Below, piece by piece: positions 1 through 40,588 of a stretch of 40,588 nucleotides of DNA (the stretch's first letter is position 1; the number at the start of each line of letters is the position of its first letter). Below the pieces are notes generated by a model. The model ran no database searches and was not told the origin of the DNA. It was given only the letters and a program-made list of their open reading frames with translations. The DNA is from a virus. The position numbers and the translations under genes were made by a program. The stretch covers positions 1-40,588 of the IMG/VR virus record IMGVR_UViG_3300038629_000542; one strand, given 5' to 3'.

Positions 1-1087
1 CCATGCCTGCCTCAAACATCCGGCCTATATTTTCTTCGGTGAACATCTCAAAAGAAGGATCATTAACGGCCACATTGACCATAGACAGGAACTCCTGAGC
101 TGCCTCCTGGCCAAACTCCGCAGGAACCTGAATCCCTGCTTCTTTTGCGATCTTGGCAATTTGGAGCACAGCCCGATTGGTCACGGTTTTGTCGGCGGAT
201 TTCTTGGCGGTCATCACCGCTCTCCTGAAAGCCGCCGCCTTCTGGGGGCCTAAGACCTTATCGATAATCCGGATATTACCACCGGCCAGCTCTACAAAGG
301 CCGCCACAGTGCCGGTCGCCAAGGCCGACCAGGGGTTATTAATACCCTGCTCCATATTTTCGCCCCAGTTCCCGCCTGCCTCCATAGGCATCACACCAGC
401 GACCACACCGGCTTTGGCCCCGAATTGTTTCATTCCCTGTTTCTGCAGCGCGCTCATCGAAACGCGGTCGACCCAACGAGTCGCATGTTTTTTAGCCGCT
501 CGACTGGGGACGCCCTTTGCAAGATAGCGCTTCATCGTTTGCTTGATGAGCTGATTGCGAACCCTGCGACCGAAGAACCCCGCAACCGCACCGGCAGCCG
601 TTCCTGGGCCAGGTGCTGCGGCGGACCCCACAGCTGCGCCAATCACTCCCGACAGGACAGCCTCGATCATAGAGGGCATCAACTCGCCAGCGGTCCCCTG
701 CGCCCAATCGATCGCCCGACCGGTCTTGTCAAGGATCCCCTCGCCTTTCATTATGTCGCCAAGCTCAAAGCTGGCCGGATATTCAGAGGCCTCTTCCATC
801 TTCTGTTTATAGCCTTCATAGCCCCAGTTCTGCAGGCCCTCTCCAAGACCAACGGTTTTCTCCAGTCCAGCCCCTGCAAGCCCAGCGAATCCATAAAATG
901 TACCGGCCAGCTGCTTTTTGCCACGCTCCCAGCCACGAGCGACATCCCCCATCTCAGCCACGTTTTCCTCAGTGCGCTCCTGACGTGCCTGGCCCAAAAC
1001 AGCCCCGATTTTATCAGCGATTGAGATCGGCCCTTGCGCCGCTTCTTCGTCTAAAACGCCTTGGATCCTATCAGAGATAATCCCCAT
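1..1087 (-). CDS. Partial large virion protein (possible internal/ejection protein), 3' end outside window
   Basis: A reading frame starts at ATG 1087 behind an AAGGA site and stays open for 362 codons to the left edge, so the C-terminus is missing. The start lies 2 bp after the stop of the upstream gene. The middle is rich in Gly and Ala (VIGAAVGSAAAPGPGTAAGA, followed by a basic FFGRR), and there is a second glycine-rich stretch further on. Such Gly/Ala helices and a position at the far end of a structural cluster are typical of large internal virion or DNA-ejection proteins of podoviruses. That role is inferred from context and composition; no enzymatic motif is visible in the part present. 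Confidence 0.8.
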   Translation of the reverse strand, partial: MGIISDRIQGVLDEEAAQGPISIADKIGAVLGQARQERTEENVAEMGDVARGWERGKKQLAGTFYGFAGLAGAGLEKTVGLGEGLQNWGYEGYKQKMEEASEYPASFELGDIMKGEGILDKTGRAIDWAQGTAGELMPSMIEAVLSGVIGAAVGSAAAPGPGTAAGAVAGFFGRRVRNQLIKQTMKRYLAKGVPSRAAKKHATRWVDRVSMSALQKQGMKQFGAKAGVVAGVMPMEAGGNWGENMEQGINNPWSALATGTVAAFVELAGGNIRIIDKVLGPQKAAAFRRAVMTAKKSADKTVTNRAVLQIAKIAKEAGIQVPAEFGQEAAQEFLSMVNVAVNDPSFEMFTEENIGRMFEAGM

Positions 1088-1089
1088 TG

Positions 1090-2196
1090 TTATTTTCCTT
1101 GTCGCGTATTGTCATATTTTTGGAGAATCCTTAGCCGCGTCAGCCCCGCGTCGCTTTTTTTCAACTCTCTAAAATAAGCCAGTTGCTCTTCGTCGGTAAG
1201 GATATCCAAAACGCCCAGCACTTTGTTAGCTGTCACTTCTTCGTCGCCGCCGCTCCCCCAGGCCCTTTCTATCATCTTGCCACCGCTCTCATCAGCCAGA
1301 GCTTGCCCCGTCCGCTGGTTGCGCATGACCCCGTCAGACCCCTCTATGTATTTATCAGTCGCGCCTGGCGTAGGTCTCACCTTGGCGGCCTCCACCAGCG
1401 CCTTGCCGCGAATGCCTGCAGCGCCCTTCGTAGCTTCACCCGCGATGCGTTGCTGCTCGACGCCAGTTTTACCTTTGATATTTTCCTTTTCAAGATTGAT
1501 CATATCCTCTTTGGTCAGCCTGGCCGGAAAGCCCAGGGCCTCCTGCTTGGTCAGGTATTCCTGATCGGTGAGCGGATCATAGAAGGTTCGATCGGTGCCT
1601 CTGATTGCTTCCACTATCGGAGATTTCGTCTTTTGCCGCGCCTCAAAGGCCGTGTCGACCGCTTCGGGCGTCGGGCGGGGCCTGCCGGTCCCAGCGGTTA
1701 TCACTCCCGCTGAAGTGGTTGGGACATTTGTCCCAACCCCTGCTTGAGCCAACCGCTTGCCCCTCGTGGCAGTCTTCATCGAACTCTTAGGCTTGAAAGA
1801 AGGCTGGCCAGCTACCGCACCCGCGTCTTCAGGACGACTGGGCGCAACTGTAGCGCCGCCTGGCTTAATCTTCGGGAACAACCCTTCTGTCAGCTTGATC
1901 GGCGCACCAACAGGCCTATCCACTGGGTTTACAGCCCCAGTATTAACGTCGCGGCCACGATACGTGTGCGGCGCTGGCCCCATCCTGTTCTCATTAATAA
2001 ACTCCCTGAGATGCTGCGTGTCAGGGGGCCAAAACCTCTTACTGTCTGCAGCTGGCGCTGGGGCGGCTGGCGCTGCCGGATCCGGTGGAAGGTTTGCTGG
2101 CCTTCCAGCCCCGATCACCTCATTGCGGGTCTTCGTATTCTGCTTCCAGTATTCGGTGGTGTAGTCCTTGCCTCCATACCCATACATTGTAGGCAT
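1090..2196 (-). CDS. Uncharacterised virion-associated protein with Pro/Ala-rich N-terminus and KRLxQAG motif
   Basis: This 368-aa protein is not recognised. The N-terminal third is low complexity (PPDPAAPAAPAPAADSKRF) and probably disordered. Near residue 145 it carries KRLAQAGVGTNVPTTSAG, which resembles motifs in two other small proteins of this window (25167-25460 and 25463-25747). The C-terminal third looks helical and charged and ends in a KxDNTRQGK tail. It sits between the coiled-coil protein and the partial left-end gene with spacings of 2 and 17 bp. It probably belongs to the virion, as a linker or internal protein, but that is inference. Confidence 0.75.
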   Translation of the reverse strand: MPTMYGYGGKDYTTEYWKQNTKTRNEVIGAGRPANLPPDPAAPAAPAPAADSKRFWPPDTQHLREFINENRMGPAPHTYRGRDVNTGAVNPVDRPVGAPIKLTEGLFPKIKPGGATVAPSRPEDAGAVAGQPSFKPKSSMKTATRGKRLAQAGVGTNVPTTSAGVITAGTGRPRPTPEAVDTAFEARQKTKSPIVEAIRGTDRTFYDPLTDQEYLTKQEALGFPARLTKEDMINLEKENIKGKTGVEQQRIAGEATKGAAGIRGKALVEAAKVRPTPGATDKYIEGSDGVMRNQRTGQALADESGGKMIERAWGSGGDEEVTANKVLGVLDILTDEEQLAYFRELKKSDAGLTRLRILQKYDNTRQGK

Positions 2197-2213
2197 TTTG
2201 TGTACCTCCTAAA

Positions 2214-4166
2214 TCAAGGATAATAATTATTATAATGTGCAACCATCAGCGAATGATTTATGTTGCCAGAGAAGCTGTTCGATGTTCCGTAGCTGGTCGA
2301 GTCAGACCGCGCCTCGCGGTAACCCAGAGAGGCTGTCGCGCTAACTGAGCCGAATGCGGCAGCCAGCATCTGAGAGGCCACCTGGGACGAAGCGACCAGT
2401 CCATTGTTGGCCAGCTCGTACTGAGCGATCAGGGTCCTTATGGTCATGTCGACCTCTTTAAGCTGCATGTCATAGATCGATTTGGACTCCTCAATTCTGG
2501 CAGCATAAGCCCTGGAGGTGCCATCGATGTCCGCCTGCAGCCTTGCGATTCTGGCCTTGAAGACCTCGACATCCAGCCGCTCGATGCTCACCTTAACCGC
2601 CGCCTCTTTTACAGCCGACTCAACATCGGCCAGATATTTTTCGATATCTGCGCGGTAGATCGCCACCTCCTGCTCTTTAACCTTCAGGGTGGCCTCTGCC
2701 CTGGCTATGTCCACTCCCGCCTTGGCCTTGTAGCCCTCAACCACGCTTTCATAAGCCTGCGCCTGGGCCTTGTACAGCTCCACCTTGGTCAACTCGCCCT
2801 GGATCTCGGCCTTGTAAGCCTCGTAACGAGCGGTCACCGCTTCCACCTGAGCTGCATAGGCCTCAACCAGGGCCTTGAAATTCTGAACTCTGGCCAGGTC
2901 CACCTCAGTACGGATCTTTGCGCCCTGCATTTCGGCGACATACATGTCGACCAGGGTCTTAACTCCGTTCACCTGGGCCGTATAGGCCTCTATCAGCGCC
3001 CGTTGGGCATCCACGCTGGCAGACACGCCTGCGATCTGAGCCTTGTACATCTCCGCCTTAGCGATCTCCCCGTCAATTCGGGCTTTATACACAACGGCCA
3101 AGGCCTGGTAGGCCTGTAGCTGGGCCTTGTAATATTCAACCTTTATCCCGTAGATTATGACCGCCGACTCCACAACAAACTTAGCAGACTCGAAAGCACG
3201 AGCCATCTTGCTGTTGTGATAGGTCAGCCACATCTCTTCATAGTCCAGCCCAGCCGACATCATAAAATGGGTGTTGTCCTGGGCCAGCTTGGACTGCTGG
3301 ACGAGGATGTCATTGTTTATGTCTTCGCGCACCCGATTAATCTTGTAATTCACCTCCATTAGGCCAGCGGCCAGCGCGCCTGGAGGCAGGGGAAATCCCC
3401 TTGAAGCGAAAAAGCTCAGAGCCTCGTCATAGGCCTGCTGGTTTTCCAGCTCCTGACGGGCGGTCGCCCGATCGTAAATGGCCTGCTCGGTGGCCTCGTC
3501 TAAGCCGGTGCCTCCCTGCTGGATGTTGTAAACCAGCTTGTCCTTTATAGCATCGTTCACGTCCGAGGTGTAAGCCTCTTCAGTAAAGCTATACACGGGT
3601 TCCGGTGGCGTCAGATCTGCTACCGGTGGACTGCCCTCAAACTGCGGCAAATTGTAATCTGGAGGGCCAGGGATAGAGATGGCGTCCAGCACAGGAAGCG
3701 GAGGCAGCGTAATCGTCGGCGCTGTCGGAATCTCCGGATCAGTAATATCCGGTGGATTCGCGCTGAAAACCGGAAAGGGCGCGTCCGGCACCGGCACCTC
3801 CCTTACATTGGGATCTGCTGCGCTGAACTCCGGAGCTGGATCCGAAGTGATGATCACGCTGGCCGGATCGGGCCGGTTGCCCTCAAAGTCCACGTCAGCG
3901 ACAGATATGGGATCAACTACCAGAAGGCCAGGGTCCGGCATCTGCAGGGTGTCCAGGCCCATCAGATCTTCGCGGGTGTAGGTGGGACCGGTCCAAAAGA
4001 TTTCGTAGTATTTGTTCGCCAGCTGGCCGATATAATCAAACGCCAGGGCCTCGTAGGTCTCTACGAAGTTTTCAGCCTGGGTAAAGCGCTCACCCACTAA
4101 CTCCCCAGAACTGGAGTTCTGTACGGCATGTGTAATCAATTCAGGCGGTGGTATAGATGATGGCAT
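2214..4166 (-). CDS. Long coiled-coil structural protein with YKAxI repeats
   Basis: The 650-aa product has three parts. Residues about 60-200 are proline-rich and extended (repeats of D/P, TITLPPLPVLD). Residues about 200-330 are mixed helical. From about 330 to 590 there is a near-continuous helix with recurring (E/V)xYKAQ(I/A)xAY units and Ala, Val and Tyr at heptad-like spacing, indicating a long coiled coil. The C-terminus is Ser/Asn/Gly-rich and ends in HYNNYYP. This architecture suits an elongated fibre, needle or internal rod, but no named family is recognised. The gene lies 2 bp downstream of the 620-aa gene in the same operon. Confidence 0.8.
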   Translation of the reverse strand: MPSSIPPPELITHAVQNSSSGELVGERFTQAENFVETYEALAFDYIGQLANKYYEIFWTGPTYTREDLMGLDTLQMPDPGLLVVDPISVADVDFEGNRPDPASVIITSDPAPEFSAADPNVREVPVPDAPFPVFSANPPDITDPEIPTAPTITLPPLPVLDAISIPGPPDYNLPQFEGSPPVADLTPPEPVYSFTEEAYTSDVNDAIKDKLVYNIQQGGTGLDEATEQAIYDRATARQELENQQAYDEALSFFASRGFPLPPGALAAGLMEVNYKINRVREDINNDILVQQSKLAQDNTHFMMSAGLDYEEMWLTYHNSKMARAFESAKFVVESAVIIYGIKVEYYKAQLQAYQALAVVYKARIDGEIAKAEMYKAQIAGVSASVDAQRALIEAYTAQVNGVKTLVDMYVAEMQGAKIRTEVDLARVQNFKALVEAYAAQVEAVTARYEAYKAEIQGELTKVELYKAQAQAYESVVEGYKAKAGVDIARAEATLKVKEQEVAIYRADIEKYLADVESAVKEAAVKVSIERLDVEVFKARIARLQADIDGTSRAYAARIEESKSIYDMQLKEVDMTIRTLIAQYELANNGLVASSQVASQMLAAAFGSVSATASLGYREARSDSTSYGTSNSFSGNINHSLMVAHYNNYYP

Positions 4167-4168
4167 TT

Positions 4169-6031
4169 TTAACCTCCAATGACTTCTTGTTCAGGATATT
4201 CGTGATCTTCGTAATCGGCACTCCAGGCAACAATCCTGAAGGTGCCATTACAGTAAACCGGCTCGTCCTGGAACTCATCAAACTCAGGGATCACCAATGA
4301 CCATGCTGGTCGGTCGGGATGTCTTGCAAAGCTGCGCTTAAACAGCTTGCCATCGTCAGTCCACACCCCGTAAAAATCATGTCGGTAATCCAGCGCCGCC
4401 CTACGCGGCACATGGGCTATGGCACACTGGCGTCCGGCAGAACTCACGTCGAAATAGTAACGGACGTCAGGCGTATATGGGTACTGGTCCGAGTCGTCGT
4501 AATTATGTAAAAACGGGTGGCCGGTCCAATTGTGATGCTCATCGGTCCCTCCACCCTGCTCGCCGGTCGGATACTCGACCCCATTTACCCACAGGGTTTC
4601 AGCCCACGAAGCCGTTTCCTGCTGATGCCACCACTCGGCGACACAAGGCGCTAAGTAGTCCGGATAAGACGGGTGATCCTGGATGCAGCACCAGAAAAAA
4701 GGCTGGCCAAGATAATCTGAGCGCGCCGTCGTCAAGATCGCGGTATGCGTCTCCCGTCCATAGAGCATGGCCCCTTCTGTTTTGTTGCGCATACAGGTCC
4801 ACAATTCGTTGTTCTCACAATAGGTCGATGTCCTCGTATCATTGTAGCTGTAGTTGTGCGCCTGTCCGGCGATCGAGACATCATCGACCCAGCGGGACCC
4901 GCCAGGAAACCACCAATTAGGACCCTTATACTGCCTGTGGTTATTCTGCGGCAAAAGAGCTGGTCCGGTCAGTGGGATATACTTCTGTTCCTGAAAGGCC
5001 TTATCGGCAGCATAGTCCTGCTGAAACCAATATTTGACCGTGTTAGGTTGTCCGGAACACGGCCAAGGAGGACCAGGATAATCCCCGCAGCCTTCCGCCG
5101 AAAAGGTGATTCCCCCGCCACTCTGAGTGCAGCTTGGGAGGTCCTTGTTCTGCAGATGGTTCGTAATCGGGTGTGGCATCATAAGCGGAAAGGGCGGATC
5201 CGGATAAATATCGTAAATGTCCCAGTACCATTTCCCCTCGGTCCAGCCATCGATATAAAACCAGTAGCGCGTTGTCCACTCCGCATGGTTATAAAAGCGA
5301 TTATAGGCCTTCCAGAGCATGGCACCGGCATAGCCATCATGCAATGGCGAGTCACAGCAGGCATCCTCATAACAGTCAGTTGCAACCGCTTCGGTAGGGT
5401 GGATGTACGCATGATTGTTCACCGTCTGGGTGTACTCTCCATCCCAGTAACTCAGAGCAAAGCTGTCACTATTGCACGGGTAGTCGGTGATATCGCAGCG
5501 CTTTGCTCCCTCCATTTCCCCACCGTAATGCTGGATCTCCATCGGCATCCATGACGGATAGTTCTTTAAGTTGGTCTTCCACTGGCAGGCCGTAAAGGAT
5601 TGCCTGGGCGCATCAGCTGCCACCTTGACAAACTTGCCACCAGGGCCAAATTCCTCAAAAAACACATAGATCCCGATAAACGAAGAGACCATAGACCCTG
5701 GGGAGACCTCGCTTTCCCGCTCCACAAAGCAATCAAAGGCGATCATTAACCCGCCTTCATGGCGGGGGTCGCGCTGACGCTTAAAGCGACGCTTTTTCTC
5801 CACGCCCCTGACAGGGATAATGATCTTCTCCTTGCCATGCATCACCACGATGAAGTGGTGGCCCTCGCGTTTGCCATAGTAGATATCGAGACCTTTGTTG
5901 GCGACACGCAACACGCTAAGATGCTGCATCGCCGCATGGATCTTTGGCTCCTGCTCGGAGACCGAGATCTCTGCCTCTGCTTCTTGGGCAACCAATAAGA
6001 CCTCCACTCCTTGTCTGTTGATCTTAATCAT
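4169..6031 (-). CDS. Cys- and aromatic-rich structural protein, function unknown
   Basis: The 620-aa product starts with an N-terminal region of about 100 residues that looks globular (a beta-rich KIIIPVRGVEKKRRFKRQR stretch). It is followed by about 500 residues unusually rich in Trp, Tyr, His and Cys, including CYEDACCDSP and FFWCCIQDHP. There is no signal peptide or membrane segment. The many Cys and His residues suggest metal sites or, in an exposed particle protein, disulfides. The start ATG overlaps the stop of the upstream gene (ATGA). Position suggests a tail or receptor-binding component, but I cannot assign it to a family. Confidence 0.75.
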   Translation of the reverse strand: MIKINRQGVEVLLVAQEAEAEISVSEQEPKIHAAMQHLSVLRVANKGLDIYYGKREGHHFIVVMHGKEKIIIPVRGVEKKRRFKRQRDPRHEGGLMIAFDCFVERESEVSPGSMVSSFIGIYVFFEEFGPGGKFVKVAADAPRQSFTACQWKTNLKNYPSWMPMEIQHYGGEMEGAKRCDITDYPCNSDSFALSYWDGEYTQTVNNHAYIHPTEAVATDCYEDACCDSPLHDGYAGAMLWKAYNRFYNHAEWTTRYWFYIDGWTEGKWYWDIYDIYPDPPFPLMMPHPITNHLQNKDLPSCTQSGGGITFSAEGCGDYPGPPWPCSGQPNTVKYWFQQDYAADKAFQEQKYIPLTGPALLPQNNHRQYKGPNWWFPGGSRWVDDVSIAGQAHNYSYNDTRTSTYCENNELWTCMRNKTEGAMLYGRETHTAILTTARSDYLGQPFFWCCIQDHPSYPDYLAPCVAEWWHQQETASWAETLWVNGVEYPTGEQGGGTDEHHNWTGHPFLHNYDDSDQYPYTPDVRYYFDVSSAGRQCAIAHVPRRAALDYRHDFYGVWTDDGKLFKRSFARHPDRPAWSLVIPEFDEFQDEPVYCNGTFRIVAWSADYEDHEYPEQEVIGG

Positions 6032-6921
6032 CGGGCGTACCTCAATACCTGGTCCTCAAAGCGGGTGTCGTCTTCCAGGAACCCGCCCTGCCCATCTTCG
6101 GCCCCCGTTCCGACCGGCTGCATAACGAGCGTCGGTAGATCTACATCGAGGAACATGCTCTGCGTGTAAGCGCTGGCATCTATCCGCAAGTCCGGAAGGT
6201 TGCGGTCCAGCGCCAGCAAGTCACCGGCTGCTGCCGATGCCGCTATTTTTAAGGTCGGCAAATTGGCGTCCAGGTTCGCAACATGCGCGGAACTCATGGC
6301 CATCTCGACCATTAAGGCAGGCAGCTTGGCATCCAGGCCCCCCGCCAGCGGAGCTATGCCGGTTGCCTCGATTGTCATGCCTGGCAGCCTCTTGTCCACA
6401 GCTCCGTAGAGATGCGGCAAGGTTGCTTCTATCTGTAGGGCAGGGAGTTGGAGGCTGTCGGCCCTTGCACCGCCATTCGACTCCCCTACAAGCGCCGGAA
6501 GGCTCTTGTCGAGAAAAGCGATTCCCCCACCAAGACCGACAGCCTCACACTCTAAAGCAGGCAGATTCTCGTCAAGCTCACTGCCTGCTCGTGCATCTAA
6601 TTCCAGGATGGGCATTCTACACCCACCGCTTCTCGTCTCACCACGGTGTCCGAATTGCCCCTCGCTCTCTATGTGCGGCAAAAGCGTAGGGTCTATCGGA
6701 TCCGTCCAGATGAAATATTCATAAATCCAGCGCGTGATGATGCTCATCATGTTGGGCAAATAAGCAGCACCTGGGATCTGTAGCGTGTCGACAACCCGCG
6801 CTGCATCCACGAGATGCATGTGCATGCCATCGTCGACAGCCATGGCCGCAGTTGTCCCTGAACCCAGTGCCAGCGCAGGCACACTGTGATGGTGATAAGC
6901 GTCCTGGACGACTAAAGTCAT
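6028..6921 (-). CDS. LPxL-repeat protein with N-terminal YHHH motif, probable tail/fibre component
   Basis: The 297-aa protein begins with VQDAYHHHSVPALAL, a form of the His motif that fills the two giant proteins encoded upstream, and soon after has DGMHMHLVD. From about residue 100 onward it is made of some eight to ten units of 20-25 residues with consensus L(D)xxLPxLxIEA (examples LPALECEA, LPALQIEA, LPTLKIAA, LPDLRIDA). Regular short strand-like repeats of this kind suggest a beta-solenoid or trimeric fibre shaft. Start ATG follows GGGGAGG and overlaps the upstream stop (ATGA). The role in the particle is inferred from the repeats and context. Confidence 0.75.
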   Translation of the reverse strand: MTLVVQDAYHHHSVPALALGSGTTAAMAVDDGMHMHLVDAARVVDTLQIPGAAYLPNMMSIITRWIYEYFIWTDPIDPTLLPHIESEGQFGHRGETRSGGCRMPILELDARAGSELDENLPALECEAVGLGGGIAFLDKSLPALVGESNGGARADSLQLPALQIEATLPHLYGAVDKRLPGMTIEATGIAPLAGGLDAKLPALMVEMAMSSAHVANLDANLPTLKIAASAAAGDLLALDRNLPDLRIDASAYTQSMFLDVDLPTLVMQPVGTGAEDGQGGFLEDDTRFEDQVLRYAR

Positions 6922-7151
6922 TTAGACCTCCCCGATATTACAGGAATAACCCATTCAAGAGATTCTTGATAAACACCAAACCACCTATCTTCATCATTGG
7001 CAGTTTGGTTTAAGAGCTTCCTGTATTTTAAAGGCAACGATCTCCAGCAACTACTGCAAAAAACTGCCTCTTTCTTTAACCTGTTGCCACACACACAGCG
7101 CAAATCTTCTATCGTTGCCAAAAAAAAATAAGCAAGCGATGGACGATCCAT
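6918..7151 (-). CDS. Small zinc-ribbon-like protein, possibly inserted
   Basis: This 77-aa protein contains CVCGNRLKKEAVFCSSC, a CxC...CxxC arrangement of a small zinc ribbon, followed by a Trp/Tyr-containing tail. Codons are AT-richer than in neighbouring genes. It starts at ATG 7151 after GGGGAGGCCTA and its stop overlaps the next start. The 15-bp start contexts of this gene and the next are nearly identical (14 of 15), which suggests the gene was inserted in front of the 297-aa gene. Its upstream spacer is the hairpin run at 7164-7285. Function unknown. Confidence 0.6.
   Translation of the reverse strand: MDRPSLAYFFLATIEDLRCVCGNRLKKEAVFCSSCWRSLPLKYRKLLNQTANDEDRWFGVYQESLEWVIPVISGRSK
6922..6936 (+). 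repeat. Short direct repeat, copy 1 (start context of the 297-aa gene)
   Basis: TTAGACCTCCCCGAT, which on the minus strand is the Shine-Dalgarno and start context of the 297-aa gene. It matches copy 2 at 7151-7165 in 14 of 15 bases. Confidence 0.6.
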
Positions 7152-7165
7152 TAGGCCTCCCCGAT
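7151..7165 (+). repeat. Short direct repeat, copy 2 (start context of the zinc-ribbon gene)
   Basis: TTAGGCCTCCCCGAT differs from copy 1 by one base and lies 229 bp away. The pair flanks the small zinc-ribbon gene, consistent with insertion by recombination over a ribosome-binding-site sequence. Because both copies are functional Shine-Dalgarno contexts, convergence is also possible. Confidence 0.55.
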
Positions 7166-7285
7166 CAAAAACCTCAGTTGAGGCTTTTGATTTTAATTAG
7201 CCTCACATGAGGCTAATTTCCGATCAAAAAGTTCAGTTGCACCTTTTGATTTCTCCGATCAAAAGCGCAATGTTGCGCTATTGAT
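7164..7285 (-). repeat. Run of four consecutive hairpins in an intergenic spacer
   Basis: The spacer between the 246-aa gene and the zinc-ribbon gene is almost entirely palindromic. Hairpins lie at 7164-7191 (13-bp arms, one mismatch, 2-nt loop), 7195-7218 (11-bp perfect arms, 2-nt loop), 7223-7250 (ATCAAAA/TTTTGAT outer stem, imperfect core) and 7258-7285 (13-bp arms, one mismatch). Three share an outer ATCAA(A)A...TT(T)TGAT stem preceded by CG, but have different cores (CCTCA/TGAGG, GCGCAA/TTGCGC) whose two arms change together. The last one overlaps the upstream stop codon. They could act as terminators, attenuators or mRNA stabilisers. Confidence 0.75.
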
Positions 7286-8025
7286 TATGCGCCGTAGTAT
7301 TCAGGCAGGGTCAGCTTAAACGTATCGATCGTATAGGTCGAACCCACCACGATCGAGGTGCTGGTCATATTCAGATCTGCACCACTGGTCCCTACTGAGC
7401 CGTCTACCCTCGGAAGACTGGTGTCTGATCCACCGGCATCGGTCGCGTTGCCCACAAACCGGAACCAGCCAGCCGTCCCGTTGGCCAGGCCATTGTCCTG
7501 CCAGGTGTCCCCAGCGGCCTTGACGATAAAGCCAGTGGCGGCATCGCCGAATTCCAGACCGTTAGCATAGGCCCCATGGGCGAAAGCACCGCCGTCGACC
7601 GAGATCTCCAGCAGCAGGGTCCCAGATACCGCAGTATCCGCATTAGCCGGTTGGCTGCCCGAATAGATCCTTATGACCCCGTCCTTCAGAAGGTCTTTAA
7701 GAGATCCGCCCTTGCAGGATACCAGGGTGAAATACGTTCCCGTTCCCTCTGCGGTCAAAGCATCGCCTCCGACCAGGACCAGGGTCCCGATAGCGACAGT
7801 GGCGATCGTGTACGGCGTACCGTTAGTGTCGTTATTGGTGGTTCCTTCCACATGCACCTCATCGCCAGGCACAAAGCCAGCGGTTACGAACCCATTGCCG
7901 GTGTCGGTGATTTCATCGGGATTTGCATCGACGAACGCGATCCCGTTCCCGACCATCAGCGCTCGTGGCTCGGCAATCTTGCCCAGCATTAAATCCCTTA
8001 TTCCAGTTGAAAGTCGAAGTGTCAT
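7285..8025 (-). CDS. Phage structural protein (tail/neck type), beta-rich
   Basis: This 246-aa protein has the typical look of a beta-rich phage virion protein: Gly, Thr, Asp and Val rich, no membrane segment. It contains DGVIRIYSGSQPANADTAVSG followed by GTLLLEIS, a block I associate with uncharacterised tail-region proteins of environmental phages. Start ATG follows AAGGAGGTAAGAACA. The stop codon is inside the first hairpin of the downstream run. No enzymatic residues are apparent; the exact particle position is unknown. Confidence 0.75.
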   Translation of the reverse strand: MTLRLSTGIRDLMLGKIAEPRALMVGNGIAFVDANPDEITDTGNGFVTAGFVPGDEVHVEGTTNNDTNGTPYTIATVAIGTLVLVGGDALTAEGTGTYFTLVSCKGGSLKDLLKDGVIRIYSGSQPANADTAVSGTLLLEISVDGGAFAHGAYANGLEFGDAATGFIVKAAGDTWQDNGLANGTAGWFRFVGNATDAGGSDTSLPRVDGSVGTSGADLNMTSTSIVVGSTYTIDTFKLTLPEYYGA

Positions 8026-8038
8026 TGTTCTTACCTCC

Positions 8039-8521
8039 TTAAGATTGTGATGGTTTACGATTCAAGACGACCGGAATCAGCCGAATCGAATCTACGGAAA
8101 AATCAGACCCCCTCACGTTCTCCACCCGCAGCACCCAGTAACGCCCCTTGGCATTCCGAGGTAAAGGCACCACAGAGGTGTGCTGCTGCTGGTTCGCGTG
8201 AATTGGCGTGACATTGAAAATACGTTCATTCTCATCATCGTCCTTTATGATCAGCGTGAGCTGGCCATCGGTCTCATACCCGAAATAAGCGCGTCTAAAG
8301 CGCTTCTGGTGCTCAATGCCAAAGTCTGACGTGACGGTCTCAAAAAAAGCCTCGATCTCTGTGCCGTCATCGGTGTCTCCAGAATCCAGCTCAAATATCC
8401 CATCGTCGCTGGCCCCCAGGTAAACATCCCCGAATTTGCACATCGAATTAAAATTGTAGTTTTGATACTGGCTGGCAGCTAAGCGTTCCAGGGCCAGGCA
8501 CAGTCCTAAGAAATCAGCCAT
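8039..8521 (-). CDS. Tail-associated structural protein
   Basis: The 160-aa protein contains VYLGASDDGIFELDSGDTDDGTE, a strand-turn-strand element with a propeller-like look, and then a beta-rich half with HQKRFRRAYFGYETDGQLTL. This resembles domains seen near tail fibres of many phages. The start, preceded by GGAGGTGGTCA, overlaps the upstream 110-aa gene by 8 bp, so the two are probably translated together. I infer a tail or baseplate-like role from context; the family is not recognised. Confidence 0.7.
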   Translation of the reverse strand: MADFLGLCLALERLAASQYQNYNFNSMCKFGDVYLGASDDGIFELDSGDTDDGTEIEAFFETVTSDFGIEHQKRFRRAYFGYETDGQLTLIIKDDDENERIFNVTPIHANQQQHTSVVPLPRNAKGRYWVLRVENVRGSDFSVDSIRLIPVVLNRKPSQS

Positions 8522-8846
8522 TGACCACCTCCAAAATCATGTCGTCCCAGCCCAACCCGTTGGGATAGGTTGCGTCGTACAGGGTCAAGCGCGACTGGTA
8601 CTCGCCCACCTTCAACGCTTCGATGTGGCCCAGGTTGCTCAGGGTCAGACGACCGGTTGCGCCAGTGGTAGTCCAATCGAAGACGTTGGCCACCAGTCTG
8701 GAATCGAGTACATAGTGTGGGTTGTCCACCCCGCCGATATGGATGGTCATGCGGACGGTGCCGGTGATGTTGACATTGCGCCCATCAGCGCGCAGCCCCA
8801 CGCTCACTGCATTGTCTCGGCCTTTGTAAATTGTCTCGTGGATCAT
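8514..8846 (-). CDS. Small tail/fibre-accessory protein
   Basis: The 110-aa protein is beta-rich: IYKGRDNAVSVGLRADGRNV, then alternating hydrophobic strands and YQSRLTLYDATYPNGLGWDD near the end. The layout resembles N-terminal attachment domains of baseplate or receptor-binding proteins that carry strings of short strands, but similarity to BppU-type domains is only an impression. Its ATG overlaps the stop of the 1564-aa fibre gene (ATGA), so it is translationally coupled to it. It may attach to or chaperone that fibre. Confidence 0.7.
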   Translation of the reverse strand: MIHETIYKGRDNAVSVGLRADGRNVNITGTVRMTIHIGGVDNPHYVLDSRLVANVFDWTTTGATGRLTLSNLGHIEALKVGEYQSRLTLYDATYPNGLGWDDMILEVVNG

Positions 8847-11800
8847 GAGTAAATTCTCCGAGGTGTTGTTAAACTGGTTAAAAGCCTCACGGTTGTCTCA
8901 GAGCGCATAGTGGTCGGCTCTACGACAACCAGGAACGATTCAGGGATCAGCCGATCGATGTGGTCCACACGAACCAGGTGATAAGCCTCAACAGCAGTAA
9001 TGGTTATATCCAACCCAACAAGGCTATCGGCGACATGAACAAGCGCATCGCCTGTGATGGTCAGGGTCTGGGACAGGTCGAGGGGGCCATCATCGACCAG
9101 GTCGTGGTTGGCCTCGTTGACCTGTAATGCCAGGGTGAGGTTGTCTGAGACCACAGCGTGAGAGGCCTCGGCAACGGCGAGCGTGATACCAAATGCGGGA
9201 ATCGCATCTACGGCATGGACATGATAGCTCTCGCCCACTGAAAAGACGTAAAGCCCATCGTCGGTCAGAACGTGATAAGCCTCGGCAACCCACCACAAGG
9301 GATCAACGCTCACAACAAGGTGGTAGGCCTCGGCGATGGTCAGCGCACCTGACAGGCTAATGCTATCTACAGCGTGGGAATGGTAACTCTCGTGTACTGA
9401 AAAGACATAAAGGCCGTCGTCGGCCAAGACGTGATAAGCTTCCTGCACCCACCATAAAGGATCGCTGGTGGCAATCGCGTGATACATTTCGTCGACCCAC
9501 CACAAGGGGTCGCTGGTGGCAACCGTGTGATACGCTTCGTCAACCCACCAGAGCGGATCCCGCGAAGCAACCGAGTGATAAGCTTCCTGGACCCACCATA
9601 AGGGATCCTGGGGGACGTTCAGATGGAACGCATCCTCTGGGAATATGTGAGAGACCCCAGTCTCCAACAGGTACAGCTCATCGATATAGAGGTAGTGCAG
9701 GGGCGTCCCTGTCCAGTCATGGAGGAAGCGCACCTGGGCCGTTTTCCCAGACACATAATTGGCGACATTAAGCTCCCAGGTGTAGTCGTAATCGTCGTCG
9801 CCCACGCTTTCCATATCGCGGGTGGCAGCCGTAAGATCGTCCCAGCCTGGCACGATATAATTATAGGCCTGGACCTTTACGATGTGAGAGGGGTTGCCCA
9901 CATATCGGCCATTGAGGTTCACCCACAGCTCAGAGAGGCTGGTCGGGATGTCGTCGAATGTAAAGTCGACTCGGAAACCAGGATCTCCGGTCGCCTCATC
10001 GATTCGCATGTGGACGCCATTGTCCTGCTTGGTGTCTGAAAGAGCGCCGTCCCCAAGGGACCCAGGGCCGACTTGATAGCTGTCAGCCCACCGGTCATAG
10101 AGGATCAAGGCAATCGGGCCGTCATCGGCGGTTACATGAGCGCTCTCGTCTACCCACCACAGGGGCTGCCGGTCCACTATTAGGTGATAGGCTTCTTCGA
10201 CCCCCAAGGCTCCAATATCCAGCACAAGGCCACCGACAAGGTGAAGGTGGTAGGCCCCCTCCACCGAGAAGACGTCTGCCGTATCTATAACGTGGAGGTG
10301 ATAGGCCTCTTGGACCCACCACAATGGATCGCTGGTGACTAATAGGTGGTAGGCCTCCTGGACAGGAAGCTGGGTGACCGGCTGACACTGATCCACTGCG
10401 TGAAGGTGATAGGCTTCATTGACCCACCAAAGTGGATCTTGCGCGACGTGAGCGTGTATAGCGCCTGCGATGGAGAAGATCTCGATGTCCAATGCGTCAT
10501 TATCATCGACATCGTGATAGCAGTTGAGATCCCCAGGCAGAACCGTGCGCGCTCGCACCTCCATCCGGACCAGAAACAGGAACTCGTTGACCAGGGCATA
10601 ATTCTTAACGTCGGCGGTCATCGTCTGGTCGTTGCCCGATGTGGATTTGTAGCACCAGTCGGTCGTGTTGTACGGGAACTTATGCGCCGCGCTGACAAAA
10701 ATGTGGATAAGGTGGTCGAGGGTGTCATCAACGGCAAAAGGCACCCAGTCAGACCATGCCGTCTGACCGGCAGCTATGGCCTTGGAGTCGCTGCCCCCGT
10801 CGAAGGTAAAACGGACATGCAGGACAGCGGTCGAATCATAGTCAAATAGCTCACCACCGGTCGCACGTCGGCCTATCGAGGCCCCGTTAACGGTAATGCC
10901 CTCGGTCGGAGGAGCCTCCAACTTTAAGCGAATAAAGCCGTCTGAGTCGCCATAATCGAAATCAGCCGCCTCGACGATCATGCGGTAATTTTTGGCGGCA
11001 GCAGACACGCCTTCAGATGGGACCGTGCCACTCCAGGCGGTCACCGACAGATCGATCTCATCGCACACATGAACATGCTGACAGCGATTGATCGCCATGA
11101 CACCTTGGGCCGACAGGCCGCCAGTGGCGATCTCCATGTAATCGACGTAATAGCTGGAATCGGTGTAACTATTGTCGTTGGCGCAAAAGACCCCACTGTA
11201 GCCTTCTGTCAGGGTAGAGTCGGTGGTTTCAAGCGTCCATGCGCCAGGCTCCGGATCACCATGCTCCCACACTCTCATCTTCAAGGCCGTTCCTTCGGCC
11301 CGACAGCGCATCCAATACCAGGTGCTTGGAGTAAGGGTAAAGTCCGTCTGGATAAGCGTGTTCCAGCTGCCGTCATAGTGGGTGATCCGGACCCTATCTT
11401 GCCCCATGAGGAGCCGAAACCAGTAGGATTCATTGTCATAGAAGTTTTGATTAAAAGTCTCAGGCTGATGGCGCAGAAGAACCGCGATAATGCCATCGAA
11501 ATTAAAGGGAGTCATTACCTTGACCAAATGCTCCGAGTCCTTGACCCTGAAATCACAGTTAAATTTGTACGGGTAGAGAAACCGCCAATAATTAAGGCTG
11601 TAATACCCCTGCTTCCAGGCCAACATGGATTGCTGGCCGTCGCCAAAAGCATCGATAGCATCCGCTTGGAGCGACGAACCCTGCGGAGTAAATACTGATT
11701 GCGGATAACTCCAAGAAGCTGAACCGCCCACGCCTTTGGCAAATTCGTGAAAATCTGTTCGCCAACGCCCTTTTAACCGGACAAATTCGCCCTCGTGGTA

Positions 11801-13537
11801 ATGTGCAGCCGATTCCACGTTCAGCGTTTGGGTTTCTGCGGGTTTGGCTCCGCGCACCCAAATTTCCTCGACGCACCAGATATAGTTTTTCGCAAAGCCA
11901 CCGCCAGGGCATTTGCTCCTATGATAGCTATCCAGCCCCCCAAACTGGTGCATGTTTTCCCATGAGGTATCCGTCCATTCGGGCCAATGGCCAATCCGCT
12001 CGTTGGTCCTAATTTGCTGACCGCCGCTATTTGAGTAGATGGTTCGGCTTCTGTCCTGCTGTGCGCAACCGGAACGTAGACTAAGGGTAGCGTTTGGTCC
12101 CCCCTGGTGATGGAGAAGCAGCTCTTCGCCTTGCCTGACATCCATGGACATCCAGTCGGTTTCGACCTCACCGCTGTCCCATTGTTTTGTGTAGGAACCG
12201 GCATCAAAAGTAAATTCTGTGGCAGGCTCTAAAAATTCGTGAGTATCTCCAAGGCGGCGACCGAGTCCCAATCGTCGGATGTCGTTGCCAAAGGTATGGT
12301 TGTAGCCCTGGCAAACTATCTTGACCTCGGTCCCAGCTGTCGACAAAGGCTCGATGTGGGTTCGGGTCATAAAGTATTCGTACATGGAAAAATAACTAAG
12401 GCCACTACCTGGCTCCCAGACCGCCGCTGACCACGCCAGGGTCTCGGTCAGGACACTGTCGACGATGTGGTCGTGTATAGCGCCCGAAATGGAGAAGATC
12501 TCGATGTCCAATTCATCGTTGTCGATGACGTCCAGATCGTTACCGCCTACTGGGGAGATGACCAGGTCGGTCGGCGGGATGATCTCCTGGACGACTATCG
12601 GACCCTCAATATCGTGTGTATGGTAAGCCCCCTGGACCCACCAGAGCGGATCGCTGGTCACCACCAGGTGATAGGCCTCTGATACCCACCAGAGGGGATC
12701 GTCGGTCACTAAGAGGTGGTAAGCCTCAGCAGTTGCTATCCAAAGATCCAGGCTGACAGGATCAACGGCATGTAGGTGGTAGGCCTCTTGGACCCACCAG
12801 AGTGGATCATCTGTCACCAACAGGTGATAGTCCTCGCCTGCATCGGTGTGGACCAAGGTGATTGGCGGAAAGATGTGCTGGATGGTAATCGAGCTGCCGT
12901 CGTTGTCGTCCAGATAGTTGTAGGATTCTGAAACCCACCAGAGCGGATCGGAGATGGCATGCGTGAGATAATCTTCACCGGCATCGGTGTGAACCAGGGT
13001 GATGGGGCCTGCGGCGAGCGTTATGGTAACCGCGATGGAACCCGCAAGCGCCTGGGTGTTTGTCGTGTCATAAACCTGGAAGGTGTAGGTCGAACCATCG
13101 GTCGCGTTAGTGAAGTCCAGGCCCCACAGGACAGCCGTCCATTCTTCTTTGGCACACGCGCTTCCGGTGATAGCGCCGTCAGTACATTGAATCACCCCGA
13201 CTGCCGTGTTGGCACAACCGGCAGGGGTGCCAGCGCACCGGTCGGTCCCTGGGTTGCCTTCAGTCAGCCCAGCGCTATCATAGGCGCGAACCTCGCCCGA
13301 TCCAGCCACAACATCGCCATAACCGCCGCCGTCCTTATCAACCTGAAGCTTTAAGCCGGTCACCGCCGACGCCTTGTTACAAGTCCCCGCGTTACTGTAA
13401 TTCACCTGGGTGCAGAGGATCAGGGGCGTAGCTTTAGCGTGACCGGCAAGCGGCGTATTCTCGGTCCCGACGTTAGAGGTGTCCGCGTCGTTTCGGAGAA
13501 TCGAGTTGTGATGATCTGCTAAATAATATGTTCCCAT
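8843..13537 (-). CDS. Giant His/Trp-repeat fibre-like protein with lectin-like domain
   Basis: The 1564-aa product has a unique N-terminus (about 1-180) and three repeat blocks at roughly 185-320, 1030-1130 and 1310-1530. The units are DPLWWVxEAYHxxxxx and xxEAYHxHAVDxxxL; I count 12 PLWWV cores. Between blocks lie a concanavalin/LamG-like domain (about 620-810, with TPSTWYWMRCRAEG and YVDYMEIATGG) and another beta domain (about 1140-1295). Such architecture fits a long tail fibre or adhesin that displays carbohydrate-binding domains on repeat stalks. HxH motifs resemble the iron-binding sites of some trimeric fibre tips. Start ATG directly follows the upstream TAA; the site is AAGG. Function is inferred. 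Confidence 0.85.
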   Translation of the reverse strand: MGTYYLADHHNSILRNDADTSNVGTENTPLAGHAKATPLILCTQVNYSNAGTCNKASAVTGLKLQVDKDGGGYGDVVAGSGEVRAYDSAGLTEGNPGTDRCAGTPAGCANTAVGVIQCTDGAITGSACAKEEWTAVLWGLDFTNATDGSTYTFQVYDTTNTQALAGSIAVTITLAAGPITLVHTDAGEDYLTHAISDPLWWVSESYNYLDDNDGSSITIQHIFPPITLVHTDAGEDYHLLVTDDPLWWVQEAYHLHAVDPVSLDLWIATAEAYHLLVTDDPLWWVSEAYHLVVTSDPLWWVQGAYHTHDIEGPIVVQEIIPPTDLVISPVGGNDLDVIDNDELDIEIFSISGAIHDHIVDSVLTETLAWSAAVWEPGSGLSYFSMYEYFMTRTHIEPLSTAGTEVKIVCQGYNHTFGNDIRRLGLGRRLGDTHEFLEPATEFTFDAGSYTKQWDSGEVETDWMSMDVRQGEELLLHHQGGPNATLSLRSGCAQQDRSRTIYSNSGGQQIRTNERIGHWPEWTDTSWENMHQFGGLDSYHRSKCPGGGFAKNYIWCVEEIWVRGAKPAETQTLNVESAAHYHEGEFVRLKGRWRTDFHEFAKGVGGSASWSYPQSVFTPQGSSLQADAIDAFGDGQQSMLAWKQGYYSLNYWRFLYPYKFNCDFRVKDSEHLVKVMTPFNFDGIIAVLLRHQPETFNQNFYDNESYWFRLLMGQDRVRITHYDGSWNTLIQTDFTLTPSTWYWMRCRAEGTALKMRVWEHGDPEPGAWTLETTDSTLTEGYSGVFCANDNSYTDSSYYVDYMEIATGGLSAQGVMAINRCQHVHVCDEIDLSVTAWSGTVPSEGVSAAAKNYRMIVEAADFDYGDSDGFIRLKLEAPPTEGITVNGASIGRRATGGELFDYDSTAVLHVRFTFDGGSDSKAIAAGQTAWSDWVPFAVDDTLDHLIHIFVSAAHKFPYNTTDWCYKSTSGNDQTMTADVKNYALVNEFLFLVRMEVRARTVLPGDLNCYHDVDDNDALDIEIFSIAGAIHAHVAQDPLWWVNEAYHLHAVDQCQPVTQLPVQEAYHLLVTSDPLWWVQEAYHLHVIDTADVFSVEGAYHLHLVGGLVLDIGALGVEEAYHLIVDRQPLWWVDESAHVTADDGPIALILYDRWADSYQVGPGSLGDGALSDTKQDNGVHMRIDEATGDPGFRVDFTFDDIPTSLSELWVNLNGRYVGNPSHIVKVQAYNYIVPGWDDLTAATRDMESVGDDDYDYTWELNVANYVSGKTAQVRFLHDWTGTPLHYLYIDELYLLETGVSHIFPEDAFHLNVPQDPLWWVQEAYHSVASRDPLWWVDEAYHTVATSDPLWWVDEMYHAIATSDPLWWVQEAYHVLADDGLYVFSVHESYHSHAVDSISLSGALTIAEAYHLVVSVDPLWWVAEAYHVLTDDGLYVFSVGESYHVHAVDAIPAFGITLAVAEASHAVVSDNLTLALQVNEANHDLVDDGPLDLSQTLTITGDALVHVADSLVGLDITITAVEAYHLVRVDHIDRLIPESFLVVVEPTTMRSETTVRLLTSLTTPRRIYS
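9416..9607 (-). repeat. Four perfect-period 48-bp coding repeats (DPLWWV units)
   Basis: Within the giant gene, four consecutive 16-codon units begin with Asp-Pro-Leu-Trp-Trp-Val at 9607, 9559, 9511 and 9463. On the plus strand each contains an ACCCACCA core. Units differ at synonymous and a few variable positions, so they diverged under selection on the protein rather than being a fresh DNA expansion. Confidence 0.8.
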
Positions 13538-13879
13538 TTAAAAATACCTTATGCAGCACCCCAGATCTTTAAAATCGTTTTCGGGCGGGTCGTCTATGCA
13601 GCAAGACGGCCTCTGATGCCCAGCTGAACAAAGCCCATCCTCGGTTAGCTTGTTGCACCGGCCTTCACCATTGGTGCCAAAAGACAAATAATCGTCAGGG
13701 ATCTCCAGGCAGCAGGCCGCGCACTGGTTGCATCGGACAACCTTGAGCCTGACGCCCTCCCTGTCGTTCCACTTGAAAATCAATTCTTGATCAGCGGTCA
13801 GCCTTAGCTGTCGCTTCTTCCTGGCCCAATCCGGAAGCGCCTCGATTAGCTCTTCGATAATTTCCATCAGCTCTCTCAT
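13538..13879 (-). CDS. YkgJ-like CxxCxxCC cysteine-cluster protein (copy 2)
   Basis: The 113-aa protein has a charged helical N-terminus and then RCNQCAACCLEIPDDYLSF, the CxxCxxCC signature of the YkgJ/UPF0153 family, followed by further cysteines in RCNKLTEDGLC and RPSCCIDD. Members are thought to bind zinc or an Fe-S cluster; their biochemical role is poorly known. It lies between the two giant repeat genes with an ATGA overlap to the first and a stop adjacent to the second start. That position suggests a role in maturing these fibres, possibly metal delivery or modification (inference). A second copy is at 23784-24299. Confidence 0.75.
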   Translation of the reverse strand: MRELMEIIEELIEALPDWARKKRQLRLTADQELIFKWNDREGVRLKVVRCNQCAACCLEIPDDYLSFGTNGEGRCNKLTEDGLCSAGHQRPSCCIDDPPENDFKDLGCCIRYF

Positions 13880-16800
13880 GAAACCCTCCTAAGACTGACA
13901 ACCCTGGTGTACTTAAAGCCGCCACGGCGCGGCAGGGCCTGGTATTCAATATTGTCTGAGTCCACCATATGCCACTGCTCAGAACTCAGCTCTAACCAGC
14001 AGTTTTGGGTGATAGCCACATTGTCAACCATCTGATCACAGCTGGCCTCCTGGACCGTCAACCAGGGGTGGATCCCAGGGACCTCGGCCACATGGTCGTG
14101 AAAAGCCTCGGCCACGGCCATCGCAAAAACATTCTGCAGCGCCAGCGGACCCTCATCCACCAGGGCATGAGCGGATTCGGCGATAACGAGGTGGACCCCC
14201 AGAGCGACATTGTCCGAGACCACGGCGTGGTCGCCGTCTGCCGGTCTTATAAAGTCCTGGTTAAAATCGATATTGTCAGAGTCCATGGCATGGCCGGACT
14301 CAAGCACAGACAGATTGCGCCTTGTGGTCATCGCGCAGTTGTCGACGATATGATCGTGGATGGCCTCATTGACCGGCATGGATACGCCCAGCCGGAGGTG
14401 GTAATACCCCTCTGGGGCCTGCTGGGATTCATGAAAGTGGAAACATTCGGCGGGGACCAAATTGTTTACATCAGTGATCGATACGGTGAGCTGATCCGCA
14501 TAATGGCCATGGTACGAAGACGCCACCTCAAGCTGAAATATGATCCGGTCGGAGTCCGTTGTGTGGTAGGCCTCCTGCACCAAAAGCGGAACAGCCAGAG
14601 CTACGAGGGGGCTGTCGATATCGTGGTCTGACTGTTGGGCGAGGGTGTGGACCGTGAGCGCGCCAAAAGGACCATCGTGAGCGTGGTAAATCTCGGCAAC
14701 CTGGAGCGCAATATCCATGCCCTCCACCAGGTCGGAATCCATCTCGTGGGAGCATTCGTTGACCCCCAGGATCTGTCGAATCTCGATCGGGAGTTCGTCG
14801 TTGTCATTGATATCGTGATAGCAGTATGCGGTAGCGATCAACAGGTCCAGGCCGAAGGTGTCGGCAAAATGTAAATGATAAGCCTCCTCTATCACTTGCA
14901 AGTCGGGCCAAGCAATTTCGGGAGAGTCCGTCTCGTGGTAACAGCTATTTGGGATTGCATTGGCGTTGAAGACGCCCAGGGCATCAATGACATGGGTATG
15001 GAACGCGCCATTGATGGAAAATACATTCGCCTGGTCAGCGACGTGGGCGTGATAAGCGCCATTGATCGAGTAGGCCTCGATGGCCGCGCCGTCATTGTCG
15101 TCCAAATAGCAATAGTCTTCACCGCCATCAGGATGGACCAGGTCGATCGGGGCGACAACCGGCGTGACCGTAATCGGGTTGCCGTCGTTGTCATCGGTTT
15201 CGTGATAACAGGAATGCGGCACCAGCACATTAGAGGCCGTCGCATCACCAGTGGCGATCGAGATCGTCTCGTAATATGTAGCTGCGTTGCCGCCCCAGGT
15301 ATTGTAGCCACAACCAGGGCCAATCCACCCGCCAGCGCCCATTGTGTCGTCGGTGACTTCAAGGTGCCAGGCGGCGGGTTCGGGCGAACCCTCGGCCCAA
15401 TACTTCGCCTTAAACTCATCACCCTGAAACCGGAAACGGCACCAATACCAGGTTTGATAAGGCATCCCTGGGGGCGTCAGGTTTAAAGACCCAAGCGTTG
15501 TCCTGGTGTAGCCAGGAACAACCTTGTATATTACGATCCAATCGGAGCTACCTGATTGCTGATAAAAATCAACATTATAGCCCCAGCGGTTGTAAGAAGG
15601 GGGTTCCCCGCCTGCTCTAACCCAAAACGTCGGCTGATGATCCTGAATGGTGTTCGTATAAAAGTTGAAAAGGACTTCGCCGTCCCTTACTCCGCTGTGC
15701 GTCAACCAATTCCACATTGAAGGGCCAGCGATGGTTGACTTGCAAAGCGCCACCTGGCCTTCTTTGCCCCCAGCGCTTGCTTTCGTCCAAAACGTATTAT
15801 ACGCGTCCGTGTACCATTTGTTCGCTGAAAAATCGGCAGGGATTTGGTCGATGACATCATCCCGAAACTGACGGTAGTCCTTAATCGCCATCTGAGGCTC
15901 TTCGCTTGTAACCTCGTGGTAGCAGTCCTTGGCATTGGCCCAAGCAGGATCAATCAAGATGACATCAGAGTCTACAGTGTGATAGTTGCCCTCCGTCAGG
16001 CCAGGCAGCCATTCAAGCAGCCGGAAGGAATCGACCTCGTGGCGATGGTAGGCGTCGTTAATGTTCAACAGGTCGGTCTGGGTGGTGACCGTCATCCCCC
16101 CTACCGGCCAAACGACCCGAAACTCATGGCAAAGCAATTCCCAATTCGGGTTGATGGTCCAGGTCATAATATAGCTGTGGATCCTAAATGGGGGAACGCC
16201 AGTCCACCCTTCCACGGTTCGGAGAAGCGTCCACTCTCCAACGGCAGCGTCTCTGACCCACCACTGGATTGTGGTGCCGGTCTTGGTGATCCGCATCCAC
16301 CAATTAAACATCGGCTCTACACGAGCATATCCGACCCCGTCAGTAATGAATTCGGCATCATATGCGGTGTACCAACTGTGGCCGCCGCTATACGCCCAGT
16401 AAAACTGCATTCTTGTCGCGGGATTATTAACGTCATAAACGATGGTTCCAGGCGAGCAAGCACCATAGTTGTAATTCATCGTGTAAAAATTGGAGACCTT
16501 CGCCCTGATCTCAAAGTTGGGTGTATAAATGTAATTCCGGTGGTGAAGATGAAACTGATTGTTGTTGCATGGGGTGGCATTAAGCATCCCATCGCCGTTA
16601 TGGATATGGAACATGGTGGTGGTCGTTCCGGCTGGATAAATCCATTTATCATCGGCCCAGGGATCGTCATTTGCCCCGCTAAAGTCGTCATTGTAAAACA
16701 GGCCGGAGGCGTCATGGGAGTGGACGTTGCTAAAGATCTGCAGCCCCTTGGTTGAGTCTTCACCCATGGTAGGTGACTGGGCCTTGTGAGGATGGGAACA

Positions 16801-16902
16801 GCTATCGGGATACACCCAGGCTGGATCAATTATGACATTATCCGCCACATGGGCGTGGGAGGCGCTTTGTACAGCAGCTGTGTATTGATATATTACTGTC
16901 AT
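13876..16902 (-). CDS. Giant His-repeat fibre-like protein with two lectin-like domains
   Basis: The product is about 1008 aa from ATG 16902. I prefer this start over a GTG 24 bp upstream because that GTG lies inside a terminator-type stem. It opens with SASHAHVADNVIIDP, then two LamG/concanavalin-like domains (about 80-280 and 350-560; the second has QTWYWCRFRFQGDEF and YYETISIATGDA). Many units such as CYHETDDND, AYHAHVADQ and EAYHTTDSD fill residues 560-990, and it ends in a basic SLRRVS tail. It is a paralogue in design of the 1564-aa protein. A receptor-binding or host-surface-binding fibre is the likely role. No clear Shine-Dalgarno precedes the start. Confidence 0.85.
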   Translation of the reverse strand: MTVIYQYTAAVQSASHAHVADNVIIDPAWVYPDSCSHPHKAQSPTMGEDSTKGLQIFSNVHSHDASGLFYNDDFSGANDDPWADDKWIYPAGTTTTMFHIHNGDGMLNATPCNNNQFHLHHRNYIYTPNFEIRAKVSNFYTMNYNYGACSPGTIVYDVNNPATRMQFYWAYSGGHSWYTAYDAEFITDGVGYARVEPMFNWWMRITKTGTTIQWWVRDAAVGEWTLLRTVEGWTGVPPFRIHSYIMTWTINPNWELLCHEFRVVWPVGGMTVTTQTDLLNINDAYHRHEVDSFRLLEWLPGLTEGNYHTVDSDVILIDPAWANAKDCYHEVTSEEPQMAIKDYRQFRDDVIDQIPADFSANKWYTDAYNTFWTKASAGGKEGQVALCKSTIAGPSMWNWLTHSGVRDGEVLFNFYTNTIQDHQPTFWVRAGGEPPSYNRWGYNVDFYQQSGSSDWIVIYKVVPGYTRTTLGSLNLTPPGMPYQTWYWCRFRFQGDEFKAKYWAEGSPEPAAWHLEVTDDTMGAGGWIGPGCGYNTWGGNAATYYETISIATGDATASNVLVPHSCYHETDDNDGNPITVTPVVAPIDLVHPDGGEDYCYLDDNDGAAIEAYSINGAYHAHVADQANVFSINGAFHTHVIDALGVFNANAIPNSCYHETDSPEIAWPDLQVIEEAYHLHFADTFGLDLLIATAYCYHDINDNDELPIEIRQILGVNECSHEMDSDLVEGMDIALQVAEIYHAHDGPFGALTVHTLAQQSDHDIDSPLVALAVPLLVQEAYHTTDSDRIIFQLEVASSYHGHYADQLTVSITDVNNLVPAECFHFHESQQAPEGYYHLRLGVSMPVNEAIHDHIVDNCAMTTRRNLSVLESGHAMDSDNIDFNQDFIRPADGDHAVVSDNVALGVHLVIAESAHALVDEGPLALQNVFAMAVAEAFHDHVAEVPGIHPWLTVQEASCDQMVDNVAITQNCWLELSSEQWHMVDSDNIEYQALPRRGGFKYTRVVSLRRVS

Positions 16903-16905
16903 AAT

Positions 16906-16946
16906 AAAAAAAGGGCGAAGATCCACACTCGGCGCGGATCTCCGCC
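16906..16946 (-). terminator. Intrinsic terminator or attenuator directly before the first giant fibre gene
   Basis: On the minus strand GGCGGAGATCC pairs with GGATCTTCGCC (11 bp, one G-U, 11-nt loop) and is followed by C and seven T (16912-16906), just before ATG 16902. An alternative stem GGCGCGG/CCGCGCC (16959-16965 with 16931-16937) encloses most of the terminator's first arm and could compete with it. On the plus strand that alternative stem is itself followed by TTTTT. Confidence 0.75.
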
Positions 16947-16972
16947 GTAAAGTTAAACCCGCGCCTTTTTAA

Positions 16973-17398
16973 TTAAGCAGGATCTCGAATCTCAATATCC
17001 CACGCAGGGGTGTTCACCTTGTTGCCATTACTCAAGCTCTGGGAGGTACAGGTGGTCGTGTACAGCACCTTTTGCAGAGAGGCCGAAGATGAATGATATT
17101 GAATAACACCCACATGAGTGGCCGAGGCCGAGGACGCAGGGCCGGTGATGCTCATCGAGCTGACCGCGTTGACCGCGATCTTGCGTCCGGAACTGTCCCC
17201 TTCAGCAGGGCCGGTATAAGCCGATGAAGCGATGGTTTTCGTCGCAATCAGGTAACCGGAGCTTTGCTCTGGCTTCATCGCGTTGGCATACGCGGAAGCT
17301 CCGGTCGGCTCGGCTGTCAATACGATCAGCCTGGTTCCATTGGACTTCAAGATATTCAGGGCAGCGTCCAATACGTCGTCGTGTACATTTTTAGCCAC
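16973..17398 (-). CDS. Small structural protein of tail/neck region
   Basis: The 141-aa product begins with a short helix (VHDDVLDAALNILKSNGTRL), then LIVLTAEPTGASAYANA and a Ser/Thr/Ala-rich beta region ending in PAWDIEIRDPA. Proteins of this appearance occur beside fibre genes in other podovirus-like genomes, but I have no name for the family. It starts at GTG 17398 with GGAGGATAAAGAAA and overlaps the upstream gene by 8 bp. It is followed after 26 bp by the terminator-type structure that precedes the first giant fibre gene. Confidence 0.75.
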   Translation of the reverse strand: MAKNVHDDVLDAALNILKSNGTRLIVLTAEPTGASAYANAMKPEQSSGYLIATKTIASSAYTGPAEGDSSGRKIAVNAVSSMSITGPASSASATHVGVIQYHSSSASLQKVLYTTTCTSQSLSNGNKVNTPAWDIEIRDPA

Positions 17399-18350
17399 TT
17401 TCTTTATCCTCCTGTTTGTCGGTTTTAAACTTATAGCCCTCCGGATATTTGTCCTGGGGCCGCTTCGGTATTCTGCGGCGCATTTTGATGATCTTGTCGC
17501 ACTCCTCGATGCTCAGGTCATGATAGGTCTCGCAGGGCTTAAACAGCTCATTGTCCTGAGTGAAATGCCTGTAGGTCGGATCCCCCCATTTGTAAGCATG
17601 GTGGATCCACATCTTCATCAGATGCGCCTTGATCGATTGGTTGGTCTGAGACGCAAACATCTCCTTGGAGAATTGATCGCGCATTGAGACCTCGTCCTCG
17701 ACATCGTCCTGGTCGAATTCCCATTGGCTGCTGGGGCCACATTTCTGCTCAAACTCGGTGCAGGCCCTCTTCAAGATAACCTTGGGCGCGCCTTTCATGG
17801 TGACATCGCCGATAGCGAAGGGAACCACGTCCCCGTCCGCATGGAATTTCAGGTCCTTCAAGTCGACATCAAACATGCGCATGTCGTAGGTTTGATAGGA
17901 CTCGATCTCCTCCTTGACCAGCTTAAAGGTCTCCTTGCCCTCCTCCAGGGACTTGTTATAAAAATAGCCCCCGTACAGCTTGTTGCTGTTGGCCCTCATG
18001 CCCTCGATGCCGCATTTGCCAGGCCGGTCGAGCTTGAGCTGAAGGGCCAGGAGCGTGAAAAGCTCCCACAATGTACGAGGTGCCACGACCACTTTCCAGC
18101 ATTCGTAGCAGCCCAGCGGCACCTTATTTTCCTGGTACACTTTCTCAAACAAAATCGTGTGCCAAAAAAGGCAGTCCTGATTGTGGGCCGACTTAACGTA
18201 ATACCAGGGCGCTTCGTACTGCAGCCTGCGCTCCCAGTTGATCTTGCCGTCTGTCCTGAAATGATACCCGTGTTGGGTCCCCATTTGGTATATAAACCGC
18301 TCCACCATATCCCGCTTGTCCGCTTCCAGATAAAGTACATTCGTATTCAC
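17391..18350 (-). CDS. Uncharacterised 319-aa protein with CxxC and enzyme-like composition
   Basis: Unlike its structural neighbours this protein is highly charged, Cys-containing and has many aromatic residues, more like an enzyme. Visible elements are GCYECWKVVVAPRTL (CxxC near residue 82), GKCGIEGMRANSNKLYGGYF, and a C-terminal Lys/Arg/Glu-rich segment with RRRIPKRPQDKYPEG. It starts at GTG 18350 after GAGGCGACT. I do not recognise the family. Its location among head-tail genes argues that it is made late; it could modify the particle or host, but no catalytic motif can be named. Confidence 0.75.
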   Translation of the reverse strand: MNTNVLYLEADKRDMVERFIYQMGTQHGYHFRTDGKINWERRLQYEAPWYYVKSAHNQDCLFWHTILFEKVYQENKVPLGCYECWKVVVAPRTLWELFTLLALQLKLDRPGKCGIEGMRANSNKLYGGYFYNKSLEEGKETFKLVKEEIESYQTYDMRMFDVDLKDLKFHADGDVVPFAIGDVTMKGAPKVILKRACTEFEQKCGPSSQWEFDQDDVEDEVSMRDQFSKEMFASQTNQSIKAHLMKMWIHHAYKWGDPTYRHFTQDNELFKPCETYHDLSIEECDKIIKMRRRIPKRPQDKYPEGYKFKTDKQEDKESG

Positions 18351-18366
18351 AGTCGCCTCACTTTCA

Positions 18367-19290
18367 TTAGGGTTCCAGGGTTGTCACGTAGCGCGCATTG
18401 TTGGCCTCCATAAAAAGGCCAGCACCATATGCCGCTCGCGGATACGATAATTTGCGTCGGGTAACATTAATAAAAAGCCCTCCGGACGACCCAACGCAGA
18501 TCCCTTTTTCAGACGTCCAGATGGCTCCTGAGCCGGAGAACTCCGGCACTTCAAGCCCTGTTATCGACAGGTCCAGCCTGGCATCAGTCCCCTCAATCGG
18601 TGGGTAATCGGCCACCTCGATGAACTTCACATCCCTGGGGTTGTCCCCAGCCAAGAAAATGGTCCGCTTGTCGGTTCCGACAAAGATGCCGTCTCTGACA
18701 GGGCGGACCATCCGGATGCGCTCCTCAAAAAGAGTGAAGTTGCGAGCCAGGTCAAAAGCCCCTGTGCTATAAGGCTCTGAGTACCAAAGCACTTTTCCTT
18801 GAGCCACGTAAATTCGGCCATTAAAGTACGCAAGGCGCGAGCCGATGGGAGGATCCGAATACTCTCGTGTAGTGTCCGGCCCAACGTAATCGCCCTTGAT
18901 CCAGCTGTAATTAACCGAATCCTTGACGTAGCCTTTTTCATAGCCGTTCAGCCAATAAACGGCGCTATTGTGTTGCATCGCGGCAAGCCGCGCTCCTGCA
19001 GTGACAGTCGCCACAGACGCAGATCCGTAGCTACTGTCGAGCACACGCAAAGAGGTGCCGGTGACAAATATGCACTCACCCCCCTCACAGAACATGGAGT
19101 GACTGGCCTCGGTGCGAACCGTGGCCGTGAACCCCTTGCGCCGCGATGGGCGTCCGGTGCTGTCGTGGTCGATGTTAACGGCAACCGCTAAATCCTGAAC
19201 CCCGCTCTTGGGGTCAAAGGGCAGCCGCACAGGGTCGACCTTTACGTTCAGCCCAGATGAAGCGCTAAATGCGAGAATCGGCTTAGCCAT
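18367..19290 (-). CDS. Beta-propeller-like neck/tail protein
   Basis: From ATG 19290 (MAKPILAFSASSGLNV, with GGGAG upstream) the protein has 307 residues. An in-frame start 33 bp further upstream is less likely. Sequence alternates strand and turn elements: FNGRIYVAQGKVLWYSEP, RDGIFVGTDKRTIFLAGD and GAIWTSEKGICVGSSGGLF look like blades of a propeller. Proteins like this follow the head-tail adaptor in several podovirus-type genomes and are regarded as tail or stabilisation proteins. Its start overlaps the adaptor gene by 8 bp. The specific role is inferred from position. Confidence 0.7.
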   Translation of the reverse strand: MAKPILAFSASSGLNVKVDPVRLPFDPKSGVQDLAVAVNIDHDSTGRPSRRKGFTATVRTEASHSMFCEGGECIFVTGTSLRVLDSSYGSASVATVTAGARLAAMQHNSAVYWLNGYEKGYVKDSVNYSWIKGDYVGPDTTREYSDPPIGSRLAYFNGRIYVAQGKVLWYSEPYSTGAFDLARNFTLFEERIRMVRPVRDGIFVGTDKRTIFLAGDNPRDVKFIEVADYPPIEGTDARLDLSITGLEVPEFSGSGAIWTSEKGICVGSSGGLFINVTRRKLSYPRAAYGAGLFMEANNARYVTTLEP

Positions 19291-20011
19291 ACAGATAGGA
19301 CTCCCAGTCGATCTCTTCGGCAATCTCTTCAGGCTCGTCTTCTTCAGGACCCAGGAACAGCCTCAAATCTCCTTCAGCCTCTTTGTACTTTTTGTCGTAG
19401 TACGCGGTGTTCACCTTCTGGCCCTCAAGGCCATCTTCGATCTCCTCGTAGGCCTCGCGGCAGGCATAGCTGACCAGCAAGTCCTCGGTGAGATGTTCGG
19501 GCAAACACGTAGGCTTGTCATATCGATCTCTAAGCCGGTCGGGATATCGATAATAACGTATGCGGAGAGTCTCGGCTGTCTCTGGAACCCGCTGGTAATA
19601 GAGCCTTCGTTGGCTGACCGTCACTCCGATGACACGACCGAATTGATCAAGCTGCGAAAACAGCCGGTACAATTGAGCCAGGCTGCCGTAGCGGCTGATC
19701 TTGCGGTTGTGCGTAGTGGAGTGGCAGTAGCTGAGCTTGCGTTGATAATCGGCGGGTAGGTTCACCCAGTTGGATCGCGGATCCGTAAGAATGGGCCTGT
19801 AGACTTCCAGATCCGCCAGGGTAAACTTACCAGATACCTTCCGCAGGCAACGGTTGAACATCTGAACGATCCGATCGTGGGTATAGCTGGTATCCTGGAT
19901 CTTGTCCTTAACCAGGTCCGTCAAGCTCTGGGCGTCATCGACTTCGTCGTGGCCCCATTGCTCGCCATAGCCCTCAAGGACCGCCAGCTTGGCGTCAAGC
20001 TCGTTGGCCAT
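19283..20011 (-). CDS. Head-tail adaptor-like protein
   Basis: The 242-aa protein is mainly helical at its ends with a beta centre. It contains LTDPRSNWVNLPADYQRKLSY and RRLYYQRVPETAETLRIRYYRYP, followed by LTEDLLVSYACREAYEEIEDG and an acidic C-terminus. This arrangement, with a strand segment giving x-P-x-x-Y then a helix that covers the age of assembly contacts, is typical of phage adaptor proteins encoded a few genes after the capsid. It would attach below the portal as a connector (P22 gp4-like role). Assignment rests on pattern and gene order. Confidence 0.65.
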   Translation of the reverse strand: MANELDAKLAVLEGYGEQWGHDEVDDAQSLTDLVKDKIQDTSYTHDRIVQMFNRCLRKVSGKFTLADLEVYRPILTDPRSNWVNLPADYQRKLSYCHSTTHNRKISRYGSLAQLYRLFSQLDQFGRVIGVTVSQRRLYYQRVPETAETLRIRYYRYPDRLRDRYDKPTCLPEHLTEDLLVSYACREAYEEIEDGLEGQKVNTAYYDKKYKEAEGDLRLFLGPEEDEPEEIAEEIDWESYLYG

Positions 20012-20014
20012 GGG

Positions 20015-20278
20015 TTAGTATCCTATCGCCATCCAAAAACCGGCAGCAGAAGACGCAGTCACGATTGTGATGGAACTGCCTGCCGCAGGCAAAGTCGCAT
20101 TGACAGCAGGAGCGGTAGACGTCACAGCTGAGCCTTGTTGCGTCAGCTGGACGTGTTCACACTGCCGCAGGCCGGTATCAATATTCCCACCACCCACAGA
20201 GGAACAGTCATATGTCCCCATGTGGATTCGTTTATTGCCAAAAACAGTTTTAACAGAGACAGCAGAGTCAAAAGCCAT
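20015..20278 (-). CDS. Small conserved head-region protein
   Basis: The 87-aa product has the form VSVKTVFGNKRIHMGTYDC, a glycine-containing turn with GNIDTGLRQCEHVQLTQQG, a Thr/Ala-rich stretch and the end GFWMAIGY. I have seen the pattern VFGxKRxxxGT...TGL...(W)xAIGY in uncharacterised proteins next to phage capsid genes. It starts after AAGGAGATTTATACCA and is 3 bp upstream of the adaptor gene. A head-completion or decoration role is plausible but unproven. Confidence 0.7.
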   Translation of the reverse strand: MAFDSAVSVKTVFGNKRIHMGTYDCSSVGGGNIDTGLRQCEHVQLTQQGSAVTSTAPAVNATLPAAGSSITIVTASSAAGFWMAIGY

Positions 20279-20306
20279 TGGTATAAATCTCCTTATTGAT
20301 AGTTAA

Positions 20307-20341
20307 GCAGGGTGATAGTAAACCTGTGCCTACCACCCTGC
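20307..20341 (-). terminator. Hairpin between decoration-type gene and 87-aa gene
   Basis: GCAGGGTGGTAG pairs with CTATCACCCTGC (12 bp, one G-U) around an 11-nt loop. It lies in the 89-bp spacer 20279-20367. Downstream on the minus strand is TTAACT, a poor T-run, so it may be a weak terminator or an mRNA-processing or stability stem. Confidence 0.5.
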
Positions 20342-20367
20342 CCTTGGGGTTGATGCGGATCGGGGCC

Positions 20368-21114
20368 TTAGTCAATCGTGTAGAAACACGGTTTCTTTTC
20401 GTCATTCGCGCCAACGGTCCCCCACGCGATTGCCGCCTGATAGCAAACATCGATATCGAGCGCCGTGGCGATCGAGGCCAGGTTACCGGCCTTGGTGTCG
20501 TCGAGAACCAGCACGGTTCCCACCGCAGAGGAGTCCTCTGCCATATACAGACCAGGCCCATGGGTTTGGACCCAGCAGTAATACTCGGCGGTGACCGGCA
20601 CGATATGGTTTCCGGCACACATGTTCTCATCGGTGGTGGTGATCGTCAGCCCCTGCCAGATGGACTTGGCGATCGTGAACTCCGATGTCGATGCCACCAG
20701 GGCAACGCGGATCGCCTCGGCCAGTCCGAGGGTAATCGCGGTGCCACCGAGTGCGCAGTAGGTGCTGTTTTCGATGAGGTACTGATGGCCCTCACCGGTT
20801 GCATCGTTGATTTGGAGATACCCGCCTTGGAAATGGTCCTCCCCGTAGGCAGCCGCAGCCGAGGTGATGGTCTCGGTGACTTGCATTTCACCGATGGCAT
20901 GCGCCGAAGCACAGGCCTCATTCGTCACGTCCGCCACAATGGTAGCTGCGGGGCTGCATTCACCAGCGATCAGAGGCGTAGCTCCGGCACGGGCGTAGCG
21001 AAACATGCGCCCATCACGGGTGATTCTGAGGGTTCCAAGTTTTTCCTTCGACGTGGAGCTGATCTGAAACAGCCCCTGACTAAAGCCAGTTCGTTTTAAT
21101 GGTCTTACGGCCAT
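20368..21114 (-). CDS. Probable capsid decoration/stabilisation protein
   Basis: This 248-aa protein follows the capsid gene directly. It opens with a basic stretch (MAVRPLKRTGFSQGLFQIS), then LGTLRITRDGRMFRYARAGATPLIAGE, a pattern seen in proteins encoded immediately after capsid genes. The rest is Ala/Thr-rich and beta-like, with HIVPVTAEYYCWVQTHGPG near residue 170 and a C-terminal KKPCFYTID. Start ATG follows AAAAGGAGGCTTATC. A head-decoration role is inferred from position and N-terminal pattern; capsid vertex or minor coat protein are alternatives. Confidence 0.65.
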   Translation of the reverse strand: MAVRPLKRTGFSQGLFQISSTSKEKLGTLRITRDGRMFRYARAGATPLIAGECSPAATIVADVTNEACASAHAIGEMQVTETITSAAAAYGEDHFQGGYLQINDATGEGHQYLIENSTYCALGGTAITLGLAEAIRVALVASTSEFTIAKSIWQGLTITTTDENMCAGNHIVPVTAEYYCWVQTHGPGLYMAEDSSAVGTVLVLDDTKAGNLASIATALDIDVCYQAAIAWGTVGANDEKKPCFYTID

Positions 21115-21194
21115 GATAAGCCTCCTTTTAGGCTGGAAGCTTACCGGTCCCCACCCAGCTTCCTTGGGATTATCCGAGGACCGATATGGATTGA

Positions 21195-22169
21195 TTAAGT
21201 GATTGCTGAATACCCCTGATGGGCCTTTCTGTTATTGACGACCATGTTGCCGTCCCAGTAAATCTTCATGGTCCGATCCTCCGGTGAATCCGGAATCACC
21301 TTCCACTTGGAACGCATCATGTAGCCGTCCTGGTGAATGGCGAAGCCGATATGGGTGGAGTTGATCAGGAACAGGTGAGAGGCCGGAATGTAGTCGTCAG
21401 GAAAGATGTCCTTGCCCTCGAAATGCAGGCCGGTGAAACCGGCAAGGGCGGTTTTCTTGCCCTCGGTAAAGCGTTGCTGCACCTGGAGAATGTCCGCGAT
21501 GGTGTTGTAGTTGGTCTCGCTGGTGACGACCAAATCCGGTTTCCCGTTAACACCGTCTCGGATCTTGGCGGCGGATGCGCCGGTACGGATTTCGTTCAGG
21601 GTAAGAACGGTTGTGCCGGAGTCCATCTTGCCTTCCCAGGGCATGGTCCCATCACCGGCAACCAAGTCCTCCTCCTCGATGCCGCCAAAAGCGAGACCAG
21701 CGGTCTCATGGCAACAGGCGCGGAGGCCGGTAAGCCGTGTGGAATTTCCCCCTGGAAGGTCATAAACAGATCCCGCCAGCAGTTTGGTTAAAGACTTCTG
21801 AGCGCCGCCCACACGTTGCTGCACGAGTTGAACCTCGGCATAGCGTCCGGCATTCTTCAGTCCATCGATACGGTAAACAGTCGCGTTGGAATAGGCATGC
21901 TTCCATTGGAAATATGCCGAGTTAACGCTTTCACGGTCGTCGGAACTGACCGTGTCCCCACGGCTGTAGAATTCCGCCTCTTGTCCGTCATACTCAAGCG
22001 GTACGCGAATCTTCTCGCCACCGTTAGGTCTCTCCCAGAGACCCGACTGTTTCTGCATCAGGTAGTTGAGCAGAAACGAGGTGTTGAAATAGATGTCGAT
22101 CGCCTTCCCGCCATCAGCCATAAAGTAGTCGTTCGTTATGGATTCAAGCTCCTCAAAAGGTAGTGCCAT
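21195..22169 (-). CDS. Major capsid protein
   Basis: The 324-aa protein sits directly after an acidic scaffold-like gene and before a decoration-like gene, the usual place for the coat protein. It begins LPFEELESITNDYFMADGGK, has PLEYDGQEAEFYSRGD (an extended-loop-like region near residue 60), NSAYFQWKHAYSNATVYRIDG, and KPDLVVTSETNYNTIADILQ. Near the C-terminus comes KVIPDSPEDRTMKIYWDGN, typical of HK97-fold coat proteins of podoviruses and related phages. Start ATG follows GGGAGGGCTATAAG. Fold assignment rests on order and pattern, not on a search. Confidence 0.85.
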   Translation of the reverse strand: MALPFEELESITNDYFMADGGKAIDIYFNTSFLLNYLMQKQSGLWERPNGGEKIRVPLEYDGQEAEFYSRGDTVSSDDRESVNSAYFQWKHAYSNATVYRIDGLKNAGRYAEVQLVQQRVGGAQKSLTKLLAGSVYDLPGGNSTRLTGLRACCHETAGLAFGGIEEEDLVAGDGTMPWEGKMDSGTTVLTLNEIRTGASAAKIRDGVNGKPDLVVTSETNYNTIADILQVQQRFTEGKKTALAGFTGLHFEGKDIFPDDYIPASHLFLINSTHIGFAIHQDGYMMRSKWKVIPDSPEDRTMKIYWDGNMVVNNRKAHQGYSAIT

Positions 22170-22198
22170 CTTATAGCCCTCCCGTCACAGCGGTAGGA

Positions 22199-23194
22199 CT
22201 ACTGCAGCCTGGCCCTCGACCTTGCTTCAGATCTGCGAGCCAGCACGGTAGTCAACCCGCCATGTTTTTTAGTGTCTTTTAGGTCCAGGTTGGTTTCTGA
22301 ACCTTCAGCAAGCGCGGAAGACGCCGGTCCTGCAGAGAGGGAATCACCAGCGATTTTCTTGGCCTTGATGTCTTTCATGATCCGTGCTTCGGTCTCCTTG
22401 GCGGTCGTTTCTTTGACCTTATCCAGGTCTGTCTTAGCCTCGGCAGCCTTTTTTTCGGCTGTCAGCACCTGGTGGGCGGAGATTGCGTTGTGTCCTGGGT
22501 TTTTGTCCATAAACCGTGTGATTTCGCCTTTGTCCCACATCTGATCAAAATCAGGATGTTTGGTTGCATACGCTTCATACGTTTCGTAAACCGAATCTTC
22601 GTAGCTACGGGATTCAAGGGCGGTATCGAGCAAGGCCTTTGTTTCATGCTTGCTCATTGCCACGATGTTATTGGCATACCCAACCGGATCATCATCCTGC
22701 CATTTTTCCAGTTCCTCTTTCGACATCTTTGTGATATCGGTAAAGGGCAGGCTGGATGAGTCAGAGCCACTTTCGCCATCCTCAATCCTGCTGAGGCGGC
22801 CATCGAACTTGGAGGCCTGATCACGCAGGGCAGCGTTCTCGCTCCTGAGTTCGGTCGCCTCACCCTCAGCGGTCTTCATACGCTCGTTCATTTCTTGAAA
22901 CCGAGGATGTTTATCGAGACGACCAACTTCGCCATCGTCAGAGCCATCGGCGGCAGTACCGCCTTTCTTGTCGGATCCCGCTTGGGATTCGCCTGTAGCT
23001 CCTTCACCCTCAGTACCTTCGCCGCTTTTAGCGTCTGACCCATCTGGTTTGGTGCCTTCAGTGTTATTCGCCGCTGCCGGATCGGTCTCAACAGGTACAA
23101 AATCTACCGTGCTGATAAGGTCACCACTCTCAGAGGTTACCGGAGCTGACGATTCTCCAGAGTCTTTGTTTAGCGTCGCGCTGTCATCAGCCAT
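22199..23194 (-). CDS. Scaffolding protein
   Basis: The 331-aa protein is strongly acidic and low in complexity over residues 1-90 (Ser, Gly, Glu, Asp rich), then helical with long charged stretches (NERMKTAEGEATELRSENAA, AEKKAAEAKTDLDKVKE). It ends in a basic tail RSEARSRARLQ. An acidic, helical protein with a basic C-terminal end placed just before the capsid gene is the classic layout of a scaffolding protein that templates procapsid assembly; in P22-like scaffolds the basic end binds coat. No protease motif is seen, so it is probably released intact. Confidence 0.85.
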   Translation of the reverse strand: MADDSATLNKDSGESSAPVTSESGDLISTVDFVPVETDPAAANNTEGTKPDGSDAKSGEGTEGEGATGESQAGSDKKGGTAADGSDDGEVGRLDKHPRFQEMNERMKTAEGEATELRSENAALRDQASKFDGRLSRIEDGESGSDSSSLPFTDITKMSKEELEKWQDDDPVGYANNIVAMSKHETKALLDTALESRSYEDSVYETYEAYATKHPDFDQMWDKGEITRFMDKNPGHNAISAHQVLTAEKKAAEAKTDLDKVKETTAKETEARIMKDIKAKKIAGDSLSAGPASSALAEGSETNLDLKDTKKHGGLTTVLARRSEARSRARLQ

Positions 23195-23218
23195 GTTGAA
23201 CTCCCTTCAGTGAATGAA

Positions 23219-23256
23219 TAAAAAAAGCCCGATAGGAAATGAATCCCATCGGGCTT
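23219..23256 (-). terminator. Strong intrinsic terminator before the scaffold/capsid genes
   Basis: On the minus strand AAGCCCGAT pairs with ATCGGGCTT (9 bp) around a 14-nt loop and is followed by seven T, a textbook rho-independent terminator. It ends transcripts of the small-gene block about 25 bp before the scaffold start, so scaffold and capsid need read-through or a separate promoter, which I could not find. Confidence 0.85.
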
Positions 23257-23267
23257 ACTAAGAACCT

Positions 23268-23314
23268 GGCCCATTGATCGGGCCTATATTAAACCGACAT
23301 TGCCGTTGGTTTAA
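23268..23314 (-). repeat. Two further hairpins in the spacer upstream of the terminator
   Basis: GGCCC/GGGCC (23268-23284, 7-nt loop) and TTAAACCGAC/GTTGGTTTAA (23289-23314, 9 of 10 pairs, 6-nt loop) fill the rest of the 121-bp spacer together with the terminator. They may be an RNA-processing or antitermination region. Confidence 0.55.
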
Positions 23315-23315
23315 G

Positions 23316-23534
23316 TCAGGGCGTGTAAGAACCGGTGACGTTGTTTATACATGATAACTGAACGTCGTCTTTAAATTCTTTAAAGCATCTTCTGATACCC
23401 CCATCAGAAAAAATAAAGGTTACGGTTAATTGACCTGTGTACTGATTTTCCTGTAAATGACGCCCTATGTCAAGGACTTTCTGGACGTAGCTCTCCATGC
23501 CAGGGGCTTTGTTGTTTGGTCGGTGCTTTGCCAT
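23316..23534 (-). CDS. Small protein of unknown function
   Basis: From ATG 23534, which overlaps the upstream stop as TAATG, the protein has 72 aa. It contains a helix (VQKVLDIGRHLQENQYTG) followed by strands (LTVTFIFSDGGIRRCFKEF) and ends SYTP. An upstream in-frame start would overlap the M15-like gene more and is less likely. I do not recognise the family. Its coupling to the peptidase-like gene suggests the two act or are made together. Confidence 0.6.
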   Translation of the reverse strand: MAKHRPNNKAPGMESYVQKVLDIGRHLQENQYTGQLTVTFIFSDGGIRRCFKEFKDDVQLSCINNVTGSYTP

Positions 23535-23851
23535 TAGGTCGGGTCGAACTCCAGGTGGAAACCCCACTTGTACTCCACCAGTTGCAGCCAGCTTGCTTTT
23601 ATGCCAAGCTCTTTAGCCAGCTTATTCAAGACCACACGGATCTGAGCCTTGCTGACAATTTTGGCATGGTCCAGGATGTCCTCGGCATTGCCATCCGGAT
23701 GGAGGCTGCCGTTCATATGGACGCCGTCGCGCCGAGAGCTGATATGGACCTCGGCCCCATTTTTTTCGTATAGCGTTTCAATCCTACCGTGCGCCTTGCG
23801 CATGATCGGGGACAGGCTCCCCCGACAGCTCTCCTTTACCCACGTCGTCAT
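23534..23851 (-). CDS. Small M15-type peptidase-like protein, candidate endolysin
   Basis: The 105-aa protein contains GSLHPDGNAEDI (residues 48-59), matching the SxHxxGxAxD zinc-binding signature of M15 peptidases, and near the end EYKWGFHLEFD. The expected zinc ligands are His51, Asp58 and His99, with Glu93 as possible catalytic base. M15 enzymes cut D-Ala-containing peptide bridges of peptidoglycan, so a lysis or entry role is likely. At 105 aa it is near the minimum for the fold. Start is fixed by AAAGGAGGAAGACC before ATG 23851, even though this overlaps the YkgJ-like gene by 68 bp. Confidence 0.7.
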   Translation of the reverse strand: MTTWVKESCRGSLSPIMRKAHGRIETLYEKNGAEVHISSRRDGVHMNGSLHPDGNAEDILDHAKIVSKAQIRVVLNKLAKELGIKASWLQLVEYKWGFHLEFDPT

Positions 23852-24299
23852 GGTCTTCCTCCTTTACCACTGGGCAGATTAGCTTCAACCTGACAGCTCC
23901 CAGGTAGCACTGCAGATTTATGTCCGGACGCTTCTCAAATTTACGGCAAATAAAGGGTCGCTTTTCGTAGATCAGGCAGCCCTTCCCGTCATCGAGATGC
24001 TGGCATGGCAGCTCAAAGGCCATGAACATCTTTTTGCCCCACTTGAGTATCTTAAAGCCCCAAGTGTCGGCGAGGATCAAGAAGTTTCGCCGCGCCCTTT
24101 CTTCGCTTTTAGGGCCTTCGACGATCGGAACAAGCAGGGTGCGGCAGCACATCTGACATTCCACGCAATCGATTTCAAGATTCTTAAGATCCTCCTTCAA
24201 TACCTCGGAGGAGATGGCCCTCACGCCCTTGCTCTTCTTAAGCGCCTCCGCCTCAGCTGGCGTTGTTGGCTGGGGGCGTGGCCTTGCTTCATCAGTCAT
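23784..24299 (-). CDS. YkgJ-like CxxCxxCC cysteine-cluster protein (copy 1)
   Basis: The 171-aa protein has a variable, Pro/Arg-rich N-terminus and then DCVECQMCCRTLLVPI (Cys45, 48, 51, 52), the CxxCxxCC signature of the YkgJ/UPF0153 family. Later come ELPCQHLDDGKGCLIYEKRP and FICRKF, the second cysteine set of this family. The family is believed to chelate zinc or hold an Fe-S cluster; activity is not established. It lies just upstream of the M15-like gene and overlaps its start by 68 bp. A shorter relative is encoded between the giant fibres. Confidence 0.8.
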   Translation of the reverse strand: MTDEARPRPQPTTPAEAEALKKSKGVRAISSEVLKEDLKNLEIDCVECQMCCRTLLVPIVEGPKSEERARRNFLILADTWGFKILKWGKKMFMAFELPCQHLDDGKGCLIYEKRPFICRKFEKRPDINLQCYLGAVRLKLICPVVKEEDHDDVGKGELSGEPVPDHAQGAR

Positions 24300-24308
24300 T
24301 TAAACCCC

Positions 24309-24566
24309 TTATGGGTTAGTTGTCACAATGACACTGTCCACAGCATGCGCGTGATACCCATCCTGAAAAGAGCCATAAAAGTTCGGATCGTAATCATGGA
24401 TGACACGCCCCTGGCACCGCTCGCGGTCCCTGATGTAGTCCACATCGATGTCCCTGAGCGTTATGGTATTGGGCATTAAGTTGACCCGATTGCACATGGA
24501 GGCCAATGTCAGGGCCAGCGTGTCCCGCTCTCCGGTATCAAATGAGTAAACTTCGTAATTTGCCAT
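24309..24566 (-). CDS. Small protein carrying the fibre-type His motif; paralogue of its upstream neighbour
   Basis: The 85-aa product begins MANYEVYSFDTGERDTLALT, has the helical centre LASMCNRVNLMPNTITLRDI and ends SFQDGYHAHAVDSVIVTTNP. The GYHAHAVDSV element is a form of the repeat that fills the two giant fibre proteins. It aligns along its length with the next upstream product (shared DT-AL, T-R--DV-Y--RDR and H--D). Start follows GGAGGTGTAAG. A virion role is likely; the His motif may let it join or cap a fibre (inference). Confidence 0.65.
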   Translation of the reverse strand: MANYEVYSFDTGERDTLALTLASMCNRVNLMPNTITLRDIDVDYIRDRERCQGRVIHDYDPNFYGSFQDGYHAHAVDSVIVTTNP

Positions 24567-24567
24567 C

Positions 24568-24810
24568 TTACACCTCCGTCAGGACCAGGTCACCATCCGC
24601 GAAATGGAGGCTGCTGGACTCTTCGACATAGATGCCATCAAAGATGACGACGGCTGCCGATTTGCTCCGATCGCGCTGCAGATAGATCACGTCGTTATAG
24701 CGCAGGGTCGCGCCGGTCCCCAGGCTGTTGATGAAGTTTTTCATCGCCAAGACGGCCAGCGCGTATGTGTCCTGTACGCTCTCAAAGTAACTGGTTTGAT
24801 AGGTTGCCAT
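24568..24810 (-). CDS. Small protein, tandem paralogue of 24309-24566
   Basis: I choose ATG 24810 (MATYQTSYFESVQDTYALAV) because it follows GAGGGAGGAGACAATAAC; an earlier in-frame start adds nine residues. The 80-aa product matches its downstream neighbour in pattern: an aromatic start, a Leu/Ala helix, TLRYNDVIYLQRDRS, and an end SLHFADGDLVLTEV with a degenerate form of the same His motif. The two genes are separated by 1 bp and look like a tandem duplication. Function unknown, probably virion-related. Confidence 0.65.
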   Translation of the reverse strand: MATYQTSYFESVQDTYALAVLAMKNFINSLGTGATLRYNDVIYLQRDRSKSAAVVIFDGIYVEESSSLHFADGDLVLTEV

Positions 24811-24811
24811 G

Positions 24812-25165
24812 TTATTGTCTCCTCCCTCGTGGTCCACTCGACCTTGCCATTAAGCCCTTGATCAGTCTGGGGCTGTAATCGAACATCGGCTTATACCGAT
24901 GCCTTTTTCTGGCCTTCGACTCCGCAATCGCCTGCGACCTCTTGCTCCGCGTCCTTGTTCTGGGCTTGCGCCTGCGCTCACTCCTTCTTTTGCCACTCGG
25001 CGTTTCCTCGCCTGGCACCCAGCCATGCGCGATGGCGTTGAGCAGGCGCTGCTGGGCCTTGGCCTTCTTCAGCGTGGTCGACTTTGCATGCACTTTTCCG
25101 GAGGGTGATTTAACCTGTAGCCTGTCCTTGCCCACTCGTTTCAGATCTGTGTTTCTGATAGGCAT
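24812..25165 (-). CDS. Very basic small protein, possible nucleic-acid binder
   Basis: The 117-aa protein has an ordered start (LKRVGKDRLQVKSPSGKVHA, STTLKKAKAQQRLLNAIAHG), then a long Arg/Lys-rich segment (RRSERRRKPRTRTRSKRSQ) and ends SSGPRGRRQ. Its charge suggests binding of DNA or RNA, as for packaged core proteins. I associate the N-terminal pattern KGxVHA-TTL-KA--Q-RLL with small phage and virus proteins of unknown role. RBS AAGGGGAGGTTAAC precedes ATG 25165. The gene begins 1 bp after its upstream neighbour ends. Confidence 0.65.
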   Translation of the reverse strand: MPIRNTDLKRVGKDRLQVKSPSGKVHAKSTTLKKAKAQQRLLNAIAHGWVPGEETPSGKRRSERRRKPRTRTRSKRSQAIAESKARKRHRYKPMFDYSPRLIKGLMARSSGPRGRRQ

Positions 25166-25166
25166 G

Positions 25167-25460
25167 TTAACCTCCCCTTTGTGACAAGCGTATAATGCGC
25201 TCTTCCTTGGCTCTGGTGGCGCTGCGCGTCCAGGAAGGGGCCAGTGATTCCTTGCTTACAAGGGATGGGCCATAGCTCTCCTGGCTGCCAAAAGTCGGGC
25301 GCATCCCGCCGCCACGGTCACCAGGAATAGTCGGGGACATCGATTTGCGCATAATCGAAATCGAGCCTCCGGTGGTGTTGATACTTATCCCTGCCTGTGA
25401 TAGCCGCTTCTTCCGCTTTCGAGCAAGGATGTCCTCAGTCGTGTCGTCTAAAATTGCCAT
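25167..25460 (-). CDS. Small basic protein with KRLxQAG motif
   Basis: The 97-aa protein is Ser/Gly/Arg-rich and probably mostly disordered. Residues about 13-30 read ARKRKKRLSQAGISINTTGG, related to KRLxQAG motifs in the next upstream protein and in the 368-aa protein near the left end. RBS AAGGGGAGGTAACC. The shared motif in otherwise different proteins suggests a common binding signal, for example to a capsid or portal component (inference). Confidence 0.6.
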   Translation of the reverse strand: MAILDDTTEDILARKRKKRLSQAGISINTTGGSISIMRKSMSPTIPGDRGGGMRPTFGSQESYGPSLVSKESLAPSWTRSATRAKEERIIRLSQRGG

Positions 25461-25462
25461 GG

Positions 25463-25747
25463 TTACCTCCCCTTAGTGAGGTGCTTCATGGACCTCTTGG
25501 GTTTCCACGGCATCTGTGAAATGTCTGACTTGGGCCGAGGCGGCGGCGCGCCTGCCGGTGTCTTGCCAGTGATGGCATTCACACCCGCTTGTTTTAGCCG
25601 CTTTGCTCGCAAGACCGCGCTCTCTGCGTGGCTTGGCCCGAAAACCGGCGTCAGCCGCTGGCCGTAACGCTCCAGCTTGCCCATGAAACCCATAGCTTTG
25701 TCTTTGGCGCGCTTAAGTAGCTCAACCACGCCTCCCTGATCTGCCAT
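25463..25747 (-). CDS. Small basic protein with KRLxQAG motif
   Basis: The 94-aa protein starts with a helix (GVVELLKRAKDKAMGFMGKL), then PVFGPSHAESAVLRAKRLKQ running into AGVNAITGKTPAGAPPP, and ends with a Lys/Arg-rich tail KRSMKHLTKGR. Residues around 48-68 carry the KRLxQAG motif shared with two other proteins here. Start ATG follows CAGGAGGCAATC. Upstream lies a 62-bp spacer with three TTATCG hexamers (25797-25817). Function unknown. Confidence 0.6.
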   Translation of the reverse strand: MADQGGVVELLKRAKDKAMGFMGKLERYGQRLTPVFGPSHAESAVLRAKRLKQAGVNAITGKTPAGAPPPRPKSDISQMPWKPKRSMKHLTKGR

Positions 25748-25809
25748 GATTGCCTCCTGTTGGGATGGCTATGGGGGGTTGCCTATCCTGTTAATGGTTA
25801 TCGTTATCG

Positions 25810-26286
25810 TTATCGATTAATCCAGCTGTCGAATTCCAGCATTTCATTATATGTCGGGAACTTACCCGTAAAACACCACGCCCTGTCATCAATATACATG
25901 GCTGCCGGAGGCTTTGTCCTGGGCCATTCGATCTGTCGGATCTCGATCGGACTCAGCCCGTGCTTGCGCAACCAATACTGCATGACCCGAAGGCCTCCGG
26001 CATCGTGAGACCGCGAAGAGAAAATCGCAGGGATGATCACCTCTGCCCTGATTAGTAGCCGCAGGAACTCAATCGCGCCCTCTACCGGTGGATCCGAGAC
26101 TCGGTCAAAGCCTTCCCATCCGGAGGTATACGAGTGTATCACGCCGTCAAAGTCGATGCACACCCTGCGCTTCATCGCTTTGACTTCCCGTATCTCCTCT
26201 TCCGCATCAGCCTGCTCCTGGTGGCTGTCATTTATGGCGGTGGTCTTGGGGCCTCTGTCTTCTGGGTCAAGATGTGTCGTTGGCAT
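25810..26286 (-). CDS. HAD-superfamily phosphatase-like protein
   Basis: Residues 43-49 read CIDFDGV, the DxDG(V) motif I of haloacid-dehalogenase hydrolases, whose first Asp forms the phospho-intermediate. A Ser-Ser-Arg-Ser segment follows the helical middle in the place of motif II, and IDDRAW near the C-terminus fits motif IV. The length (158 aa, or 121 aa from the internal ATG 26175) suits a capless HAD enzyme acting on a small phosphate substrate or nucleic-acid end. Start is uncertain: the long form has a weak RBS, the short one has GGGAAG and begins at the domain edge. Substrate unknown. Confidence 0.75.
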   Translation of the reverse strand: MPTTHLDPEDRGPKTTAINDSHQEQADAEEEIREVKAMKRRVCIDFDGVIHSYTSGWEGFDRVSDPPVEGAIEFLRLLIRAEVIIPAIFSSRSHDAGGLRVMQYWLRKHGLSPIEIRQIEWPRTKPPAAMYIDDRAWCFTGKFPTYNEMLEFDSWINR

Positions 26287-26289
26287 TTA

Positions 26290-26679
26290 TTAGTCCAGTG
26301 TCACCATCATTCGTTTCTGGTGCTTGTCCCATACCTCCTGTGCAATTTTACCGTCATCGGGCATAGGGGGAGTTTTTGGTGCTTCGCCTGGCTCCATGTT
26401 CCGGACGCCCTTGCCCCGCTTCCAGGCATCGAGATCAGAGCGTGTCATTCCGGAGGACAGAAACCGCTGGTCGTGCTTGTCCCCGTCCTTGTCCACCACA
26501 GCTGCAACTGTACGAATCCATTCAGCATCCTGATTCGCTGTGGGAGCTGAAGACAGGGTCATAATGCGGTGCAAAACTCCACCGCAGCTACACTGCCAAT
26601 CCCTGTTACACTCGGAAATCGGCAAGATTCTCTCCTCGATAAAATCACACTTATCGCACTCAAAATCATATACTGGCAT
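26290..26679 (-). CDS. FmdB-type zinc-ribbon protein
   Basis: The 129-aa protein begins MPVYDFECDKCDFIEERILP and continues to CSCGGVLHRIMTLSSAPT, giving CxxC...CxCGG as in the FmdB/CxxC_CxxC_SSSS family of putative regulatory zinc ribbons. The C-terminal half (Asp/Lys rich, with DLDAWKRGKGVRNMEPGEAP) is variable. The family is common in phages and bacteria; function is not established. Its start overlaps the upstream stop as TGATG with GGAGATTACCTG as RBS. Confidence 0.75.
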   Translation of the reverse strand: MPVYDFECDKCDFIEERILPISECNRDWQCSCGGVLHRIMTLSSAPTANQDAEWIRTVAAVVDKDGDKHDQRFLSSGMTRSDLDAWKRGKGVRNMEPGEAPKTPPMPDDGKIAQEVWDKHQKRMMVTLD

Positions 26680-26948
26680 CAGGTAATCTCCAGGGGTTTC
26701 CCTCCGGCAACGAAGTGTCGCATCGAGCGGGTGAGCTGAACCGTACAGGTGCTACCCGCGCTGAGCTTCTGGCTCTGGACAATCCGATCTGCCTCGTGGA
26801 CCTCAACTATGACAAGCGGCTCCTCACCCTCTTTAGGCCGGTCGAACTTGATATAGATCTGACAGTCCTGACCTTTGATCTCAGGAGCCGTGTGTGGATC
26901 CTTGAAGGTCACGTTCAGGGGCTGTAATAGGTTAATGATTTTAGCCAT
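26679..26948 (-). CDS. Small beta-rich protein, unknown
   Basis: The 89-aa protein is composed mainly of predicted strands: QDCQIYIKFDRPKEGEEPLV, IVEVHEADRIVQSQKLSAGS and CTVQLTRSMRHFVAGGKPLE. This could be a single small beta-sandwich. No catalytic residues or membrane segment are visible. Start ATG follows AAGGAG and is directly after the upstream TAA. Possible particle accessory protein; family not recognised. Confidence 0.6.
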   Translation of the reverse strand: MAKIINLLQPLNVTFKDPHTAPEIKGQDCQIYIKFDRPKEGEEPLVIVEVHEADRIVQSQKLSAGSTCTVQLTRSMRHFVAGGKPLEIT

Positions 26949-27491
26949 TTAAAACGTACTCCTTGCCCTCATGCGCCAGCACCAATTACACATGCAGCCT
27001 TGTGGGTGGGGCGTAAACGAAACCGCCGCACTGCTGCAGACCAGGTTGCCTGATGTCGATCCCGTAGCGCCCATCGAGGCCGACCCCAGGGCTGCATAGC
27101 GAACCATCGTCGGGATCCCCTTTTCCTGGACAGACTCTTTGGTCTGCTCTTCAGGGCTGGGGTCCGCGCCGTCCGGCTCGTCCTCAGTGAACACCTTCCT
27201 TCTGGCGGTGCGCCTTTTGGTCTTCTCACTCCACATTACATCTTCGGCCTGTTTGCGGTCACGCGCCTTAAGATGCTCCAGGTTGATCAGTGCCTGGGTG
27301 GGGTCTTCATACCCGATGAGATCCTTACAATTTGCGCAAATAATGGCACAATAAGGCTGTTTTTTGCCCATTAGTGACTTTTTTTGCCTTTGCACCTGAC
27401 CCCTCATAAAGGGGAGCAGGGACTTGCCGCAGCTTGGACATTTGACATCCGGATGCGGCCAGTCTTTCAATGCCGCTGCTTCGATCGGCAT
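26949..27491 (-). CDS. Zinc-ribbon protein with Cys-containing C-terminus
   Basis: The 180-aa product has CPSCGKSL and CANCKDLIGYED (two CxxC knuckles of a zinc ribbon, residues about 18-56), a charged linker and a C-terminal part with PHPQGCMCNWCWRMRARSTF. The last part starts at an in-frame ATG near residue 128 (MVRYAALGSASMGATG) preceded by AAAAGGGG, so a separate small product of about 53 aa might also be made. Function is unknown; binding to nucleic acid or a particle part is possible. Confidence 0.65.
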   Translation of the reverse strand: MPIEAAALKDWPHPDVKCPSCGKSLLPFMRGQVQRQKKSLMGKKQPYCAIICANCKDLIGYEDPTQALINLEHLKARDRKQAEDVMWSEKTKRRTARRKVFTEDEPDGADPSPEEQTKESVQEKGIPTMVRYAALGSASMGATGSTSGNLVCSSAAVSFTPHPQGCMCNWCWRMRARSTF

Positions 27492-27503
27492 AATCTCCCT
27501 TTC

Positions 27504-28001
27504 TTAGGGCGTTGGCGCTACTCTAAACTGCACCGGCACCTGGAAAGTATGTATTGGGATATCAAAACCATAGGCCACTTCATTGGACCAATCCGAGCAG
27601 CCGAATTCCTCTTCAGGAGGCGTCCCGCAGGCTCGCAGCACAAAGTGCTTGGTCACCGTTGTCCCTGGCGTACCCGTGACCGTACCCGTGACCGGCGACA
27701 TAAATGTAGTCGGATTCGGGTTTTCCGGATCAGGCTCAGGCACAGGGATGTCCACCAGCTTTACATAGGCTCCACCAGCCGTATCACTCCAATGCATTTC
27801 CCAGCCGGTCACAAATTCAACCTCGGTCTGGTCCCACTCAAAAGTTACCACTTCGACCTTTTCTGCGGCGAAGGCGAACCTGGCCGAAAGCAGCATCAGC
27901 AGTATGATCATCCCATAAATCAACATGTTAATAATTCGGATGTCTCGACTATAGCGTTCGTTCACACTTAACATTTGTCTCTCCTTTTTTGTCATGAACA
28001 T
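27504..28001 (-). CDS. Exported fibronectin-type-III-like protein
   Basis: From ATG 28001, set by GGGGAGG eight bases upstream, the 165-aa product has a basic N-terminus, a hydrophobic segment (IINMLIYGMIILLMLLSARF) and AFA-AE, a signal-peptidase-like site. The rest resembles one Fn3-type domain (VTFEWDQTEVEFVTGWEMHW; a C...C pair in FVLRACGTPPEEEFGCSDWS; then SNEVAYGF). It is likely exported to the host envelope or periplasm. A related arrangement occurs at 39555-39917. Phage-encoded exported Fn3 proteins may alter the host surface, for instance in superinfection control (inference). Confidence 0.65.
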   Translation of the reverse strand: MFMTKKERQMLSVNERYSRDIRIINMLIYGMIILLMLLSARFAFAAEKVEVVTFEWDQTEVEFVTGWEMHWSDTAGGAYVKLVDIPVPEPDPENPNPTTFMSPVTGTVTGTPGTTVTKHFVLRACGTPPEEEFGCSDWSNEVAYGFDIPIHTFQVPVQFRVAPTP

Positions 28002-28059
28002 GAAAGTCACCTCCCCTTAGTCCCGAAGGTGCTATCCCAATGTCGCATTACCCAGTTGG

Positions 28060-28158
28060 AAAAAAAGGGGTTGGTGGGGACGGCCTGATTTAATCGCCCC
28101 CGATTCCGCATCACTCTGCCATCAGGCCCCACTCAGCTCCGCATCAACCACCAACCCC
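28060..28158 (-). ncRNA. Nested stem structure with T7 tail: terminator or structured RNA
   Basis: In the 239-bp gene-free stretch 28002-28240, an outer 11-bp stem (GGGGTTGGTGG 28158-28148 with CCACCAACCCC 28077-28067) encloses an 8-bp stem (GGCCTGAT 28128-28121 with ATCAGGCC 28089-28082) and an AATCG/CGATT hairpin with GGGG loop. Seven T (28066-28060) follow. TGATGCGGA occurs twice within the enclosed strands. It reads as an intrinsic terminator after the portal gene, but is longer and more branched than needed, so a regulatory or structural RNA is possible. Nothing else is recognisable in the stretch. Confidence 0.6.
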
Positions 28159-28240
28159 ATGCAACAGCCTAATGCCTCCCAGGACCCCATCCCAGTCTAC
28201 ACCATGCTGGCCGCTGCAGCCTCAGTCTACTCAGCGTCTC

Positions 28241-30523
28241 TTAACTGCGTTTAGTCTCTCCAGGACTTGTCTGGTTATTGGACTTCATACCCTTTTCGAT
28301 ATGAGGTCCCTGTTCTTTCTTGCTGGCTGATTTGGTAGTGGTCTTGTTCCCAGCAGCAGGCTTTTTGCCACCAGTAGCCTTCTTTTTGTCACCATTACCC
28401 CCAGAGGCGATCTGTTTCGCCCCCAGCTTGATATCGGCCTCGGTCGCCTTAATGTCATTAACGACCTTGGCCCTTTCAATAGCCAGCTTTTCACGATCGA
28501 ACTCTACACCAGCAATCTTGACGCTCTGTTCCACTTTCTCGGTATTAATTTTTTCTTGAATGAGCAGGATCTCGGCGGCCACCTTCTCGACCTCGGCCAT
28601 GACCTTCTGCTCTTCGCCGGAGGGTTCCTCTTCCTCCACGCCTTCCTGCGGCAGCATGGCTGAGAAGGGCGGGATCTCCGCCTGCTCCAAGCTCTTCTCA
28701 AACTCTTTATCATCCATCTCGGCGATCTCGCCCATCTCTTGGACCATCATGGGCGGAAAGCCAATTACCTGTAATCGTGCAAGAAATGCACCCACCGGAC
28801 CCATCTGCATGCGCTTGACGACGTCCTTCCAGTCGGGCCACTCGATCTTCTTGAGCAGCTCTTGGCCATCTATAGCACCCTTATCGAAAAGGGCAAGCGC
28901 CTCCTCGCGTTGCTGCACCTTGCTGACCGGCATCGTGGATCCAGACACCACTGTCAGCTTCGCAGGCACGAGCATGTCTCGGCCCCTGATGGCCCTGGTC
29001 ATCTCTTCGCCGTCCTCCTCGTAAGAGATCCAGCGCTCCTCGGTATAGAAGTTCATGACGTGGGACAGATACATGCGCCCACGTATGCGTATCATTTTGG
29101 AATAGTTGCGGATCTTGCCCCTGAGCATGGTAGCTGCGCGCTCCAGCAGAGCCGCGATGGCCTTGTAGGCGATGACCTCTCGGTTATTCGTCTTGGCCTG
29201 CTCCATCTCAAAGCTACCGGCCACCAGAAAAAAGAACTCGCGGTAAATTTCAAGAGCCTTGATCAAATCAAGAGGGAGCTTGGGCGGGTCCAGATACCGG
29301 AGGCCTTGGGCGACCAGGGCGTTGGAGGGGTTCAGGATGCCTGGCGCATTAGTGAACTGGCTGTTGGGTACTCCGGAGTCCTTGGGGTTGATCACCTTAA
29401 TCCGGCTGGTACGATCCTTGACCAGGGTGAACTGGCTCAGGGTCTTGTTGACCTCGATGTTCAGCCCTTCCAGCTGCTCGAAATCGGTCATGCCCCAGGG
29501 GTTCGCGGTATCGGTTACAGATTGGGTGAGCGAAAACGGAAATCGACCGAATAGGTACGATTGCATCGCCTGCTCTCGATCTTCAGCGAGCAGCTCAGGG
29601 TGAATATTCGGATTTGGGACATCAGATAATACCACTTTACCGCCATTACACACCTGGATCCGGCGAATGAAACCTGGATATTTCGGGAACTCACCCTCTG
29701 TGGATTTGTCTTTGGCCCAGGCCTCGCAGATAAGGACTTCATCATCAGCGTCCTTCCCAGCCCCAGCGGGATTCAGGATGTTCTTGACGATCCCCGCGAA
29801 GGTGCTGAAGTAGTTACCAGATAGCGGAGACCGGCCACCCTGCAGCTCCATACGGTCGTCATTAAGCTCAGCGAGTAGCTCGTGGTCCCCTTGGATCTCA
29901 GTGGCCTTATCAGGCCAGCGCCGACGCGCATCGCGCAGTGGCATGGCCCAGTAATGAAAGACGGCTGAGGCCTTCTCGATGTCCATGCACTTGGGCGGGT
30001 ATACACCAAAATTGTAGGGGTCGACGTTCTCGACCTCGACCTCGCCCATGCCATTTTCAAGCTCGGAGTTGAAGAGGACCTTCTCGATCACACACCCATA
30101 GGTCTCCCCATTCTGCACCGACTTGGTCAATACGATCTGCTGTTCTTGATCGTGCCACCAGTGTTCAGCGGTCTTGAGCAGGGTATCGAACACCTCCTCT
30201 TTGTCGGCATCGGCCTCACCCGCTTGTTTGATATTGAAAGTGGGGTTGTTATCGGTGAGCATGTTGACCGTGCGGGTCCTGTGGGCATGCAACAGGTTCG
30301 CACTGACCAGGGTGGCCTTCTTGGTCTTCTGCTTCCAGTGCTTGTTCTTGCTCAGCTCATAGCACCGGTTCCACTTCGCAGGCAGGCCCAGATCGGCCTT
30401 GTGTTGAATGACATCCTTGAGGATCTCAAAGACCCGATAGCCCACATCACCGTTGCCCTCTTCCGGAAACAACTCGGCTGTCAGCTGGGCCTTGGTCTCT
30501 ATTGTTGGGACATTCTCTGCCAT
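28241..30523 (-). CDS. Portal protein
   Basis: The 760-aa product is the size of P22-like portals. Features include NRCYELSKNKHWKQKTKKAT and NLLHAHRTRTVNMLTDNNP near the N-terminus, a central ENVDPYNFGVYPP (typical portal clip/wing border motif), MTDFEQLEGLNIEVNKTLSQ, and a C-terminal Glu/Lys-rich helical barrel-like tail (IQEKINTEKVEQSVKIAGVE) that ends low-complexity. It forms the dodecameric DNA gate at one vertex and contacts terminase and adaptor. Start ATG 30523 follows GGGAGGAAAGAGCT. The assignment rests on pattern, size and position between terminase and scaffold/capsid. Confidence 0.9.
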   Translation of the reverse strand: MAENVPTIETKAQLTAELFPEEGNGDVGYRVFEILKDVIQHKADLGLPAKWNRCYELSKNKHWKQKTKKATLVSANLLHAHRTRTVNMLTDNNPTFNIKQAGEADADKEEVFDTLLKTAEHWWHDQEQQIVLTKSVQNGETYGCVIEKVLFNSELENGMGEVEVENVDPYNFGVYPPKCMDIEKASAVFHYWAMPLRDARRRWPDKATEIQGDHELLAELNDDRMELQGGRSPLSGNYFSTFAGIVKNILNPAGAGKDADDEVLICEAWAKDKSTEGEFPKYPGFIRRIQVCNGGKVVLSDVPNPNIHPELLAEDREQAMQSYLFGRFPFSLTQSVTDTANPWGMTDFEQLEGLNIEVNKTLSQFTLVKDRTSRIKVINPKDSGVPNSQFTNAPGILNPSNALVAQGLRYLDPPKLPLDLIKALEIYREFFFLVAGSFEMEQAKTNNREVIAYKAIAALLERAATMLRGKIRNYSKMIRIRGRMYLSHVMNFYTEERWISYEEDGEEMTRAIRGRDMLVPAKLTVVSGSTMPVSKVQQREEALALFDKGAIDGQELLKKIEWPDWKDVVKRMQMGPVGAFLARLQVIGFPPMMVQEMGEIAEMDDKEFEKSLEQAEIPPFSAMLPQEGVEEEEPSGEEQKVMAEVEKVAAEILLIQEKINTEKVEQSVKIAGVEFDREKLAIERAKVVNDIKATEADIKLGAKQIASGGNGDKKKATGGKKPAAGNKTTTKSASKKEQGPHIEKGMKSNNQTSPGETKRS

Positions 30524-30705
30524 AGCTCTTTCCTCCCGTTTGCAAGCCCGTCGAGCATGCGTGTCGTCTTCACACGCCGATAGGCCAGGCCTCTACAGCG
30601 CCTGTACTTGCTCGCTTGTCGCTTAGATGGGGGGATCTTAGCCATGTCACAAGCCATTTTAAACTCTTTGTTTTCGTCAGCAAATTGTCGATTATCGATT
30701 GCCAA
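30499..30705 (-). CDS. Small basic protein upstream of portal
   Basis: A 68-aa product from TTG 30705, with GGAGG nine bases upstream. It is Lys/Arg-rich (KRQASKYRRCRGLAYRRVKT) and helical; it overlaps the portal start by 25 bp. Such small basic proteins near terminase could bind DNA, but I cannot name it. The unusual start codon lowers confidence. Confidence 0.5.
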   Translation of the reverse strand: MAIDNRQFADENKEFKMACDMAKIPPSKRQASKYRRCRGLAYRRVKTTRMLDGLANGRKELWQRMSQQ

Positions 30706-30710
30706 AAGCC

Positions 30711-30920
30711 TTAGCCTCCACTGCTCTCTTCATTCTGCTCAAACTCACCACAAATCCCTCCTTCTGGCGTCACTGGCCAATACTGCTGCATCCGGCGAGG
30801 AGGCTCTATCACTATCGGTGGGAGACGCTTACAGTTGCCATAGTTAGCAGACTTGGAGAAGGTCGTAATAGGGTAATAATACTTGCACAGCTCACATGCT
30901 CTTATGCCAGATTCGGACAT
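30711..30920 (-). CDS. Small Cys-motif protein (CxxC...GNCKRxPP...GICGEF type)
   Basis: The 69-aa protein has CELCKYYYPITTFSKSANYG, NCKRLPP, a Trp-Pro-Val and GICGEFE. It shares the plan C-x2-C ... G-x-C-x-R-x-x-P ... (W/D)xCGxx with the protein at 34163-34426. Four cysteines suit one zinc. The plan recurs in uncharacterised phage proteins. Start ATG follows AAGG; it overlaps the upstream zinc-finger gene by 19 bp. Function unknown. Confidence 0.65.
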   Translation of the reverse strand: MSESGIRACELCKYYYPITTFSKSANYGNCKRLPPIVIEPPRRMQQYWPVTPEGGICGEFEQNEESSGG

Positions 30921-31333
30921 TTGTGATACCTTTCGTACCCTTCCAGGGTCTTATAGGTTTTACCGCACAGGGTGCATTTCCAGAATACGCCCAGCTTCGC
31001 GGACTTGCCCTTCTCCACATGATGCTCGACCGGCACCTCCACCTTAGTTCCGGTGACCTCTTTCGCATAGATGTCGTAAACACCTTCGGTGGTAAGCACC
31101 TGGTCCTCTCGATAGAAGGGCCGCTTTCTGCAGTACGGGCAACGAGCATGCCTCCAATCATCTGTAGGGTGGAATGGCGGTGGAAACTCGTGCTTGGGGT
31201 CTTTCGACTCAAACATCGAGCCTACAAGGGGGAACCTTATTTCCTCCGGATCAAACTTGCCGATGATAAAGGTGCAAACCTCACACACCAGGGTCTTCAT
31301 CGGTTTTATCTTCACAGCTGTCTCTGCCATCAT
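30902..31333 (-). CDS. Zinc-finger protein with two Cys clusters
   Basis: In the 143-aa product, CEVC near residue 17 and CPYC near residue 66 (RHARCPYCRKRPFYRED) may form one zinc site, and the C-terminus FWKCTLCGKTYKTLEGYERY followed by HKC looks like a C2HC finger. The region between is beta-rich (TKVEVPVEHHVEK). Start is uncertain: M1/M2 lack an RBS and M12 (31300) has GAAGAT upstream. Its N-terminal coding part overlaps the small membrane-protein gene at 31281-31433. DNA binding is likely by analogy; target unknown. Confidence 0.65.
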   Translation of the reverse strand: MMAETAVKIKPMKTLVCEVCTFIIGKFDPEEIRFPLVGSMFESKDPKHEFPPPFHPTDDWRHARCPYCRKRPFYREDQVLTTEGVYDIYAKEVTGTKVEVPVEHHVEKGKSAKLGVFWKCTLCGKTYKTLEGYERYHKCPNLA

Positions 31334-31433
31334 GGATTATCCGATTGTTGTAATAGGTTATAATTTCAACCACTTTAACTATGCCATAGACAGTTACACA
31401 TGCTATCAGGAACAACGCAAACGGCCAGGTCAT
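31281..31433 (-). CDS. Small single-pass membrane protein (50 aa)
   Basis: ATG 31433 after GAAAGGCTTACTAA opens a 50-codon frame: MTWPFALFLIACVTVYGIVK, then VVEIITYYNNRIIHDG and an acidic tail DEDPGV. One membrane helix (about residues 3-27) with a polar, charged C-terminus. It overlaps the start of the zinc-finger gene by 53 bp. Its position after the terminase and next to another small membrane protein fits a holin/spanin-like or envelope-acting peptide, though no lysis family is recognised. Confidence 0.55.
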   Translation of the reverse strand: MTWPFALFLIACVTVYGIVKVVEIITYYNNRIIHDGRDSCEDKTDEDPGV

Positions 31434-31489
31434 TTAGTAAGCCTTTCTGCGAAGGGGCCGTATTCCGATGCGAGCTGGCCCTCTCGCGG

Positions 31490-31630
31490 TTAACCACGAT
31501 CTTGGAGATAGTCCAGACACAGGCAATACATTTTACGTGCCGGACCTGTGGCCGGTCCACTCGGAACTAAGCTCAGATGGCATGAAAAAAACCCCGCACA
31601 ACCATCACAGCCCAGTGGACACGCGCCCAT
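31490..31630 (-). CDS. Very small Cys-rich protein
   Basis: From ATG 31630, with GGAAG upstream, the 46-aa frame reads MGACPLGCDGCAGFFSCHLS ... MYCLCLDYLQD. Seven cysteines in CxxxCxxC...C...CxC suggest a metal-binding knuckle like the many others here. It overlaps the end of the membrane-protein gene by 26 bp. Real coding status is likely but not certain. Confidence 0.45.
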   Translation of the reverse strand: MGACPLGCDGCAGFFSCHLSLVPSGPATGPARKMYCLCLDYLQDRG

Positions 31631-31853
31631 CTTCGTCGTCTTCCATCGCTTCTTTAAAGATGTCGCCACCTTCAGGCTCATTGCCTGACCCTTGATCGGC
31701 AAGGACGGTGTCTAAGCGCATGACCGGCTGCTTGGTGAAAATTATGGCCCTTCGGCCCATCCAGTATCCAAAGCCGATGCATAATGCTGCCATGATGCAT
31801 CCGACAAGGAAATTACCTAATAGTAGCAGTAAGGTCGCCGTCGTCGTATTCAT
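31605..31853 (-). CDS. Small membrane protein with acidic C-terminus (82 aa)
   Basis: ATG 31853 follows GGAGACGAAG and is preferred to an in-frame start 30 bp upstream. Residues about 8-30 form one membrane helix (LLLLLGNFLVGCIMAALCIG), followed by GYWMGRRAIIF and an acidic, soluble tail (GNEPEGGDIFKEAMEDDEDG). It overlaps the terminase end by 41 bp. N-out/C-in topology is expected from the basic MGRR after the helix. It may be a holin-like or terminase-linked membrane protein; function not shown. Confidence 0.6.
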   Translation of the reverse strand: MNTTTATLLLLLGNFLVGCIMAALCIGFGYWMGRRAIIFTKQPVMRLDTVLADQGSGNEPEGGDIFKEAMEDDEDGRVSTGL

Positions 31854-33441
31854 CTTCGTCTCCGAAATCAACACCACCAGCACCGAGGCGGTCCATCTCC
31901 ATCTCGTGGTCTGCGACAGCCTCGCGCAGATAGTTGTCCTGTTCTCCGCCCAATAGGCGATTGATGCGTTTCTCGTAGCTGGTCTTCCTGGGGGGAGGAA
32001 TTTCCATTGCGATAGGCCTGGCCATCATAATGTGGGCGGCCTCGTCATAAACGTGGTCTTCTTGTGTAGTGTCGATGTCTTCGACGTCGGTGGGGTCCGC
32101 TTGTAGAAGGGGAATCGTTCGTATGAATTGCTCACATGTATCATAGATCTGGACCATGGGCAACTCATTTTCCCTGACCCTTAGCCTTTCATGGAACTGC
32201 CTGACTTTGAGGTTCCGACTCGGATCTCCTGGAGCAAGGATGATACCCTTTTTAGCGAAGATTTCAGCAGTCGAAGGACCCTGTCCTCCGCCTTTATAGT
32301 CCGGCTTCTTCTGGAAGCAATCAGGGCCTGATAGCCGGATGATGTGTCGCTTCTCCATTCCGTTTTCATTTCTCATTCCTAACTTGATTTCACGTTGATA
32401 GATACGTTCAGCGATCTCCGAGTCGGTAATCCGGAGGCCCTGGTTGGGCGTCCCGTTCCATCCATACCACTCGGAGCACCTGAACACTCGGCTGTCTGCA
32501 TCCACCCACCACCAGCCCACCGAGAAGGGCGCACCAAAGCCCCAGTCGAAGGTCATGTACAACGGCGCATACTCAGGGATGACCCTGGGCTTGCACACAT
32601 GATTGTCGCGGTTGAAGGCGAACATCTGGCCGATAAAGATGTCCCAGTCCCCTTCCAGATAGGCCGTTCGATATGGTTCCGGAAGGCCCTTGACGCGGTT
32701 GATGTAACCAGGGTCCAGGGTCATCAGAATAGGGTTGTCAGCGAGCTTACCAGGGATGTAGGTCCGGACCATGCCACCCTCAGAGTCGGCGGCCTTTTTC
32801 ATGCCGAATTCATCCCTGTCGCCGTTTGATTTATCGATATAGTGGACATATTCGCCATGGTCACGAGCGGCCTGAGCCTCGATACCCGTTAGGCGACAGA
32901 AGTCGACCCAGCGGCGCTTAACGAACTCATGGCCCACACCTCCAGGGTTGGAAGCGGTCGCAATGCCAGGCACCTTGTGGGCGTACTCTTCAGGGACCTT
33001 CAGGGTACAGCGCACACGAGCGCGGAGGTAGTCGTAAATGAATTCGGTGAAGGTGGTCAGCTCATCGATGAGCAGGATATGGATCTCAGCGCCCTGGTAG
33101 ACGAAGACGTCTTTTTCATACTGGCAGTGGCAAAAGTGGATCATCGAGCCGTTCTTGAACTCCCAGCGCCGCTTCTGTTCGCGGTACTTGCCCAGATCGC
33201 GGGGGAACTGGTCTAAGGACGGCAGGATATGGTTCTTTTCAAGTTCGGGGAAGGTACGGCGGAATAAATAGATCTGCAAGCCCTTGATCTTCTGAGACCA
33301 CTTCAGGGCCTCATAGCGCAAGGCATGAGATTTGCCAGGACCAGCAGCACCGCCATATAGGATCTCGTTGGCGGGGCTGTTGTGCATCATAGCCTGCTTG
33401 GGCTGGGGGATGTAATTAAAGTAGGCGTGGAGGTCTTTCAA
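31813..33441 (-). CDS. terL: Terminase large subunit
   Basis: This 542-aa protein packages DNA. Walker A is GGAAGPGKS (residues 30-38) and Walker B ILLIDE (about 122-127), the ATPase motifs that drive translocation. The C-terminal nuclease part has TFDWGFGAPFSVGWWW, GPDCFQ and EDHVYDEAAHIMMARP, an RNase H-like set of acidic residues expected to hold two metals for headful or site cutting. Its start overlaps the upstream gene's stop (ATGA). Order with the following portal supports the call strongly. Confidence 0.95.
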   Translation of the reverse strand: MKDLHAYFNYIPQPKQAMMHNSPANEILYGGAAGPGKSHALRYEALKWSQKIKGLQIYLFRRTFPELEKNHILPSLDQFPRDLGKYREQKRRWEFKNGSMIHFCHCQYEKDVFVYQGAEIHILLIDELTTFTEFIYDYLRARVRCTLKVPEEYAHKVPGIATASNPGGVGHEFVKRRWVDFCRLTGIEAQAARDHGEYVHYIDKSNGDRDEFGMKKAADSEGGMVRTYIPGKLADNPILMTLDPGYINRVKGLPEPYRTAYLEGDWDIFIGQMFAFNRDNHVCKPRVIPEYAPLYMTFDWGFGAPFSVGWWWVDADSRVFRCSEWYGWNGTPNQGLRITDSEIAERIYQREIKLGMRNENGMEKRHIIRLSGPDCFQKKPDYKGGGQGPSTAEIFAKKGIILAPGDPSRNLKVRQFHERLRVRENELPMVQIYDTCEQFIRTIPLLQADPTDVEDIDTTQEDHVYDEAAHIMMARPIAMEIPPPRKTSYEKRINRLLGGEQDNYLREAVADHEMEMDRLGAGGVDFGDEDEYDDGDLTATIR

Positions 33442-33863
33442 GGTGCTTCTCCTGTGTCGTCCTTGAATTTCTCCGGAAGGGGGGCGACCTCCGGTATGTC
33501 GCTATGAATAACGATCACACCGCTGAACTCTTGGTCATTGGCCTTGGTAATGATACCAAGCAGCTTCTCGATGCTTTCGGTGGCGCGTTGGCGCACACCC
33601 CAAGCTATCTCTTTGACCTGGAGGACCAGCTCTGTCTCGCCGTCGCCATCAACTGCCTTGGCAACGACCTTGTAAGCGGCAGGCAGCTTGAAGTCGTCCG
33701 GCAGCTTGCCTTTAATTTTGATTGTGCGGGTGCGATGTGCCAGGAATTGGGCTTTGCGTCCTCTGGCCAGGGCCTTCTCATCGAGGCCTTTCTCACGCAG
33801 GGCGTCCCGATATCCGGACATTATCACATCGACCGCATCGTCACGGGGTATTTCGTCAGGCAT
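33438..33863 (-). CDS. Putative terminase small subunit or first gene of the late operon
   Basis: The 141-aa protein precedes the large terminase with an ATGA overlap. It begins with a helix (VDVIMSGYRDALREKGLDEK), then a beta-rich centre (RTIKIKGKLPDDFKLPAAYK, VVAKAVDGDGETELVLQVKE) and RATESIEKLLGII, ending with an acidic tail. Proteins of similar make-up occupy the small-terminase position in other environmental phages, where they select DNA for packaging; no helix-turn-helix is obvious. ATG follows GGAGGCGTAG, about 33 bp below the promoter's predicted start site. Confidence 0.6.
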   Translation of the reverse strand: MPDEIPRDDAVDVIMSGYRDALREKGLDEKALARGRKAQFLAHRTRTIKIKGKLPDDFKLPAAYKVVAKAVDGDGETELVLQVKEIAWGVRQRATESIEKLLGIITKANDQEFSGVIVIHSDIPEVAPLPEKFKDDTGEAP

Positions 33864-33892
33864 CTACGCCTCCAGCGCTACGATACCCGACC

Positions 33893-33932
33893 GGCTGCTA
33901 CAATTGTAGCAACCAACTCTGCCAGATGTCAA
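33893..33932 (-). promoter_or_regulatory. Sigma70-type promoter with 22-bp palindrome on the -10 element
   Basis: TTGACA (33932-33927) and TACAAT (33908-33903) are spaced by 18 bp on the minus strand, giving a near-consensus promoter aimed at the putative small-terminase/large-terminase genes. The -10 lies within GGCTGCTACAA/TTGTAGCAACC (33893-33914), a 22-bp palindrome with a 14-bp perfect core GCTACAATTGTAGC. A protein bound there would cover the -10 and transcription start, so it may be a repressor or activator operator. Confidence 0.75.
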
Positions 33933-33935
33933 CAA

Positions 33936-33974
33936 AGGGTCAAATTAATCTCATTTTTAAATTAACTTGACCCT
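33936..33974 (-). terminator. Long hairpin directly after the tRNA
   Basis: AGGGTCAAGTTAAT pairs with ATTAATTTGACCCT (14 bp, one G-U) around an 11-nt loop, starting 3 nt after the encoded CCA and ending 3 nt before the -35 TTGACA. The tail on the minus strand, TTTGTTG, is only weakly T-rich. Likely it stops or processes the tRNA transcript and insulates the promoter. Confidence 0.6.
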
Positions 33975-33977
33975 GTT

Positions 33978-34085
33978 TGGAGCGGCCAGGGGGAATTGAA
34001 CCCACGCCAGCTTACTCCTACCCGCATGGATAGGCGCTGCTGCCAGGGCTGGAGGCCCTGCGCTCTTCCGCTGAGCTATAGCCGC
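33978..34085 (-). tRNA. tRNA-Gly(UCC) with encoded CCA and unusually long variable region
   Basis: Minus-strand folding gives a 7-bp acceptor GCGGCTA/TGGCCGC (one G-U), D-arm GCTC/GAGC with GG in the loop, anticodon arm CAGGG-CCTCCAG-CCCTG, T-arm GTGGG-TTCAATT-CCCCC (one mismatch), discriminator U and CCA. Anticodon UCC reads GGA (Gly). G1-C72, C2-G71, G3-C70, U73, C35 and C36 match known bacterial glycine identity elements. Odd points: C at position 33 where U is normal, and 38 nt between anticodon and T-arms (usually 4-5), including a 7-bp stem CCTATCC/GGGTAGG with ATGC loop. It could be functional, processed or degenerate. Confidence 0.75.
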
Positions 34086-34166
34086 TTACCACAGGACATA
34101 GATGCCATACGAGACCATCCCGATGATATAGATCAGCCACACGATCAGGATGGCCTTCTCGCTCAA
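34086..34166 (-). CDS. Tiny possible membrane peptide (26 aa)
   Basis: TTG 34166 overlaps the stop of the preceding gene and opens a frame of 26 codons (MSEKAILIVWLIYIIGMVSY, then GIYVLW) whose TAA abuts the tRNA 5' end. It would be one membrane helix. Only TTG or other weak starts are available and no clear RBS is seen, so it may be chance; it is listed because it fills the gap exactly. Confidence 0.3.
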   Translation of the reverse strand: MSEKAILIVWLIYIIGMVSYGIYVLW

Positions 34167-34426
34167 CTCGTAGCGCTCTCGTTGAGCTTGTGGTCCCCGC
34201 ACCAATCTATGTCATAAACAACTGGAAATCCGCTCATAGTCGGCGCGTGTCGGCGGCATCGGCCTATATTCAGGCTTGGCACCTTGCGAACATAAGACAT
34301 ACAGGTCGCACAACGCATACCCGCAGCGCGGTGCTGCCAGGGGTCTTTCGGGTCCGCAGCCGCCTTGGCGTTGCCCATGCCTCCGCCTGCCTGGTCTCTC
34401 TCTAAAGCTGTCTTAATCTCTGCCAT
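34163..34426 (-). CDS. Small Cys-motif protein (CxxC...GRCRRHAPT...DWCGDH)
   Basis: The 87-aa product has a variable N-terminus, then RCATCMSYVRKVPSLNIGRC with RRHAPTMSGFPVVYDIDWCG and DH. Four cysteines plus His make a plausible zinc site. I associate CRRxxPTxxGxPVVxxxDWCGxH with a widespread but uncharacterised phage protein family; a relative is at 30711-30920. RBS AAGGAAGGTGACTG. It is the last protein-coding gene before the tRNA, apart from a possible 26-aa peptide. Confidence 0.75.
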   Translation of the reverse strand: MAEIKTALERDQAGGGMGNAKAAADPKDPWQHRAAGMRCATCMSYVRKVPSLNIGRCRRHAPTMSGFPVVYDIDWCGDHKLNESATS

Positions 34427-34695
34427 CAGTCACCTTCCTTCTTGAAGGGCGGGATTCGCCCTGTTTCGTCACCGTTAATGTGTCGTTCCACCAGGACCAG
34501 GTATCTACAAGCCCGATTGACTGTCTTGACGATCGTCTCTAAATCCCTCGCGTTGGACTTCGCTCGCATGCTTATGGACTCCATGTCCTCCTGGTTGGCA
34601 ATCAGCCGATTGAGGGAGGTCTTAATAAGCCTGGTCGTCTCTTCTTCCAGCGCTCTGAACCTCTCCTCCAATGATTTAGGGGGTTGATCCGCCAT
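34426..34695 (-). CDS. Small coiled-coil protein
   Basis: The 89-aa product is almost all helical with heptad-like hydrophobics (LEERFRALEEETTRLIKTSL, RDLETIVKTVNRACRYLVLV) and a polar tail IPPFKKEGD. It should form a coiled-coil oligomer. Start ATG follows GGGGAGGTGAAGG; the stop meets the next gene's start. No function can be named. Confidence 0.65.
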   Translation of the reverse strand: MADQPPKSLEERFRALEEETTRLIKTSLNRLIANQEDMESISMRAKSNARDLETIVKTVNRACRYLVLVERHINGDETGRIPPFKKEGD

Positions 34696-34930
34696 CCTTC
34701 ACCTCCCCGAAGGTCTCAATGTACTCGACCTTGTCCTTGTTGATGTGGACCGTGCCTCCACGTTCTTTGTTGAAGTGGCACCAGACCGAATCGCCCTTCC
34801 AGGTGCCTCTGATTGTCTTGTAGTGGCCGCTCTCAAAGGCCACCAGGGTTCCACCCTTATCTTCTGCCATATTAATCTCCTTCCAACATTTGTTTGCAGC
34901 CTTTATGAACTCATCCATAGTCAGCGGCAC
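34676..34930 (-). CDS. Small SH3/Sm-like protein with two possible starts
   Basis: The frame from GTG 34930 (AAGGAGG five bases before) gives 84 aa; an internal ATG 34870 with AAGGAGATTAAT gives 64 aa, MAEDKGGTLVAFESGHYKTI and onward. The core (GTWKGDSVWCHFNKERGGTV, HINKDKVEYIETFGE) is a set of short strands like a small barrel. Two strong ribosome sites in one frame may give two products. Role unknown. Confidence 0.6.
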   Translation of the reverse strand: MPLTMDEFIKAANKCWKEINMAEDKGGTLVAFESGHYKTIRGTWKGDSVWCHFNKERGGTVHINKDKVEYIETFGEVKDGGSTP

Positions 34931-34949
34931 CTCAACCTCCTTCTTGGCA

Positions 34950-35159
34950 TCATAATCTCCTAATTATCTTGAATGTTAATTGCACCACCACAACCTCGCA
35001 GTCGTCTGGGCAGGCCTCTATCGCCTCTTTTTCACGCTTGAAGACCCTGATGCATGAGGTACTCCTCGTCCAGCCACCAAAGGTAGCGGGATACCAGCCG
35101 CCTTTCCGCTTATAATACGAGTAGAGCATGTACAGAGGGTATCTCCAGCCTTCGGTCAT
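34950..35159 (-). CDS. Small beta-rich protein
   Basis: ATG 35159 follows AAGGAGGGTGAG; 69 aa. Contains YYKRKGGWYPATFGGWTRST and a strand-rich end CEVVVVQLTFKIIRRL. It has similar features to the next upstream gene's C-terminus (GG turn, basic helix, final KVEVIKI strand), so the two may be distant paralogues. Function unknown. Confidence 0.55.
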   Translation of the reverse strand: MTEGWRYPLYMLYSYYKRKGGWYPATFGGWTRSTSCIRVFKREKEAIEACPDDCEVVVVQLTFKIIRRL

Positions 35160-35160
35160 C

Positions 35161-35460
35161 TCACCCTCCTTCGACCTTCCCAATTTTTATAACCTCAACC
35201 TTTAAACATCCATAAAGCTGCGTACCGCCACCATATTGTCTGCGAAGGCCCCGTGCATGAGTCTCTGCCCTCTTACGGGTTAAAAATATCTTTGGTGGTC
35301 CTCCATAGTCGATCCAGCTGTACCATGGGCGATAAAAAATGCCGCCTTTCAACCTTACAATCCACCATGGTGGCCGCGCTATAAACTCATTCTTTACGCC
35401 ATCACAGAATTCAATGTCACCACCACGCCACGCCTTCATCTTGGTCCTGCTTGGCATCAT
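35161..35460 (-). CDS. Small protein, possible paralogue of its neighbour
   Basis: From ATG 35460, with GAGGGTGCT, the product is 99 aa: MMPSRTKMKAWRGGDIEFCD, PPWWIVRLKGGIFYRPWYSW and a helix RAETHARGLRRQYGGG followed by a LKVEVIKIGK strand. The frame stays open further upstream but that part overlaps the gene at 35457-35738. No family recognised. Confidence 0.55.
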   Translation of the reverse strand: MMPSRTKMKAWRGGDIEFCDGVKNEFIARPPWWIVRLKGGIFYRPWYSWIDYGGPPKIFLTRKRAETHARGLRRQYGGGTQLYGCLKVEVIKIGKVEGG

Positions 35461-35738
35461 AGCACCCTCTGCTTGATGACATACGCCATCATCAGGCGCT
35501 TCCAGGTCCAGAAGCGGACGTTGTCCTTGCGCCTGTACCAATAGCGATACTCCATCAGCATGTAATCAAGCCGATGCCGGTGGTGCTTATAGAAGTACGT
35601 CCTGGACATGGTGGGATCCAAGAACTTCCTCACCGCATCCAGACCCTCTAAGCGCTCATCATCGAGCGGCCAGGTGGGTATCAGATACTGGCACCTGGGA
35701 CACTCGATGACGTTCTCCTGATCTTTTTGGTGGCTCAT
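35457..35738 (-). CDS. Small protein with possible helix-turn-helix
   Basis: The 93-aa product has CPRCQYLIPTWPLDDERLEG near the start and then GLDAVRKFLDPTMSRTYFYK followed by HHRHRLDYMLME, which looks like an excisionase- or Nu1-like helix-turn-helix (turn around DPTMSRT), then an aromatic, basic C-terminus (YRYWYRRKDNVRFWTWKRLM). DNA binding is plausible. Only one CxxC is present. Its ATG overlaps the TGA of the zinc-ribbon frame at 35735-35842. Confidence 0.55.
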   Translation of the reverse strand: MSHQKDQENVIECPRCQYLIPTWPLDDERLEGLDAVRKFLDPTMSRTYFYKHHRHRLDYMLMEYRYWYRRKDNVRFWTWKRLMMAYVIKQRVL

Positions 35739-35842
35739 TCCACAACCTCATCGATACAAGCTCCACATGAATTGTTTGCATACAGCTGGTTGTAGAGATC
35801 GTCGACGACTGCCCCACATCGGGGACAAGTCTCTTCGGTGCA
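35735..35842 (-). pseudogene. Start-less zinc-ribbon frame behind an in-frame TGA
   Basis: Directly after the TGA (35845-35843) of the 339-aa gene the same frame continues for 35 codons: CTEETCPRCGAVVDDLYNQL, YANNSCGACIDEVVE, then TGA overlapping the next ATG. CxxC...CxxC is a complete zinc ribbon. No start codon precedes it; ATG 35846, which would be coupled to the upstream stop, is in another frame. Either TGA is read through, a frameshift occurs, or a single-base change (real or a sequence error) broke a separate small gene. Confidence 0.55.
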
Positions 35843-36862
35843 TCATTGTTTCTTGGTATCGGTGCTGCCGTCGCCGTCACCAACCAGGTCAGCGGCGCTG
35901 ATCGTGCCTACATCATCAGGGCCTATCGTCTCAATGGTTCTGGGGGTCTTACCCGTCACTGGCCTGTCCGCCACCGGCTTGGCCATCGCGCCTGGGCCGC
36001 CCTCAGCGCCGCCCTCGCTGCCCTCGGTTTCAGCATCGCTCTTGGCCTTATCCATGTCGGCATCCTGGTCGTCACCGTCATCAGCCTCCACGTCTTCAGG
36101 CTCTTTAGTCGTCGCGGCGCGAGGGATGGCCTCGATCGCGGTGTAGCATTTGGCAAACTCATCGAAATCCATGCCGGTCACACTTCCATCGGCCTGGCGG
36201 ACCAGGAACCAGCCGCCGTTGAGGTTGGGGATGGATACGATGCCATCGCCGGTATCGACCGTGAAGGCCTGCTTGACCTTGGCAGCCATCACATAGTGCT
36301 CCTCAACACCCTCGGAGATTGATATGAATGGCCTCAGCGCTTCATTAAGACCCTCGATCTGTCCAAAATTACTGTTGTTTAAATCCATAATAATCCTCCT
36401 TCCTAAATAGTTGTTTTCCATTATTTCAAGAGCTTTCTTATAAGCCCACAAGGCCGCATCCCCTATGGCGCGAGCCTTAGCCTCTTCTCTCGCAGGGTCA
36501 TCCTTGAAGATCGGCTCTATGGTATGTCCCCGCTCATGGCCCAGCGTCTCGACCAGCGCGTCCAGGGTGTACATGCCATTGATCGGGCAAAGCCGGATGA
36601 TCCCTTCCTTCCTATTCACAAAGCCAAAGGTGTTGACATCATGGTGCATGAACTTGACATAGTCGTTGAGGCTGCCGAATGTGCGCATCTCGCCGTTGGA
36701 CGTCGATATGTTGATCTGGACGTTGTTATTCTTGTCGCTCAGCTCCTCCAGGGTGATGCCGTTTTGCTCGCACAGGTCCTTGAGGAACCACATTAGGATG
36801 TCATCGACACTATCGTGCATGATCGTGATTAGCGAGCTTCTTGGATTTGTCATTTTCCACAA
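35843..36862 (-). CDS. Zincin-type metallopeptidase-like protein with fused C-terminal region
   Basis: The frame begins at GTG 36862; ATG 36853 (MTNPRSSLITIMHDSVDDIL) with GGAAA is an alternative. Residues 109-113 are HERGH, the HExxH zinc site, followed by acidic residues (DDPAREEAKARA) that may give the third ligand as in ImmA/IrrE- or SprT-like proteins. From Met159 (ATG 36388) a second part begins, MDLNNSNFGQIEGLNEALRP, preceded by GGAAGGAGGATTATT. The C-terminus is an acidic, Ala/Gly-rich tail. It may be made both as a full-length peptidase and as a shorter, separately started protein. Substrate unknown. Confidence 0.7.
   Translation of the reverse strand: MWKMTNPRSSLITIMHDSVDDILMWFLKDLCEQNGITLEELSDKNNNVQINISTSNGEMRTFGSLNDYVKFMHHDVNTFGFVNRKEGIIRLCPINGMYTLDALVETLGHERGHTIEPIFKDDPAREEAKARAIGDAALWAYKKALEIMENNYLGRRIIMDLNNSNFGQIEGLNEALRPFISISEGVEEHYVMAAKVKQAFTVDTGDGIVSIPNLNGGWFLVRQADGSVTGMDFDEFAKCYTAIEAIPRAATTKEPEDVEADDGDDQDADMDKAKSDAETEGSEGGAEGGPGAMAKPVADRPVTGKTPRTIETIGPDDVGTISAADLVGDGDGSTDTKKQ
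36386..36400 (-). promoter_or_regulatory. Strong internal ribosome-binding site and ATG inside the metallopeptidase gene
   Basis: A GGAAGGAGG stretch is followed by ATTATT and ATG 36388-36386, in frame (codon 159). The Shine-Dalgarno itself is translated as part of LGRRII in the long product. Confidence 0.65.
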
Positions 36863-37052
36863 ACTTAATCATTATGGTCTGCAGCACGTCCAGCACACAC
36901 TTATCGCACACACATACGCGCTGGGTCCGGTAGAATCTCATAAGCAGATAGTCCTGGCCATCCTCCATCTTTTCGCGGCAGTTATGGCAGATTGGAGGCC
37001 TTCCCATGCTGTGGCCTACGACGCATCGCTTGTATGAGATCTCAATTGGCAT
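36810..37052 (-). CDS. Small zinc-binding protein
   Basis: The 80-aa product has GRPPICHNCREKMEDGQDYL and CVCDKCVLDVLQ, four cysteines in two CxxC pairs, then a basic tail KSKKLANHDH. This is a small zinc ribbon. It starts at ATG 37052, overlapping the upstream Cys-rich gene by 11 bp, and overlaps the metallopeptidase start by about 50 bp. Function unknown. Confidence 0.6.
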   Translation of the reverse strand: MPIEISYKRCVVGHSMGRPPICHNCREKMEDGQDYLLMRFYRTQRVCVCDKCVLDVLQTIMIKFVENDKSKKLANHDHAR

Positions 37053-37206
37053 CGAGTAGCTCTTCGATCAGCTCGCGGTACTTCTTGCGACATTTGTCAC
37101 AAAGCACAAGACGGCAGCCCTCCGGATAGCGCTTTTCATCCTTCAGCTCATCGCAGATACACATACACACAAGGCACTGTCCGTATGGTAGGGTCTCAAC
37201 CGGCAT
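37042..37206 (-). CDS. Small zinc-ribbon protein (54 aa)
   Basis: ATG 37206 after AAGGGCAGCTC: MPVETLPYGQCLVCMCICDE, CRLVLCDKCRKKYRELIEEL. The C-x2-C-x-C and CxxC pairs suit one zinc. The frame is open further upstream but that would overlap another gene; the short start is preferred. Role unknown. Confidence 0.55.
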   Translation of the reverse strand: MPVETLPYGQCLVCMCICDELKDEKRYPEGCRLVLCDKCRKKYRELIEELLDAN

Positions 37207-37519
37207 GAGCTGCCCTTGGCTTGAACCATCTGGCCTGCTTTCCACATTTACTGTACCGCCAGGCCCCAAGGCGACCATAACCCCTTTGATCGCAACACCA
37301 GTCAAAGCTCGCACCATCGCGGCATGCTGGCCTATAAAACGACTGATTATCAAAATATTGGCAGGATTGACATTTATCGAGATAATTAGGATCAATAAAC
37401 CAGGATCTTATGACCGCACAGAGCCTCTGAGGCAGGGGATCAAAGGGCATACAGGTCTCAGTGCCTATGTACCAGATATCCTTGCAGCCTCCCACGCCCC
37501 TGCACTTTTTAATCATCAT
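37196..37519 (-). CDS. Cys-rich protein with about 12 cysteines
   Basis: The 107-aa product begins MMIKKCRGVGGCKDIWYIGT and has DKCQSCQYFDNQSFYRPACR and SFDWCCDQRG, then RYSKCGKQARWFKPRAA. The density suggests two metal sites. Part of the pattern (CxxCxxFx...C...DWC) recalls the Cys-motif proteins at 30711 and 34163. RBS GAGGTGATCAAGCG. Confidence 0.6.
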   Translation of the reverse strand: MMIKKCRGVGGCKDIWYIGTETCMPFDPLPQRLCAVIRSWFIDPNYLDKCQSCQYFDNQSFYRPACRDGASFDWCCDQRGYGRLGAWRYSKCGKQARWFKPRAAHAG

Positions 37520-37707
37520 CGCTTGATCACCTCGACATCTTTGGTCACCTCGTAGGGCATGTGCGGGTGGCGCTTCTTGGTCGCTTGGTTCTCCGCTTCC
37601 TCTTCAGAGTGCGCCCACAAGGTGCATTTCTTCACGGTCGTGATGATCACGGTGTACAGATTCCTCCCCCTACTGTCCAGCTTTGGGCCATACGGCTCAT
37701 CCCCCAT
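37516..37707 (-). CDS. Small protein with strand-helix-strand pattern
   Basis: The 63-aa product has NLYTVIITTVKKCTLWAHSE, EEEAENQATKKRHPHM and a strand YEVTKDVEVIKR. It resembles the 39406-39558 product in layout (xYxVII--T------A-S-EEA---A). RBS GGAGAAGGAGCGAG. Unknown role; domains like this occur as small adaptor proteins in phages. Confidence 0.6.
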   Translation of the reverse strand: MGDEPYGPKLDSRGRNLYTVIITTVKKCTLWAHSEEEAENQATKKRHPHMPYEVTKDVEVIKR

Positions 37708-37897
37708 CTCGCTCCTTCTCCTTCAGGTGGCGCAGCTCATCGGCGAGGTTGCCAAATTTCTCCTGTAGCACCAGGCACATTCGCTCAACGTCATTGTCTG
37801 CCAGCTCCTTTGGCGATATCATCACCTTGCCGTGCTTGATCCCATCGGACAGCTCGATGAATAAGGACTCTTTGTATGCGAAATAAATCCAGGTCAT
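37697..37897 (-). CDS. Small protein, unknown
   Basis: The 66-aa product is MTWIYFAYKESLFIELSDGI with a C-terminal helix DNDVERMCLVLQEKFGNLAD. No motif is recognised, and the RBS is weak, but it overlaps its neighbours by 11 and 4 bp in the pattern of this gene cluster, which supports it. Confidence 0.5.
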   Translation of the reverse strand: MTWIYFAYKESLFIELSDGIKHGKVMISPKELADNDVERMCLVLQEKFGNLADELRHLKEKERDGG

Positions 37898-38094
37898 GGC
37901 TCACAGAGCCTTTGTATAGCTTCATTACTTAATTTAATCTCAATTTGTATTTCGTTGCTTGGATGATAATAAACACCTGTGACATGGCATACATAGCCGA
38001 TCTTGTCCAAAAAGAGATAGATTCCGATCTTGGCATCATCAGGTAAATTACGATGTTCATCAATGAATTTCTTTTTGGTTAGTTCAACACTCAT
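37894..38094 (-). CDS. Small protein, unknown
   Basis: The 66-aa product has a helix (ELTKKKFIDEHRNLPDDAKI), then strands GIYLFLDKIGYVCHVTGVYY and NEIQIEIKLSNEAIQRLCEP. Start ATG follows GGAGGTGATGC and overlaps the RusA-like gene's stop. AT-richer than its neighbours. Family not recognised. Confidence 0.6.
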   Translation of the reverse strand: MSVELTKKKFIDEHRNLPDDAKIGIYLFLDKIGYVCHVTGVYYHPSNEIQIEIKLSNEAIQRLCEP

Positions 38095-38615
38095 GCATCA
38101 CCTCCACATTCACACCCAGGTATGGTGCATTTCTGGCCGCCTGCACGGGAGGACACCGTCCCAGCCGTAGGTCCAATCCATCCGTACTTGTTTGCGATGA
38201 CACGCAGATGCACACCGGTCTCTTCGCCGACTTGCCACTGCTCATGAATGGCCTTGATGTAGTGCTGGCTGTCATCGACGAACAGCCCCTTGCCCTTGCC
38301 GCATCCTATGCCTGGTTTGCGCCCATCAGTGACGCCATCCAAAATGAATTTGCGGATCATGCCACCGATGTTGTCTGGGTCCATCCTGCGGTCCTTCAGC
38401 ACGTACCTGAAGGTGACCTCGACGATATCCAGCCTGGGCCGGTTGGGATCTGAGAGGACCAGCATGGTGGCGTGGTCGGTGAACTGCTTCTTGATCCGGT
38501 GGTAGGCTACACGGCCTGACTGGCTCTTGAGCAGACCCGTTATCTGGTTCACTCCTGGCCAGGGCCTCCGCTTGTCGTAGCCGATTGGCATGAACAGGTG
38601 GTAGGAGTCATCCAT
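38091..38615 (-). CDS. RusA-like Holliday-junction resolvase
   Basis: The 174-aa protein has DPDN at residues 79-82 followed by a helix (IGGMIRKFILDGVTDG) and LFVDDSQHYIKAIHEQW (Asp114-Asp115). Both acidic clusters match the RusA family, where these Asp residues hold the metals that cut branched DNA. In phages it resolves branches before packaging. The C-terminal extension ends KCTIPGCECGGDA with three cysteines, unusual for RusA and perhaps a zinc knuckle. Start is weakly marked. It lies in the middle of the small-gene block. Confidence 0.75.
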   Translation of the reverse strand: MDDSYHLFMPIGYDKRRPWPGVNQITGLLKSQSGRVAYHRIKKQFTDHATMLVLSDPNRPRLDIVEVTFRYVLKDRRMDPDNIGGMIRKFILDGVTDGRKPGIGCGKGKGLFVDDSQHYIKAIHEQWQVGEETGVHLRVIANKYGWIGPTAGTVSSRAGGQKCTIPGCECGGDA

Positions 38616-38833
38616 CAGTCGGGGACCACATCGACCAAAGGCTCTAAATTGTCCTCAAAATATTTCTTTGTTACATACCACTGGTCGGCATGGTCTTTGG
38701 GGTTACGGGCAACCATGCCGCCCTTTTCAGGCGTATCACCATCGGTGACAGACACCTTGCTTAAATCTTCCCCTACGATATAGGGACGCATTTCAGATAA
38801 CCCTTTCCTGATATACTGCCTAAATTCACTCAT
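38615..38833 (-). CDS. Conserved small phage protein (EMRPY...GGMVARNP...DQW type)
   Basis: ATG 38833 after AGGAGATGATT; 72 aa. SEFRQYIRKGLSEMRPYIVG, GEDLSKVSVTDGDTPEKGGM, VARNPKDHADQWYVTKKYFE. This is a pattern I associate with a frequent small phage protein of unknown function. No metal or catalytic site is evident. The stop overlaps the next gene's start region. Confidence 0.7.
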   Translation of the reverse strand: MSEFRQYIRKGLSEMRPYIVGEDLSKVSVTDGDTPEKGGMVARNPKDHADQWYVTKKYFEDNLEPLVDVVPD

Positions 38834-38835
38834 AA

Positions 38836-39162
38836 TCATCTCCTATTATTCTCGGTTAATTCCTCACCGATGGCCTGAAGCGAAGCGTTAAGGGCCTTGA
38901 GGTCGTCCAGCTCGACCGGCACACCAACAGCCATCATATCATTGATAGCCTCGGCGCTCTTCCGGATGTCATCCAGCTCCAGGGCCAGCTCTTGAAACAC
39001 CATGGTTTGGACCAGGTAAGTGCATTCCATCGCATGCATGCCTGCAGCGCCGACGCTACCCACATAGTACATCGCGCACTCCTGCTCAACGCAGAACACC
39101 ACCTTACCTTCGTCGATATCGACATCACTCCTATAGCTCATCTTTGGACATATCTTGGGCAT
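38836..39162 (-). CDS. Small Cys-containing helical protein
   Basis: The 108-aa product has CPKMSYR near the start and VVFCVEQECAMYYVGS (possible zinc knuckle, C...CxxxxC), then mainly helix with DDIRKSAEAINDMMAVGV and ALNASLQAIGEELTENN. Start ATG follows GGGAGGGATTGAA. Perhaps an oligomeric accessory protein; no family name. Confidence 0.6.
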   Translation of the reverse strand: MPKICPKMSYRSDVDIDEGKVVFCVEQECAMYYVGSVGAAGMHAMECTYLVQTMVFQELALELDDIRKSAEAINDMMAVGVPVELDDLKALNASLQAIGEELTENNRR

Positions 39163-39163
39163 T

Positions 39164-39406
39164 TCAATCCCTCCTTGGGCCGTCTCCGAATGTCTTAGGT
39201 TTCCATCTTATTGGTACGGGGTCTTCACCCGCGTCTGGATCTTTGCATCCTGGGCATCGCAGCTTGTCGTCTCTGTTGCCATAGTCCCAGCCAAGCCCTT
39301 TGGGCGTTATAACCATGTCATCGTAAAGGACGTTATGCTTGGATGTGTACGTCTCCTGGTGCTGGCACACCTCGCACCGCAGCTCGACTGTCACGGTGAT
39401 CCCCAT
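39164..39406 (-). CDS. Small zinc-ribbon protein
   Basis: The 80-aa product has ELRCEVCQHQETYTSKHNVL and KLRCPGCKDPDAG; two CxxC pairs about 35 residues apart form a zinc ribbon, with a beta hairpin between (YDDMVITPKGLGWDYG). C-terminus is Pro/Arg-rich. RBS includes GAGG. Function unknown. Confidence 0.65.
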   Translation of the reverse strand: MGITVTVELRCEVCQHQETYTSKHNVLYDDMVITPKGLGWDYGNRDDKLRCPGCKDPDAGEDPVPIRWKPKTFGDGPRRD

Positions 39407-39558
39407 CAGTCCTCGGCCTCCTTGGCCTCCTGATGAGTGGCCTCGCTCGCATACCAGGATCCATCTTCCCGCCAGGCCTTTGCGATCGCCGCTTCTGAGC
39501 TTTCCGCATAGATCAGAAAGCGATCAGTCCTCTTTATGATGACCTTGTATAGCTTCAT
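39406..39558 (-). CDS. Small protein (50 aa), strand-helix type
   Basis: ATG 39558 after GGAGGTCGTGCA is clearly the start; the longer open frame is not needed. MKLYKVIIKRTDRFLIYAES, EAAIAKAWREDGSWYASEAT. Resembles the 37516-37707 product in layout. Such domains (YKVxI...AxSxxEA...A) occur widely as small phage proteins without known role. Confidence 0.65.
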   Translation of the reverse strand: MKLYKVIIKRTDRFLIYAESSEAAIAKAWREDGSWYASEATHQEAKEAED

Positions 39559-39917
39559 TGCACGACCTCCAGACCTTGCACCGGCACCATGCCACGGCAC
39601 ACGAACTCTCCCTCTTGCAAGACCTCTTCTGTCTCACTATGGTTGGCATTAAAGGCGCTGATCTGGAAACAGGTCCTGCGGCCCTCCTTGATCAGGGCAT
39701 TGGCCGTCCTGGTAGACCCAGGCCTGATGGAGACAACGTCGACCAGCTCAAACATAAAGATCCTGAAGCCATCCGGATCCTCCTCGCCTTCAGGATAGGT
39801 CCAGGAAAGCTCGACCTCGGTCTCTATCGCAGGCTTGTCCCTGCCCAGATAGAGGACGACCGCGATGAACAGGCCCACACACGCTATAGTGATGGCCGCA
39901 ATCACAAAGTCTCTCAT
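39555..39917 (-). CDS. Membrane-anchored or exported Fn3-like protein
   Basis: ATG 39917 after AGGAGGACCAAGG. MRDFVIAAITIACVGLFIAV and VLYLG form a hydrophobic N-terminal segment (anchor or signal), followed by one Fn3-like domain (ELSWTYPEGEEDPDGFRIFM, FELVDVVSI, TCFQISAFNANHSETEE). It matches the exported protein at 27504-28001 in plan. A host-envelope role is likely by location; function is inferred. Confidence 0.65.
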   Translation of the reverse strand: MRDFVIAAITIACVGLFIAVVLYLGRDKPAIETEVELSWTYPEGEEDPDGFRIFMFELVDVVSIRPGSTRTANALIKEGRRTCFQISAFNANHSETEEVLQEGEFVCRGMVPVQGLEVVQ

Positions 39918-40135
39918 CCTTGGTCCTCCTTCTGCCCACAATACGGGCAATAGTACGCGCTGACCTGGGCCATCCGGTCGTATACAGGATCTTCACCGAT
40001 CGCCTTGGACAGCTCGGTCTCCTTCTTCAGGATGGCCCACAGGATGAAGCGCTTCTTACAGGCCGCGCAGTTTATAATATGCTCGGTGAGATACCTGGGA
40101 ATGCTTATTATTTCCACACTGAATAGCTTTTCCAT
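39914..40135 (-). CDS. Small zinc-ribbon protein
   Basis: ATG 40135 after AGGAGATTGAG; 73 aa. HIINCAACKKRFILWAILKK and AYYCPYCGQKEDQG give two CxxC pairs. The longer open frame upstream lacks support. The stop overlaps the next gene's start. Function unknown. Confidence 0.65.
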   Translation of the reverse strand: MEKLFSVEIISIPRYLTEHIINCAACKKRFILWAILKKETELSKAIGEDPVYDRMAQVSAYYCPYCGQKEDQG

Positions 40136-40136
40136 C

Positions 40137-40588
40137 TCAATCTCCTGGGACCTTCCAGATGACATGCTCCAGGTCAATAATGTAAAAGTCCCGATAATAG
40201 TCCTTATATTGGCCACACTTGCGGTTCTCCACATACCAGTGGCCGAAGGTTTCCTTCACATGTACATATGCCAGGCCCTCACGATCAGGGCTTATAACCA
40301 CATACGTGAGAGGCTTGGGGTTGGACCTGTCGTGGGTTGACTTGGCGTTCACAATAAAGTCAGGGAATGGCCAGGTCTCACGGCTACAGAACGGCCTTCT
40401 CACCTCCTTGACCTCGATACGCTCCCACACGTCGTTCATGAAGCGGACGTACAGGTCGCCCTCATCGATGTGGTTTGCCCATTCGTCATAGGTTTCGGCC
40501 TTGGTGGTGGGTGAGATTTGGATCGTCTTGCCCTTCCACACCAGAAGCTGCGCATACCACCACACAGGCTTTGCGCTCTTATCGAGGA
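40137..40588 (-). CDS. Partial protein with truncated 5' end at right edge
   Basis: The frame is open to the right edge (LDKSAKPVWWYAQLLVWKGK), so the true start is outside the window and the GTG at 40565 is probably internal. At least 149 residues remain: KAETYDEWANHIDEGDLYVR, then CSRETWPFPDF, FGHWYVENRKCGQYKDYYRD and a strand DLEHVIWKVPGD. No family recognised. It belongs to the same tightly packed small-gene operon. Confidence 0.65.
   Translation of the reverse strand, partial: LDKSAKPVWWYAQLLVWKGKTIQISPTTKAETYDEWANHIDEGDLYVRFMNDVWERIEVKEVRRPFCSRETWPFPDFIVNAKSTHDRSNPKPLTYVVISPDREGLAYVHVKETFGHWYVENRKCGQYKDYYRDFYIIDLEHVIWKVPGD

Follow-up and report, generated by a model that had tools for sequence, protein, structure and literature searches.

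Two giant genes in the window, by which we mean the whole stretch of 40,588 nucleotides analysed (IMG/VR record IMGVR_UViG_3300038629_000542), probably encode virion adhesins of an SU10-adaptor-type tailed phage (probability about 0.7); they would act in host recognition from the tail or another appendage and carry carbohydrate-binding-like domains on a stalk of β-repeats. To judge from their sequences, these repeats are a drifted, tryptophan-rich form of an uncurated 22-residue phage repeat with an HxH motif, here called HxH-22. In the mechanism that we propose, the two genes (BIG and SMALL) are the content of a hypervariable slot, probably one for host recognition, whose borders are the conserved genes w141 and w110. 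The carbohydrate-binding-like domains of their products would be strung on a β-rich stalk of degenerate 16-23-residue units; these units belong to a 22-residue repeat that is widespread among phages and accompanied in its loci by genes of the w141 family. Most of the paired-His sites have been lost from the window proteins, with PLWWV probably substituting buried aromatic packing, and the HxH units that persist, a minority, may still hold Fe or Zn. The stalk itself would be elongated, β-structured and probably homotrimeric.

The two giant genes and their variable slot

Both genes lie on the minus strand and, as the preliminary description had it, share one repeat plan. BIG (8843..13537) encodes 1564 aa comprising an N-terminal region, three repeat blocks and at least one ConA/LamG-like domain; SMALL (13876..16926) encodes 1016 aa from a GTG codon, with a probable ATG start at 16902, the gene end given previously. 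The BIG repeat blocks A (12422..13009, minus strand, residues 177-372), B (10112..10537, minus strand, residues 1001-1142) and C (8936..9652, minus strand, residues 1296-1534) contain four, three and five PLWWV units respectively; in block C four of these are spaced at 16 aa (48 bp), and near-canonical units stand at the block end. SMALL has a canonical unit close to its N-terminus (AVQSASHAHVADNVIIDPAWV; 16807..16875, minus strand; 24.5 bits against the profile of the relatives) and a main repeat block (13942..15231, minus strand, residues 566-995) in which HxH units are mixed with H-x-x-DSDN units. The A5 profile of the relatives matches three window proteins (E-values 4.5e-19, 5.2e-6 and 5.9e-6), the first of these values being that of the SMALL main block. 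A third repeat protein of 297 aa (6028-6921) carries two HxH units at its N-terminus (6799..6915, minus strand), grafted onto an array of LDxxLPxLxIEA repeats; the HxH part is absent from its L061 homologue, in the L056 virus.

The carbohydrate-binding-like domains of BIG (11108..11770, minus strand, residues 590-810) and SMALL (15247..15894, minus strand, residues 345-560) are paralogous, with 37 % identity. The BIG domain matches a protein of Streptomyces phage Dagobah (E-value 2e-3) and the SMALL domain one of Streptomyces phage Yara (E-value 6e-7), and among the Streptomyces phage matches of both domains one is annotated as 'carbohydrate binding'. Neither domain gave a Pfam match, the Laminin G/ConA-like family PF13385 included, although true Laminin_G_3 domains are present in the relatives L013, L026 and L058. 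The domains had been described as LamG-like and lectin-like; their likeness to each other, the phage match and the LamG domains of the relatives bear out a lectin-like character in part, while the LamG label finds no Pfam match in the window.

The slot lies among structural genes, all on the minus strand. Upstream are a head-closure Hc3-like protein (18367..19323; phrog_8040, 2.4e-36) and, just before SMALL, w141 (16973..17398; 141 aa); the slot itself holds SMALL, a gene for a 113 aa CxxCxxCC protein (13538..13879; weak Pfam CxxCxxCC match, E-value 0.3) and BIG. Directly after BIG comes w110 (8514..8846), a small protein that stands likewise behind the repeat gene of L018/L014 and L056; next are two virion structural proteins, w160 (8039..8521; phrog_26502, 1.1e-20; 60 % identity in L055/L056) and w246 (7285..8025; phrog_3758, 4.9e-23). 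Closer relatives of the window virus, found through w141 itself, share its MCP, adaptor, Hc3 and w319 (39-78 % identity) in so far as their contigs extend to these genes; behind the slot, L055 and L056 both have w110, w160 and w246.

The content of the slot is variable. In L056 it holds an unrelated 539 aa protein with a signal-peptide-like start and a 481 aa HxH repeat protein, and in L055 (L055:3866-4889) nothing lies between w141 and w110. The gene after w141 encodes a signal-peptide-like protein in L054 and a phrog_2448 protein in L053, both contigs ending early, and the slot of the more distant L018 contains a YadA-head protein and an HxH-22 repeat protein. Elsewhere among the relatives the repeat genes adjoin tape-measure, minor tail, Hc3 or portal genes. 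Most likely, on this comparison of gene order, the w141-w110 slot behaves as a host-recognition (receptor-binding) locus, and it is mainly because adhesin-bearing content is swapped here between conserved structural genes that we assign BIG and SMALL a surface adhesin role. That they should instead be capsid-attached head fibres is rather unlikely, and slot position alone does not separate head from tail fibres: the slot is near the MCP, adaptor and Hc3 genes, and w160 and w246 at its flank fall into PHROGs classed under 'head and packaging', but the repeat gene adjoins tape-measure or minor tail genes in L029 and L040, and the gene directly behind the w141 homologue of Octadecabacter virus 2 is annotated as a tailspike.

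Several neighbouring genes deserve mention in their own right. The L018 protein (L018:1987-4149) is a YadA-head repeat protein (PF05658, 7.5e-30) encoded by a phage and adjoining an HxH-22 repeat protein. CxxCxxCC genes (YkgJ-like, putatively metal-chelating) are present in the window at 13538-13879 and 23784-24299, and L058 also carries one; among the repeat loci examined the motif was confined to the window and L058, and we rejected a metal-loading role for these genes as a feature of the repeat module. A 77 aa zinc-ribbon-like protein (CxxC...CxxC) is encoded among the structural genes at 6918-7151.

The HxH-22 family and its partner gene

Direct searches with BIG and SMALL returned no IMG/VR relatives and almost none among phage records, because the window repeats are divergent. 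The family was reached with a hand-made generic consensus modelled on similar phage repeats, in which a unit of about 22 residues is written out four times; this query matched Microcystis phage Mae-JY22 and IMG/VR contigs, and DNA patterns yielded many more. In all, about 60 contigs of IMG/VR and two MAG contigs were found to carry the repeat, as was a single record (Mae-JY22) among 50,697 from phages; given the search patterns used, this number of relatives is a minimum. The relatives share the consensus VxDAxHxHxADNxxLTQxHxL and repeat it every 22 aa exactly (168 of 185 intervals; a second set comprises 397 intervals), and canonical repeat proteins have a median of 11 rungs (maximum 27). Both His residues are kept in approximately 85-86 % of units (175/205 in the first set; the second was fetched by the HxH pattern, so that its rate is slightly biased), arranged as A-x-H-x-H-x-A on one face, and the commonest substitute for His is Gln (7 %).

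The window repeats are homologous to this family. With a profile made from the relatives only, seven windows of SMALL and two of BIG score at least 8 bits, against shuffled means of 0.015 and 0.005 respectively. A two-unit HMM of the relatives gives 83.8 bits for SMALL and 28.9 for BIG, the best shuffle reaching 4.9; the reversed sequences score 49.7 and 3.7, the former because A-x-H-x-H-x-A is nearly palindromic, so that part of the 83.8 bits of SMALL is owed to this palindromy, and the match of BIG is modest. The window repeats do not keep the strict 22 aa period, their units being mostly spaced at 16-23 aa. No model in Pfam, PHROGs or NCBIfam matches them, and we found no literature directly on the HxH-22 repeat. 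The earlier remark that the repeat is not a recognised domain is therefore largely borne out, but one relative is caught above cut-off by the Pfam family PTR, and the repeat is common in uncultured phages and not unique to the window. Present in many such phages, HxH-22 has neither a curated model (one marginal PTR match aside) nor a structure, and naming it should let annotators spot receptor-binding proteins in viral dark matter.

Membership of the family is also marked by the neighbouring gene, and the window has it in w141. Members of the w141 family share the motif KxVHDDVLDxAL...WDIEIxDP and w141 has no match in Pfam or PHROGs; homologues are present in 16 loci of the initial set of repeat loci, always on the same strand and 10 to 3,319 bp from the repeat gene. 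In an independent test of this pairing, 75 new loci were fetched by the repeat pattern alone, of which 41 encode the repeat and 34 do not; w141 is carried by 28 of the former and none of the latter (p 1e-10), and of the 13 repeat loci without it, most are cut off on one side after no more than about 0.6 kb. Only two of the 50,697 phage records contain w141, namely Mae-JY22 and Octadecabacter virus 2, and in the latter a gene with His-free 22 aa repeats lies near the w141 homologue. We infer an attachment or assembly role for w141. A bolder proposal, to which we give little credence at present, sees HxH-22 and w141 as the two genes of an appendage module common to many uncultured phages. A homotrimeric stalk would bind one metal ion per 22-residue rung, w141 would be the partner devoted to its attachment or assembly, and the window virus would have been derived from this plan by exchange of most metal rungs for aromatic PLWWV rungs.

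Repeat units, predicted structure and metal

Anchoring the units on a histidine by regular expression gives some 25 for BIG and 21 for SMALL, or about 46 together, numbers that depend on the expression used and are approximate by one or two borderline units either way. HxH is kept in nine BIG and ten SMALL units (19/46, 41 %) and the second His is missing from the other 27, a rate significantly below that of the relatives (Fisher p 3e-9), in which both His residues are the rule. The EAYHxHxxD core described previously is thus a feature of real repeats that nevertheless fits a minority of them. The count of 12 DPLWWV variants in the larger protein is confirmed, one of the 12 having Q in place of D; the [D/Q]PLWWV motif is absent from the whole of SMALL, and among PLWWV units only 1 of 11 has the second His (Fisher p 0.016 against the other window units). 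The DNA of the repeat copies is 60-82 % alike. PLWWV is invariant in 12/12 copies, although its codons vary (four for P, five for L and four for V) and 246 of 400 same-residue codon pairs across the copies differ. An invariant peptide with freely varying codons means that the motif is under selection and is not the product of fresh duplication.

AlphaFold2 monomers are of low confidence, with a pLDDT of 52.1 for SMALL residues 674-985 and 59.3 for seven canonical units. In both, regular strands recur about every 22 residues, as would be expected if the repeats were a single-chain β-solenoid of about 22 residues per turn with the His residues in a surface or hydrogen-bonded ladder, and the weak Foldseek neighbours in the PDB are mostly β-solenoids (pectate lyase, MfpA and the FHA/EtpA secretion domains). 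These models are too uncertain to separate a solenoid from a trimer, however, and Foldseek found nothing at an E-value of 0.001 or below with either of them, the best PDB values being 0.33 and 0.033; sequence and profile searches of the PDB returned nothing relevant. AlphaFold2 is prone to fold perfect repeats as solenoids, and phage stalks are usually trimeric. The corresponding slot of L018, moreover, is occupied by a YadA-head protein, a trimeric adhesin. On all these grounds we regard the solenoid as a possible but distinctly less probable structure.

The preliminary description had pictured an adhesive fibre with metal along its whole stalk, in which HxH pairs of three chains would meet on the axis and hold Fe or Zn at every repeat. 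Iron in an HxH trimer site is known from the solved structure of R-pyocin fibres, and T4 gp37 and the P2/phi92 spikes are cited as further HxH precedents (PMC6116203). The gp12 tail fibre of Alteromonas phage R22Y (L045:5949-7994) has four consecutive HxH motifs exactly 22 aa apart with a PTR-like DIxGL core, but the claim of iron binding there is a docking onto a prediction only (PMC11705849). The high retention of HxH on one face in the relatives speaks for such sites, while the Gln substitutions speak against them, as do related 22 aa repeats that have no HxH at all (L052 gp11, L010 and part of L028), from which it follows that the architecture needs no metal pair. In the window proteins a whole-length metal-strung stalk is unlikely because most units lack the second His, most markedly those with PLWWV, and as a general account of this fibre we consider it improbable; by analogy with the solved sites, metal at each 22-residue rung is plausible in the canonical relatives. 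What survives of the earlier picture is the adhesin role, which is backed by gene context. The HxH-22 family makes the idea of iron in phage fibres testable, since it offers dozens of candidate sites together with natural site-less variants as controls.

It is likewise improbable that the window repeats belong to the Pfam family PTR (PF12789, 'phage tail repeat like'), and we have rejected this assignment. One relative, L019, clears the cut-off of 27 bits with a score of 54, there are weak matches in L022, L029 and L031, and R22Y gp12 combines the 22 aa HxH spacing with a PTR-like core, but nothing in the window reaches the PF12789 gathering cut-off or matches it otherwise, and a profile-profile comparison of PTR with HxH-22 scores 12.0, less than the 14.7 reached by the best of the column-shuffled controls. 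We note separately that the published 'iron-binding domains' of R22Y gp12 resemble PTR-type repeats. Sequence comparison thus makes the window proteins divergent members of the uncurated HxH-22 family and neither PTR proteins nor iron fibres of the gp37 type.

Comparison with known systems

The T4 gp37 tip and the R-pyocin shaft resemble the window proteins in having HxH on a β-strand of a phage-type fibre, but no sequence relation is detectable (the PDB profile search was empty), the trimer and metal are putative here, and HxH sites occur along the window stalk in 41 % of units. PTR proteins (the MJing1 'tail repeat like protein' and R22Y gp12) are like HxH-22 in their 22 aa spacing and HxH at the unit start, but their core, HxHxIxDVxGLxxxLDxK, is different and has no significant match to the window. 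The trimeric YadA-head adhesin next to the L018 repeat gene occupies the corresponding genomic slot in a related virus, although its repeat sequence is different.

His-free repeats of 22 or 23 aa (Octadecabacter virus 2 gp11, L010/L011 and the N-terminal part of L028) share the period and the ...xQxHxLT... half-unit with HxH-22 but have GAP or TAP in place of HxH. Profile-profile comparison of HxH-22 with the GAP repeats scores 16.3 against 9.7, above all 30 controls, with a low absolute probability (14 %). In L028 repeats of the GAP type and of the HxH type stand in a single reading frame (L028:7779-9049), which thus links the two kinds naturally.

The closest resemblance is to the HxH-22 proteins themselves, such as those of Mae-JY22 (XAI95683), L009, L022 and L056, which share with the window the VxDAxHxHxxD...L unit in a β-rich tandem array and, like the window proteins, often stand behind ConA/LamG-like domains with a w141 partner. 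The window proteins depart from them in their 16-23 aa units, the absence of the second His from about 60 % of these, the private PLWWV motif and the interruption of the arrays by domains.
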